Assembly (NCBI GenBank): GCA_018058545.1
Contig: JAGOZU010000019.1
Span: 1 to 43,733 of the forward strand
Direction of reading: 5' to 3'
DNA: 43,733 nucleotides
Origin: Promineifilum sp.
Lineage (GTDB): Bacteria; Chloroflexota; Anaerolineae; Promineifilales; Promineifilaceae
The translations under genes and the position numbers were made by a program. Position 1 is the stretch's first letter, and each line of letters begins with the position of its first letter. Below are positions 1 to 43,733 of this stretch, piece after piece. Below the pieces are notes generated by a model, which did no database searches, was not told the origin of the DNA, and worked only from the letters and a program-made list of their open reading frames with translations.

Positions 1-1
1 G

Positions 2-1141
2 TGGCTCACCCGCGACACCATTCAGGATCAACTCGACCGGCGGCGACCCGGCAGCACCCGCCACGGCACACCCCGCCACGAGGCTGACCGCGTCGTCTTT
101 CTCTCCGGCGTCTATCAGGACGACCACGACCGGCTGCTGAGCGGGCCGGAAGCGGCCGTCGGCGAGTCTCGCGTCGCTACTTACGAGGCGGGCTACACGA
201 CAGGCGAACCCATCGCCGCGCTCGTTCTCTCTTCAGCCGGCAAATCTGATCACTACACGCAATTCGCCGGGCCGGAGGGCGAGGTGCGTCCCGGCCACAC
301 CGACCTGGTGAAGTACCACCAGTCAGGCGGGCTGGCCGATATTCGCGGCGGCGGTCGCTCCAGCTATCGCGCCACCATCAGCGACGTTATCGGCGGCAGC
401 ATCGCCCGGCTGTACCTCAAGGCGACCTTCGAGACCGTTTTTCTCTCGTCAGTCGCTCAGGTAGGCCCCCTACAGGCGACGCGCACCCTGGCCGAAGCCG
501 TTCGCGAGTTCGGGCCGAACGTCGCCCCGGAGCGCATCAAGCCGCTGGCCGACGCCCTGGCCGGGTCGTGGTCAAGCGTCGGCATCCCCACTATCGATGC
601 CGATTTCGCCGCCGAAGCGGCCGAACTCATCAAAAAGACCCGCGTCGAAGGTGATTCCCTCGGCGCGGCCGTGGAGGTCGTGGGGCTGAACGTGCCCGCC
701 TTGGCCGGCGACCCGCTCTACCAGAGCCTCAAGCTGCGTCTGATGGGCGCGCTGGGCGGGCTGCACGCGGCCCAGGCCTGCGAGATCGGCGACGGCGCGG
801 CCGTGGCTGCCCGGCTCGGCAGCGAGAACAACGATCCCATTCGCCGGAATGGCTATGCGAATAATAGCCACGGCGGCCTCATCGGCGGCATCACCACCGG
901 CAACCCCCTCGTCGCCCGCGTCTCCTTCAAGCCGACCAGCTCCATCGTCAAACCCCAGCAGTCCGTGCGCAAAAACCTGGAAGAGATCGACTTTGAGCTG
1001 AAGAAAGGCCGCCACGATCCCTGCGTCGGCGTGCGCGCCGGCGTCACCCTGGAGTCGCGCATGGCGATCGAACTCCTCAACGCCGTCCTCATGCACGCCT
1101 CCCGCCAGGTCGACCCCGGCGATTTCACCCTCTTCCCCTAG
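2..1141 (+). CDS. aroC: Chorismate synthase, 5'-truncated by the window edge
   Basis: Chorismate synthase removes phosphate from EPSP to make chorismate, the last step of the shikimate pathway, using reduced FMN. The frame is open from base 2, so the start codon and the N-terminal FGESHG region with the first catalytic histidine lie outside the window; 379 residues are visible. Seen: the RRRPG segment near the start, a TTGEPIA segment, the RPGH motif with the second catalytic histidine at 286-297, a GGGRSS stretch followed by RATISDV, and the family signature GSENNDP...GGLIGGITTGNP with KPTSSIVKPQ near 820-960. The C-terminus carries the usual RHDPCVGVRAG region. A moderately long insertion lies between the SGV and TTGEP segments. 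Identification is secure. Confidence 0.95.
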   Translation, partial: WLTRDTIQDQLDRRRPGSTRHGTPRHEADRVVFLSGVYQDDHDRLLSGPEAAVGESRVATYEAGYTTGEPIAALVLSSAGKSDHYTQFAGPEGEVRPGHTDLVKYHQSGGLADIRGGGRSSYRATISDVIGGSIARLYLKATFETVFLSSVAQVGPLQATRTLAEAVREFGPNVAPERIKPLADALAGSWSSVGIPTIDADFAAEAAELIKKTRVEGDSLGAAVEVVGLNVPALAGDPLYQSLKLRLMGALGGLHAAQACEIGDGAAVAARLGSENNDPIRRNGYANNSHGGLIGGITTGNPLVARVSFKPTSSIVKPQQSVRKNLEEIDFELKKGRHDPCVGVRAGVTLESRMAIELLNAVLMHASRQVDPGDFTLFP

Positions 1142-1163
1142 TCACCGGGCATTCGTCGCTCTT

Positions 1164-1218
1164 CATTCGTAATTCGTAATTCGTAATTCGTAATTCGTAA
1201 TTCGTAATTCGTAATTCG
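1164..1218. repeat. Seven-base tandem repeat, AT-rich
   Basis: Six perfect copies of the heptamer AATTCGT (1171-1212) are flanked by partial copies on both sides. It lies between aroC and the HMG-CoA lyase gene in strikingly AT-rich sequence for this GC-rich genome. There are no spacers, so it is a microsatellite and not a CRISPR. It probably arose by slippage; a function is not evident. Confidence 0.9.
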
Positions 1219-1250
1219 ACATTCGTAATTTCCAATCGGCCAAATCCGCG

Positions 1251-1256
1251 TACAAT
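1251..1256 (+). promoter_or_regulatory. -10-like hexamer for a near-leaderless HMG-CoA lyase transcript
   Basis: TACAAT ends 8 nt before the ATG at 1265. No Shine-Dalgarno sequence fits between them and no good -35 is visible. If used, transcription would begin within about 2 nt of the start codon. Confidence 0.4.
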
Positions 1257-1264
1257 TAAGCTCG

Positions 1265-2197
1265 ATGAACGGTCTGCTGAAGATATACGAGGTTGGCCCG
1301 CGCGACGGCTTGCAGAACGAGGCCACCCGCCTGACGGCCGCCCAAAAGGGCCAACTCATCGACGGGCTGGTGGAGGCCGGTCTGCGCCACATCGAGGCCA
1401 CCAGCTTCGTGAACCCCCACGCCGTGCCCCAGCTGGCCGACGCCGACGAGGTGATGGCCGCGGCCGTGGAGCGCCACGCCGGTGAAGGGGTCGAACTGGT
1501 GGGGCTGGTCTTCAACGAACGCGGCTTCGAGCGCGCCCTGGCCCACGGCTGCCGCTCGATGGCCTTCGGCGCAGCCGTCAGCGAGACCTTCAGCCTGCGC
1601 AACACCCACAACACGGCGCGTCAGGCTCTCGACACCGCCCGCGTCCTCGTTGAGCGCGCCCGGCAGGAGGGTGTCCGCACCCGCTTCTACGTCATGACGG
1701 CCTGGATCTGCCCCTTCGAGGGGGTCATCTCGCCCCACAAGACGATGGCCGTCGTACAGGAGATCGCCGATTGGGGCGTCGATGAGATCGCCATCGCCGA
1801 CACCGTAGGCCACGCCGACCCGCTTTCCGTCGGCCGCCTCATCGACCTCATCGCCCGGCGCATCGAGATCGAGCGGCTGGCCGTCCATCTCCACGACACG
1901 CAGGCGCTGGGTCTGGCCAACGCCACCGTCGCCCTGCAGGCCGGTATTCGCACCTTCGACTCCAGCGTCGGCGGGCTGGGCGGTTGCCCCTTCGCGCCGG
2001 GGGCGGCCGGCAATCTGGCCACCGAAGACCTGGTATTTCTGGCCCACAAGGTCGGCTTCGGCGCCGGTGTGGACTTCGAGCGGCTGTGGCAGGTGGTCTA
2101 CGAGCTGGAGCGCGTCATCGGGCGGCCTATCGGCGGCCGCATTCGTCAGTGGTGGGAGAGCAATCAGGGGCACGAACCCCGGATCGACTTCAACTGA
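1265..2197 (+). CDS. mvaB: Hydroxymethylglutaryl-CoA lyase family protein
   Basis: HMG-CoA lyase splits HMG-CoA into acetyl-CoA and acetoacetate in leucine breakdown. The 310-residue protein is a TIM-barrel of the HMGL-like family. Visible are the N-terminal GPRDGLQNE active-site motif (residues 11-19), the metal-binding HLHDT motif (208-212) and the lyase signature GGLGGCPFAPGA (237-247) holding the catalytic cysteine at about residue 241. Length matches the bacterial family. The start at 1265 has no ribosome binding site, but a -10-like TACAAT sits 8 nt upstream. The 3' end overlaps the convergent aminotransferase gene by 8 bp. No acyl-CoA dehydrogenase or carboxylase of the leucine pathway is next to it. 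A related lyase acting on a different acyl-CoA cannot be excluded. Confidence 0.92.
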   Translation: MNGLLKIYEVGPRDGLQNEATRLTAAQKGQLIDGLVEAGLRHIEATSFVNPHAVPQLADADEVMAAAVERHAGEGVELVGLVFNERGFERALAHGCRSMAFGAAVSETFSLRNTHNTARQALDTARVLVERARQEGVRTRFYVMTAWICPFEGVISPHKTMAVVQEIADWGVDEIAIADTVGHADPLSVGRLIDLIARRIEIERLAVHLHDTQALGLANATVALQAGIRTFDSSVGGLGGCPFAPGAAGNLATEDLVFLAHKVGFGAGVDFERLWQVVYELERVIGRPIGGRIRQWWESNQGHEPRIDFN

Positions 2198-3350
2198 CGA
2201 AGCTCCGCAATCCGTCCACCAGCCGGTCGATCTCATCCGGCACGTTGTAGCAATGGAACGACGACCGGATGTAGACCCCCGTGCCCGCGTCCAGATGCTT
2301 GCAAACCACCACCCGCCGGTCATTGAGATGCGCCAGCAGGCGATCAGTCGTCTCGGCATCATAGCGCGACCGGAAGGTCACGATCGGCCCGGCGGCGTCC
2401 AGCGGCGTGATGACCTCGTACCCTTCGCGCGTCAGGCAATCGGCCGCGTAGCGGGTCAGCGCCGTCGTGTGGGCGTCGATATGTTCCGGCCCCAGCTCGG
2501 TCAGGAGCGCCAGGCTGGAGGCGACGCTCAACATACCCGGCAGGTTGGGCGTGCCGCCGGTGAAACGGGCCGCTCCCGGCGCAGGCGTCAGGTCATAGGC
2601 CAGCCAGTGCAGATAATCGACCGTGGCGTTGCCGTGGATCAGCCTCGGCCGCGCCGCCTCGGCCACCGCCTCGCGCACGTAGAGGAAGCCCGCCCCCGGC
2701 AAGGCCAGCAACGATTTCATCCCGCCCGTGGCCAGGACATCGATGTTCATGGCCTGCACGTCGATGACCATATGCCCGATGGCCTGGATGGCATCGACAA
2801 TAAACAGGATATCACGCTCGCGGCAGAATCGGCCGATGGCCGCCAGATCGGCCTTCTGCCCGGTGAAAAACTGGATCGCGCTGACGGCCACCGCTCGCGT
2901 GCGCTCGTCGGCATACTGCTCCACGCGGCGAAGCGTCAGCCCGCCGTTGTCGGCCGGGACGCGCCGCGACTCCACCCCGTCGCGGGCCAGACTCATCCAC
3001 GGGTAGGCGTTGGAGGGGAATTCGATATCGGCGAACAGGATGTTATCGCCCGGCTGCCAGACGATGGCCTGGGCGACGGCGTTGAGGGCGGCGCTGGTCG
3101 TCGTCGTGGCCACGATCTCGGTCGCCGAGACGGCGTTGATATAGCGGGCGATGGATTTGTTCAACGCCTCGAGGGCGGGCATGGCGTATTGGCCAAAGAA
3201 GTTGTTGGGGTCGGTGGCCAACTGCTCGGCGGCGAATTGGACTTCCCGTTTGCTGCGTTGCGGGAGAGGAGAGATACCCGCATGGTTCAGATAGGTGAGT
3301 TCGGCCGAATGGGGGAACTCGTCACGGCGCAATCGTTCAACATCATACAT
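2190..3350 (-). CDS. Class V aminotransferase (cysteine desulfurase / isopenicillin epimerase-like)
   Basis: A PLP-dependent fold-type I enzyme of the aminotransferase class V family, 386 residues from the ATG at 3350. The N-terminus has the YLNHAGISPLP segment typical of this group. A TTTTSA stretch probably binds the cofactor phosphate, IVDAIQAIGH holds the PLP-contacting aspartate, and GGMKSL at about residue 212 holds the Schiff-base lysine. There is no cysteine loop of a true NifS/IscS/SufS desulfurase, so a role in Fe-S assembly is doubtful; a lyase, epimerase or transaminase on a small amino acid is more likely. The ATG at 3350 is preferred over the GTG at 3359 because AGGTGG lies at the right distance before it. 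Substrate unknown. Confidence 0.85.
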   Translation of the reverse strand: MYDVERLRRDEFPHSAELTYLNHAGISPLPQRSKREVQFAAEQLATDPNNFFGQYAMPALEALNKSIARYINAVSATEIVATTTTSAALNAVAQAIVWQPGDNILFADIEFPSNAYPWMSLARDGVESRRVPADNGGLTLRRVEQYADERTRAVAVSAIQFFTGQKADLAAIGRFCRERDILFIVDAIQAIGHMVIDVQAMNIDVLATGGMKSLLALPGAGFLYVREAVAEAARPRLIHGNATVDYLHWLAYDLTPAPGAARFTGGTPNLPGMLSVASSLALLTELGPEHIDAHTTALTRYAADCLTREGYEVITPLDAAGPIVTFRSRYDAETTDRLLAHLNDRRVVVCKHLDAGTGVYIRSSFHCYNVPDEIDRLVDGLRSFVS

Positions 3351-3386
3351 AAGATCCACCTGTCCAAATTGAAGGTTCCGGACAGG

Positions 3387-3392
3387 ATTATA
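3387..3392 (-). promoter_or_regulatory. -10 box for the class V aminotransferase
   Basis: On the minus strand a perfect TATAAT lies 36 nt before the ATG at 3350. The -35 region is weak (TTCTGC at 17 nt). The stretch 3393-3493 otherwise holds only a short GC hairpin around 3430-3450. Confidence 0.45.
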
Positions 3393-3493
3393 GTCGCCAT
3401 TACGCCGAAGCAGAAATGAAAGCGGATGCCGGGCTTCATCCCGGTTTAAACGTTCTCTGAATATAGCGCCATTCGAATTTGACTAAAGCCACA

Positions 3494-6343
3494 TCAGCGT
3501 ACCGCCATGGGTAAAAATATCAAATTGAAGGGCATGCCGTCGTTCAGGGCTTCGAGGATCACCTCCCCATTCACCACGGTCAGATCGTATTCAAAGCCGG
3601 GCAACAGTCCGCTAATTTCCACGCTGTCAAATGTACCGGTGAGGCCCTCCGTGGCCGCCAGAAAGGTGAAGGTGTCGCCCTGGCGGGGGGCGTAGCCGTT
3701 CACGAAGCGCAGCGCCAGCACGCCGTCCAGTGTCGCCTGGCCGGTGACGCCCAGGCTGCCATATTGCCCCGCGCCGCGGCCAGCCAGCGGAATCTCCAGC
3801 CGCCCCGTGGGGTCGAAGGTCACTGTGCCGGAGACTGTAAGCGTTCCCGTCACGTCCGGCGTCTGAGCGATGGCTGCGTGCCCGGCGTCCAGAGCAAGGG
3901 GTGGAAAGGACACGACGATGCCGGGGGACAAGACCCCCTCAATGATAAGCCCCAGAGCGCCCACATACAGCTTGCCGTCGCCGAGGATCTCGCCGTTGGG
4001 CGCGATGTATGTCCCGTTCGTCGCCACCACCGCTTCCTTCCCATCCCACGACATCTCTAGCCAGCCCAGACCGCCGCTGCCCACTGCCCCCGACCCGACC
4101 CGCAAAACATCCAGCGCCCTCACAAAGCCGCCATTTACAATGAGCGTACCTGTGCCAAGTGTGCCTGTGCCGGCCTGCCCCAGTTCCAGGGTCTGGCAGC
4201 GCAACATACTGTATGCGCCAACGGTTGCGCTGCCATCATACGTACGGCCGATCGCGCAGAGTCCCGCCAGTGGGTCAACTGCTTCCAAGCGGGTCGGCCC
4301 ACCCCCCGTCGCGCCCAACATAACGAAAGTGCCGATGCCATCCTGGCCGATGATCAGATTGCCGTCAATGTCGACCTCCGCCTCTTTCGTGACCCCCAGG
4401 AAGGCTTGACTGCCAGATCCACCGATGAAGACATTGCCCAACACATCCAGGTCGGAAGGGTCGCCGTTGGCGTTGCCGTTTACAATCCAGAGGCTGCCGT
4501 TCATGATCCGCACGTCCCGGGTGACGTAGATATCGCCGCCGTCCCCTGCCTCGGCATAGCCGAACGCCCCCTGCCCGATGACCAGATCGCCCAGGAGCGC
4601 CCACATCGAGGCCTGTCCCGTGCCGGGATGCACCCCCTCCACCAACACCTGGGAGTCGTCACTGTCCGCGCCATAAGCCACATAGCCAGAGTCCGAGTTC
4701 ACCCGGCCGCCCATCTTGATTTCGATTGTGCCGCTGACCACATAACCAACGGCGAGATTGCCCGTGTTCCATAGACTGCCGTTGCCGCCCACATCAGCGA
4801 TACCCTCCTGGTTCACGCCCAAACGGGACTCGGCGCTGGACAGCTGTCCGCCGTCGGTCACAAACAGTTCGCCCCTCCCTTCATCGCCGACGGTCAGGCG
4901 ACCTGTGCCGGCCAGACCGGCATCGCTGCCCAACACCTGCAAACGGGCCAGCGGCGGGTTGGAAGGGTTCGCCGGAGGTTTCCCGCCAATAACGGCATGG
5001 GAGAAGGTGGATGTGCCGGAATTGATCGCCGCCGTCCCCCCGTCATTCACCTGCAAGGAGGGATCCGTGGGCGAATCGGAGACCATATTCAAATCCATAT
5101 TGTTGAGTTCGACATAGTTGGTGGAAGCGACGATGACACGCTCAATGGGAGAAGTACCAGGAGACCGTTCCAGGCTGCCGGAAGCCATCGTACTGACATC
5201 TACCGAGTACTGTCCGTTCAGGTCGAAGACGACGGTATCGCCATCGCCGGGGTCGCCCTGCGGGTCCCAGTTCGCTGCGGTATGCCATGCGCCGCCGTTG
5301 GGGTTGATCCAGTGATAGGCATTGGGCTTGAGCAGGAAGGCGCGTATCGCGCCATTGAAGGACCCCTTGCCCACGATTTGCCCCTTATCGTTGATGGCGC
5401 GGGCAGACAGCAGGGTCCAGCCCGAGGTGGGGTCAATCAGGCTGTTCAGATTCTTCATCTGCCCGTTTTCCCACAGGACGGCCTGTCCGCCCGATTCGCC
5501 CACAATCAGCCCGTCGTTGTTGATGTCCCAGGCCGTGCTTTGGTTCCCGCCCAGCGCTTGCATCCCGCCGTCATACCGGAAAGCATTCCACTCGCTACCG
5601 GTCGCCACGCGGCCGACCACCTGCCCATTGTCGTTCATGCCGTAGGCCTGGCTGTGCGCCCAGCCGGCCGTGCCCAGGTCTTGCATCCCGCTGCTCCACC
5701 GAGTGGCGTGATCGGTGATGTCCGGATAGACGCCGATAGTCGACGCGCCCACCGCATGCCCACTTTCGTTGATGCCATAGCCAAAGCTGTGGCCGCCGCC
5801 CAGAGCACCCAGGTCCGCCATGCCGCCGCTCCACAGAAAGGCGTGCCATTTGTAGGCGGCGGTGTCTGATTGCCCCACGACCTTGCCCGCGTTGTTGATG
5901 GCAAATGCCATGCTGACCTCGCCGCCGCTGAGCGTGCCCAAGTCTGTCATCGTGCCGTTTTGCCATAGAAAGGCATGATTGTAGCCGCTGCTCTTTAGGG
6001 AATACCCGACCACCTGTCCGGCGTCGTTGACGCCGCGCGCCTGGCTCCTGGCGCCGCCCAACGTGCCCAGCCCCTGCATCACCCCGTCTTCCCAGAGGAA
6101 CGCTTGTTCGTAACTACCGGGCGTGTACATGCCGGCCACCTTGCCGTTCTCGCTGATGGCAAACGCCTCGCTGGCGCCGCCCAGTGTGCCCAGGTCGGTG
6201 ACATCGTAGCGGGCGGCGGACGGCGTAGCCTGAAGCCCCACCAAGGGGCTGTTAGCTGCCTGGGCCGATAATCCCTGTTGCGCGAGGGTTACGGCCGTAA
6301 GCAGCAGTACAAATAACAGGAGAGAGAGAAAATATCGTTTCAT
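3494..6343 (-). CDS. Large secreted HAF-repeat / beta-helix protein
   Basis: A 949-residue exported protein. Residues 1-30 form a classical signal peptide (MKRYF, then a Leu-rich core ending near AQA). Residues about 45-340 contain about seven HAF-family extracellular repeats, each built on LGTLGG...A.AIN..G.VVG and ending in HAFLW. From about 345 it changes to WTN-like sequence (HWINPNGGAWHTAANW) followed by many short GxLxVG/GxGSLWN units resembling the PEP-CTERM/T5SS-associated repeat, expected to fold as a beta-helix. There is no autotransporter barrel and no PEP-CTERM tail; the protein ends in FLPMAVR. A good ribosome site (GGAAAGGA) precedes the ATG, which overlaps the stop of a small upstream ORF. 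Likely a surface or matrix protein; ligand unknown. Confidence 0.85.
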   Translation of the reverse strand: MKRYFLSLLLFVLLLTAVTLAQQGLSAQAANSPLVGLQATPSAARYDVTDLGTLGGASEAFAISENGKVAGMYTPGSYEQAFLWEDGVMQGLGTLGGARSQARGVNDAGQVVGYSLKSSGYNHAFLWQNGTMTDLGTLSGGEVSMAFAINNAGKVVGQSDTAAYKWHAFLWSGGMADLGALGGGHSFGYGINESGHAVGASTIGVYPDITDHATRWSSGMQDLGTAGWAHSQAYGMNDNGQVVGRVATGSEWNAFRYDGGMQALGGNQSTAWDINNDGLIVGESGGQAVLWENGQMKNLNSLIDPTSGWTLLSARAINDKGQIVGKGSFNGAIRAFLLKPNAYHWINPNGGAWHTAANWDPQGDPGDGDTVVFDLNGQYSVDVSTMASGSLERSPGTSPIERVIVASTNYVELNNMDLNMVSDSPTDPSLQVNDGGTAAINSGTSTFSHAVIGGKPPANPSNPPLARLQVLGSDAGLAGTGRLTVGDEGRGELFVTDGGQLSSAESRLGVNQEGIADVGGNGSLWNTGNLAVGYVVSGTIEIKMGGRVNSDSGYVAYGADSDDSQVLVEGVHPGTGQASMWALLGDLVIGQGAFGYAEAGDGGDIYVTRDVRIMNGSLWIVNGNANGDPSDLDVLGNVFIGGSGSQAFLGVTKEAEVDIDGNLIIGQDGIGTFVMLGATGGGPTRLEAVDPLAGLCAIGRTYDGSATVGAYSMLRCQTLELGQAGTGTLGTGTLIVNGGFVRALDVLRVGSGAVGSGGLGWLEMSWDGKEAVVATNGTYIAPNGEILGDGKLYVGALGLIIEGVLSPGIVVSFPPLALDAGHAAIAQTPDVTGTLTVSGTVTFDPTGRLEIPLAGRGAGQYGSLGVTGQATLDGVLALRFVNGYAPRQGDTFTFLAATEGLTGTFDSVEISGLLPGFEYDLTVVNGEVILEALNDGMPFNLIFLPMAVR

Positions 6344-6513
6344 GTCTCAATTCCTTTCCAAACAGGCCGCACCTTTTGCTCAAATAAACCGGCTTGCAAA
6401 CGTCCGCCGGTGATCCGGGTCAGGATGACCTGGATGAGGCCTGCAACGCCTATCAGCAGAGACAAGTCAACGAAAGCGGCCAACGCTCGGTGCCAAAAGC
6501 TGGAACGACTCAT
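6340..6513 (-). CDS. Possible small single-span membrane protein
   Basis: A 57-residue frame (from the ATG at 6513; it could start further out at 6585) with one clear hydrophobic segment, AAFVDLSLLIGVAGLIQVIL, preceded by Arg/His residues and followed by a basic tail. The N-terminal part resembles the start of RDD-type membrane proteins, but nothing beyond one helix remains. Its TGA overlaps the ATG of the HAF-repeat gene in an ATGA arrangement, which would allow translational coupling. No Shine-Dalgarno sequence is visible. It could be a small partner of the secreted protein, a relic, or chance. Confidence 0.3.
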   Translation of the reverse strand: MSRSSFWHRALAAFVDLSLLIGVAGLIQVILTRITGGRLQAGLFEQKVRPVWKGIET

Positions 6514-6701
6514 GGCTAAACTGTGATTGCGAAATATATTGATGCGATCTTGCCTGTCTATCGGCCCGCTCGAGCAACTGGACATTCCGCGACAAATGGG
6601 TAATCTCGCATGCGACGACGTTTGCTACAGAGATTGCGCCCGACCAATATTATAAATGTCCGATCGAGCATGCGTCAATTGGCCATAGTTACCGATCCGA
6701 T

Positions 6702-7286
6702 ATGTCCCTATCCGCTGAATTACTTATCTCCGCCTACGCCCAGGGCATTTTCCCCATGGCCCACGAGGACGGCCAAATCTACTGGTATGCCCCCGACCCC
6801 CGCGCCATCCTGCCCCTCGACGGCCTGCATGTGTCCCGGTCGTTGATGCGACTGATTCGATCCGGTCGATATGAGATTCGATTCAACACCGCCTTCCTGG
6901 AAGTGATGATGGCCTGTGCCGCGCCCGGCCCCGACCGCGAGGAGACGTGGATCAACGACGAGATCATCGAGGCCTATAATTGGCTACACGAACTAGGCTT
7001 CGCCCACAGTGTCGAAGCGTGGGAGGATGGCGCGCTGGCCGGTGGCCTCTATGGCGTCGGCCTGCGCGGTCTGTTCGCCGGGGAAAGCATGTTCAGCCGG
7101 CGGCCGAACGCCAGCAAGGTGGCCCTCTGTTACCTGGTGCAGCGGCTGCGGGAGCGCGGCTTCCGGCTGCTCGATGTACAGTTCATGACCCCCCACCTGC
7201 GGCGGCTGGGCGCGGTCGAGATTAGCAAGCGTCGCTATCTGACCCTGCTGAACAAGGCGCTGGCGGTCGATGCCCGATTTGATTAG
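6702..7286 (+). CDS. aat: Leucyl/phenylalanyl-tRNA-protein transferase
   Basis: Aat attaches Leu or Phe from aminoacyl-tRNA to proteins with N-terminal Arg or Lys, creating an N-degron for ClpS/ClpAP-type proteolysis in the cytoplasm. The 194-residue protein begins with the family GIFPMAHEDG motif and carries the conserved GGLYGVGLRGLFAGESMFS...ASK core (about residues 114-145), then the LLDVQFMTPHLRRLGAVEISKRRY region. It is shorter than the 234-residue E. coli enzyme, consistent with the compact form lacking the N-terminal extension. The start has no obvious ribosome site; AT-rich TATAAA-like sequence lies about 45 nt upstream. Confidence 0.93.
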   Translation: MSLSAELLISAYAQGIFPMAHEDGQIYWYAPDPRAILPLDGLHVSRSLMRLIRSGRYEIRFNTAFLEVMMACAAPGPDREETWINDEIIEAYNWLHELGFAHSVEAWEDGALAGGLYGVGLRGLFAGESMFSRRPNASKVALCYLVQRLRERGFRLLDVQFMTPHLRRLGAVEISKRRYLTLLNKALAVDARFD

Positions 7287-7294
7287 GAGATCTC

Positions 7295-7372
7295 GCCTGC
7301 AGGCACCAGACGCAGATAAACACGGGCCAGACTCCTTCCAATCCACGTTTATCAGCTTCCATTCGTGTCATC
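7295..7372. repeat. Degenerate GATAAAC / GTTTATC inverted repeat between convergent genes
   Basis: GATAAAC and GTTTATC arms lie in the gap between aat and the lipoprotein gene, next to CATCC-type repeats. The wording resembles dispersed CGTTTATCTG-type intergenic repeats that I know from various bacteria. The arms are too far apart and too imperfect to call a terminator. Confidence 0.3.
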
Positions 7373-7405
7373 CACTCGATGATCATTGAGAGCTGACCCG
7401 CGCAC

Positions 7406-7846
7406 CTAACGCGCCCCCTCACACAGGACGAAATCGCCGCCACCGCTCAAGTGATAATCAAAACTCTCCCCACCGATGTCGAAAACGACCTGATAGCCAT
7501 CAACAAGCGCCTGCGTGTACATCATACCCGGCTGCGGGCAGCCCAGCGCGCCGTCGCTCCAGGTGATCGCCTCAGCGCTGACCACCGTCACATCCGAACG
7601 AGCCTTCCCGCTCCGGGCCATCAGGTCGGCCAACACGACCTCGAACAACTCCTGCGGAACCTCGCCGCCGGACAACGCGGGCGCATCCGCCGGCGGCGCT
7701 TCTTCCCCACCAATGGCGGGCGTGCCGGTCGGCTCTTCCGGGGCGATAGGTTCAGCCGCCGGTTCGGATGTCGGGCGGCCGGCCGTGCAACCCACCGCCA
7801 ATAGCAGCCCCATTATTATTGTCATAACCACTATGCGAATATTCAT
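7406..7846 (-). CDS. Small lipoprotein with a conserved C-terminal WSDGALGCPQPGMMYTQ region
   Basis: A 146-residue predicted lipoprotein. The start at 7846 has an AAGGAG ribosome site 7 nt away. The signal sequence ends in LLAVGC, giving a lipidated Cys at residue 20. A Pro/Glu/Ala-rich linker follows to about residue 60, then a compact domain (about 65-146) with the pattern DLMARSG..RSDVTVVSAEAITWSDGALGCPQPG and a C-terminal beta stretch ending in DFVLCEG. I recall similar domains in other chloroflexotal lipoproteins without assigned function. Two cysteines in the domain could form a disulfide. Likely anchored on the outer face of the membrane; no function assigned. Confidence 0.75.
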   Translation of the reverse strand: MNIRIVVMTIIMGLLLAVGCTAGRPTSEPAAEPIAPEEPTGTPAIGGEEAPPADAPALSGGEVPQELFEVVLADLMARSGKARSDVTVVSAEAITWSDGALGCPQPGMMYTQALVDGYQVVFDIGGESFDYHLSGGGDFVLCEGAR

Positions 7847-7993
7847 CTCGTCTCTCCTTGTCATTATCTGACGAATCATAGACGATGAAATCGCCTCGCC
7901 GGTTCCATCAGCGTGCGGGGTCAAATCCGCCTGAGTCAGCCGGGGCTACATGTAATCAATTTATTAACGTATAACAACCGTCGCCCTAATCCG

Positions 7994-9277
7994 TCAGGCC
8001 GTGGCCGCAAAGTAGCTCTCCAGGACGGCCTTGACGGCGTCGGCCGCCAGCTCCGGCGCGTCATTAGGCAGGCGACCCTCACGCACGCGCGCGAATTGTC
8101 TCGGCATGTACTGGCTGAGCAAGGCCAAGGGGAGCGGCCCGACCGACAGGTTATCGAGCAACCGGGCCACGGCCGCCCCCACCTCGGCCACAGGCCAATA
8201 ATAACGCGAGCGATCGCTGAAGCTGTAGGCCCGCTTGCGAGCCAAATCCGCGTCGTCGCCCTCGTAATAGCTGCGCCAATAGACCGGATTGGCCACCATG
8301 GCTGCATCCAGCGTAGCCTGCAAATTTGACGGCTCGAAGCCCCTTGCACCGCCCAGCCACGCCCTCTCAATCGCCTCCAGCGCGAACAATGCTTCACGGT
8401 AGGCGAAGGTCAACCCCGGGCCAACCTTGAGAATAGCGAAGTGATCTTCCACCAGTGCGCGCAGGGCGGCCGGGGTCTGGTAGTCTGTGGAGTGCGCCTC
8501 ATAGACAAGCCCCGGCTGTGATTCAACAAAGCGCGACAGATCGGCCGCGGCAGGGCGATCGTAATCGATGATCGTCTCGTCGCCATACTCGACGCCGGGT
8601 TGAACGACAAGGGCGATGACCCGCTGCCATGCCCCGTCAAGGCCCAGGCTGACGAAGGCCGCGCGGCTGGCGGCGATGGTCTCGGCGGCATCGGCCGGAC
8701 GGGTGACGGCAAACGAATGCCCCTCGCCCGGCAACCCCCCGGCGACAGGCACTTCCGTCCCGATGACATAGACGGGGGCGGGCGCATCGGCGCGACGATG
8801 GGCCTCGGCCACGGCGGCCAGGTCGGCGGCGCGGGCCGCGATGGTGGCAACATCCAGAGGGCCGGGCGGATCGTCCGCCAGGGACATGCTGGCGTCGAGA
8901 TGAATCTTGCTGTAGCCGGCCTGAAGATAGGCGGCGACGAGCGCGCGGGACTCAGCCATCGCCTCAGCCGCGGGCATTTTCTGCCACGGGCCGGGGCCAA
9001 GGTGATCGCCGCCGAGGATGAGCTGCTCGCCCGGCAGCCCGATGCGCTCGGCCTGTCGAGACACATGAGCCACGAACTCGGCCGGGGTCTGGCCGGTGTA
9101 ACCCCCGCGATGGTTGACCTGATTGCAGGTCGATTCAATGAGGACCGGCCGCCTCGTGTCGCGGCCGAGGGACATCGCGGCATCCAATACGACGGGATGG
9201 GCGGAGCAGATGCTGGCGATGCCAATGGGTTCGCCGGACTTGTGGCGCTCGATAAGGGTATTGAGGTTCATGGTCAT
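7994..9277 (-). CDS. kbaZ: GatZ/KbaZ-like protein (tagatose-bisphosphate aldolase subunit or tagatose-6-P 4-epimerase)
   Basis: 427 residues of the GatZ/KbaZ family, a TIM-barrel related to class II aldolases. Visible family features are IGIASICSAHPVVLDAA near the N-terminus, IESTCNQVNHRGGYTG, the metal-site-like GGDHLGPGPWQ (about residues 89-99) and KIHLDASM. In enterobacteria GatZ and KbaZ support the catalytic subunits GatY and KbaY. No GatY/KbaY partner is encoded here; the aldolase in this cluster is the unrelated class I LacD type. A stand-alone GatZ-like protein may instead act as D-tagatose-6-phosphate 4-epimerase, an activity I recall from Agrobacterium. It is the last gene of the twelve-gene run, 24 bp after the kinase upstream. 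Start ATG at 9277 or 9271; no strong ribosome site. Confidence 0.82.
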   Translation of the reverse strand: MTMNLNTLIERHKSGEPIGIASICSAHPVVLDAAMSLGRDTRRPVLIESTCNQVNHRGGYTGQTPAEFVAHVSRQAERIGLPGEQLILGGDHLGPGPWQKMPAAEAMAESRALVAAYLQAGYSKIHLDASMSLADDPPGPLDVATIAARAADLAAVAEAHRRADAPAPVYVIGTEVPVAGGLPGEGHSFAVTRPADAAETIAASRAAFVSLGLDGAWQRVIALVVQPGVEYGDETIIDYDRPAAADLSRFVESQPGLVYEAHSTDYQTPAALRALVEDHFAILKVGPGLTFAYREALFALEAIERAWLGGARGFEPSNLQATLDAAMVANPVYWRSYYEGDDADLARKRAYSFSDRSRYYWPVAEVGAAVARLLDNLSVGPLPLALLSQYMPRQFARVREGRLPNDAPELAADAVKAVLESYFAATA

Positions 9278-9301
9278 TCAGATAGTCTGCTTGCGTCCCG
9301 C

Positions 9302-10237
9302 TCAGGCCAACGCGATCTCCGGCATCCGGAGCAGGGCTTCGACCATGGTAGGCTGAGCCGCCGTGCCGCCGGAGCCGGTGGTCGAGAGCGATCCGCATAC
9401 CAACGCCAGCCTCAACGACTCGGCCGCCGTCCAGTTGTTGAGCCGTCCACAGAGGAATCCGGCGTCGAACGAATCGCCCGCGCCGACGGTATCGACCACG
9501 GTAACCGGCAGCGGCCGAGCCTGTACCGAACGGCCGCCCTGATAAGCCAACCCGCCATCCGCCCCAAGTTTGACGGCCACGGTGCCCACGCGCGCCCCCA
9601 GCCAATCGACGGCCGCGGGCAAGTCGGCCGCGCCGCTGATGGCCATGGCCTCGGTCTCGTTGGGCAGAAAGATGTCGCAATGAGGCAACACCTCGCCCGC
9701 GTCCCAGCGACCCGCAGGATCGAAGTTGGGGTCGAGCGAGGTGGTCAATCCCAGGCCATGGGCTTCGCTGAACAGCGCCGGCAGATCGGGTCGCAGCTTG
9801 TCAAGCAGGAAGTAGGCGCCGACATGGACGTGGCGGGCTTTGCGCAGCAGGCCGCGGTCTATGCGATCGGCTGTCAGCGCGGGAATGGCTCCGGGATGGG
9901 TCAGGATCGCCCGATCGCCGCCGGTCCGGGCCAGGATGACGCTCAGTCCGGAGGGCAGCGCCGAATCGACGATGCAGCCGGCGATATCGATGCCCCGGGC
10001 GGTCATGGCGTCGAGCATGAAGCGGCCGAACAAATCGTCGCCCACCAGGCCACAGAAAGCCACCCGCAGCCCCAGCCTTGCCGCCCCGCAGGCCATGATG
10101 ACCGACGACGACCCGATGGTCAGCGTCGCCTCCTCGACCAGCTTTTCGGCCTGGCCAAAGGCGGGCATCACGTCCGCGCCTCGCAGGATGAGATCAGGGT
10201 TGATCTCGCCGATGACGAGCAGATCAAACTTGTCCAT
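9302..10237 (-). CDS. PfkB-family sugar kinase
   Basis: A 311-residue ribokinase-fold kinase. The N-terminus has the substrate-binding GEINPDL segment, the middle has LDPNFDPAGRW, PNETEAM and VKLGADGG, and the C-terminal signature DTVGAGDSF (about 249-257) contains the catalytic aspartate. Context between LacD-type aldolase and GatZ-like protein suggests tagatose-6-phosphate kinase (LacC-like role), but galactosamine kinase is equally possible because the locus imports sugar by ABC transport without phosphorylation and encodes only this one kinase. The ATG at 10237 is chosen over the GTG at 10264 because the protein then starts directly with the beta-strand DLLVIGEI. Confidence 0.88.
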   Translation of the reverse strand: MDKFDLLVIGEINPDLILRGADVMPAFGQAEKLVEEATLTIGSSSVIMACGAARLGLRVAFCGLVGDDLFGRFMLDAMTARGIDIAGCIVDSALPSGLSVILARTGGDRAILTHPGAIPALTADRIDRGLLRKARHVHVGAYFLLDKLRPDLPALFSEAHGLGLTTSLDPNFDPAGRWDAGEVLPHCDIFLPNETEAMAISGAADLPAAVDWLGARVGTVAVKLGADGGLAYQGGRSVQARPLPVTVVDTVGAGDSFDAGFLCGRLNNWTAAESLRLALVCGSLSTTGSGGTAAQPTMVEALLRMPEIALA

Positions 10238-10264
10238 CAGGTCGTTCCCGGCGGTCGAGCGCAC

Positions 10265-11236
10265 CTAGTAGCTCTCGTACCATGTCTCGCCCACGTCAGT
10301 GGCCGATGAGGCATAGAACCGGGTGAACGGCGTGCCACGTTCAGCGATGATCTCGCCCAATTCCACCATGCGGTCGACAGCTTGCTTGTTGAGAAAGTCG
10401 GCCCGTGCATCGCCGCGCAACTCAACCGCCTCTTGCCACACGGCGCGCCCGGCCATGACCCCGCCGGCCCCGCATCGGCAGGCGATCTCCGCCTGGCGCG
10501 CGAAGGTCTCGAAGGGCACCCCGGCGCTGAGCAGCACCCAGGGCGTGCGGCTGGCCTCGTTCAACTCATGACAGGCCTCTTCCCAGACCTTCTCGTCCGG
10601 CTCCTCGCTGACGTCGAGCGGGAATTCGGCCTTGAGCACGTCGATGCCTCGTGGCGTGAAGCGGCGGGCGGTCTCGATGACCACGGCGCGTTTCTCGGCC
10701 GAGGAAAGCTTCTTGCGTCGGTTGTCGATGGAGAAAGAGAGCGGTTCCAGGAAAAGGGGCATGTCGTACTGGCGGCAAGCCCGCGCCACCTCATCCACCA
10801 ACGCCTCTTGCTCGGCGGCATTATGAGCCTCAGGATGATAGTAGAGGAGCAGCTTGACAGCCGACGCGCCCATGCGAGCGATCTTTTCCACGCCCCAACC
10901 GGGCAGGACTTCGCTGCGGCGAGCGGTTGGCTCATCGGTGTAGCCGGTCGATTCGACGGCGACCATCAGCCCTGTGCGGCCGGGCAACGCCCGAGCGGCG
11001 ATACTTTGAGCCGCGCCGAATTCGGGGTCGAGCAACACGGCCGAGCTGACCGGGGCCAGGGCATGCACGACATCGTTCTTGAAATCGACCATCTCCTCGT
11101 AGCCCACGGAGTCGGGGTTGGCGGGGTTGAGGGCGTGCCGCAGGTTGTTGCGGTGGTCGAGGGCCATGATGACGAAAAAGCCATCGGGCGTGGCGCATTG
11201 CTGAATGCGACGCAGTTTGCCGATTGTAAGGTCCAT
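10265..11236 (-). CDS. lacD: LacD-like class I tagatose-1,6-bisphosphate aldolase
   Basis: A 323-residue class I aldolase of the LacD family, which forms a Schiff base with tagatose-1,6-bisphosphate and yields DHAP and glyceraldehyde-3-phosphate. Visible are the N-terminal ALDHRNNLR, LLDPEFG, VESTGY, AVKLLLYYHP and, at about residue 202, the Schiff-base lysine in GIDVLKAEFP. GGVMAGRAVWQEAV near the C-terminus forms the phosphate site. Length fits LacD (about 325). A good ribosome site (GAGGA) precedes the start. It sits between the GH4 glycosidase and the kinase. LacD enzymes accept several ketohexose bisphosphates, so specificity is inferred from context. Confidence 0.88.
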   Translation of the reverse strand: MDLTIGKLRRIQQCATPDGFFVIMALDHRNNLRHALNPANPDSVGYEEMVDFKNDVVHALAPVSSAVLLDPEFGAAQSIAARALPGRTGLMVAVESTGYTDEPTARRSEVLPGWGVEKIARMGASAVKLLLYYHPEAHNAAEQEALVDEVARACRQYDMPLFLEPLSFSIDNRRKKLSSAEKRAVVIETARRFTPRGIDVLKAEFPLDVSEEPDEKVWEEACHELNEASRTPWVLLSAGVPFETFARQAEIACRCGAGGVMAGRAVWQEAVELRGDARADFLNKQAVDRMVELGEIIAERGTPFTRFYASSATDVGETWYESY

Positions 11237-11256
11237 AGAATTATCCTCGCGTGTGA

Positions 11257-12561
11257 TTATAGAAAGTCGGGCAGATAATCCCGCTCGGCGGCGACCATCT
11301 GGTCAAACATCGTCCGAATTTCGCCCAGCGACAGGACGGCCGAGGTCAACGGGTCGAGCATCAGGGCGTGGACGGCCGCCTCGCGGTCGCGCTCCAGCAC
11401 AGCCGTGGCCACCAGGTCATGGAAGGCCATATGTTGCGCATCCAGCGCGGCCAGTTGGGTGGGCAACGAGCCGAAGTGCGTCGGCTGGATGCCCTTCTTG
11501 TCCACCAGACAAGCCACCTCGACGACGCCGTCTTGCGGCAGGTTGTCAATCAGCCCGGTGTTATAGACATTGCCGTAGATGACCGCCGGCCGATCGGTGT
11601 GCATGGCTTCGATGATGTTCGAGGCGAATTCCTCGCCACGCTCCATCTCGTACTCCTCCTCTCCGGCCAGGATACGCCGCAAGCGCGCGTCCTGTTCCCC
11701 CCGCCAGCGCGGCCAGTTATTGGCGTAGAACCCGCTCTCACCACGATATTCGGCGCGGGTATAGGTCTTCACCAGATCGGGCCGCTTGCGGTAATAGGCG
11801 GTGTATTCACTGACATGGCCGCTGGACTCGGTGGGGAAGGCCCCCAGATGGCGCATCATGTCGAAGCGCACCGGGTCGCGCTCATAGATGGCCGGGTCCT
11901 TCATGCGCTCGCGCAGCAGCGGGTAGAGGTCCTCGCCGTCGCGCTCCAGCCGCACCAGCCAGGCCAGATGGTTGATGCCGGCCGCGCGCCAGTCGATCTG
12001 CTCGATGGGCATGTCGAGGTACTCGGCCAACTCGTGGGCCGTATTTTGAATGGAGTGGCACAGGCCGACGACAGGCATATCCGTGTAGCGAGCCGCCGTC
12101 AGCACCGTCAGCGACATGGGGTTTGTGTAATTCATGATCAGCGCCCGCGGGGCGTAGATCTCGATGTCGTCGATGATATCGAGCCACGACGGCAGTGTGC
12201 GCAGGGACTTGAACAGGCCGCCCGGGCCGATGGTGTCGCCGATGCACTGGTCGATGCCATAGCTCAGCGGGATATCGTAGTCGTGGCGGACATTGGGCAA
12301 CCCGGCGACTTCGATGGTATTGATGACGAAATCGCTGCCGGGAAGGTGTTGGGTGCGGTCGGTGCCCGCCTCCACCGTCCAGCGGCGGCCGCTGCGGGCG
12401 ATAAGGTATTCCGCCGTGCGGTGGACAAGCTCCAGCCGCTCGGCATCGATATCGACCAGCGCGAACGTGCCTTCTTCCAGCGCCGGCGTGCACAGGATAT
12501 CGGTCATCAGCTCGGTGGCAAACTCGGTGCTCCCGGCACCGATCAACGTAACTTTGGTCAT
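11257..12561 (-). CDS. GH4 alpha-galactosidase-like glycosidase
   Basis: A 434-residue glycoside hydrolase family 4 enzyme. These cytoplasmic enzymes use NAD+ and a divalent metal in an oxidation-elimination mechanism. The N-terminal Rossmann motif VTLIGAGSTEF (4-13) binds NAD, NYTNPM (144-149) lines the cofactor site, and the metal-binding GLCHS (Cys168-His169) and AGINH (His198) motifs are intact. The CHS form is typical of the MelA-type alpha-galactosidase branch; aglucosidases and 6-phospho enzymes are the alternatives. Ribosome site AAGGAG precedes ATG 12561, which excludes an 87-residue upstream extension. No signal peptide, so it acts on imported oligosaccharides. In this cluster it could release galactose or galactosamine from alpha-linked fragments. 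Confidence 0.87.
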   Translation of the reverse strand: MTKVTLIGAGSTEFATELMTDILCTPALEEGTFALVDIDAERLELVHRTAEYLIARSGRRWTVEAGTDRTQHLPGSDFVINTIEVAGLPNVRHDYDIPLSYGIDQCIGDTIGPGGLFKSLRTLPSWLDIIDDIEIYAPRALIMNYTNPMSLTVLTAARYTDMPVVGLCHSIQNTAHELAEYLDMPIEQIDWRAAGINHLAWLVRLERDGEDLYPLLRERMKDPAIYERDPVRFDMMRHLGAFPTESSGHVSEYTAYYRKRPDLVKTYTRAEYRGESGFYANNWPRWRGEQDARLRRILAGEEEYEMERGEEFASNIIEAMHTDRPAVIYGNVYNTGLIDNLPQDGVVEVACLVDKKGIQPTHFGSLPTQLAALDAQHMAFHDLVATAVLERDREAAVHALMLDPLTSAVLSLGEIRTMFDQMVAAERDYLPDFL

Positions 12562-12589
12562 GATAACTCCTTCAACAAAGCCTGACAGG

Positions 12590-13654
12590 CTAATCCGGCT
12601 CAAAGCCGGGGTTGATGCGCAACCGGCCGAGGCTCCGGTCGGTGACATATTCGACATAGCCGCGAGCGGCCGACCGGGCATAGGCGTCGGCGATCTGCTC
12701 GGCCTTTTCCGTGTAATCGATGACGAGCACCAGCTTCCCGGCCGCCACCCATTGATCGAGGATGGCCTCGCGCGCCGCCGTCCAGTCGGCCGGGCTTGGC
12801 TCGTGGTCTCGTGGATAACCATAATAGAGGTCTTCGACGCCGATGCCGTTCATCGCCGCCAGGAAGTCGGGGAACATCGTGCCCAGTTCCTCGGAATTTT
12901 GCGGGAAGACCAGGAAATTCGGATTGCGTTCGCGGGCGTAGGCGGTGAAGTCCAGAATGAAATCCACCATCTCGCGGGCGGCCGTGTCGCGGCCGTCGCG
13001 CTCCTCATAGTACTGATAGGCGTCGACGCGATCGAGATAGACGCCATCGAAACCCAGGGCCATGATGCGGTCGAGATAGCTGTCGGGGTGGCCATAGATG
13101 ATCTCTTGCCACGCCGGCATCCAGTAGCGCACCCAATAATCGTTGGCCCAGGTCTCATCGGGCGCATCGAGCCACGCCGGCGGGTTGTCGCGCCAGGCGG
13201 GATCCCAGTATTCGCGATAGGTCTCGGCCTGCCCGATGCTCATGTAGGCCAGAACAATCTTGTCGCCGCCGGCGCTGCGTTTCAGGGCGGGGATGACATC
13301 GGGCGAGTTCCCGGCCGCGGCAATGCTGACGACGGCCAGATCAAAAGCCGTGGGGCCGATGCGGTCTGGCCGAGGGCGCTGCAACTGGTAGAGGAAATCG
13401 TCCACCTCCAGCAAACGCTCCTGCGTGACGGGCTGATCCGTCGGTCGGGGCGTGGACGCCGCTGGCGTGGGCGCCGCCGGCGTGGCCACGGCTGATGTCG
13501 CCTCAGTTATCGTCGTAGCCTCTACGGCCGGCGTCGTCTCGGCCGTCAGCGTCGTGCCGCGGCATCCCACCATCCATACCGCCAGCGCCAGCAAGGCTAA
13601 CAACCCGACCGCTCGGCGGTTTCGCGCTCCAGTCCCCCATATTGTGTTCATCAT
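12590..13654 (-). CDS. Lipoprotein GH114-type glycosidase (MJ1477/TM1410 family)
   Basis: A 354-residue putative extracellular glycosidase of the endo-alpha-1,4-polygalactosaminidase family (GH114, MJ1477/TM1410 branch). A lipoprotein signal ends in WMVGC (lipidated Cys at about 31), followed by a Thr/Pro/Ala linker to about residue 85. The barrel begins with FLYQLQRP; then come LAYMSIGQAETYREYW, the active-site-like GFDGVYLDRVDAY with acidic residues on beta-strand ends, and FPQNSEEL. ATG 13654 follows an AAAGGA site and lies 5 bp after the stop of the upstream permease, so it is part of the transport operon. TM1410-branch members have little biochemistry, so substrate is inferred from family and context. 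Confidence 0.82.
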   Translation of the reverse strand: MMNTIWGTGARNRRAVGLLALLALAVWMVGCRGTTLTAETTPAVEATTITEATSAVATPAAPTPAASTPRPTDQPVTQERLLEVDDFLYQLQRPRPDRIGPTAFDLAVVSIAAAGNSPDVIPALKRSAGGDKIVLAYMSIGQAETYREYWDPAWRDNPPAWLDAPDETWANDYWVRYWMPAWQEIIYGHPDSYLDRIMALGFDGVYLDRVDAYQYYEERDGRDTAAREMVDFILDFTAYARERNPNFLVFPQNSEELGTMFPDFLAAMNGIGVEDLYYGYPRDHEPSPADWTAAREAILDQWVAAGKLVLVIDYTEKAEQIADAYARSAARGYVEYVTDRSLGRLRINPGFEPD

Positions 13655-13659
13655 CGTCA

Positions 13660-14529
13660 CTATCCTTTCATCCCCGACAGCGTCATTCCGCGCACGATCC
13701 AGCGCTGGGTCAGCAGGAAGACGGCCAGGATGGGGATGATCACGATGACCGACGCGGCCATCGTCAGTTGAATCTGATTGGAATGCTGCGTCGAGTACCA
13801 GGTGAGGATGATCGGCAGGGTGCGCTTGTTTTGCTCGGTCAGGATGATGAGCGGCCAGAGATAGGCGTTCCAGTTCCACATGAAGGTCATCATCCCCAGC
13901 GTGGCCAGGGCCGGACTGAGCTGGGGCAAGGCGATCGACCAGAAGATGCGCCACTCCGACGCCCCGTCAACCCGCCCGGCATCGAGCATCTCGCTGGGAA
14001 TAGACAGGGCGAACTGGCGCACCAGGAAGATACCGAAAGCGCTGAAGGCCGAGCCGACGATCAGACCAGCCAGATTGTTGACCAGCCCCAGTCGAGCCAG
14101 AATCAGATAGCCGGGGATCATCGTCACCTGGAACGGGATCATCATCGTCGCCAGAACAAACCAGAACAAGGCCCGTTTGAGCGGAAATTCGAACTTGGCA
14201 AAGATATAGCCGAACAAGGCGCTGGTGGACACAGCCAGGATAACGTTGCTCACGGCAATGATGGCCGAGTTGCGATAGAAGGTGATCAGCGGCAACTTCG
14301 GATCGTTCAGGATGGTGCGGTAATTCTCCAGCGTGGGCGATTGCGGCCAAAAGGTCGGCGGAACCTGACGCACCTCGGCCCCGGTCTTGAACGAAGCCAG
14401 GATCATCCACACAAAGGGAATGATGGCGATGATGCTGGAGATGATCAGGATGGTGTAGACCGCCAGGCGCCCCAGCGACAGTCGCCTCTCCGAACGATCA
14501 TGTGCCGGCCGTATCATTGTCGTCGTCAT
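13660..14529 (-). CDS. ABC sugar importer permease, MalG type
   Basis: A 289-residue inner-membrane permease of the carbohydrate-uptake type 1 ABC family. About six hydrophobic helices are visible, starting with VYTILIISSIIAIIPFVWMI. The cytoplasmic EAA loop reads DGASEWRIFWSIALPQLSPAL and would contact an ATPase. The protein ends close to the membrane, as in MalG/UgpE-type subunits. A GGGAG ribosome site precedes ATG 14529. Its partner permease is directly upstream; no ATPase gene is in the window, so a shared MsiK-like ATPase encoded elsewhere is likely. Confidence 0.93.
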   Translation of the reverse strand: MTTTMIRPAHDRSERRLSLGRLAVYTILIISSIIAIIPFVWMILASFKTGAEVRQVPPTFWPQSPTLENYRTILNDPKLPLITFYRNSAIIAVSNVILAVSTSALFGYIFAKFEFPLKRALFWFVLATMMIPFQVTMIPGYLILARLGLVNNLAGLIVGSAFSAFGIFLVRQFALSIPSEMLDAGRVDGASEWRIFWSIALPQLSPALATLGMMTFMWNWNAYLWPLIILTEQNKRTLPIILTWYSTQHSNQIQLTMAASVIVIIPILAVFLLTQRWIVRGMTLSGMKG

Positions 14530-14615
14530 GATTACTCCCAATAGCGTTTGAAGATCGCATCGATGGCCCGCATTCGGCAACGAAAATTCGCGCCATCAAT
14601 GAGGATGCTCTACTC

Positions 14616-15638
14616 TCAATATTCCCACTCGCTGCGCAACATACGGTTCTGGACAAGCGAAACGGCCAGAACGATGAGGAACAGAATGACCGACGTGGCC
14701 GCGGCCCAGCCCATGTTCTGGAAGCGAAAAGCGTTGTCATAGATGTCGAAGGTCAACACGCGGGTCTGGTTGTCCGGGCCGCCGCGGGTCATGACCTGGA
14801 AGATGTCGAACACCTGGAAGGCCGAGATCATGGTCAGGATAGCCGTCAGCAGGATCGTCGGCCGCAGCAGGGGCAGCGTAATATGGCGAAACATCGTGAA
14901 CCCCGATGCCCCGTCCATGATCGCCGCGTCACGGATGCTGTCCGGGATTCCCTGCAAGGCGGCGATGAAGATGATCAGGTTGTAGCCGATGTCCTGCCAC
15001 AGATAGGCGATGATGACGGCGATCAGGGCCACGGGGATGGGGCCGATGACCAGCGTGGCGTCGCCGACCCAGTTGATGGCGATCATGCGCCCGGCCATTG
15101 AGCCAAGAGCGGCATTGAGCAGCCCGCGCTGCGGGTGCAGGATATAGCCCCACATGATGGCCACGCCAACCGACGAGGTGACGATGGGCAGAAAGAAAAT
15201 CGTGCGAAAGCCTACCCGTAGCCGGTTGTGTACCGATTCGATCATCGCCGCCAGCGGCAAGGTAATCAACAGGTTGAGCGGGACGACCAGGAAGGCGAAC
15301 ATGAGCGTCGTCTTGACGCTTATATGAAACAGCCGCACGGTCAGCGGAGCCTCAGGGCTGAAGTTCAGCATATCGCGAAAGTGCTGGAGGCCTACGAAGG
15401 GGTTTTCGCCACCCAGACCCAGGATGATGCCCCCCTGCCGTCGCGCGCTATAGTCAAAGAAGGCCAGCGCCGCCGCCCAAACGATGGGCAGCAGTGACCA
15501 GAAGGCGACGTAGAGGATCATCGGGATCAGGGTCGACAGAACAAAGACTTTCTGCGCGCCGGTGCGGCCCTGCCAGAAACGCGGCCGGGGTGGCGGGGTG
15601 CCGGGCAGAGTCACAGGGCGGTTGGTGGTTGCGTTCAT
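14616..15638 (-). CDS. ABC sugar importer permease, MalF type
   Basis: A 340-residue permease of the same carbohydrate ABC importer. A basic, Pro-rich N-terminus leads to the first helix (VFVLSTLIPMILYVAFWSLL), the long periplasmic loop typical of MalF/UgpA-type subunits follows, and the EAA loop reads DAAIMDGASGFTMFRHITLPLLRP. The ATG at 15638 has a GAGAGGA ribosome site; a 65-residue upstream extension lacks support. An 86-bp gap separates it from the MalG-type gene. Together with the binding protein it would import oligosaccharides made by the secreted GH114 enzymes. Confidence 0.93.
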   Translation of the reverse strand: MNATTNRPVTLPGTPPPRPRFWQGRTGAQKVFVLSTLIPMILYVAFWSLLPIVWAAALAFFDYSARRQGGIILGLGGENPFVGLQHFRDMLNFSPEAPLTVRLFHISVKTTLMFAFLVVPLNLLITLPLAAMIESVHNRLRVGFRTIFFLPIVTSSVGVAIMWGYILHPQRGLLNAALGSMAGRMIAINWVGDATLVIGPIPVALIAVIIAYLWQDIGYNLIIFIAALQGIPDSIRDAAIMDGASGFTMFRHITLPLLRPTILLTAILTMISAFQVFDIFQVMTRGGPDNQTRVLTFDIYDNAFRFQNMGWAAATSVILFLIVLAVSLVQNRMLRSEWEY

Positions 15639-15658
15639 ATTTCCTCTCGTGCCGACGG

Positions 15659-16951
15659 CTATGGGTATTCGGCCAGACAATCCAGACGGAATGATCCATC
15701 CAATTCCAGCGGCAGCTTCAACCATGAGAAACCACGGGCATTGAGCGCCGGGCAAAAAGTCGCCGGGTTGCCACGATATTCCACACCGAAGACGGCCTTG
15801 CCCGCGGCGACAAAGGGATCGAGCAATTCGCACTCGTCATATTGGAAGCACTGCTCGTTGAGCGCCCAATCAAAGTAGGGTAACAAGTCACCGATCTGAT
15901 CCAGGTCGTTCTTCAGGCCGATGGACAAACCGCGAGCGTGAGCTTCATCAGCCAGCCAACGGTTGTAGGCCAATTGGTGGGCATACTTCAGGGGAAAGCC
16001 GGTGTTATTGGTGTAGCCGTCTATGTTGTCGGGTTCCACGCCGTCGCAGCCCTTCGCGGCGGCCAGATCAAGCCGGGCGGCCATAATCGGACCGAGGATG
16101 TCCAGACGACGAATGTCGAGCCACTTTTCGCCCGCCCATCCGTTGTTGCGTCCCTTGACGGCGGCGGGGAAATCGGCCGCATCGGGCCGCCAATTCTCCC
16201 AACTGCCGGCGCTGAAGTAGCAAATCACCGCGCGGCCGTCGCCTTGTAACTCATCGATGAGCGATTGAGGCGAATCAAACAGATCGATGTCGTACATAGC
16301 CACGTCATAGCCGGTGTCGATCTCGCCCTGTAATTGCCACTGCCAGGTTGTTCCCGGCGCGGGCTGCCAAATGCTGCCGGGCGGGGCATCGTCGATATTG
16401 GCGACGAGGGCCAGGTAGTCCAGCCAACTATCGGCCTTGCCGGTGGTGCGATAGCGCAAGCGCAATTCGCCATTATGGACGAAGCGTGACGGCGAGCCGA
16501 CGGCGTCAAACGAGAAAGCGCTCCAGGATGGTCCGGCAGCGGCGCTGTCGCCCAAGGCGACCCAACGTTTGGCGGAGAAGTCACGCAACTCCCAACGCCA
16601 GACGGACGACCCGCCGGCGGGGCCGCGATAGTTGGTCTCGAGTCGCAAGCCTGACAGTTCGCTGGCGACCATGCCTGCCGGTAGCCGGAAAATGAACGTG
16701 CCGCTGTAGCCGCGCGTGCCGGCATCGAACAACTTGTAGCGGGCGGGATCATCGTCGCCGGGGGCTTGGTCAGCTGTATTCAGGACGGAGAGGGGGCCCG
16801 CGTTGCTGCGGCCGACGCTGGTAGTCAGTTTTGCCGCGTGCAGGGTGTGGTCGGCCGCACGAACTGTCGCCGCCGAAGTGGTCAGAAACAAGGTCATGAC
16901 GATGGTCAGGACTGCCAATTGCCTCGGATGGAGAAGAATCGACTTGATCAT
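15659..16951 (-). CDS. Secreted GH114 endo-alpha-1,4-polygalactosaminidase with N-terminal beta domain
   Basis: A 430-residue exported enzyme. Residues 1-33 are a signal peptide ending in VRAA. Residues about 35-185 form a beta-rich domain (LETNYRGPAGGSSVWRWELRDF, LRLRYRTTGKADSWLDYLALV) that looks like a carbohydrate-binding or structural module. The GH114 domain (about 190-430) has all the family landmarks: WQWQLQGEIDT, YDIDLFD, VICYFSAGSWENWRPD, WLDIR, KGCDGVEPDNIDGY with the acidic active-site residues, LAYNRWLADEAHARGLSIGLKND, NEQCFQYDEC and KAVFGVEY. GH114 enzymes cut alpha-1,4-linked galactosamine runs. It lies between the binding-protein gene and the permeases. This is the strongest substrate clue in the cluster. 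Confidence 0.9.
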   Translation of the reverse strand: MIKSILLHPRQLAVLTIVMTLFLTTSAATVRAADHTLHAAKLTTSVGRSNAGPLSVLNTADQAPGDDDPARYKLFDAGTRGYSGTFIFRLPAGMVASELSGLRLETNYRGPAGGSSVWRWELRDFSAKRWVALGDSAAAGPSWSAFSFDAVGSPSRFVHNGELRLRYRTTGKADSWLDYLALVANIDDAPPGSIWQPAPGTTWQWQLQGEIDTGYDVAMYDIDLFDSPQSLIDELQGDGRAVICYFSAGSWENWRPDAADFPAAVKGRNNGWAGEKWLDIRRLDILGPIMAARLDLAAAKGCDGVEPDNIDGYTNNTGFPLKYAHQLAYNRWLADEAHARGLSIGLKNDLDQIGDLLPYFDWALNEQCFQYDECELLDPFVAAGKAVFGVEYRGNPATFCPALNARGFSWLKLPLELDGSFRLDCLAEYP

Positions 16952-17122
16952 GATTAACCCCTATTGGTTCATATCAGTCGCTACCACGCGCAGTTGCCGT
17001 TTTCCGGCTGCCTGAGGGCCAAGGGACAAGACAATCGGCGCGAGGGAGCGAATCACACCGCTGCGGACATCGCCGATTGCCTTGCCCGGCTTTGCGCCCT
17101 TTGGAATAAGCGCTCTACTTAA
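16952..17122. other. Intergenic gap between binding-protein and GH114 genes
   Basis: 171 bp without a gene. It begins with the AGGGG ribosome site of the GH114 gene. I see no strong terminator; such gaps after binding-protein genes often lower expression of downstream genes through RNA processing, which is only a possibility here. Confidence 0.35.
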
Positions 17123-18454
17123 TTAAAGCGTTTCATTGACCTCGCGTTCGATCGCTTGCAGCGTGTCTTCCAGCGTGGCGTTGCCCTGCAGGAAAGACAG
17201 GATGCGCGGATAGGTAATCTCGTACCACACCAGGTCGCGGTCGGGGAATGCGCCTTCGTACTGAGCGAAGGGCAGGATCTGCAGGAAAGGACCGAAGTGC
17301 GGGAACTTGGCCACCAGATCATCGGCCGCCTGGCCCTCACCGTTGGCTCGCAAGGCGGGCAACGTGCCGGAAGCCAGGTTAAATTCCTCGACCTGCACCG
17401 GATCCAGCGCGGCGAAGCGCACAAAGTCCCAGGCGGCTTCCTGCGCCGGGCTTTTGGCGCTGACGGTCAGGCCCCATCCGGAGGCGGCCACAAGAGCCTG
17501 CTCGCCCTTGACGGTGGGCAGGGGCACATACTGCGTCACAGCGGCCACCTCGGGGAAGTCGCCACTGTATTCCGGCACAGCCCACGGCCCGATCAGACCC
17601 ATGGCGCTGCTGCCGTCGAAGAAGGACTCGCCAACCCAGTTCGATTCGTCATTGAACAGGACAGGATCGATGATGCCCTCGTCGACGAAACGCTTCATCA
17701 GCTCCAGCGCGGCCTTGCCTTCGGGCGTATTGACGGTAAATGTGCCGTCTTCGCCCAGGTACTGGCCGCCATTTTGCAAGATGAGCGAGTAGAACATGGC
17801 CGGAATGCCGTCGGAACCGGTGTAGTTAAAACCGGCCCGGGTGATGACGCCGTCCTGGGTAGCGGTCATGGCCTTGGCGTCGGCGATGAACTCATCCCAA
17901 TTGGCCCAGCCGGCGGTGATGTCGCTGATGCCCGACTCTTCGGCTACGGCCGTGTTGACCAGCGCCGCGCCATATTCGATATTGAACTCCTGGGGGATGC
18001 CATAGACCTTGTCGTCGCAGGTGTAGCCGCCGATCTGGGCCGGGAAGATCTGGGCTTGGGCGTCGGCCAGGCTCAGGACACTCGCCGGCATCTCGGCCAG
18101 GTTTCCGCCCTCGGCATAGCTGCACACCCACGACCCGAACATTTGCAGGATGTCGGCATGTGTGCCCGCGGGCAAGGCTGTCTGCAACGTCTGGATGTAA
18201 GTGTCGTAATCAAACGTCTCCAGGGTGATGGTGACGTTGGGGTTTGCGGCGGTATAGGCATCGATGAGCGCCTGATAGCCACTGTTGAAGGCATCATTTT
18301 GATGCGTCCACAGGCGCAGGCTGACCGGCTGGCCGCTGCTTTCTTCCGCCGCGCCGCCTCCCGCGCTGGGGGCGGTCGGTTGTACTTGCGGGGCCGAACC
18401 GCCACAGGCGGCCAAGGCCAACAACAGGATAGCGATTAACAACAGTTTCTTCAT
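17123..18454 (-). CDS. ABC sugar-binding lipoprotein
   Basis: A 443-residue extracytoplasmic solute-binding protein of family 1. The N-terminal MKKLLLIAILLLALAAC is a lipoprotein signal with the lipidated Cys at about residue 17, followed by a short Pro/Ser/Gly linker. The mature part has the usual LRLWTHQNDAFNSGYQALIDAY and NPNVTITLETFDYDTYIQTLQ start and the ALVAASGWGLTVSAKS segment. A GAGGAG ribosome site fixes ATG 18454. It would deliver oligosaccharides to the two permeases downstream. It is separated from the SIS-domain gene upstream by 124 bp that contain two palindromes, suggesting separate control. Confidence 0.93.
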   Translation of the reverse strand: MKKLLLIAILLLALAACGGSAPQVQPTAPSAGGGAAEESSGQPVSLRLWTHQNDAFNSGYQALIDAYTAANPNVTITLETFDYDTYIQTLQTALPAGTHADILQMFGSWVCSYAEGGNLAEMPASVLSLADAQAQIFPAQIGGYTCDDKVYGIPQEFNIEYGAALVNTAVAEESGISDITAGWANWDEFIADAKAMTATQDGVITRAGFNYTGSDGIPAMFYSLILQNGGQYLGEDGTFTVNTPEGKAALELMKRFVDEGIIDPVLFNDESNWVGESFFDGSSAMGLIGPWAVPEYSGDFPEVAAVTQYVPLPTVKGEQALVAASGWGLTVSAKSPAQEAAWDFVRFAALDPVQVEEFNLASGTLPALRANGEGQAADDLVAKFPHFGPFLQILPFAQYEGAFPDRDLVWYEITYPRILSFLQGNATLEDTLQAIEREVNETL

Positions 18455-18510
18455 AGTTATTTCTCCTCTCGCACCTAACAAACTGTTTATAAAAAGGGCA
18501 ATGGGACGCC

Positions 18511-18541
18511 CGACCGGTCATCGACACCATACGACCGGTCA
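18511..18541. promoter_or_regulatory. Twin GACCGGTC palindromes upstream of the binding-protein gene
   Basis: The decamer CGACCGGTCA occurs twice (18511-18520 and 18532-18541), each with the perfect palindrome GACCGGTC. The copies are 21 bp apart, close to two DNA turns, so both face the same side of the helix. Position in the 124-bp gap before the sugar-binding protein suggests an operator. Confidence 0.5.
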
Positions 18542-18578
18542 CGGGTGACAGGCCATCAGCCCCAAAAAACATAACTTC

Positions 18579-19625
18579 TCAACCAAAGCTCTTGCGATCC
18601 AGAAAGACAACCGACGACAGATTGCGCGGGTTGTCGGGGTCAAGCCCCTTGGCCCGGGAGCGATGGTAGGCCATCAACTGCAATGGCGGCAGGTAGAGCA
18701 CGGGCAGCGTCCACCACGGCAAACCACCGGGCAAGGCGATATGCCAATCGGCGTCGCCCTCGCCCTGGCTCAGGGCGAAGACGGCCGCGCCTTTCGCCCG
18801 CATCTCGACCAGCACGCGCCACTCGTGCGCCTCGGCCTGGGGTGAAACCAAACCGATGACCTGGGTGCCGGCCTCGATCATCGACATCGGCCCGTGGCGA
18901 AACTCCAAAAAGTGAAACGCCTGCGATGGCGTCAGGGACATTTCGGTCATCTTCAGCATGGCCTCGGAGGCCATGCCGTATTGCGAGCCGGAGCCGAGGA
19001 AATACAGACGTTCGTCTGCCAGCCTGCCCGCGATGGGGGCGACGACGGGTTCGGAATCGGCGATGAGTTGGCGGCCGAGATCGGGCAGTCGATCGAGCGC
19101 TCGCCAGTCATCGCCACCCAGGCAGGCTGCCAGCGCCTGACACAGGATAAGCATGCTGGCGAAAGAGCGCGTTTGGGCCACGCTCTTCTCCTGTCCGGCG
19201 ACGGCGGGCAGCACCAGATCGGCCGCCATGGCCAGCGGGCTGTCGGGGTAACAGGTGACGGTCCACACCGCCCGCCCGCCGTGTTGGCGAAAGCGATCGA
19301 CAGCGGCCAGTGTCTCCGTCGTCGTGCCGGAGCGGGAGATGGCGATGAGCAAGGTATTGGACGGGTCGGTCACGGCCTCATCAAAAAAGAACAGCAGTTC
19401 CGACGCCGGTCGTGCCTCGGCCGCGCCGACGAGACCGCGCCAAAGCGATGCGGCCGTAATCGACAGGTAATGGGTGGACCCGCAGCCGATGAACACAACC
19501 TGGCGCGGGGCCAGGTCAGCCCAGGCAGCGCGGGCAACGTCCTCGCGCATGGCAAAGGCGGCCAGCGCGTCAGCCCAGGCATCGGGCTGGGTGATGATTT
19601 CATTATGCGTCAATTCACCATTCAT
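18579..19625 (-). CDS. agaS: SIS-domain sugar-phosphate isomerase/deaminase, AgaS-like
   Basis: A 348-residue protein with two SIS domains and no glutaminase domain. The first has VVFIGCGSTHYLS and ISRSGTTTETL (about residues 95-105), the phosphosugar-binding loop. The second has FLGSGSQYGMASEAMLKMTEMS and AFHFLEFRHGPMSMI, where the EFRHGP segment is typical of AgaS and GlmS isomerase domains. AgaS converts galactosamine-6-phosphate into tagatose-6-phosphate and ammonia. The ATG overlaps the stop of the amidohydrolase gene (ATGA), so the two are translationally coupled. Glucosamine-6-phosphate deaminase is the main alternative, but the neighbouring tagatose-type enzymes favour AgaS. Confidence 0.82.
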   Translation of the reverse strand: MNGELTHNEIITQPDAWADALAAFAMREDVARAAWADLAPRQVVFIGCGSTHYLSITAASLWRGLVGAAEARPASELLFFFDEAVTDPSNTLLIAISRSGTTTETLAAVDRFRQHGGRAVWTVTCYPDSPLAMAADLVLPAVAGQEKSVAQTRSFASMLILCQALAACLGGDDWRALDRLPDLGRQLIADSEPVVAPIAGRLADERLYFLGSGSQYGMASEAMLKMTEMSLTPSQAFHFLEFRHGPMSMIEAGTQVIGLVSPQAEAHEWRVLVEMRAKGAAVFALSQGEGDADWHIALPGGLPWWTLPVLYLPPLQLMAYHRSRAKGLDPDNPRNLSSVVFLDRKSFG

Positions 19626-20653
19626 AACTTCAAAACCTTAACCGCGTTATCGTGATAAACCCGACGCAACACGTCGTCGGGCAGGTAAAGCCCATAGGCA
19701 TACCAGCGGCCCTGGCTCGGCGGGTCGCTGGGGAGATAGCTGAAGTATTCGTCGTCGGTCTCCAGAAAGCGGTAATAGCTGCGATAACCGTCGAGCCGCG
19801 GGCCGAAATCGGAGCCGAAGAGGATGCGGTCGGCAAACTCGATGAAGAAGCGCCGCGCCGAGTAGGGCTGGCGGCACAGTTCGCCCACGCGCGCGCTGAT
19901 GTCTACATGGAAGTTGGGGCAGCGCCGCAACACGTCGCTCACCCAGCCCAGGTTCTCGGCATAGCAGCCGACATGGGCGCCGATGAAGGTGGTCGCCGGG
20001 TGGCGGGCGACGACCGCGGCAAACCCCTCGACCAAACTCAGGAAGGTCGGGAACGGCGGGCTGGTGAACTGCCAGTCGGGATGGTTGTGAAGCTCCTCCC
20101 AGCGCTCGTTGGTCGCGTCCACCGGCTCGAAAAAGGCCACCGGGTCGGCCACGTGGACCATCACCGGCAAGCCCAGTTCCCCGGCCGTGGCCCACAGCGG
20201 ATCGAGCCGCGGGTCATCGACAGCCACCAGTGCGTCGTTCTGGTCGCGCACGTGCAGGCCGAACGGCTTCCAGATTTTCAGCCCCTGCGCCCCCCAGCGA
20301 GCTTGCTCCCGCAGGCGAGCGGCGGCCCACTCGCCGAAGCGATCGCCGTGGTCCGGCCAGCGGGACCAATCCACGCCGCCAAAGATTTGAAAACGGTCGG
20401 GGGCGGGAGCCTTGAAATAGTCCAGATGGCGCTGGAGGATCTCCTCGCCCCAGCCGCCGTCGAGGTCCACATAGGCCACAACGCCGGCCATGTCGAGGGC
20501 GTCGAGCAGCGCGGGCAGAGGTTTCTTGTCCCAGCCGCCACCAAACGGCTCGGCCAGATGATTGTGGGCGTCGATGACCGGGAATCGCGGCCGATCGACC
20601 GCCGTTCGCTTGGTCACCATCATGGACTTGGGTCGAAAATCTCTCAGTTCCAT
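19622..20653 (-). CDS. Metal-dependent hydrolase, amidohydrolase_2 family
   Basis: A 343-residue TIM-barrel hydrolase of the PF04909 type. The N-terminal metal motif is DAHNHL (about residues 26-31), GAHVG and a C-terminal FGSDFGP supply further ligands including the barrel-end aspartate. MVHVADP carries a further histidine. The ATG at 20653 has AGGGTG upstream; a GTG at 20662 is possible. Family members are lactonases, decarboxylases and hydrolases, so no reaction can be named. Tight coupling to the AgaS-like gene suggests it acts on an amino-sugar or sugar-acid intermediate. It could stand in for the missing N-acetylgalactosamine-6-phosphate deacetylase, but sequence does not show this. Confidence 0.8.
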   Translation of the reverse strand: MELRDFRPKSMMVTKRTAVDRPRFPVIDAHNHLAEPFGGGWDKKPLPALLDALDMAGVVAYVDLDGGWGEEILQRHLDYFKAPAPDRFQIFGGVDWSRWPDHGDRFGEWAAARLREQARWGAQGLKIWKPFGLHVRDQNDALVAVDDPRLDPLWATAGELGLPVMVHVADPVAFFEPVDATNERWEELHNHPDWQFTSPPFPTFLSLVEGFAAVVARHPATTFIGAHVGCYAENLGWVSDVLRRCPNFHVDISARVGELCRQPYSARRFFIEFADRILFGSDFGPRLDGYRSYYRFLETDDEYFSYLPSDPPSQGRWYAYGLYLPDDVLRRVYHDNAVKVLKL

Positions 20654-20676
20654 AAGGTTCACCCTGTTGAGGTCTC

Positions 20677-21432
20677 TCAGGCCAACAATACCTCAAGCCC
20701 GCTCTCTTGCAGCGCGGCAATCGTGGCCAGGTCAAGGCGGGTGTCGCTGATGATGATCTCGGCGGCGGTGATGGGGCCAAGATAGACGGCGCTCACCCGG
20801 CCGAATTTGCTGTGGTCGGCCAGGATGATTCGCCTCGGCGCGATCTCCAGGATGGCTCGGTCGGTCAGGGCCTCCGGCATGTAGTCGCTGGTGAAGCCCT
20901 GGGCAACGTCGATGCCGCGCATCCCCATGAATACCATGTCGGCCCGCAACTCACGAATGGCCGTCTCGGAGATGTGGCCGACCATCGACAACTCATCGCT
21001 GCGCAACAAGCCGCCGATGACGATCAGCTCCACGACGCGGCCGGCCAGCGCGTTCACGACCGGCAAGGAGTTGGTGATGACGGTCAGGTTCTTGTGTTCG
21101 GTCAGGTGCGGCAGCATGGCCTCGACCGTGGTGCCGCTGCCCAGGAAGACGGTCTGACCGGGAGCGATCAGATCGGCGGCGCGACGGCCGATGCGATCTT
21201 TCTCGGCCGACAGCTCGCCCAGGCGTTGCAGATGCGGGGGTTCAAGATCATCGACGAGGCGGATCGCCCCGCCATGCGTGCGGCGCAGCACCCCCAGCCG
21301 GTCGAGTTCGTCCAGATCGCGGCGAATGGTGGCCTCGCTGACGAGCAGTTCGGCGTTCAGCTGAGCGACCGTGGCCTGTCCGAGCCGGTCAACGATTTCC
21401 TTGATTTGGGAGTGTCGGGCGAGCCGCAACAT
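20677..21432 (-). CDS. DeoR/GlpR-family transcriptional regulator
   Basis: A 251-residue regulator. Residues about 5-60 form the DeoR helix-turn-helix (QIKEIVDRLGQATVAQLNAEL, SEATIRRDLDELDRLGVLRRTHGGA), the RRDL and RTHGGA words being typical. The C-terminal DeoRC sensor has the sugar-phosphate-binding pieces LGSGTTVEAML, NSLPVVNAL, GGLLR and ADHSKFG. Such proteins repress catabolic operons until a phosphosugar binds. It is the first gene of the twelve-gene minus-strand run, 23 bp before the amidohydrolase gene. A strong sigma70-type promoter with repeated motifs lies just upstream, pointing to autoregulation and control of the whole run. Tagatose-6-phosphate or galactosamine-6-phosphate is a plausible inducer. 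Confidence 0.92.
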   Translation of the reverse strand: MLRLARHSQIKEIVDRLGQATVAQLNAELLVSEATIRRDLDELDRLGVLRRTHGGAIRLVDDLEPPHLQRLGELSAEKDRIGRRAADLIAPGQTVFLGSGTTVEAMLPHLTEHKNLTVITNSLPVVNALAGRVVELIVIGGLLRSDELSMVGHISETAIRELRADMVFMGMRGIDVAQGFTSDYMPEALTDRAILEIAPRRIILADHSKFGRVSAVYLGPITAAEIIISDTRLDLATIAALQESGLEVLLA

Positions 21433-21447
21433 GATCGATTGTGCTCA

Positions 21448-21499
21448 TTTCTGCGTTAATCACTATAATCGCGCAGATACAAGCATAATATAGCAGAAA
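21448..21499 (-). promoter_or_regulatory. Repeated TCTGC operator-like motifs around the DeoR-gene promoter
   Basis: On the minus strand, TTTCTGC (21493-21499) and TATCTGC (21473-21479) are direct repeats 20 bp apart, each followed three bases later by ATTAT. An inverted copy GCAGAAA lies at 21448-21454 in the 5' untranslated region. They bracket the -10 box, as expected for a repressor site. Confidence 0.5.
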
Positions 21500-21513
21500 C
21501 GTGCGGTTGTCAA
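21485..21513 (-). promoter_or_regulatory. Sigma70-type promoter of the sugar-utilisation operon
   Basis: On the minus strand a perfect -35 TTGACA (21508-21513) is separated by 17 bp from TATTAT (21485-21490). This gives a 5' untranslated region of about 45 nt before the DeoR-type gene. It is the best promoter match in the window. Confidence 0.75.
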
Positions 21514-21792
21514 GTGAAGAATTGGGCTAATCTCGCCATTCTCCCATTCGAAACATGTTAGGCGCGGCAACATGCCCCAACTCGTTTGGTCTATCAGCAG
21601 ATGAATCTTTCCACCCGGGCAGGCAAAGCATGCTATTACCTTTCCGCGCGCCCTCTAACTGGTACAGTCGCCCCATTTATGCCACAATGGACTACCCGGC
21701 CGGAATGATTGTCCGGCCCGGTGGCCCGGTCGTTCGATCGGGCGGGATATATTCAATTCGCTCCCGGCGATCGGGCTGACGAGGGTTTGCAT
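21514..21792. other. Gap between the DeoR-type gene and SulP
   Basis: Divergent intergenic space. It holds an inverted repeat with CATGTT and AACATG arms near 21553-21575. No convincing plus-strand promoter or RNA gene was seen. A frame extending upstream of the SulP start is judged non-coding. Confidence 0.4.
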
Positions 21793-23487
21793 ATGTCGCG
21801 TCGCAATCTGCTGCAACTCTATCGGGATGAGTTCACCGGCTACAACGCCACCATCTTCCGGCAAGACCTGCTGGCCGGGCTGACCGTGGCCGCCGTCGCC
21901 CTGCCCCTGGCGCTGGCCTTCGGCGTCTCCTCGGGCGCCACGGCCGCCGCCGGGCTGGTGACGGCCATCATCTCCGGGTTGCTCATCGGCCTGTTGTCCG
22001 GCGCACCCTATCAGATATCCGGCCCCACCGGAGCGATGAGCGCCGTGCTCATCCTGCTGGTATCGCGCTACGGCCTGATGGGCATGTGGATCGCCGGGCT
22101 GATGGCCGGGGTGCTGCTGCTGCTCATCGGCTTGCTGCGGCTAGGCCGCTTCATCGCCTTCATCCCCTCGCCGGTCATCACCGGCTTCACCTCCGGCATC
22201 GCCCTCATCATCTTCATCGGCCAGATCGACAACTTCCTGGGCATCACCACCCCGGCCCAGGACACAACCCTGCTCAAGCTGCTCGGCTATTTTCAGGGCG
22301 GCGGGTTTTCTCCCGATTGGCGCGTCGTCGCCCTGGGCACGGTCGTCATCCTGGTCATGGTTCTGTGGCCGGAGCGCTGGAACACCCGCTTTCCCTCCTC
22401 CCTGCTGGGCCTCGTTCTGGCCACGGGGATGAGCATCGCCCTGGGCTGGGACGTACCGATCATCGGCGAGATTCCCCAAACGCTGTTGCTGGCTGACCGG
22501 CTGAGTCTGGGCGACATCCCCTGGGGCCACCTGACCGATTTCATCGGCCCGGCTCTGACCATCACCGCCCTCGGCGCGGTGGAGACTCTGTTGTGCGGCG
22601 CGGTGGCGGCCAACATGACCGGCATCCGCCTGCAAGCCAATCAGGAACTGGTGGCCCAGGGCGTGGGCAACATCGTCATCCCGTTCTTTGGCGGCGTCCC
22701 GGCCACGGCGGCCATCGCCCGCTCCAGCGTCGGCATTAAATCCGGCGGCCAGACCCGCATGGTCGGCATCATCCACGCCCTGGGGCTGCTGCTGTCGATG
22801 TTCTTCCTGGCCCCGATCATGAGCCGCATCCCGCTGACAGCGCTGGCCGGGGTGCTGATGATCACCGCCGTGCGCATGAACGAATGGGAGGCCATCCGCT
22901 TCATCTTCAGCCGCCGCTTCAAGACGGCCATGATCACCTTCCTCATCACCATGGTGGCCACCATCACTCTCGACCTGACCCAGGCCATCCTCATTGGCGC
23001 GTTCCTGTCGGGGGCGATCTTCCTGAGTCGGATCGCCGAGCTGGACGTGGAGATTCAGGAGGTTGACCCGGAAAAACTGCGCCGCCGCGGCATCGAGACG
23101 GCCGGCAACTGCGACCACGTCCGCGTCGCCTATCTGACCGGCCCGTTGTTCTTCGCCGCCACCGGCACGTTCAGCGAAGCCTTCGCCAAACTGGGCGACA
23201 CCCACGCCCTCATCCTGTCCATGCGCGGCGTGCCCCTCATCGACACCTCGGGTCTGGAGGCGATCCGCCGCCTCGACGAGCAACTCCACAAGCAAGGCGG
23301 CACGCTGATGTTCGCCGGCATCCACAAGAACGCCCAACTCATGATGGAGCGGGCCGGGCTGGTGGACGAGATCGGCCGCGAGAACTTCTTCTGGAGCAGC
23401 GACCAGGCCATCGTCGCCGCCGAGGCCCGCGGCTGCCGCTATTGCCACCCCGTTCTTCGGGAGCCTGAGGCCGCCAAGGCCGAATAA
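21793..23487 (+). CDS. SulP-family anion transporter with STAS domain
   Basis: A 564-residue inner-membrane transporter. After a short cytoplasmic N-terminus (YRDEFTGYNATIFRQDLLAGLTVAAVALPLALAFG) there are 10-14 hydrophobic segments with the family GLVTAIISGLLIGLLSGAPYQISGPTGAMSA signature and IARSSVGIKSGGQTR. The C-terminal STAS domain (about residues 445-550) contains SMRGVPLIDTSGLEAIRRL, a phosphorylation-type DTSG loop. SulP proteins carry sulfate, bicarbonate or dicarboxylates, so the anion is open. The protein ends with a small cysteine/histidine stretch CRYCH. The ATG at 21793 has GAGGG upstream. The YtkA-like gene follows after 27 bp and is probably cotranscribed. Confidence 0.93.
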   Translation: MSRRNLLQLYRDEFTGYNATIFRQDLLAGLTVAAVALPLALAFGVSSGATAAAGLVTAIISGLLIGLLSGAPYQISGPTGAMSAVLILLVSRYGLMGMWIAGLMAGVLLLLIGLLRLGRFIAFIPSPVITGFTSGIALIIFIGQIDNFLGITTPAQDTTLLKLLGYFQGGGFSPDWRVVALGTVVILVMVLWPERWNTRFPSSLLGLVLATGMSIALGWDVPIIGEIPQTLLLADRLSLGDIPWGHLTDFIGPALTITALGAVETLLCGAVAANMTGIRLQANQELVAQGVGNIVIPFFGGVPATAAIARSSVGIKSGGQTRMVGIIHALGLLLSMFFLAPIMSRIPLTALAGVLMITAVRMNEWEAIRFIFSRRFKTAMITFLITMVATITLDLTQAILIGAFLSGAIFLSRIAELDVEIQEVDPEKLRRRGIETAGNCDHVRVAYLTGPLFFAATGTFSEAFAKLGDTHALILSMRGVPLIDTSGLEAIRRLDEQLHKQGGTLMFAGIHKNAQLMMERAGLVDEIGRENFFWSSDQAIVAAEARGCRYCHPVLREPEAAKAE

Positions 23488-23514
23488 CTGTCTATTAACA
23501 TCCTGAGGTGACTT

Positions 23515-23937
23515 GTGATTATCCGACGAACCAACCGAATCCAATTCGGACTACTGTTCCTTATCCCGGCGCTGCTTGTCGCCGGGTGCCGCCAGTCGGC
23601 CGGGGGCGTGCCCGTCGACCGGCCGGAGACGACGGGGGTCCAAATCGCCCTGACGGCCGACCACGACCCACACATCATGCGGCCGCTGGTGTGGAACGTG
23701 ACGCTGCTCGACGCCGACGGCCGCCCGGTGGAGGACGCGACAGTGACCATCCGCGGCGACATGAGCCACGCCGGCATGGCCCCGGTGGAGGCGACGGCCG
23801 CCCATGCCGGCGACGGCATCTACACCGCCGATTTTGAATGGACCATGACCGGCGACTGGATCGTGACCGTCACCGCCACGCTGGCTGGCGGAAACGTCGT
23901 CTCCCAAATCTTCGATTTCACGGTACGCTCCCCGTAG
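23515..23937 (+). CDS. YtkA/FixH-like domain lipoprotein
   Basis: A 140-residue lipoprotein starting with GTG, supported by GAGGTG upstream. The signal ends in LLVAGC (lipidated Cys at about residue 25). The rest is a single immunoglobulin-like beta domain: ADHDPHIMRPLVWNVTLLDADGRPVEDATVTIRGDMSHAGMAPVEA, with His and Met residues clustered in HDPHIM and MSHAGM, then GIYTADFEWTMTGDWIVTVTAT. The domain belongs to the YtkA-like group related to FixH. The Met/His clusters suggest copper or another metal ligand. It lies between SulP and a polyferredoxin, a combination that hints at redox or metal handling at the outer membrane face. Confidence 0.8.
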   Translation: MIIRRTNRIQFGLLFLIPALLVAGCRQSAGGVPVDRPETTGVQIALTADHDPHIMRPLVWNVTLLDADGRPVEDATVTIRGDMSHAGMAPVEATAAHAGDGIYTADFEWTMTGDWIVTVTATLAGGNVVSQIFDFTVRSP

Positions 23938-24005
23938 CCTCCCCAATGAAACCATCAATCGGGTGGGGATCGCTGTTTGCTGGAAACTAAAGGTATGTGT
24001 GATAA

Positions 24006-25454
24006 ATGATTTCGCTGGACGACATCTCCGTCAAGGCGGAGGACAATCCGCTCTACCGGCCGCCCGGCCGCGATATTTTGCGGCTGCCGTTCATCGGCCG
24101 CGTACTGCGCGCTCCCCGCAGCCGCCTCCTGTTCCAGCTGCCTCTGCTGCTGGCCGCCGCCCTGCTCATCTACGACGGCTTCACCGGCTCGCCCATCGCC
24201 CCGCAAAACCTGGCCACGGTCGGCGTCTGGGTCCATTACCGGGGATTCATCATCCTGGCCCTGCTGCTGTTCGGCAATCTCTTTTGCATGAGCTGCCCGT
24301 TCACCATCCCGCGCACGGTGGCCCTGCGTTTCAGCGGCCGCGGGCGACGCTGGCCGCGGGCCTTGCGCAACAAATGGCTGGCGGTGGCGGCCTTCGTCGG
24401 CTTCCTGTTCCTCTACGAGTGGCTCGACCTGTGGGCCGGCCCGGCGATGACCGCCTGGGTCATCATCGCCTACTTCGTCGGGGCGTTCGTGCTGGAGGCG
24501 ATGTTCGCCGAATCCCCCTTCTGCAAATACATCTGCCCGCTGGGTACGTTCAACTTCGCCGCCTCCACCCTCTCACCGGCGCAGATCACCGTGCACGACC
24601 GCGACATCTGCCGCGCCTGCCCCGGCAAGGAGTGCATCAACGGCTCGCCCCGGGCGCTGGGTTGCGGCACCGAGCTGTTCGCCCCGGCCATGCGCAGCAA
24701 CCTGGATTGCGTCCTGTGCCTCGACTGCGCTCGCGCCTGCCCCTATGACAACGTCGCCCTGGCCATCCGACCGCCGGGCCGCGAGCTGGTCGATAACGCC
24801 TGGCCCCGCCGCTGGGACCTCTCCTTCCTCATCCTGGTCTTCGCCTTCGCCTCGATCAGTAACGCCTTCGGCATGGTTCCGCCGTTTTACGAATGGCAGC
24901 TGTGGCTGGCGGGCGCGCTGGGGACGACCAACGAGCTGATCTTGCTGGGGCTGACCTTCGGCCTGCTCAATCTGGCGCTGCCCGCCGCCGTGGGGCTGGG
25001 CGCGGCCTGGCTCAGTCGCGCCGCCACTGGCCGAACCGAGCCGCTGCGCATCTCCTTCAGCCGCTTCATGCCGGCCATCATGCCCGTGGGGTTCGCCATC
25101 TGGCTGGCCCACTACGGCTTCCACTTCGTCACCGGGGCGCTGGCCATCATCCCCGTCTTCCACACCTTCCTGCTCGACCACGGCGTGACGATCATGGGCG
25201 CGACACCCAACTGGACGCTGGGGCCGATCCTGCCCGGCGAGTGGATTCTGCCGCTGCAGACGATCATCGTCATGCTGGGGTTCGCCGGCAGCCTCGTCGT
25301 GGGCAACCGCATCGGCCGCCGCGACTTCGAATCGCGCCCCGTGGCCATGCGGGCCATCCTGCCCTGGCTGATCGTGTGGCTGGCCATGGCCGCCGCCGCG
25401 CTGCTGACGTTTAACTTGCCGATGGAAATGCGCGGCACGATCTTCCCCGGGTGA
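24006..25454 (+). CDS. Membrane polyferredoxin, NapH/CcoG-like
   Basis: A 482-residue multi-helix protein with iron-sulfur motifs. Before the clusters, two membrane-border cysteine motifs occur: FCMSCPF (about residue 96) and FCKYICPLG (about 176). The ferredoxin part has an unusual first motif, CRACPGKEC with a further CG, and a canonical second motif, CVLCLDCARACP (about 238). Further helices follow, making it longer than NapH and with more membrane segments than CcoG. Related proteins pass electrons through the membrane (NapH, NosR) or reduce copper(II) for cbb3 oxidase assembly (CcoG/FixG). Flanking YtkA- and FixH-like genes favour the second role. Start ATG 24006 has only a weak ribosome site. 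Confidence 0.85.
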   Translation: MISLDDISVKAEDNPLYRPPGRDILRLPFIGRVLRAPRSRLLFQLPLLLAAALLIYDGFTGSPIAPQNLATVGVWVHYRGFIILALLLFGNLFCMSCPFTIPRTVALRFSGRGRRWPRALRNKWLAVAAFVGFLFLYEWLDLWAGPAMTAWVIIAYFVGAFVLEAMFAESPFCKYICPLGTFNFAASTLSPAQITVHDRDICRACPGKECINGSPRALGCGTELFAPAMRSNLDCVLCLDCARACPYDNVALAIRPPGRELVDNAWPRRWDLSFLILVFAFASISNAFGMVPPFYEWQLWLAGALGTTNELILLGLTFGLLNLALPAAVGLGAAWLSRAATGRTEPLRISFSRFMPAIMPVGFAIWLAHYGFHFVTGALAIIPVFHTFLLDHGVTIMGATPNWTLGPILPGEWILPLQTIIVMLGFAGSLVVGNRIGRRDFESRPVAMRAILPWLIVWLAMAAAALLTFNLPMEMRGTIFPG

Positions 25455-25458
25455 TACC

Positions 25459-26034
25459 ATGAACCGACGACCGACCGCCTTGATCATCATCGCCGCCGTC
25501 GCGGTGTTAGCCATCGTCCTGGCCGGGCCGCGACTCCCGGCCGCCCTGGCCCACGGCATCGGCACGCCCCAGGTGCTGAACGCCCCCGCCGGGCCTTATA
25601 TGCTGTCGGCCTGGACCGATCCCGACCCCTTGCGAGCCGACGAAACCCACGTGGTCGTGGCCGTCATCGACCCCGACACGCGCGAGATGATCGTCTCCGG
25701 CGTCGAGGTGGCCGTGACAATGACCTCGATGGACGATCCGTCCGTCGTCCATCGCGCGGTGGCGGGGACCGACAGCGTCAACCAACTGCTCTACGCGGCC
25801 GAATTCAACGGCCGGGTGAGCGAAGGACCATGGCGCGTGGGCGTCATGGCCACTGGCGCGCAAGGGACGAGCGATGAGATCGTGTTCGAGGTCGAAATCG
25901 ACCCGGCACGAGGCAATCGCTGGCTGTGGATCGGTCTGGGCGGCATGGCGGTCCTCGTCGCCGGCTGGCTTTTCCTGTCGATGCAGCCGGAGCGACCGGC
26001 ACGCGCCGCGCGTCGCCGCCGGGCCGCCGGGTAA
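25459..26034 (+). CDS. FixH-like membrane-anchored protein
   Basis: A 191-residue protein with an N-terminal signal or anchor (LIIIAAVAVLAIVLAG), a beta-sandwich domain (about 45-150: AHGIGTPQVLNAPAGPYMLSAWTDPDPLRADETHVVVAVID, MTSMDD) and a C-terminal helix WLWIGLGGMAVLVAGWLFL followed by an Arg-rich tail. The ATG lies 4 bp after the polyferredoxin stop, so the two are coupled. FixH/CcoH proteins help assemble copper-containing oxidases; the domain here is only distantly similar, and a YtkA-type chaperone role is an alternative. It closes a four-gene set running from SulP. Confidence 0.72.
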   Translation: MNRRPTALIIIAAVAVLAIVLAGPRLPAALAHGIGTPQVLNAPAGPYMLSAWTDPDPLRADETHVVVAVIDPDTREMIVSGVEVAVTMTSMDDPSVVHRAVAGTDSVNQLLYAAEFNGRVSEGPWRVGVMATGAQGTSDEIVFEVEIDPARGNRWLWIGLGGMAVLVAGWLFLSMQPERPARAARRRRAAG

Positions 26035-26369
26035 GGACAAACCACCGTCCTTATGTCATCCCAAATGCAACAATTTTCGACAGTTGCGCGTTTCTATTGC
26101 CGGTAGTGTTTGAACCATGTATTAGGAGCACCCCAAAACCGCGACTCATAAGGTATCCAATAGAGCGGGATCAGGGGGTATATTATGGTCAACCACGGCT
26201 ATATATAGGGGTATCCGGCAACCGTCACACCTAATTGTTGGTACGTTTGAAGAAGCTGTCGGACCTCTCCCACTCTCACAGTTTTCTTTAACATAGTCGA
26301 TTCCTAAAAAATTCGCAGGTTTTAAGACAAATCAAGGGAATCGCCATTGTGCCCCTCCCTGGGCTGTGC
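26035..26369. other. Gene-free AT-rich gap upstream of dnaA
   Basis: The stretch has no convincing coding frame, tRNA or DnaA-box cluster (no TTATCCACA or close relative). It is markedly richer in A/T than flanking genes. With 26376-26618 the gap before dnaA is 584 bp. Confidence 0.5.
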
Positions 26370-26375
26370 TAGAAT
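26368..26375 (+). promoter_or_regulatory. Extended -10 promoter candidate for dnaA
   Basis: TAGAAT (26370-26375) is preceded by GTGC, which supplies a TGn-type extended -10. The -35 region is poor. If used, the dnaA leader would be about 240 nt; it contains a stem with ACGATGT and ACATCGT arms near 26401-26432 and the 14-bp palindrome CAAGCGGCCGCTTG at 26590-26603 just before the ribosome site. Confidence 0.4.
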
Positions 26376-26618
26376 GGCTTCACCATCGAGACAGGGCAGC
26401 GACGATGTTGCCGAAGAGTCGCCGACATCGTTGACGCCCGGTTCGCCGGACCGCCCGCGCCCGTGTGGCTGAACGAAGAACCGTCGGGGTTGTGAAAGAG
26501 GGATTCACCTCCTCACTCGTGGGATCTTGCGCCCTCTTGTCCGTGATAGAACAATGTAAGCGGTTGGTTAGACCGAGACTCATACTTGCCAAGCGGCCGC
26601 TTGCCGAGAGGTTGTGGA

Positions 26619-28022
26619 ATGGGAACAGGAACATTGTCGCCGGAAGCGGTCTGGAAGGCCGCTCTGGGAGAACTCGAAATGCAAATGACCAGGGCCACCT
26701 TCACCACGTGGCTCCAGGGCACGCGGGCGCTTTCCTGGGAAGAGGATGATTTCGTCGTCGGCGTGCGCAACGACTTCGCCAAGGACTGGCTGGAGAATCG
26801 CCTGCTGGACCTGATCGAGCGTACCCTGTCAGGCACGGCCAATCGGCGGCTCAATGTGCGCTTCGTCGTCTGGTCGGATGAAATCATCGCCCCGTCAACC
26901 ACGATGGTTCCGGCCAATGGCAAGGTCGACCTGAAGCCCGCGGCCGCCCGGCCCACCCTGACCGGCAGGAGCGAGGAGCGCGCCACGGATAGCCCGCTGC
27001 TCAACCAGCGCTACACCTTCGGCACATTCATCGTGGGGGCCAACAACCGGCTGGCCCACGCCGCCGCCCTCTCCGTTGCCGAGAACCCCGGCCAGACCTA
27101 CAACCCGCTCTTCATCTATGGCGGCGTCGGGCTGGGCAAGACCCATCTGCTGCACGCCATCGGCCATCGCTGCCTGCAGGACGGCTACCTCGTACGCTAC
27201 ATCTCGGCCGAAGCGTTCACCAACGATATGGTCATGGCCATCCGCACCAAGCAGACGCAGGAGTTCCGCGACCGCTACCGCAAGGTGGACGTTCTGCTCG
27301 TCGACGACATCCAGTTCATCGCCGGCAAGGAAGGCACGCAGGACGAGTTTTTCCACACCTTCAACGACCTGCACAGTCACGGCAAACAAGTGATCATCTC
27401 CAGCGACCGCCCGCCGAAGTCATTGGCGACGCTGGAGGAGCGACTCCTGTCTCGCTTCGAGTGGGGGCTGACAGCCGACGTGCAGCCGCCCGACGAGGAG
27501 ACGCGGCGGGCCATTCTGCTGGCCAAGGCCGAGGAACAAAGCTGGCGCGTCCCCTCAAACGTGATCGAATTCATCGCCCACAACTCGCGGCAGAATATCC
27601 GCGAACTGGAAGGGGCGCTCAACAAGGTCGTAGCCTTCGCCAATCTGACCGATCAGCCGGTCGATCTTGAACTGACCACGATGGCCCTGGCCGACAGCTT
27701 GCGCCGGACCGAGCGCGTTGGCGTGGAACAGGTCATCGATATGGTCTGCCGCTATTACGACGTCTCCACGGAAGCCCTCATCAGCAGCAGCCGCAAGAGC
27801 GCCATCGCCTACCCGCGCCAGGTGGCCATGTACCTGTCGCGCACGGAGACCGATGCCTCGTTGCCGCAGATCGGCGCGATGATGGGACCACGTGACCATA
27901 CCACCGTCCTGCACGGCTGCGAGAAAATCGCCGGGCTGGCCGATACCGACCCCCAATTGCGGCGCGACCTGATGGAAATCAAGGCCATGCTCTATGACCG
28001 TCAGGCGGCGGCCGTCCGTTGA
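26619..28022 (+). CDS. dnaA: Chromosomal replication initiator DnaA
   Basis: DnaA binds the replication origin and opens it. The 467-residue protein has domain I (about 1-80, including MTRATFTTWLQGT), a short linker, the AAA+ domain with Walker A GGVGLGKTH (168-176) and Walker B VLLVDDIQF (225-233), and the C-terminal DNA-binding domain with ISSSRKSAIAYPRQVAMYLSR and the signature GPRDHTTVLHGCEKI. The ATG at 26619 follows GAGAGG by 7 nt, so an 11-residue upstream TTG extension is rejected. dnaN is not adjacent and no DnaA-box cluster is visible on either side, so the origin is probably elsewhere. Confidence 0.97.
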   Translation: MGTGTLSPEAVWKAALGELEMQMTRATFTTWLQGTRALSWEEDDFVVGVRNDFAKDWLENRLLDLIERTLSGTANRRLNVRFVVWSDEIIAPSTTMVPANGKVDLKPAAARPTLTGRSEERATDSPLLNQRYTFGTFIVGANNRLAHAAALSVAENPGQTYNPLFIYGGVGLGKTHLLHAIGHRCLQDGYLVRYISAEAFTNDMVMAIRTKQTQEFRDRYRKVDVLLVDDIQFIAGKEGTQDEFFHTFNDLHSHGKQVIISSDRPPKSLATLEERLLSRFEWGLTADVQPPDEETRRAILLAKAEEQSWRVPSNVIEFIAHNSRQNIRELEGALNKVVAFANLTDQPVDLELTTMALADSLRRTERVGVEQVIDMVCRYYDVSTEALISSSRKSAIAYPRQVAMYLSRTETDASLPQIGAMMGPRDHTTVLHGCEKIAGLADTDPQLRRDLMEIKAMLYDRQAAAVR

Positions 28023-28334
28023 CGGGTCGTCTTTAACCAAAACCAAGGTTTCAAACCCCTCCATAAAGAGCGTCGGAAGCGCGGCCCAGGGAACTCCCCC
28101 ATCGCGCACTTCCGGCGCTCATTCTCATTTTGACCGGCCTGTTGGACACATAGCAATACTCTGGCGGTTATATTGCTTCCCGGCCCGGTTGCCGGCGACC
28201 GGGTAACCCTGCCAAATCTCTCAGGAATATTGCCCCAACGAAGAGTGACGTTTATTATTACACTCCGAAAACCCTGGATGGCGGGTTCTCCATGAGTCCG
28301 TCTCCGTATATGATGGAGCAAGGAAAACATATTA
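28023..28334. other. Leader region between dnaA and the P-type ATPase
   Basis: A gene-free stretch. A stem with CCCGGT and ACCGGG arms around 28184-28202 is followed by CAAATCTCTCAGG, wording reminiscent of the 3' part of glycine-type riboswitches, but the rest of that fold is not recognisable. A promoter candidate lies at 28230-28258. Confidence 0.4.
28230..28258 (+). promoter_or_regulatory. Promoter candidate for the P-type ATPase
   Basis: TTGCCC (28230-28235) and TATTAT (28253-28258) are 17 bp apart. The start codon follows about 76 nt downstream. Confidence 0.5.
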
Positions 28335-31100
28335 ATGAAACAAGATTGGTATAAATTGACCGTCGAGCAGGCGCTGCAAGCGCTGGGCACCTCGGCCGAT
28401 AATGGGCTGTCAACGGCCGAGGCCGACAAGCGACTCGCCGAATATGGCCCAAACGAACTGCAAGAGAAAGGTGGCCGCTCGCGGTGGGAAATTCTGTGGG
28501 AGCAGTTCACCAACATCCTGACTGTTCTGCTGATCCTGGCCGCCCTTGTCTCGATGTTCCTGGGCGACTGGATCGAAGCCGTCGCTATCCTCGTCATCGT
28601 CGTCCTCAACGGCATCCTCGGCTATACGCAGGAATATCAGGCCGAGCAATCGATGGCGGCGCTGAAGAAGATGTCGGTGCCCATCGTGCGCGTGCGGCGC
28701 GACGGCAAGCTGCGCGAGATCTCGGCCCGCGACCTTGTCCCCGGCGATATCGTCGTGCTGGAGACGGGCAACATCGTCCCCGCCGACGGCCGCGTCATCA
28801 ACGGCGTCAACCTGCGTGCCGAGGAAGCCGCCCTGACCGGCGAATCGGAACCGGTGGAGAAAGACCACAACCGCGTCTTCGACGCCGACCGCGCGCTGGG
28901 CGACCGCAAGAACATGGTCTATAGCGGCACGCTGATCAACTACGGCCGCGGCGAGTTCGCCGTCGGCGCCACCGGCATGGCCACCGAGCTGGGGCATATC
29001 GCCAATCTGATCCAGGGCGTGGAAGAGGAAGATACGCCGCTGCAACACCGACTTCACCGATTGGGGCAGGTGCTGGCCTATGGCGCGCTGGTGCTGGTGA
29101 TCCTGGTCTTCGTCCTGGGCTTGCTCCAGCAAGGCACGGACAACATCCAGGAGCTTTTGCTGACGGCCGTCAGTCTGGCCGTGGCCGCCATTCCCGAGGC
29201 GCTGACCGCCGTGGTCACCATCGCCCTGTCGCTGGGCGCGCAACGAATGCTCAAGCGCCACGCGCTCATCCGGCGCCTGCCGGCCGTGGAGACGCTGGGA
29301 TCGGTGACGATCATCTGCTCCGACAAGACGGGCACCCTGACGCTGAACCGCATGACCGTCCAGGTGCTCGACATGGCCAACCACTCCTATCGCTTTAAGC
29401 ACAATGACACCTCGAACCAACTGGAGATGGAGCGCTCGGGCGGCCGCGAGATAACCTCGGAGGACAACCCGACGCTCGACCTGCTGCTGATCGGCGGCGC
29501 GCTCAACAGCGACGCCACGCTGAGCACCGAGGGCGACACCATGCTGGCCATCGGCGACCCGACCGAGGCCGCCCTGGTCCACGCCGCCGCGCTGGCCGGC
29601 CTGCCCAAGCCGGAGCTGGAGAGCGCTTTCCCGCGCGTGATCGAACTACCCTTCGATTCCGTGCGCAAACGCATGACCACGCTCCACAAGCTGCCCGAAA
29701 ACGACGAAAAACTGCCGGGCACGGTGGCCGCCATCTGGGGCAAAAAGTTCACCGACGACAACGAGCGGCCGCCCTACATCGCCTTCACCAAGGGCGCCAT
29801 CGACGGCCTGCTGGATATCTCGCCCACCTTGTGGGACGAGGGAACCATCAAGCCAATGGATGAGGCCTGGCGGACGCGCATCATGAAGTCCCACGACGAC
29901 ATGGCCGGCAAAGGCATGCGCGTGCTGGGCGTAGCCATTAAACCCTGGGATCAGCCCCCGGCCGAGACAACCGAGAAGGAACTGGAGCACGACCTCATTT
30001 TCCTGGGCATGTTCGGCATGATCGACCCGCCACGACCGGAAGTGAAGGACGCGGTGGCCAGCTGCAAGGCCGCGGGCATCCGGCCGGTCATGATCACCGG
30101 CGACCACCCGCTGACCGCCCGCCACATCGCCCAGCAGATCGGCATCAGCGATAACGGCAACTTCATCACCGGGCAAGAGCTGGATCGCATCTCGCCCAGC
30201 GAACTGGAGGAACGGGTGAAGAACGTCTCCGTCTTTGCCCGCGTCTCGCCGGAGCACAAGCTGCGACTGATCGACGTCTACCAGAAACAGGGCAACATCG
30301 TCTCCATGACCGGCGACGGCGTGAACGACGCCCCCGCCCTGAAGAAGGCCGACATCGGCGTGGCTATGGGCATCACCGGCACGGACGTGGCCAAGAGCGC
30401 GGCCGAGATGGTGTTGCTGGACGACAACTTCGCCACCATCGTGGCCGCCGTGGAGGAAGGCCGTGTCATCTACGACAACATCCGGCGCTTCATCAAATAC
30501 CTGCTCACCTGCAACGCCAGTGAGATCGCCGTCATGCTCATCGGCCCGTTTCTGGGGATGCCGCTGCCGTTGCTGCCGCTGCAAATCCTGTGGATGAACC
30601 TGGTGACCGATGGCCTGCCGGCCCTGGCGCTGGGCATCGAGCCACCGGAGGAGGACGTCATGCGACGGCCGCCCTATTCGGCCACGGAGAGCGTCTTCGG
30701 CCGTGGAATGCCGACCTTCATCGCCGTCTTTGGCGTCCTGCTCAGCATCCTGGCCATCGTCATGGGCTACTCCCTGTGGCACGAAGGAGACACCGGCTGG
30801 CAAACGGCCCTCTTCACCACCCTGGTCTTCTCCCAGCTGGCGATGGCCCTGTCGGTCCGCTCCGAGCAGCAATCGCTGTTCCGGACCGGCCTGCTGACCA
30901 ACAAGCCGATGTTGGGCGCGATCGTCGTGACGATCCTGCTGCAGCTCATCCTCGTCTATTGGGGACCGGCCCAGCGGCTCTTCCATCTGGAGGCGCTGAC
31001 CGCCCGCGACCTGGGGTTGTCGTTCCTTATCAGCCTGCTGGTGCTCGTCTTTGTGGAAATCTGGAAAGCAGTGGCGCGTTCGCGCAGTAAAAGCGTATAA
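28335..31100 (+). CDS. P-type cation ATPase, Ca2+ (SERCA/PMCA-like) type
   Basis: A 921-residue P2-type ATPase that exports a cation, most likely Ca2+, at the cost of ATP. Domains in order: N-terminal cation ATPase domain ([14 protein letters not shown]), first helices, actuator domain with [10 protein letters not shown], helix M4 with PEALTAVVT, phosphorylation site CSDKTGTLT (Asp at about 330), nucleotide domain with FTKGAID, hinge [22 protein letters not shown], and M5-M6 with NASEIAV and [13 protein letters not shown]. The M4 PEAL and M6 NLVTD sequences fit the Ca2+ pump group; Mn2+ or mixed ions are alternatives. Ribosome site AAGGA is rather far (about 11 nt). A strong terminator follows. 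Confidence 0.93.
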
Positions 31101-31134
31101 TTACTTACCAATTAATTCCGGAGGGACGGAAAGC

Positions 31135-31175
31135 AAAAACGGAACGTGGATTGACCGCGTTCCGTTTTTGTTTTT
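31135..31175 (+). terminator. Rho-independent terminator after the P-type ATPase
   Basis: A perfect 12-bp stem (AAAAACGGAACG, 31135-31146, pairing with 31158-31169) with an 11-nt loop is followed by further T residues to 31175. The A-rich left arm means it could also end the converging Nudix transcript. Confidence 0.9.
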
Positions 31176-31201
31176 ATGGCGTGTGGCGGGCCGGAGGGAG
31201 A

Positions 31202-31726
31202 TCAATCCAGATAGGCCAGCAGTTCGCGCAAGCCGATGATGGTCTTGCTGTCGTGGAACTCGCGGCCGTCGAGCATCCGCCGCACCTCGTCGAGCGTCAG
31301 CTCCACCCGCTCGATCTCCTCGGTGGCCTCCGGCGCGGCCCCCACCTCGACCAGGTCCAGCCCCAGAAAAACGTGGATGCGCTCGGTGCAGTAGCCGGGC
31401 GAGACGAAGAACTCGGCCGCGGGCAGCAGCCGCCCGGCACGATAGCCCACTTCCTCGCTCAGCTCGGCCTGGGCGCGGGCCACGATGTCGTCATCGGGGC
31501 CTTCCAGCTTCCCGGCCGGTATCTCCAGCAGGTCGCGGCCGACCACGGGGCGCGGCTGGCGCACGAGGACGACCCGGTCGCCCAGGAAGGGCACAACGGC
31601 CACCCCGCCATGATGCTCGACCACATCGAACGGGACGATCTCGCCTCCCCTGAAGCGCACGCGGCCGCGCTTGAGGGTCAGGATAGACCCCTGATAGACC
31701 GTCTGTTTCTCCAGCCACTCGGCCAT
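31202..31726 (-). CDS. nudF: Nudix hydrolase, ADP-ribose pyrophosphatase type
   Basis: A 174-residue Nudix hydrolase that would cleave ADP-ribose or a related nucleoside diphosphate sugar. The N-terminal beta region (VYQGSILTLKRGRVRF) and EIPAGKLEG lead into the Nudix box, which here reads GKLEGPDDDIVARAQAELSEEVGY: the essential ELxEE core is intact, while the first Glu is replaced by Asp and the usual Arg by Ala, with one residue inserted. ERIHVFLGLDL downstream fits the ADP-ribose subgroup. The ATG overlaps the stop of a 13-codon upstream frame (TGATG). Loss of the Arg is seen in other members, so activity is likely. Confidence 0.88.
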   Translation of the reverse strand: MAEWLEKQTVYQGSILTLKRGRVRFRGGEIVPFDVVEHHGGVAVVPFLGDRVVLVRQPRPVVGRDLLEIPAGKLEGPDDDIVARAQAELSEEVGYRAGRLLPAAEFFVSPGYCTERIHVFLGLDLVEVGAAPEATEEIERVELTLDEVRRMLDGREFHDSKTIIGLRELLAYLD

Positions 31727-31767
31727 CAGAGCCGCCGAACCGTGTTGCCGCCGGGATATTGAATCAT
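31726..31767 (-). CDS. Thirteen-codon upstream ORF coupled to the Nudix gene
   Basis: A short frame, MIQYPGGNTVRRL, begins at 31767, 8 nt after a perfect TATAAT, and its TGA overlaps the Nudix ATG as TGATG. It is not in the Nudix frame. The arrangement would let a leaderless transcript be translated first and feed ribosomes to the Nudix start, which has no clear ribosome site of its own. It may be a regulatory leader peptide or a passive coupling device. Confidence 0.45.
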   Translation of the reverse strand: MIQYPGGNTVRRL

Positions 31768-31775
31768 GGGTCGGG

Positions 31776-31781
31776 ATTATA
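31776..31781 (-). promoter_or_regulatory. -10 box TATAAT of the Nudix transcript
   Basis: A perfect TATAAT on the minus strand, 8 nt before the upstream ORF start and 50 nt before the Nudix ATG. No strong -35 is visible. Confidence 0.55.
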
Positions 31782-32037
31782 CTCCACGAAAAATCAGAAT
31801 AGTAGCCTTGGCAAAGGCCTGCCCGGCGGCCGCTTGCCTTTCATCCAATCCTAAGCCGGGCATTACACATTTTTTACGTTTCCATTGCAAACTACCAGTA
31901 TGCCTGAATGACTGGGCATGGAAACAGACGGCCGGTCGGTGGGATTTCCTCCTTATTCCTCCTCCAAAGACCGCCGGTCGGCCGCCTGAATCCACTTATT
32001 GGCTTGACAGGATATTTACAAATTAATCATGGGTACC
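31782..32037. other. Gene-free stretch upstream of the hairpin pair
   Basis: No convincing coding frame or RNA gene. Two direct copies of a CCGGTCGG word occur near 31933 and 31975. Together with the following hairpin element it separates the Nudix and HtrA-like genes by 540 bp. Confidence 0.4.
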
Positions 32038-32186
32038 GTAGGGGTCAGGCAACCGGGCAACCATCTCCATGGAAACGCGCGGCCCCCCTTCCCGGTTGCC
32101 TGACCCTTCTGCCAAGAGGGCGAGGCAGCGGCGAATGAGGGTGGTTCTGCAAAACGATGATGATTTCGCCGCTGCCTCGCCCCTAC
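32038..32186. repeat. Compound element of two perfect hairpins with GTAGGGG/CCCCTAC ends
   Basis: First hairpin: a 16-bp perfect inverted repeat (GGGTCAGGCAACCGGG, 32042-32057, with 32091-32106). Second hairpin: an 18-bp perfect inverted repeat (32118-32135 with 32165-32182; left arm GGGCGAGGCAGCGGCGAA). They are 11 bp apart, and the outermost 7 bases on each side are also inverted copies. The arms differ in sequence, so this is not one duplicated hairpin. It has the look of a mosaic REP-type or small transposon-derived element. Confidence 0.75.
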
Positions 32187-32266
32187 CCCTGGCCCTGATA
32201 CAACATCAAGCGTTATTGTTCGTATTGTTTAGCGGGTTTCAGCCGCAATCATAATTTGGAGAAAAT

Positions 32267-33592
32267 ATGAGATCACGCCTTTCTGTTTTGTTCGCTCTGG
32301 CCGCGCTGGCGGCCCTGCTTCTGACCGGATGTAGCCTCGGTGACATGGCATCGTCTGCGTTGCCGATCGTCGGCAATGTGGCCACTACTGTCGCCGGCAC
32401 CGTCGCCGACACCGTCGGGCAGCAATTACCCACCATCGCCGCCTCGGCCGGGGTCATCACCGACAAGGCCGGGGCCGCCTTGGAGACCGTTTCCCAGATT
32501 AACCCCACCGCCGAGCCTGAGGCCGTGGAGCAAGTCCCGCCGGTCATCGAGCCGGTCCCCGTGCCGATCACCAGCGACGAGCAGACGCTCATCGACCTGT
32601 ACAAGCGCGTCAATCCCGGCGTCGTCACCATCTACATGACCTCCGGCAGCGGCTCGGGCTTCATCATCGACGCCGAAGGTTACATCGTCACCAACAACCA
32701 CGTCATCGCCGAAGGTGGCCCCATCACCGTTTACTTCCACGACGGCGACGTGCGCACGGCCGAACTGGTGGGCACCGATCCCCAGGGCGACATCGCCCTG
32801 CTGAAGGTCGACGCCGCGGAAGGCGACCTGATCGCCCTGCCGCTGGGCGATTCCAACACGCTGCAGGTGGGCCAATCGGTCATCGCCATCGGTGCGCCGT
32901 TCAACCTGCCAAACACCCTGACCACGGGCATCATCAGCGGCCTCAACCGCCAGATGCCGGTCGAGGAGCTGGGCCTGACCACCAACTACCAGACGCCCGA
33001 CGTCATCCAGACCGACGCGGCCATCAACCCCGGCAACTCGGGCGGCCCGCTGCTGACCATGTCGGGCGAGGTCGTAGGCGTCAACACGGCCATCGAATCG
33101 CCGGTGCGGGCCAATAGCGGCGTGGGCTTCGCCGTGCCCTCCAACGTGGTCAAGGTCATCATCAGCCAGTTGCGCGAGAGCGGCAGCGTCAGCTATCCGT
33201 GGCTGGGCATCGCCGGCGGCACGCTGACCCCCGACGCGGCCGAAGAGCTGGGCTTGTCCCGCAACACCCGCGGCGTGCTGATCAGCGAAGTGACCGAGGG
33301 CGGCCCGGCGGCGTTGGCCGGATTGCGCGGCCTCGACCCGGACACCATGACCGGAGCCGACATCATCATCGGCATCGATGACCTGGTTGTGCGCGAGTTC
33401 GACGACCTGCTCGGCTACATCGTGCAGCAGACGCAAGTGGGCCAGTCGGTCACACTGACCATTCTGCGCGACGGCCAGGAGACGACCCTGCCCTTGACCC
33501 TGGGCCAGCGGCCGGCCACGCTGAACACGCAGCCGGGACTTGAAGAGGGCCAGCAGATACCCCAGATGCCGGGGTTCCCGCAGCAGCCGTAG
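32267..33592 (+). CDS. htrA: HtrA/DegP-like trypsin-type protease with PDZ domain, lipoprotein
   Basis: A 441-residue envelope protease. The signal ends in LLLTGC (lipidated Cys at 22). A Ala/Thr/Pro-rich linker reaches to about residue 105. The trypsin-like domain has an intact triad: His145 (TNNHVI), Asp175 (GDIALLKV) and Ser258 (NPGNSGGP). A PDZ domain (about 305-420) begins YPWLGIAGG and contains ADIIIGIDDLVV. HtrA proteins degrade or refold damaged exported proteins. The ATG has GGAG 5 nt upstream. A strong terminator follows 80 bp downstream, making this a single-gene transcript. Confidence 0.93.
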   Translation: MRSRLSVLFALAALAALLLTGCSLGDMASSALPIVGNVATTVAGTVADTVGQQLPTIAASAGVITDKAGAALETVSQINPTAEPEAVEQVPPVIEPVPVPITSDEQTLIDLYKRVNPGVVTIYMTSGSGSGFIIDAEGYIVTNNHVIAEGGPITVYFHDGDVRTAELVGTDPQGDIALLKVDAAEGDLIALPLGDSNTLQVGQSVIAIGAPFNLPNTLTTGIISGLNRQMPVEELGLTTNYQTPDVIQTDAAINPGNSGGPLLTMSGEVVGVNTAIESPVRANSGVGFAVPSNVVKVIISQLRESGSVSYPWLGIAGGTLTPDAAEELGLSRNTRGVLISEVTEGGPAALAGLRGLDPDTMTGADIIIGIDDLVVREFDDLLGYIVQQTQVGQSVTLTILRDGQETTLPLTLGQRPATLNTQPGLEEGQQIPQMPGFPQQP

Positions 33593-33628
33593 TGGCCGCA
33601 GTTGGTGCGAAGGGACGGGTTTGGACGA

Positions 33629-33656
33629 CAGGCTGCCTGTCGCACCCGCCCCTGAA
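33629..33656 (+). other. Short hairpin downstream of the HtrA-like gene
   Basis: GACAGG and CCTGTC arms (around 33637-33651) are nested in an outer CGGGT/ACCCG pair. No T-run follows, so it probably protects the 3' end of the mRNA and does not itself terminate transcription. Confidence 0.4.
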
Positions 33657-33671
33657 TATTTCAGAACGTCG

Positions 33672-33713
33672 TTGCGCGACGGGGTTTGGTAACCCCGTCG
33701 CGCAATTTTTTAT
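33672..33713 (+). terminator. Rho-independent terminator after the HtrA-like gene
   Basis: A perfect 15-bp stem (TTGCGCGACGGGGTT, 33672-33686, with 33691-33705) and TGGT loop, followed by TTTTTTATT. Very strong on the plus strand; without a T-run on the minus strand it should not stop the converging restriction-enzyme transcript. Confidence 0.95.
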
Positions 33714-33724
33714 TAAGTAAGGGG

Positions 33725-34486
33725 TCAGATTTCAGGGAGAAAATCCGTCAGATCAAAATTTTGGCTGTTGGCCTGGACGAGACGAGACCAATCAATGGCT
33801 CCGGCGACGTCGCAGAAATCACGGATGAACTGACCGGTGAGCCTGTTTTCCAGCGCGGCACGTCCCATGCCGAACCGCTCGTTATGTTCCTTGGCCTGAT
33901 AGCCAATCGGCTCAATGATCTCCGTATAGAGGTCGGGGTTCTCACTGATGAGATACCAGAAATTCTGCCCGACGACCTTCAGGTAACCGGCTTTGTGGAA
34001 AGTCGTTCGTGTCTTCCCATAGCAGATACCCAGGACAGGTTGGACGTTGAGGGCGGCGCGCGATTGTCGCACGCGAGTCACGCCGTCGCGCAAATCCTGA
34101 GCCAGACGCCGGTGCTGCGAGCTATTGCCCCAATTCGGTCCCGACTTGATGGAGACGATGTAGTGAGTGTAACGGCTGATGAATTCCAGATCGACGCCCT
34201 GCGCGGCCGACTTGTGCCCGCCGCAAGTTTGCTCAGCCACAAAGACGGCCAACCCTTCCAGAAAGTCGCCGAACAGCTTTTCCTCCGATGACGATAGAAA
34301 GGCGTCGAGCAGACCGGCGATCAAATCTCCGGCCGATGTGATGTTCTTGGCTCGGAACAAATAGGGGTTTTTCTTCAGGAGCGCCAGCAAGATGAGCCGC
34401 TCAAGAGACGCCAGCTTGCGACGATGAAAATCGTCGATATTGTCGTTGACATATAACCGCACGGCGTCGAAATCAAGCGGTTTCAT
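33725..34486 (-). CDS. PmeII-family type II restriction endonuclease
   Basis: A 253-residue protein with clear resemblance to the PmeII family of type II restriction endonucleases. Characteristic pieces are FDAVRLYVNDNIDDFH, LLKKNPYLFRAKNI, LLDAFLSSSEEKLFGDFLEGLAVFVAEQTCGGHKSAAQGVDLEF, and the probable PD-(D/E)XK core VDLEF...HYIVSIKSGPNWGNSSQ, where the acidic residue and the lysine of IKSGPNWG are intact. NVQPVLGICYGKTRTTF and KVVGQNFWYLISENPDLY follow. The frame has no disruption. Its ATG overlaps the 3' end of the methyltransferase gene by 14 bp. Its sequence looks less GC-rich than neighbouring genes, suggesting horizontal origin. Recognition sequence not known to me. Confidence 0.88.
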   Translation of the reverse strand: MKPLDFDAVRLYVNDNIDDFHRRKLASLERLILLALLKKNPYLFRAKNITSAGDLIAGLLDAFLSSSEEKLFGDFLEGLAVFVAEQTCGGHKSAAQGVDLEFISRYTHYIVSIKSGPNWGNSSQHRRLAQDLRDGVTRVRQSRAALNVQPVLGICYGKTRTTFHKAGYLKVVGQNFWYLISENPDLYTEIIEPIGYQAKEHNERFGMGRAALENRLTGQFIRDFCDVAGAIDWSRLVQANSQNFDLTDFLPEI

Positions 34487-35342
34487 CTTTATCGTTTGTT
34501 AAATATGTCTCGCGACTTTCCAGAAGTTGAAGCTGCATCCGGCCGATCCTCTGGTTGGCTAATTCGATGAACTCAGGACCGATGTCAATCCCCAGATAAT
34601 GACGGCCGAGCAATCGGGCCGCCTGCGCCGTCGTCCCCGACCCGACAAAAGGATCGATAACCAGGTCGCCCTCGACCGTGAAGAGCTTGATGAACCATGA
34701 AGGCAATTCCAGTGGGAAGGCTGCGCTATGGTTGCGATTGGCGCACTCGGTCGACATGTGGATCACATTGGTGGGATAGACCATATCCCGCCCGACCCAG
34801 TTGGACACATTCTTGCCGAACCCGCTGTTTACCTTTGATTCGTCGCGCACCTTGTCCGTCGCGCTCAAATTCGACAGGCGCGTCCTGGCCCAATCCCCAA
34901 CAGGAACCATGACGGCATCCTGGTACATATGAAATTGCCGGCGCTTGTTAAACTGGATAAGTCGTTCCCATGAATCCCGGAAACGGTTGGGCCATTTGCC
35001 CGGGTAGGAGTTCTTCTTGTGCCACATGAACTCCTCGGTCCACAGCCAGCCCTGTTGCCTCATGTTGAGGATAAGGTCGAGGACATAGGTATGACGCTCG
35101 CCGTTGACGACGCGCTCCTTGATGTTGAGCACAAACGTGCCCGTCGGCTTCAGAACGCGCAGAAATTGCTCTGTCTTGGGCAGAAACCAGTCGACATATT
35201 CGTCCGGGGTAACGCCGCCATAGGTGTGGCGGCGCTGGTCGGCGTAGGGGGGTGAGGTGAAAATTTAATCGACCGAATCGTCGGGCAGTTCCGCCAGAAC
35301 GGTTTCGCAATCACCCAGGACAATTTGGTCGACGTAATCCAT
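34473..35342 (-). pseudogene. SPPY-type DNA methyltransferase interrupted by an in-frame stop at codon 26
   Basis: This is the modification partner of the restriction enzyme. Reading from an ATG at 35342 with a GAGAGG ribosome site 6 nt upstream gives MDYVDQIVLGDCETVLAELP, the usual start of a beta-type methyltransferase, but codon 26 (35265-35267) is TAA. Two codons later the catalytic motif TSPPY follows in the same frame, and the frame continues open to the end, including ERLIQFNKRRQF, STECANRNHSAAFP and the SAM-binding DPFVGSGTTAQAARLLGRHYLGIDI. A restart at an internal GTG (35132) would omit SPPY and so lack catalysis. One base change (TTA or CTA for TAA would encode Leu, giving the expected VDLIFTSPPY) would restore it. 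Total intact length would be 289 residues. Confidence 0.85.
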
Positions 35343-35411
35343 AACAAGCCTCTCAGAACATCTATTCTAGGTTGCTTGTTGCAGATTGACAACAAACCGC
35401 GTAACTTGCCT

Positions 35412-38400
35412 TTACTCGCCTAATACCACCAGATACGGCTCGCCGGCGTTTCCGGCCACATCATAGCCGATGACACAAATACGCGCGGGGAGTTGCTCCG
35501 CCGGCAAATTAAAGGGGATGCGACGATAGGGCTTGTAGCTGTCGAGGTCGGCGCAATCGACCTCCTCGGCCGGGCCGAACAGCACTTCGAATTGGGACAA
35601 CTCCGGCGGGGCGAAAATCGGCTCGAAGCGAAAGCCGCCAAACCCGTCGGAAGCGAAGTGTATCACCGGCGTCAGCGCCGGCGGGGTCATGTCGATCTCC
35701 GCCCGGGCGACCGTCGGCCGATCTACCGGTTGCCATGTGCCGTCCACCGTCGGGTTGGCCCCGGCCAGGACGCACAGCAGGCTGCTGCCCTCCTCCGGCG
35801 GCAGCGGATCGACGATGGTGCCGGCCTCGGCCAGGGCCACGACCGGACCGTAGCCGTCCTCGCTGCGGCAATCCACGTCGCCGGCGCGGCCGGTCTTGTA
35901 GCGATAGTAGGGCAGATCACCCGACACGGTCGTGTTCCAGGCAGCGGGCATGTTCACCCCCTCGATCGACACCGTGGCCTGAATCGGTTGCGGCGGGAAG
36001 CCCGACAGCAGCAACTGGCGGCCGTCATCCAGCGGGCAACCCGCGGCCGACAGATCGAAACGGCCGTCCGCCCCAAAGCAGGCCCCCAGCCCGGCCACCG
36101 GCGTGGCGTAGCTGGTGTTGACGTTCATCGTCACGCCATCCACGCCCGGCCGTGCCTCACAGGGATTACCCAGCGCACAGGCCGTCAACCCCCCGATGTT
36201 GGTGGTATTAATCAGGGCGATGATAGCCGGATCGTCGCCGGCAAAGACGGGCGAGCCGGAACTGCCACCGTAGATGTCCCGGCAGGCGTTGACGACGGCG
36301 TCGTCGAAATGCCAGATGAACTCAAACAGGTTGGCGCGGCCGCCCGCCAGGCAGCGTTCCTCGCGCAGATAAGCCAGCGAGGGCGGCACCCCGGTGACCG
36401 GAACTCCCGTCACGCGCATCGTGAACGGCGTGTCCGGCAACTGGTCGGCCAGCGCCAGGGGCTGGATGCCTTGCGCGATCAGCTCCCCGGCCGTGGCCTC
36501 CAGCTCCAGCACAGCCACATCGCGCCCCTTCATGGTGCTGTAGGCTACGCGGCTGACGGGTACCTTGACCTGCGCGGCGGCCGTGTCGACGAAATAGTTA
36601 AACACGGCCGACCAGCCGTCGGCCGGCTGGTCGACGAAAACCCGGTTGGCGTCCCATTCCTGGGCGCAATGGCCGTTGGTGATCAGGTAGGCCGGAGCGT
36701 CGGGCGAGCCGGACGGGTTGATGAAGGAGCCGGTGCAGGAGGACGCCGCCATCAGACGGCCGACGCCGGTCAACCCGGCATGGTCGCCGCCCGCGTTCTC
36801 CAGCAGGGTGGAGGACGCGCCGACGATCTGCGGCGGCCGCACCAGCTCCACATCGCCCAGAAACAGATTGCCGCTGGAGGTCTGATCGAAAACGAGGGCG
36901 ATCTCGGCGATGTCAGTCAGATCGACGGCCGAGGCCTCGTCCAGCGGCAGACGGATGGTGGTCATGGGCACGAGGCCGGTGAATACCATGCCGAAGAACT
37001 CATCCTCGCGCGCCATACCGCCCGGGAAAGCCAGGGCTGGTTCGTCCTCCCGCGTCGTCAGCACGGCCACGCCGCCCGCGCCGTCGGTCAGCCGCACGCT
37101 GAAGCGCTGCGTGGCTCCGGCGGTGTTCAGTTCCGACAGCGGGTCGACAGCCGCGCGCAGGCTCAACGTCGTGAAGCGGCTCAGGTCACGCTCGCCCTCG
37201 GGCAGTTCAAAGCGCAACTCGCCGCCCGGTTCCGTCCAGGTGACGATAGCCATGGCCGGGTTGCCGGGCATGGTGATGGTCACCCGGCGGCACGGTTCGG
37301 AGCCAGGGCGCTCGGACGGAGTGATGAAACCCTCCTCACAATAATGGAGCGTGAGGCCCTCGGCGACGGTCGGCCCGCCCAGAGAGTTGGTCGTCAGTTC
37401 GTCCTCGTCCGACGGCGCCAGCAGCGGCTGGCGGTCAGCGGCCGGAGACAGGCTGGATACGATAGCGGGCCGACCCAGGACCGCCGACGGTGCCGGCTCG
37501 ATGACATCCAGCCCCATCCGGGCATTGGCAGCCAGGCGCGCCTCGGGATCGGGACTGAAGAGGGTCGTCAAAAAGCTGGCGGCGTAGTCCACCAGAAAAC
37601 GGCGCTGGTCTTCGGGATCCAGCAACGTTTCACAATCGGGCCGGTCGGGATTGCCCATTAAATCGGGACCGAGGATCGTGTTAAAGCCGTTGTGGTTGGC
37701 TCCGGCCAGGATGACGCTGGTCGCGGGGGCGTTATCCGGCTTGTGGCGGGCCGCCTCATAGAATATCTGACCGTCGCCGCCGACGACGTCGCCGTCACAG
37801 CTGGAGATGACGACCGCCAGCGGCACGCTGGGCGGATCGGCACCAAACACAGCCACCGCCGGGGCGATGAGCAGCAAGCCGCGCACCGGCCCATAGCCGC
37901 GATTGGCGTAGCTGTAGGGCGAATCGAGACCGGGGCCGAAATCGGAGTTGCTGGTTAGCCAGCTGGCCGCCTCGCCGCCGCGTGAATGGCCGAAGAAGAC
38001 CAGGCGCTGCATGTCGGCCACGCCGTCCAGATCGACGCCGAAGTTATTCGTTCCGCCCGCGGCCGCCTCGGCCAAAGCGGACAGATGCAAGTCGACGATC
38101 TGGGCGATGCGCTCCCCGCCGATGGGTTCGCCGAAGCCAAACGTGTTCTCGGCATTGATATTGATCGACAGAGCGACATAGCCGCGCCCGGCCAGCTCAC
38201 GCACCAGATATTCGAAGCCCATGAAGTTGGGCTGCTCCAGTTCGGGATCGCACGGCCAGCGGTCGACGCCCATGTCATCGACCGGGCAACCGGGGTGCGT
38301 GCCGTGGAGGATAAGTACGACCGGGTACGGCCCTTCTTGCGGGTAGTTGGCGTCGGGGACGGCCATGACGCCGTTGAGGCGCACGGGCATCTCGCGGAAG

Positions 38401-38732
38401 TTGGTTCCCCCGGCGAAGCGCTCCTGAATGACAATAGCCTCGCCCAGGTCATAGGCGACGCCGGCGGGCAGTTGCGGCGGGGCGGCCGTGGCCTCCGGCT
38501 CGGCCGGGGGTGCGGCCGTCGGCTCGGCCGTGGCGGCTTCGGCCGTAGGCGGTTCGGCCGTCGGCGGAACGTCGGTTGCGGCTTCTTCGGCCGTGGGGGC
38601 GATCTCAACCGGCGGCACGGTGGCCACGACGGCCTCCGTCGGCAACACAGTAGGCCCCGGTGTCTGGCAGGCGACCAGCAGGACAAGCAGCAGACCCGGA
38701 ATCAATAGCCGGGATAGTCGGCAACAGGACAT
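35412..38732 (-). CDS. Lipoprotein fusing an alpha/beta hydrolase to a trypsin-like protease
   Basis: A 1106-residue predicted lipoprotein. The signal ends in LLVAC (Cys about 22); a Pro/Thr/Ala/Glu linker reaches about residue 90. Residues about 95-400 are an alpha/beta hydrolase with VVLILHGTHPG (oxyanion region) and nucleophile motif GHSRGGE (Ser250), ANHNGF probably giving the His. A beta-rich region follows (about 430-640). From about 660 to 870 a trypsin-like domain carries His688 (ITNGHC), Asp738 (GRDVAVLE) and Ser827 (GGSSGSPVF). A beta-rich C-terminus closes the protein. Start ATG 38732 has GAGGAG upstream. Two separate serine-hydrolase triads in one surface protein are unusual. Substrates unknown; it may degrade polymers or esters outside the cell. 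Confidence 0.85.
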   Translation of the reverse strand: MSCCRLSRLLIPGLLLVLLVACQTPGPTVLPTEAVVATVPPVEIAPTAEEAATDVPPTAEPPTAEAATAEPTAAPPAEPEATAAPPQLPAGVAYDLGEAIVIQERFAGGTNFREMPVRLNGVMAVPDANYPQEGPYPVVLILHGTHPGCPVDDMGVDRWPCDPELEQPNFMGFEYLVRELAGRGYVALSININAENTFGFGEPIGGERIAQIVDLHLSALAEAAAGGTNNFGVDLDGVADMQRLVFFGHSRGGEAASWLTSNSDFGPGLDSPYSYANRGYGPVRGLLLIAPAVAVFGADPPSVPLAVVISSCDGDVVGGDGQIFYEAARHKPDNAPATSVILAGANHNGFNTILGPDLMGNPDRPDCETLLDPEDQRRFLVDYAASFLTTLFSPDPEARLAANARMGLDVIEPAPSAVLGRPAIVSSLSPAADRQPLLAPSDEDELTTNSLGGPTVAEGLTLHYCEEGFITPSERPGSEPCRRVTITMPGNPAMAIVTWTEPGGELRFELPEGERDLSRFTTLSLRAAVDPLSELNTAGATQRFSVRLTDGAGGVAVLTTREDEPALAFPGGMAREDEFFGMVFTGLVPMTTIRLPLDEASAVDLTDIAEIALVFDQTSSGNLFLGDVELVRPPQIVGASSTLLENAGGDHAGLTGVGRLMAASSCTGSFINPSGSPDAPAYLITNGHCAQEWDANRVFVDQPADGWSAVFNYFVDTAAAQVKVPVSRVAYSTMKGRDVAVLELEATAGELIAQGIQPLALADQLPDTPFTMRVTGVPVTGVPPSLAYLREERCLAGGRANLFEFIWHFDDAVVNACRDIYGGSSGSPVFAGDDPAIIALINTTNIGGLTACALGNPCEARPGVDGVTMNVNTSYATPVAGLGACFGADGRFDLSAAGCPLDDGRQLLLSGFPPQPIQATVSIEGVNMPAAWNTTVSGDLPYYRYKTGRAGDVDCRSEDGYGPVVALAEAGTIVDPLPPEEGSSLLCVLAGANPTVDGTWQPVDRPTVARAEIDMTPPALTPVIHFASDGFGGFRFEPIFAPPELSQFEVLFGPAEEVDCADLDSYKPYRRIPFNLPAEQLPARICVIGYDVAGNAGEPYLVVLGE

Positions 38733-38919
38733 GGTTCTCTCCTCTTTCTCGCGGACGGACTCCGCAGAATTTGACGACGATCGGCCGGCGTCCATCAGGT
38801 TCAACGCCCGGCCGAATCATCCCTTTCCGGCGCATTATACCCGCAATGGGCCAAGTGTGGATGATCGTTGCATGAATAACGCCGCGCCTGCCTATACTGC
38901 CGCCACATCACAACCGCGC

Positions 38920-38925
38920 TATAAT
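38920..38925 (+). promoter_or_regulatory. -10 box TATAAT for a leaderless nucleosidase-like transcript
   Basis: A perfect TATAAT ends 6 nt before the ATG at 38932, so transcription would start at or next to the A of the start codon. No Shine-Dalgarno sequence is present. Confidence 0.55.
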
Positions 38926-38931
38926 CCTGCC

Positions 38932-39648
38932 ATGCGCGACGAACGCCCGCCACATCCGATCGACGCCGTCATTCTCGTCTCGGCCGAGGCCGAATGGCGG
39001 CCCGTCCGCGCCCGCTATCCCGAGGCCGCTATCGAGCCGACGCCCTATGGCGAATCGTTCGCGGTCGCGCTCCCCGCGGAAGGCCGGATACCGCGACCGG
39101 TTGTCTTCTTCCACGGCGGATGGGGCAAGATCGACGCCGCGGCCGGGACGCAATACGCCATCGACCGCTGGCGACCAAAGCTGCTCCTCAACCTGGGCAC
39201 ATGCGGCGGTTTCGCCGGAGATGTCTCGCTCGGAGAGGTGCTGCTGGCCGACTTCACTCTGGTCTATGACATTCTGGAGCAGATGGGCGACCCACAGGCG
39301 GCGCTGGCCCACTACGCCACGGAGATCGATCTGTCGTGGCTGCGCGAACCGCTCCCCCTGCCCGTCCGGCGCGAGCTGCTCATTTCGGCCGACCGCGACA
39401 TCGTGCCCGGCGAGGTCGCCGACCTGCGCGACACCTATGGGGCCATCGCCGCCGACTGGGAGAGCGGGGCCATCGCCCACGTGGCCGCCCGCAACGGCAC
39501 ACGTTGCCTCATCCTGCGGGCCGTCACCGACCTGGTGACCTACAAGGATGGAGAGGCTTACGGCCGTCCGCAGTTGTTCATCGCGCGCACGGCGGAGGTC
39601 ATGGATCGCATGCTGGATTCGCTGCCGGGATGGCTTGACATAACATAA
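38932..39648 (+). CDS. PNP/UDP phosphorylase superfamily nucleosidase-like protein
   Basis: A 238-residue protein of the purine nucleoside phosphorylase / MTA-SAH nucleosidase superfamily. The N-terminus DAVILVSAEAEWRPVRARYP matches the phosphorylase beta-strand and loop, NLGTCGGFAGDVSLGEVLLAD holds the base/ribose-binding glycine loop, ADWESGAIAHVAARNG contains the purine/ribose-binding Glu region, and ILRAVTDL the late aspartate (catalytic Asp in MTA nucleosidases). Which nucleoside it cleaves is not evident. The ATG at 38932 is chosen because TATAAT sits 6 nt before it; an ATG at 38872 is the alternative. Divergent from the fusion lipoprotein. Confidence 0.82.
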   Translation: MRDERPPHPIDAVILVSAEAEWRPVRARYPEAAIEPTPYGESFAVALPAEGRIPRPVVFFHGGWGKIDAAAGTQYAIDRWRPKLLLNLGTCGGFAGDVSLGEVLLADFTLVYDILEQMGDPQAALAHYATEIDLSWLREPLPLPVRRELLISADRDIVPGEVADLRDTYGAIAADWESGAIAHVAARNGTRCLILRAVTDLVTYKDGEAYGRPQLFIARTAEVMDRMLDSLPGWLDIT

Positions 39649-39694
39649 GCCGCGACGGCCGCGAACGGTTTGATTGTTTCGATTGGAGGCGCTC

Positions 39695-40144
39695 ATGGAC
39701 CTGACAATGGAATTGACTTTTGCGGGGCGGTTGTTGTTGGCGACGTTTTTGGGGACGATGGTCGGCTATGAGCGCGAGCGGCGGCGGCGCGCGGCAGGAT
39801 TGCGCACCTTCGCCGCGGTGGCCCTGGGGTCGTGCCTGTTCTCCATCATCTCCTACCACGTCGTGCCGGAGGGACGCGAGACGACGCGCATCGCCGCGCA
39901 GGTCGTCACCGGCATCGGCTTCCTGGGCGCGGGGGTCATCCTGCAGAGCCAGGGGCATATCAGCGGCCTGACGACGGCGGCCACCCTCTGGGCGACGGCC
40001 GCCGTGGGCATGGCCGTGGGATTCGGCCTCTACATCATGGCCGTCGTCGCCGCTTTTCTGCTCCTCTTCCTGCTGCTGTTACGCAACGTGCCGGGCATCG
40101 ATCACCACGACGAAATGAACGGCTTCCCGCCCGACCCCAAATAA
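39695..40144 (+). CDS. mgtC: MgtC/SapB-family membrane protein
   Basis: A 149-residue protein with about four hydrophobic helices. The family core is complete: LLLATFLGTMVGYERERRRRAAGLRTFAAVALGSCLFSII, then RIAAQVVTGIGFLGAGVI and GLTTAATLWATAAVGMAVGFG. MgtC proteins modulate ATP synthase and growth under low Mg2+ or acid; simple short members like this one are widespread and their role is less defined. ATG 39695 has GGAGG 5 nt upstream. It follows the nucleosidase-like gene by 46 bp. It lacks the long C-terminal cytoplasmic domain of Salmonella MgtC. Confidence 0.9.
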   Translation: MDLTMELTFAGRLLLATFLGTMVGYERERRRRAAGLRTFAAVALGSCLFSIISYHVVPEGRETTRIAAQVVTGIGFLGAGVILQSQGHISGLTTAATLWATAAVGMAVGFGLYIMAVVAAFLLLFLLLLRNVPGIDHHDEMNGFPPDPK

Positions 40145-40163
40145 GGGACGGAGGTCACCTCCG

Positions 40164-41438
40164 TCACCGGCCCTCCAGCAGTTCGATGGCTCGCAGCAGT
40201 TGCGCGTCCTCGCTGGCGGCCAGCTCCTCGGCGGTCAAATCATCGGCCGTGGCGGGCACGACCAGCCGCACCGGCCCCGTCAGTTCGACGAGTTCGTCGG
40301 GCACGATTCCCTCGCGCCAGATGACACGGCCGTCGGGCGTCAGCCACTGCTCTGTGGCCAGCAAAATGGCCGACCCGTCGGACAGCGAAAACTCGTTGAG
40401 CACCGTGCCTGTGCCGAAGGTCGTCTCGCCCACGAGCGTTGCCCGCTGGTGATCCTGCAGTGCGCCGGAGACGATCTCGCTGGCGCTGGCGCTGCCCTGA
40501 TTGATGAGCACCACCAGCGGCAGGGCCGTGGACTCATCCTTGCCGCTGGTTCTCTCCTCGCGGATATTTTCCTGAGCGTCCTGGCGCAAGACGACGACGC
40601 TGTCGGGCGGCAGGAATTGACCGGCGACGGCGATGGCTTCGTCCAGCAGGCCGCCGGGATCATTGCGCAAATCAAGGATAATGCCCGTCGCCCCTTGCGC
40701 CTCGGCTGTGTCGATGGCCGCCGCCAAATCCTTGCCGACGTCGCGACTGAAGCCGGCGATACGGATGAAAGTCAGCGATGTGCCCGGCAGCATGGTCGAG
40801 GTGACGTTCTCCAGCTCAATGCGGGCGCGCTTGATAGTCAGCACCACCTCTTCGCTGGTCTCCGGGTCGAAGAATTTAATGGTCACCTCGGAGCCGGCCG
40901 GGCCGACGATACGATCGACGACATCCTGCAGCGTCATGCCGTTGGTCATGTCTTCGCCGTTGACTTCCATCACGACATAACCCGGCTGGACGCCCGCCGC
41001 CTGGGCGGGCGAGTTGTCGATGGGCGAGACAACCGTGACCAAGCCGTCGCGCATCTCGACATAGGCCCCGATACCCTCGAACTCGCCGGCGGTGTAGTTG
41101 TGCTGCTCCTCCACCATCGCCGGGGTCATGAAGCGGCTGTGGCCGGTGTCGCCCAGAATATCGACCATGCCGGCCAACGCGCCGGTTTGCAGGTTCTCGT
41201 CGGTGGCCAGCTCCTGGATGACGAAATGTTGCTGGATGATCTCCCGCGCCTCCTCCAGCAAGGCCGTGTCCAGCCCGCCCTCGCTGCCTCCGCCACGAAA
41301 AAGACTAAGCCCGCGCAAGGCGATGCGGTCGAAAGCCAGGCCGCCGGCGAAGAATACGATGGCCGTGATCAATAAAAGCGCGCCAACCAGGAGAACTGGG
41401 GCGCGCCGGGATGCCGGTTGCGTTGTCGGTTGTTCCAT
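40164..41438 (-). CDS. S41 (C-terminal processing) protease-like protein with Thr at the catalytic Lys position
   Basis: A 424-residue membrane-anchored protein. One N-terminal helix (VLLVGALLLITAIVFFAGG) precedes a Ser-protease-type domain with PDZ (GIGAYVEMRDGLVTVVSPIDNSPAQAAGVQPGYVVMEVNG, about 122-210). The S41 core has LDLRNDPGGLLDEAIAVAGQF and VLINQGSASASEIVSGALQDHQ. The catalytic Ser would be residue 318. Exactly 25 residues later, where CtpA, CtpB and Tsp have the general-base lysine (FGKG), this protein has Thr343 (FGTGTVLNEF). It may be catalytically altered or use another base; similar sequences may form a branch. Start chosen at ATG 41438 with AGGA upstream. Confidence 0.85.
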   Translation of the reverse strand: MEQPTTQPASRRAPVLLVGALLLITAIVFFAGGLAFDRIALRGLSLFRGGGSEGGLDTALLEEAREIIQQHFVIQELATDENLQTGALAGMVDILGDTGHSRFMTPAMVEEQHNYTAGEFEGIGAYVEMRDGLVTVVSPIDNSPAQAAGVQPGYVVMEVNGEDMTNGMTLQDVVDRIVGPAGSEVTIKFFDPETSEEVVLTIKRARIELENVTSTMLPGTSLTFIRIAGFSRDVGKDLAAAIDTAEAQGATGIILDLRNDPGGLLDEAIAVAGQFLPPDSVVVLRQDAQENIREERTSGKDESTALPLVVLINQGSASASEIVSGALQDHQRATLVGETTFGTGTVLNEFSLSDGSAILLATEQWLTPDGRVIWREGIVPDELVELTGPVRLVVPATADDLTAEELAASEDAQLLRAIELLEGR

Positions 41439-41536
41439 CAAAATCTGTTTCCTGTCCGTTGATTCCCTATGCGCGATACCCGTTCTTGTCGCGGCAAGCA
41501 TGCCACCCGACCCCGGCCCTCGCGCGAAAATATCAC

Positions 41537-41549
41537 CTTGATAATCAAG
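41537..41549. promoter_or_regulatory. CTTGATAATCAAG palindrome upstream of the S41 gene
   Basis: A 13-bp palindrome with one central base lies about 100 nt upstream of the S41 gene, in the promoter-size gap after PPK2. On the minus strand an extended -10-like TGCTATAAG lies a little further upstream. It could be an operator. Confidence 0.3.
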
Positions 41550-41652
41550 ACTTATAGCATAGCTGCTTTAGGCCGCGATGAGTCCCGGTTTATGAAAACC
41601 TTAATCCACTCGCGGGGCAGACCATTATCCGGTCAGATTAAGCCCGGCAGGT

Positions 41653-42570
41653 TCACTTAAACAAATCGGGCACAAACGTCTGCTGGTCGATGGGCGGCCG
41701 AATGTAGCCGCTGGACTCCTTGCGCGGCGGCAAGACGATGGGCGGCGGCAGGATATCCTCATACGGGATCTGCGACAGGATATGGCTGATGCAGTTGAGT
41801 CGCGCCCGCCGCTTGTCGTCGGCATTGACCACAAACCACGGCGACTGCTTGGTGTCGGTGAAGTCGAACATCCGATCCTTGGCTTGCGAATACTCCACCC
41901 ACATGTCGCGCGACTTGATGTCCATGGGGCTGAGCTTCCAGCGTCGCTTGATGTCTGACGCCCGCAACTGGAATCGCCGCTCCTGCTCCTCGTCGCTGAC
42001 CGAGAACCAGTACTTGAGCAGGATCATGCCCGAACGCAGGAGCATGCGCTCGAACTGCGGGCAGGAAGCCAGAAACTCGCGATACTCCTCCTCGGTGCAG
42101 AAGTCGTGGACGTATTCGGTGATGGCCCGCGTGTACCAGCTGCGATCAAAGAGGACGATCTCCCCCGCCGCGGGCAACTGGGCCACCCAGCGCTGGAAAT
42201 ACCATTGGCCTTTCTCGCGGTTGTTGGGGATGCCCAGGGCGGTGACGTGGATTATGCGCGGGTTGGTGCGCTCCACGATGCGCTTGATGACGCCGCCCTT
42301 GCCGGCCGCGTCGCGCCCCTCAAAGACGATGGCCACCCGCAGCCCTTTCTCCTTCACCCAGTACTGGAGCTTGGTCAGCTCTTCCTGCAACCTCACCAGC
42401 CGCTCCAGATAGAAGTCTTCCTTCAGCTTGCCCTTTTTGGTCAGATAGCCGGGCGGCGCATCCACCACGTCGTCCACGACACTTTCTTCAACCCGGTCCG
42501 ATTCGACAAAATCGTCGGCCATCGGTTCGACCGCTTCCGCTTTGTCGTTCTTTCTGCCTTTCTTGCTCAT
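41653..42570 (-). CDS. ppk2: Polyphosphate kinase 2 family protein
   Basis: A 305-residue PPK2-family kinase, which moves phosphate between polyphosphate and nucleotides. The N-terminal about 55 residues are charged and probably disordered. The kinase core shows Walker A FEGRDAAGKGGVIKRI (about 85), the lid ERTNPRIIHVTALGIPNNREKGQWYFQRW and Walker B/lid segment VLFDRSWYTRAITEYV, where family members usually read DRSWYNRAGVE, then IKRRWKLSPMDIKSRDMWVEY and PWFVVNADDKRRARLN. The NRAGVE-to-TRAITE change is unusual and affects the acceptor site region. Class I versus II or III cannot be decided. GGGAGG ribosome site precedes ATG 42570. Confidence 0.9.
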   Translation of the reverse strand: MSKKGRKNDKAEAVEPMADDFVESDRVEESVVDDVVDAPPGYLTKKGKLKEDFYLERLVRLQEELTKLQYWVKEKGLRVAIVFEGRDAAGKGGVIKRIVERTNPRIIHVTALGIPNNREKGQWYFQRWVAQLPAAGEIVLFDRSWYTRAITEYVHDFCTEEEYREFLASCPQFERMLLRSGMILLKYWFSVSDEEQERRFQLRASDIKRRWKLSPMDIKSRDMWVEYSQAKDRMFDFTDTKQSPWFVVNADDKRRARLNCISHILSQIPYEDILPPPIVLPPRKESSGYIRPPIDQQTFVPDLFK

Positions 42571-42619
42571 GGTGCGCCTCCCGTTGATGAGTATGGTTAT
42601 GTTGTACCTTAATCCGAGC

Positions 42620-42648
42620 TTGCATACCATATTAAATTACCGAATAAT
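42620..42648 (+). promoter_or_regulatory. Promoter candidate for the pyrC leader transcript
   Basis: TTGCAT (42620-42625) and AATAAT (42643-42648) are 17 bp apart. Transcription would start near 42655, giving a leader of about 195 nt before pyrC. Confidence 0.5.
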
Positions 42649-42739
42649 TTGCCACGCTCCACCCAACATGCTAAACTAATTTTCCAGTGTGCAATCGAAT
42701 CGACATACTGGCGGCGGCGCGAGCGGCCGAACACAACCA

Positions 42740-42764
42740 CCGGGCGGATAAGCAGCCCGCCCGG
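42740..42764 (+). other. GC-rich hairpin in the pyrC leader
   Basis: An 8-bp stem of CCGGGCGG (42740-42747) pairing with CCGCCCGG (42757-42764), loop 9 nt. Together with the downstream terminator it forms a two-hairpin leader. Confidence 0.6.
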
Positions 42765-42788
42765 CCATCCATCCTGTTTACCAATACC

Positions 42789-42819
42789 AGCCTGATCCAA
42801 GAGGATCAGGCTTTTTTTT
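42789..42819 (+). terminator. Terminator hairpin 31 nt upstream of pyrC (possible attenuator)
   Basis: A perfect 10-bp stem (AGCCTGATCC, 42789-42798, with 42803-42812), AAGA loop and a run of eight T. It lies directly before the pyrC start with no coding gene upstream in the same transcript, so it suggests transcription attenuation. A PyrR-binding loop was not recognised. Confidence 0.8.
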
Positions 42820-42850
42820 GCCTGCAACCCGGCAATCGTAGCGTGTCACC

Positions 42851-43733
42851 ATGCCTGATCTGATTTTGCCCGGCCTCATCGACGTCCATACCCACCTGCG
42901 CGTGCCCGGCGGCGAGCACAAGGAAGATTTCGCCACCGGCACGGCCGCGGCGCTGGCCGGCGGCGTCACGATGGTCCTGGCCATGCCCAACACCAACCCG
43001 CCGCTTACTACGCCCGAGGCGCTGGAGGCGGCGCTGGATGTCGCCCGGCGCGATGCCCGCTGTGACGTGGGCCTCTATGCGGGGGCGTCGGCCGAAGATA
43101 TCGCCCTGCTCCCCCAGCTGGCGTCTCGCGCTGTCGCCCTCAAAATCTACCTGAACGACACCTTCGGCAAGCTGCGCGTCGACGACTTGCCGACGCTGGT
43201 CGAATGTTTCCGGCGCTGGCCGCGCGAGAAGATGATCGCCCTGCACGCCGAGAAGCAGAGCGTGGCCGTGGCCATCGGCCTGGCCGCCACCTACGACCGG
43301 CCGATCCACATCGTCCACGTCAGTCGCCGCGAGGAGATCGAGCTGATCGCCGACGCCAAAATGCGCGGCCTGCCGGTGACTTGCGAGGTGTCGCCCCATC
43401 ACCTGTTCCTGACCGTGGCCGACGCGGCGCGGCTGGGTCCGCTGGGTGATATGCGGCCGGTGCTGGGAACGGCCGACGACGTGGCCGCCCTGTGGGATCA
43501 TCTGGACGACACCATCGACTGCATCGCCACCGACCACGCCCCCCACACCCTCGACGAGAAGCGCTCGGCCAACCCGCCGCCGGGCATCCCCGGGCTGGAG
43601 ACGAGCCTGCCGCTGATGCTCGCGGCCGTCGCCGATGGCCGCCTGACCGTCGAGCGGCTGACGGCGCTCATGCACGACAACCCGCGCCGTATCTTCGGCC
43701 TGCCGCCGCAGCCCGACCCCTGGGTCGAGGGGG
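42851..43733 (+). CDS. pyrC: Dihydroorotase, 3'-truncated by the window edge
   Basis: Dihydroorotase closes carbamoyl aspartate to dihydroorotate in pyrimidine synthesis. The reading frame is open to the window end (294 codons visible). Metal motif DVHTHLR (about residue 11-17), [15 protein letters not shown], the metal-bridging carboxylated lysine in [23 protein letters not shown] and [10 protein letters not shown] with further His ligands, and the catalytic Asp in [12 protein letters not shown] are all present. It follows a terminator-like leader. Starts with [13 protein letters not shown], so it is a short-N-terminus form of type I-like enzymes. Allantoinase is a related alternative, but the NTNPP and DHAPH wording fits PyrC. 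Confidence 0.88.

Follow-up and report, generated by a model that had tools for sequence, protein, structure and literature searches.

What a bacterium would do with a single lipoprotein that carries both an alpha/beta-hydrolase and a trypsin-like protease is the question raised by a gene in a contig of a Promineifilum sp. (43,733 nucleotides, referred to here as the window). The first-pass annotation had described one lipoprotein with two apparently intact catalytic triads, and this description was borne out by a single open frame, a lipobox, and conserved residues in both modules (Table 1). A frame error, which had been considered as a way in which two genes could have been joined, was checked for as well: the frame is unbroken over 1106 amino acids, and an error or a chimera is unlikely. 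An AGGAGA stretch is found upstream of the ATG in the window sequence. Read from the sequence, the hydrophobic segment LLVLLVAC22 followed by the linker matches the lipobox of a bacterial lipoprotein, and the fused protein would be located at the cell surface. The putative Ig-like assignment of the carboxyl-terminal part goes back to a Big_13 match that one relative gives below the threshold, and a search against NCBIfam gave no match above the cut-off. The first-pass annotation knew of no characterized enzyme with both activities, and searches of solved structures found none carrying both modules. The gene is a novel architecture built of known parts. Elsewhere in the window, an otherwise complete DNA methylase gene (N6_N4_Mtase; 34473-35342, minus strand, 289 codons) contains an in-frame TAA at codon 26, just ahead of its TSPPY motif.

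Table 1. Features of the gene for the fused lipoprotein, with positions in the window.
Feature	Position	Strand	Basis
Whole gene, fused lipoprotein of 1106 aa	35412-38732 (ATG at 38732; stop at 35412-35414)	minus	Single uninterrupted frame
Residues 1-22, signal peptide with its lipobox (L19 V20 A21 C22)	38667..38732	minus	Motif reading from the sequence
Pro/Ala/Thr/Glu-rich linker, residues 23-88	38469..38666	minus	Composition; pLDDT about 30
Alpha/beta-hydrolase domain, about residues 90-420; Ser250, Asp315 (or Asp313), His347	37473..38465	minus	9xg1 match, conserved residues, model pLDDT mostly high, fold matches
Beta-sandwich domain, about residues 421-638	36819..37472	minus	Inside the 9xg1 match; predicted structure
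Fusion junction, residues 639-645	36798..36818	minus	Directly past the point at which standalone relatives naturally end
Trypsin-like protease domain, about residues 660-899; His688, Asp738, Ser825; Cys666 and Cys689 flank the His	36036..36755	minus	Pfam, HtrA alignment, Streptomyces matches
Carboxyl-terminal part, residues 900-1106; two probable Ig-like repeats, cysteines conserved	35415..36035	minus	Alignment; Ig-like nature inferred

When solved structures were searched with the full-length sequence, a single match was returned: 9xg1 ("Protein-asparaginase"), at E = 5e-34 and covering residues 38-645 of the query. With a 13-row profile, this entry was matched at 1e-60 over both the alpha/beta-hydrolase and the beta-sandwich, while the best match to any other structure was at 2.9e-5; chlorophyllase, PET hydrolases, and cutinases covered part of the first domain only. 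The relation to 9xg1 extends over the full length of both domains (residues ~90-638), the same predicted active-site residues are found at all positions of the triad, and the motifs GHSRGG, CDGDV, and ANHNxFN are common to both proteins in the alignment. Like the window protein, 9xg1 (793 aa) has an alpha/beta-hydrolase followed by a beta-sandwich. Its match stops near residue 680, however, and the search showed no protease in it, whereas in the window protein, a lipoprotein, the hydrolase is followed by a protease. By sequence, the N-terminal module is a member of the same family as 9xg1, rather than a generic alpha/beta-hydrolase. The putative deamidase label of this module is taken from a single PDB molecule name, at low identity to 9xg1, and a literature search found no paper on protein-asparaginase or on a hydrolase-protease fusion.

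The reading of Ser250 in GHSRGGE as an intact hydrolase nucleophile stands: Ser250, Asp313, Asp315, and His347 were all kept in 29/29 aligned hydrolase modules, a set without same-gene duplicates and without fragments or linker-only matches (L012, L015-L019, L021, L024-L028, and L058 being examples of these two kinds). In the predicted structure, in which pLDDT is mostly high for residues 90-635, Ser250 lies between a strand and a helix, the Asp pair follows a strand ending at residue 310, and His347 follows a strand ending at residue 342. This order of strands and catalytic residues is the usual one for the alpha/beta-hydrolase fold.

The second module was recognized by Pfam as Trypsin_2 (PF13365; residues 666-834, 32.6 bits against a cut-off of 27.6). 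An HtrA-like protease with a PDZ domain, encoded at 32267-33592 on the plus strand of the window, served as a yardstick for its triad. In a profile alignment of the two proteins, NGHC fell on NNHV, GRDVAVLEL on GDIALLKV, and GGSSGSP on PGNSGGP, placing His688, Asp738, and Ser825 in register with the HtrA-like triad. Of the residues that the first-pass annotation had proposed (His688, Asp738, and Ser827), the first two therefore stand, while Ser827 aligns with the second glycine; the predicted nucleophile is Ser825, because GGSSGSP aligns on PGNSGGP. It is also Ser825, not Ser827, that is replaced by Ala in two relatives that have lost the His as well.

Further relatives were found among 22 plasmid records matching the window protein, which included Streptomyces serine proteases aligned to residues 661-901 at about 30% identity. 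What trypsin-like proteases of this type (e.g., WP_331746392.1) share is the catalytic domain, in which NGHC, the NPCEV region, and, at the place of the sequence around Ser825, GTSGSP are seen, but WP_331746392.1 is only 285 residues long, and lacks both the hydrolase and the carboxyl-terminal repeats. Asp819, six residues ahead of Ser825, is invariant in all five protease modules. Since this residue falls on what we take to be position 189 by chymotrypsin numbering, the specificity site of trypsin, our guess is that the protease would cut after Lys or Arg. Sequence searches of solved structures yielded no convincing relative of the protease module (one spurious match at E = 1.5, and none in a second search), and a search with the Streptomyces protease gave one spurious match (E = 0.66). 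The alignment behind the full-length model consisted of the window protein and hydrolase relatives, with nothing drawn from protease parts; modeled alone from its single sequence, the protease module reached a pLDDT of 35.

Most hydrolase relatives consist of the hydrolase only. In a genome of the same genus (G001), the gene at the same locus, with which the window shares neighboring nucleosidase, S41-protease, and PPK2 genes, stops at the position that corresponds to residue 638, where the protease begins in the window protein. The protease module itself was found in 3/52 genomes of the family, in 4/396 genomes of a class sample (one of them a weak 64-residue match), and in 1/400 genomes of a phylum sample, this one being the window itself. 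The 64-residue match (G208; E = 6e-4) was not counted as a protease module, leaving five clear genes: besides that of the window, G064 has two, and G013 and G279 have one each. A strong hydrolase match (best E of 1e-89 or better) was present in 32/396 genomes of the class sample, as counted by eye from the rows, and among these the protease module is confined to the window genome. In G005, where a hydrolase gene (L029, or G005:C451) breaks off at query residue 616 because the contig stops there, the protease module was looked for and not found. Among viral contigs, stretches matching a pattern were found, none of which was confirmed as a relative. As the same-genus counterpart ends at the junction and the protease module is rare, the window gene is a fusion.

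A domain search for other proteins of this architecture, proposed in the first-pass annotation, brought up one more hydrolase-then-protease fusion, and the trees indicate that it was made independently. In a member of the same family (G064, contig 96), a 1221-aa frame encodes the hydrolase followed by the protease, behind an extra N-terminal domain. Both fusions are joined between the end of the beta-sandwich and an STLLE stretch. In an 18-row hydrolase tree, the G064 fusion groups with the standalone hydrolases L105 and L107 (100/100 support), far from the hydrolase of the window. A single inherited fusion was rejected: a clade of the window and the G064 fusion received a p-AU of 4e-71 in this tree, where close relatives break up the long branches, and 0.0085 in a 12-row tree. 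A first, 30-row tree had placed the G064 fusion beside the standalone copy of the same genome, an effect of long branches; the 18-row tree moved it to L105/L107. The hydrolase-protease fusion thus appears to have arisen independently in the two lineages. The protease tree, with six rows, joins the two G064 copies (88/89), and the place of the window among the others is not fixed in it. The second G064 copy, on contig 37, is a separate gene about 8 kb from a separate hydrolase gene; META-domain, SH3, and baeRF genes occupy the interval.

The catalytic His, Asp, and Ser of the protease are all kept in the module of the window and in both of those in G064, whereas in G013 and G279 His688 is replaced by Arg and Ser825 by Ala. 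No hydrolase module was found in G279, and G013 contains only a weak partial match (E = 2.4e-4). All three intact protease modules are fused to, or near, a hydrolase module, while the two decayed ones lie in genomes without a clear one. With five genes in total, this pattern is only suggestive of a tie between an intact protease and the presence of the hydrolase.

Several other arrangements were seen among relatives of the hydrolase. In G019 (L075:2860-6177), the same module lies at the carboxyl-terminal end of a longer chain, also one open frame of 1106 residues, but here the partner lies in front and belongs to the beta-lactamase family (PF00144) rather than to the proteases. L097 and L098 (G180 and G076) carry about 230 residues behind the module, with two YscW domain matches in L097, and three frames of 939-967 aa (G110:C65, G160:C501, and G179:C766) contain two hydrolase matches each, apparently by tandem duplication. 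A second group (L076, L077, and similar proteins from G005, G014, G061, and others) has a related hydrolase domain within about 725-850 residues and hydrophobic, probably membrane-spanning N-terminal segments; the Cys pair is missing from it, while Ser, Asp, and His are kept. In L009 (G028:C35), the module is spread over several frames, reflecting either a decayed copy or assembly errors.

We propose that the fused gene encodes a surface-anchored enzyme with two activities for the breakdown of proteins, which it would both deamidate and cut, a reading to which we give an even chance. Most likely, the N-terminal module would hydrolyze the amide groups of protein-bound asparagine with the Ser250/Asp/His347 triad, accompanied by the beta-sandwich, and the carboxyl-terminal protease (His688/Asp738/Ser825) with its repeats would cut the same polypeptides. 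By adding charge and loosening its protein substrates, deamidation would help cleavage, and it would also free ammonia. We take two independent fusions, a linked gene pair, and catalytic decay where the hydrolase is missing as signs that the two modules, with their putative activities, act jointly; protein would be the simplest joint substrate, because 9xg1 is the nearest solved relative of the hydrolase. The mixed polymer previously put forward as a substrate is not supported, as this relative, nearest by a wide margin, is named protein-asparaginase, and both halves plausibly act on protein.

The main rival is that the hydrolase is an esterase of the cutinase, PET-hydrolase, or chlorophyllase type, acting on lipids or polyesters, with the protease beside it working on mixed cell debris. 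Structural comparison of the hydrolase model does give matches to these folds (Z 22-25), led by chlorophyllase (Z = 24.7, rmsd 2.7 over 256 residues) and followed by PETases and cutinases at Z about 23, and there is weak profile similarity to them (E = 3e-5 and above). 9xg1 was not among the 50 matches listed in either structure search, so that the ranking of folds could not weigh it. Its E-value, however, is better by some 55 orders of magnitude, and its match takes in the second domain, whereas the esterases share the fold of the first domain at low sequence similarity over only part of it. The window protein also stays below the Pfam cut-offs: PETase (PF12740) was not among the families listed for it, and Chlorophyllase (PF07224) scored 10.3 and 12.4 bits against 26. 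We take these matches as a sign of shared fold rather than shared function, and give the esterase explanation a lesser, but real, probability.

The other explanations concern the protease and the join. A self-processing secreted enzyme, whose protease trims the hydrolase or itself or frees either from the membrane, would fit the long flexible linker past the lipobox and the presence of both modules on one chain, but standalone hydrolases do without a protease, which only one of the 32 class-sample genomes with a strong hydrolase has; we consider it rather improbable. Processing of the hydrolase, which the first-pass annotation had suggested, is thus not favored as the main role of the protease, whereas release from the membrane may be a side role. 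It is likewise doubtful that one of the modules has no catalytic activity or serves for binding alone, with the protease for instance as a binding scaffold: the loss of His688 and Ser825 in two relatives shows that such decay occurs, but all three residues are kept in the window copy and both copies of G064. Finally, an assembly chimera or frame error could be imagined in a draft of 185 contigs in which the window's downstream genes have no match at the same-genus locus (G001). Yet GC3 stays even from end to end of the gene and across the junction (about residue 640), the join is in frame and exactly at a domain boundary, and the same fusion is present in another genome, making this highly improbable.

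Two further points bear on the proposed reading of a deamidating and cutting enzyme. Chemistry can change within the alpha/beta-hydrolases, and the partners of the hydrolase vary elsewhere (beta-lactamase family, YscW repeats), so that its link to protein breakdown is not exclusive. As other members carry other partners, the roles of the whole hydrolase family may extend beyond the digestion of proteins.

To our knowledge, enzymes able to deamidate asparagine within intact proteins are few, and it is unclear what they do in nature. If a relative of such an enzyme has repeatedly been fused to a protease, this would suggest that their role is the digestion of proteins. Tentatively, the window protein could be the first enzyme to unite a protein-asparagine deamidase and an endoprotease in one surface protein, a union that would have arisen at least twice, in which the deamidase makes the substrate ready for cleavage by the protease and the protease module, when unpaired, decays into a pseudoprotease. 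The fusion makes this role testable with one gene, and would offer a ready two-in-one enzyme for protein processing.
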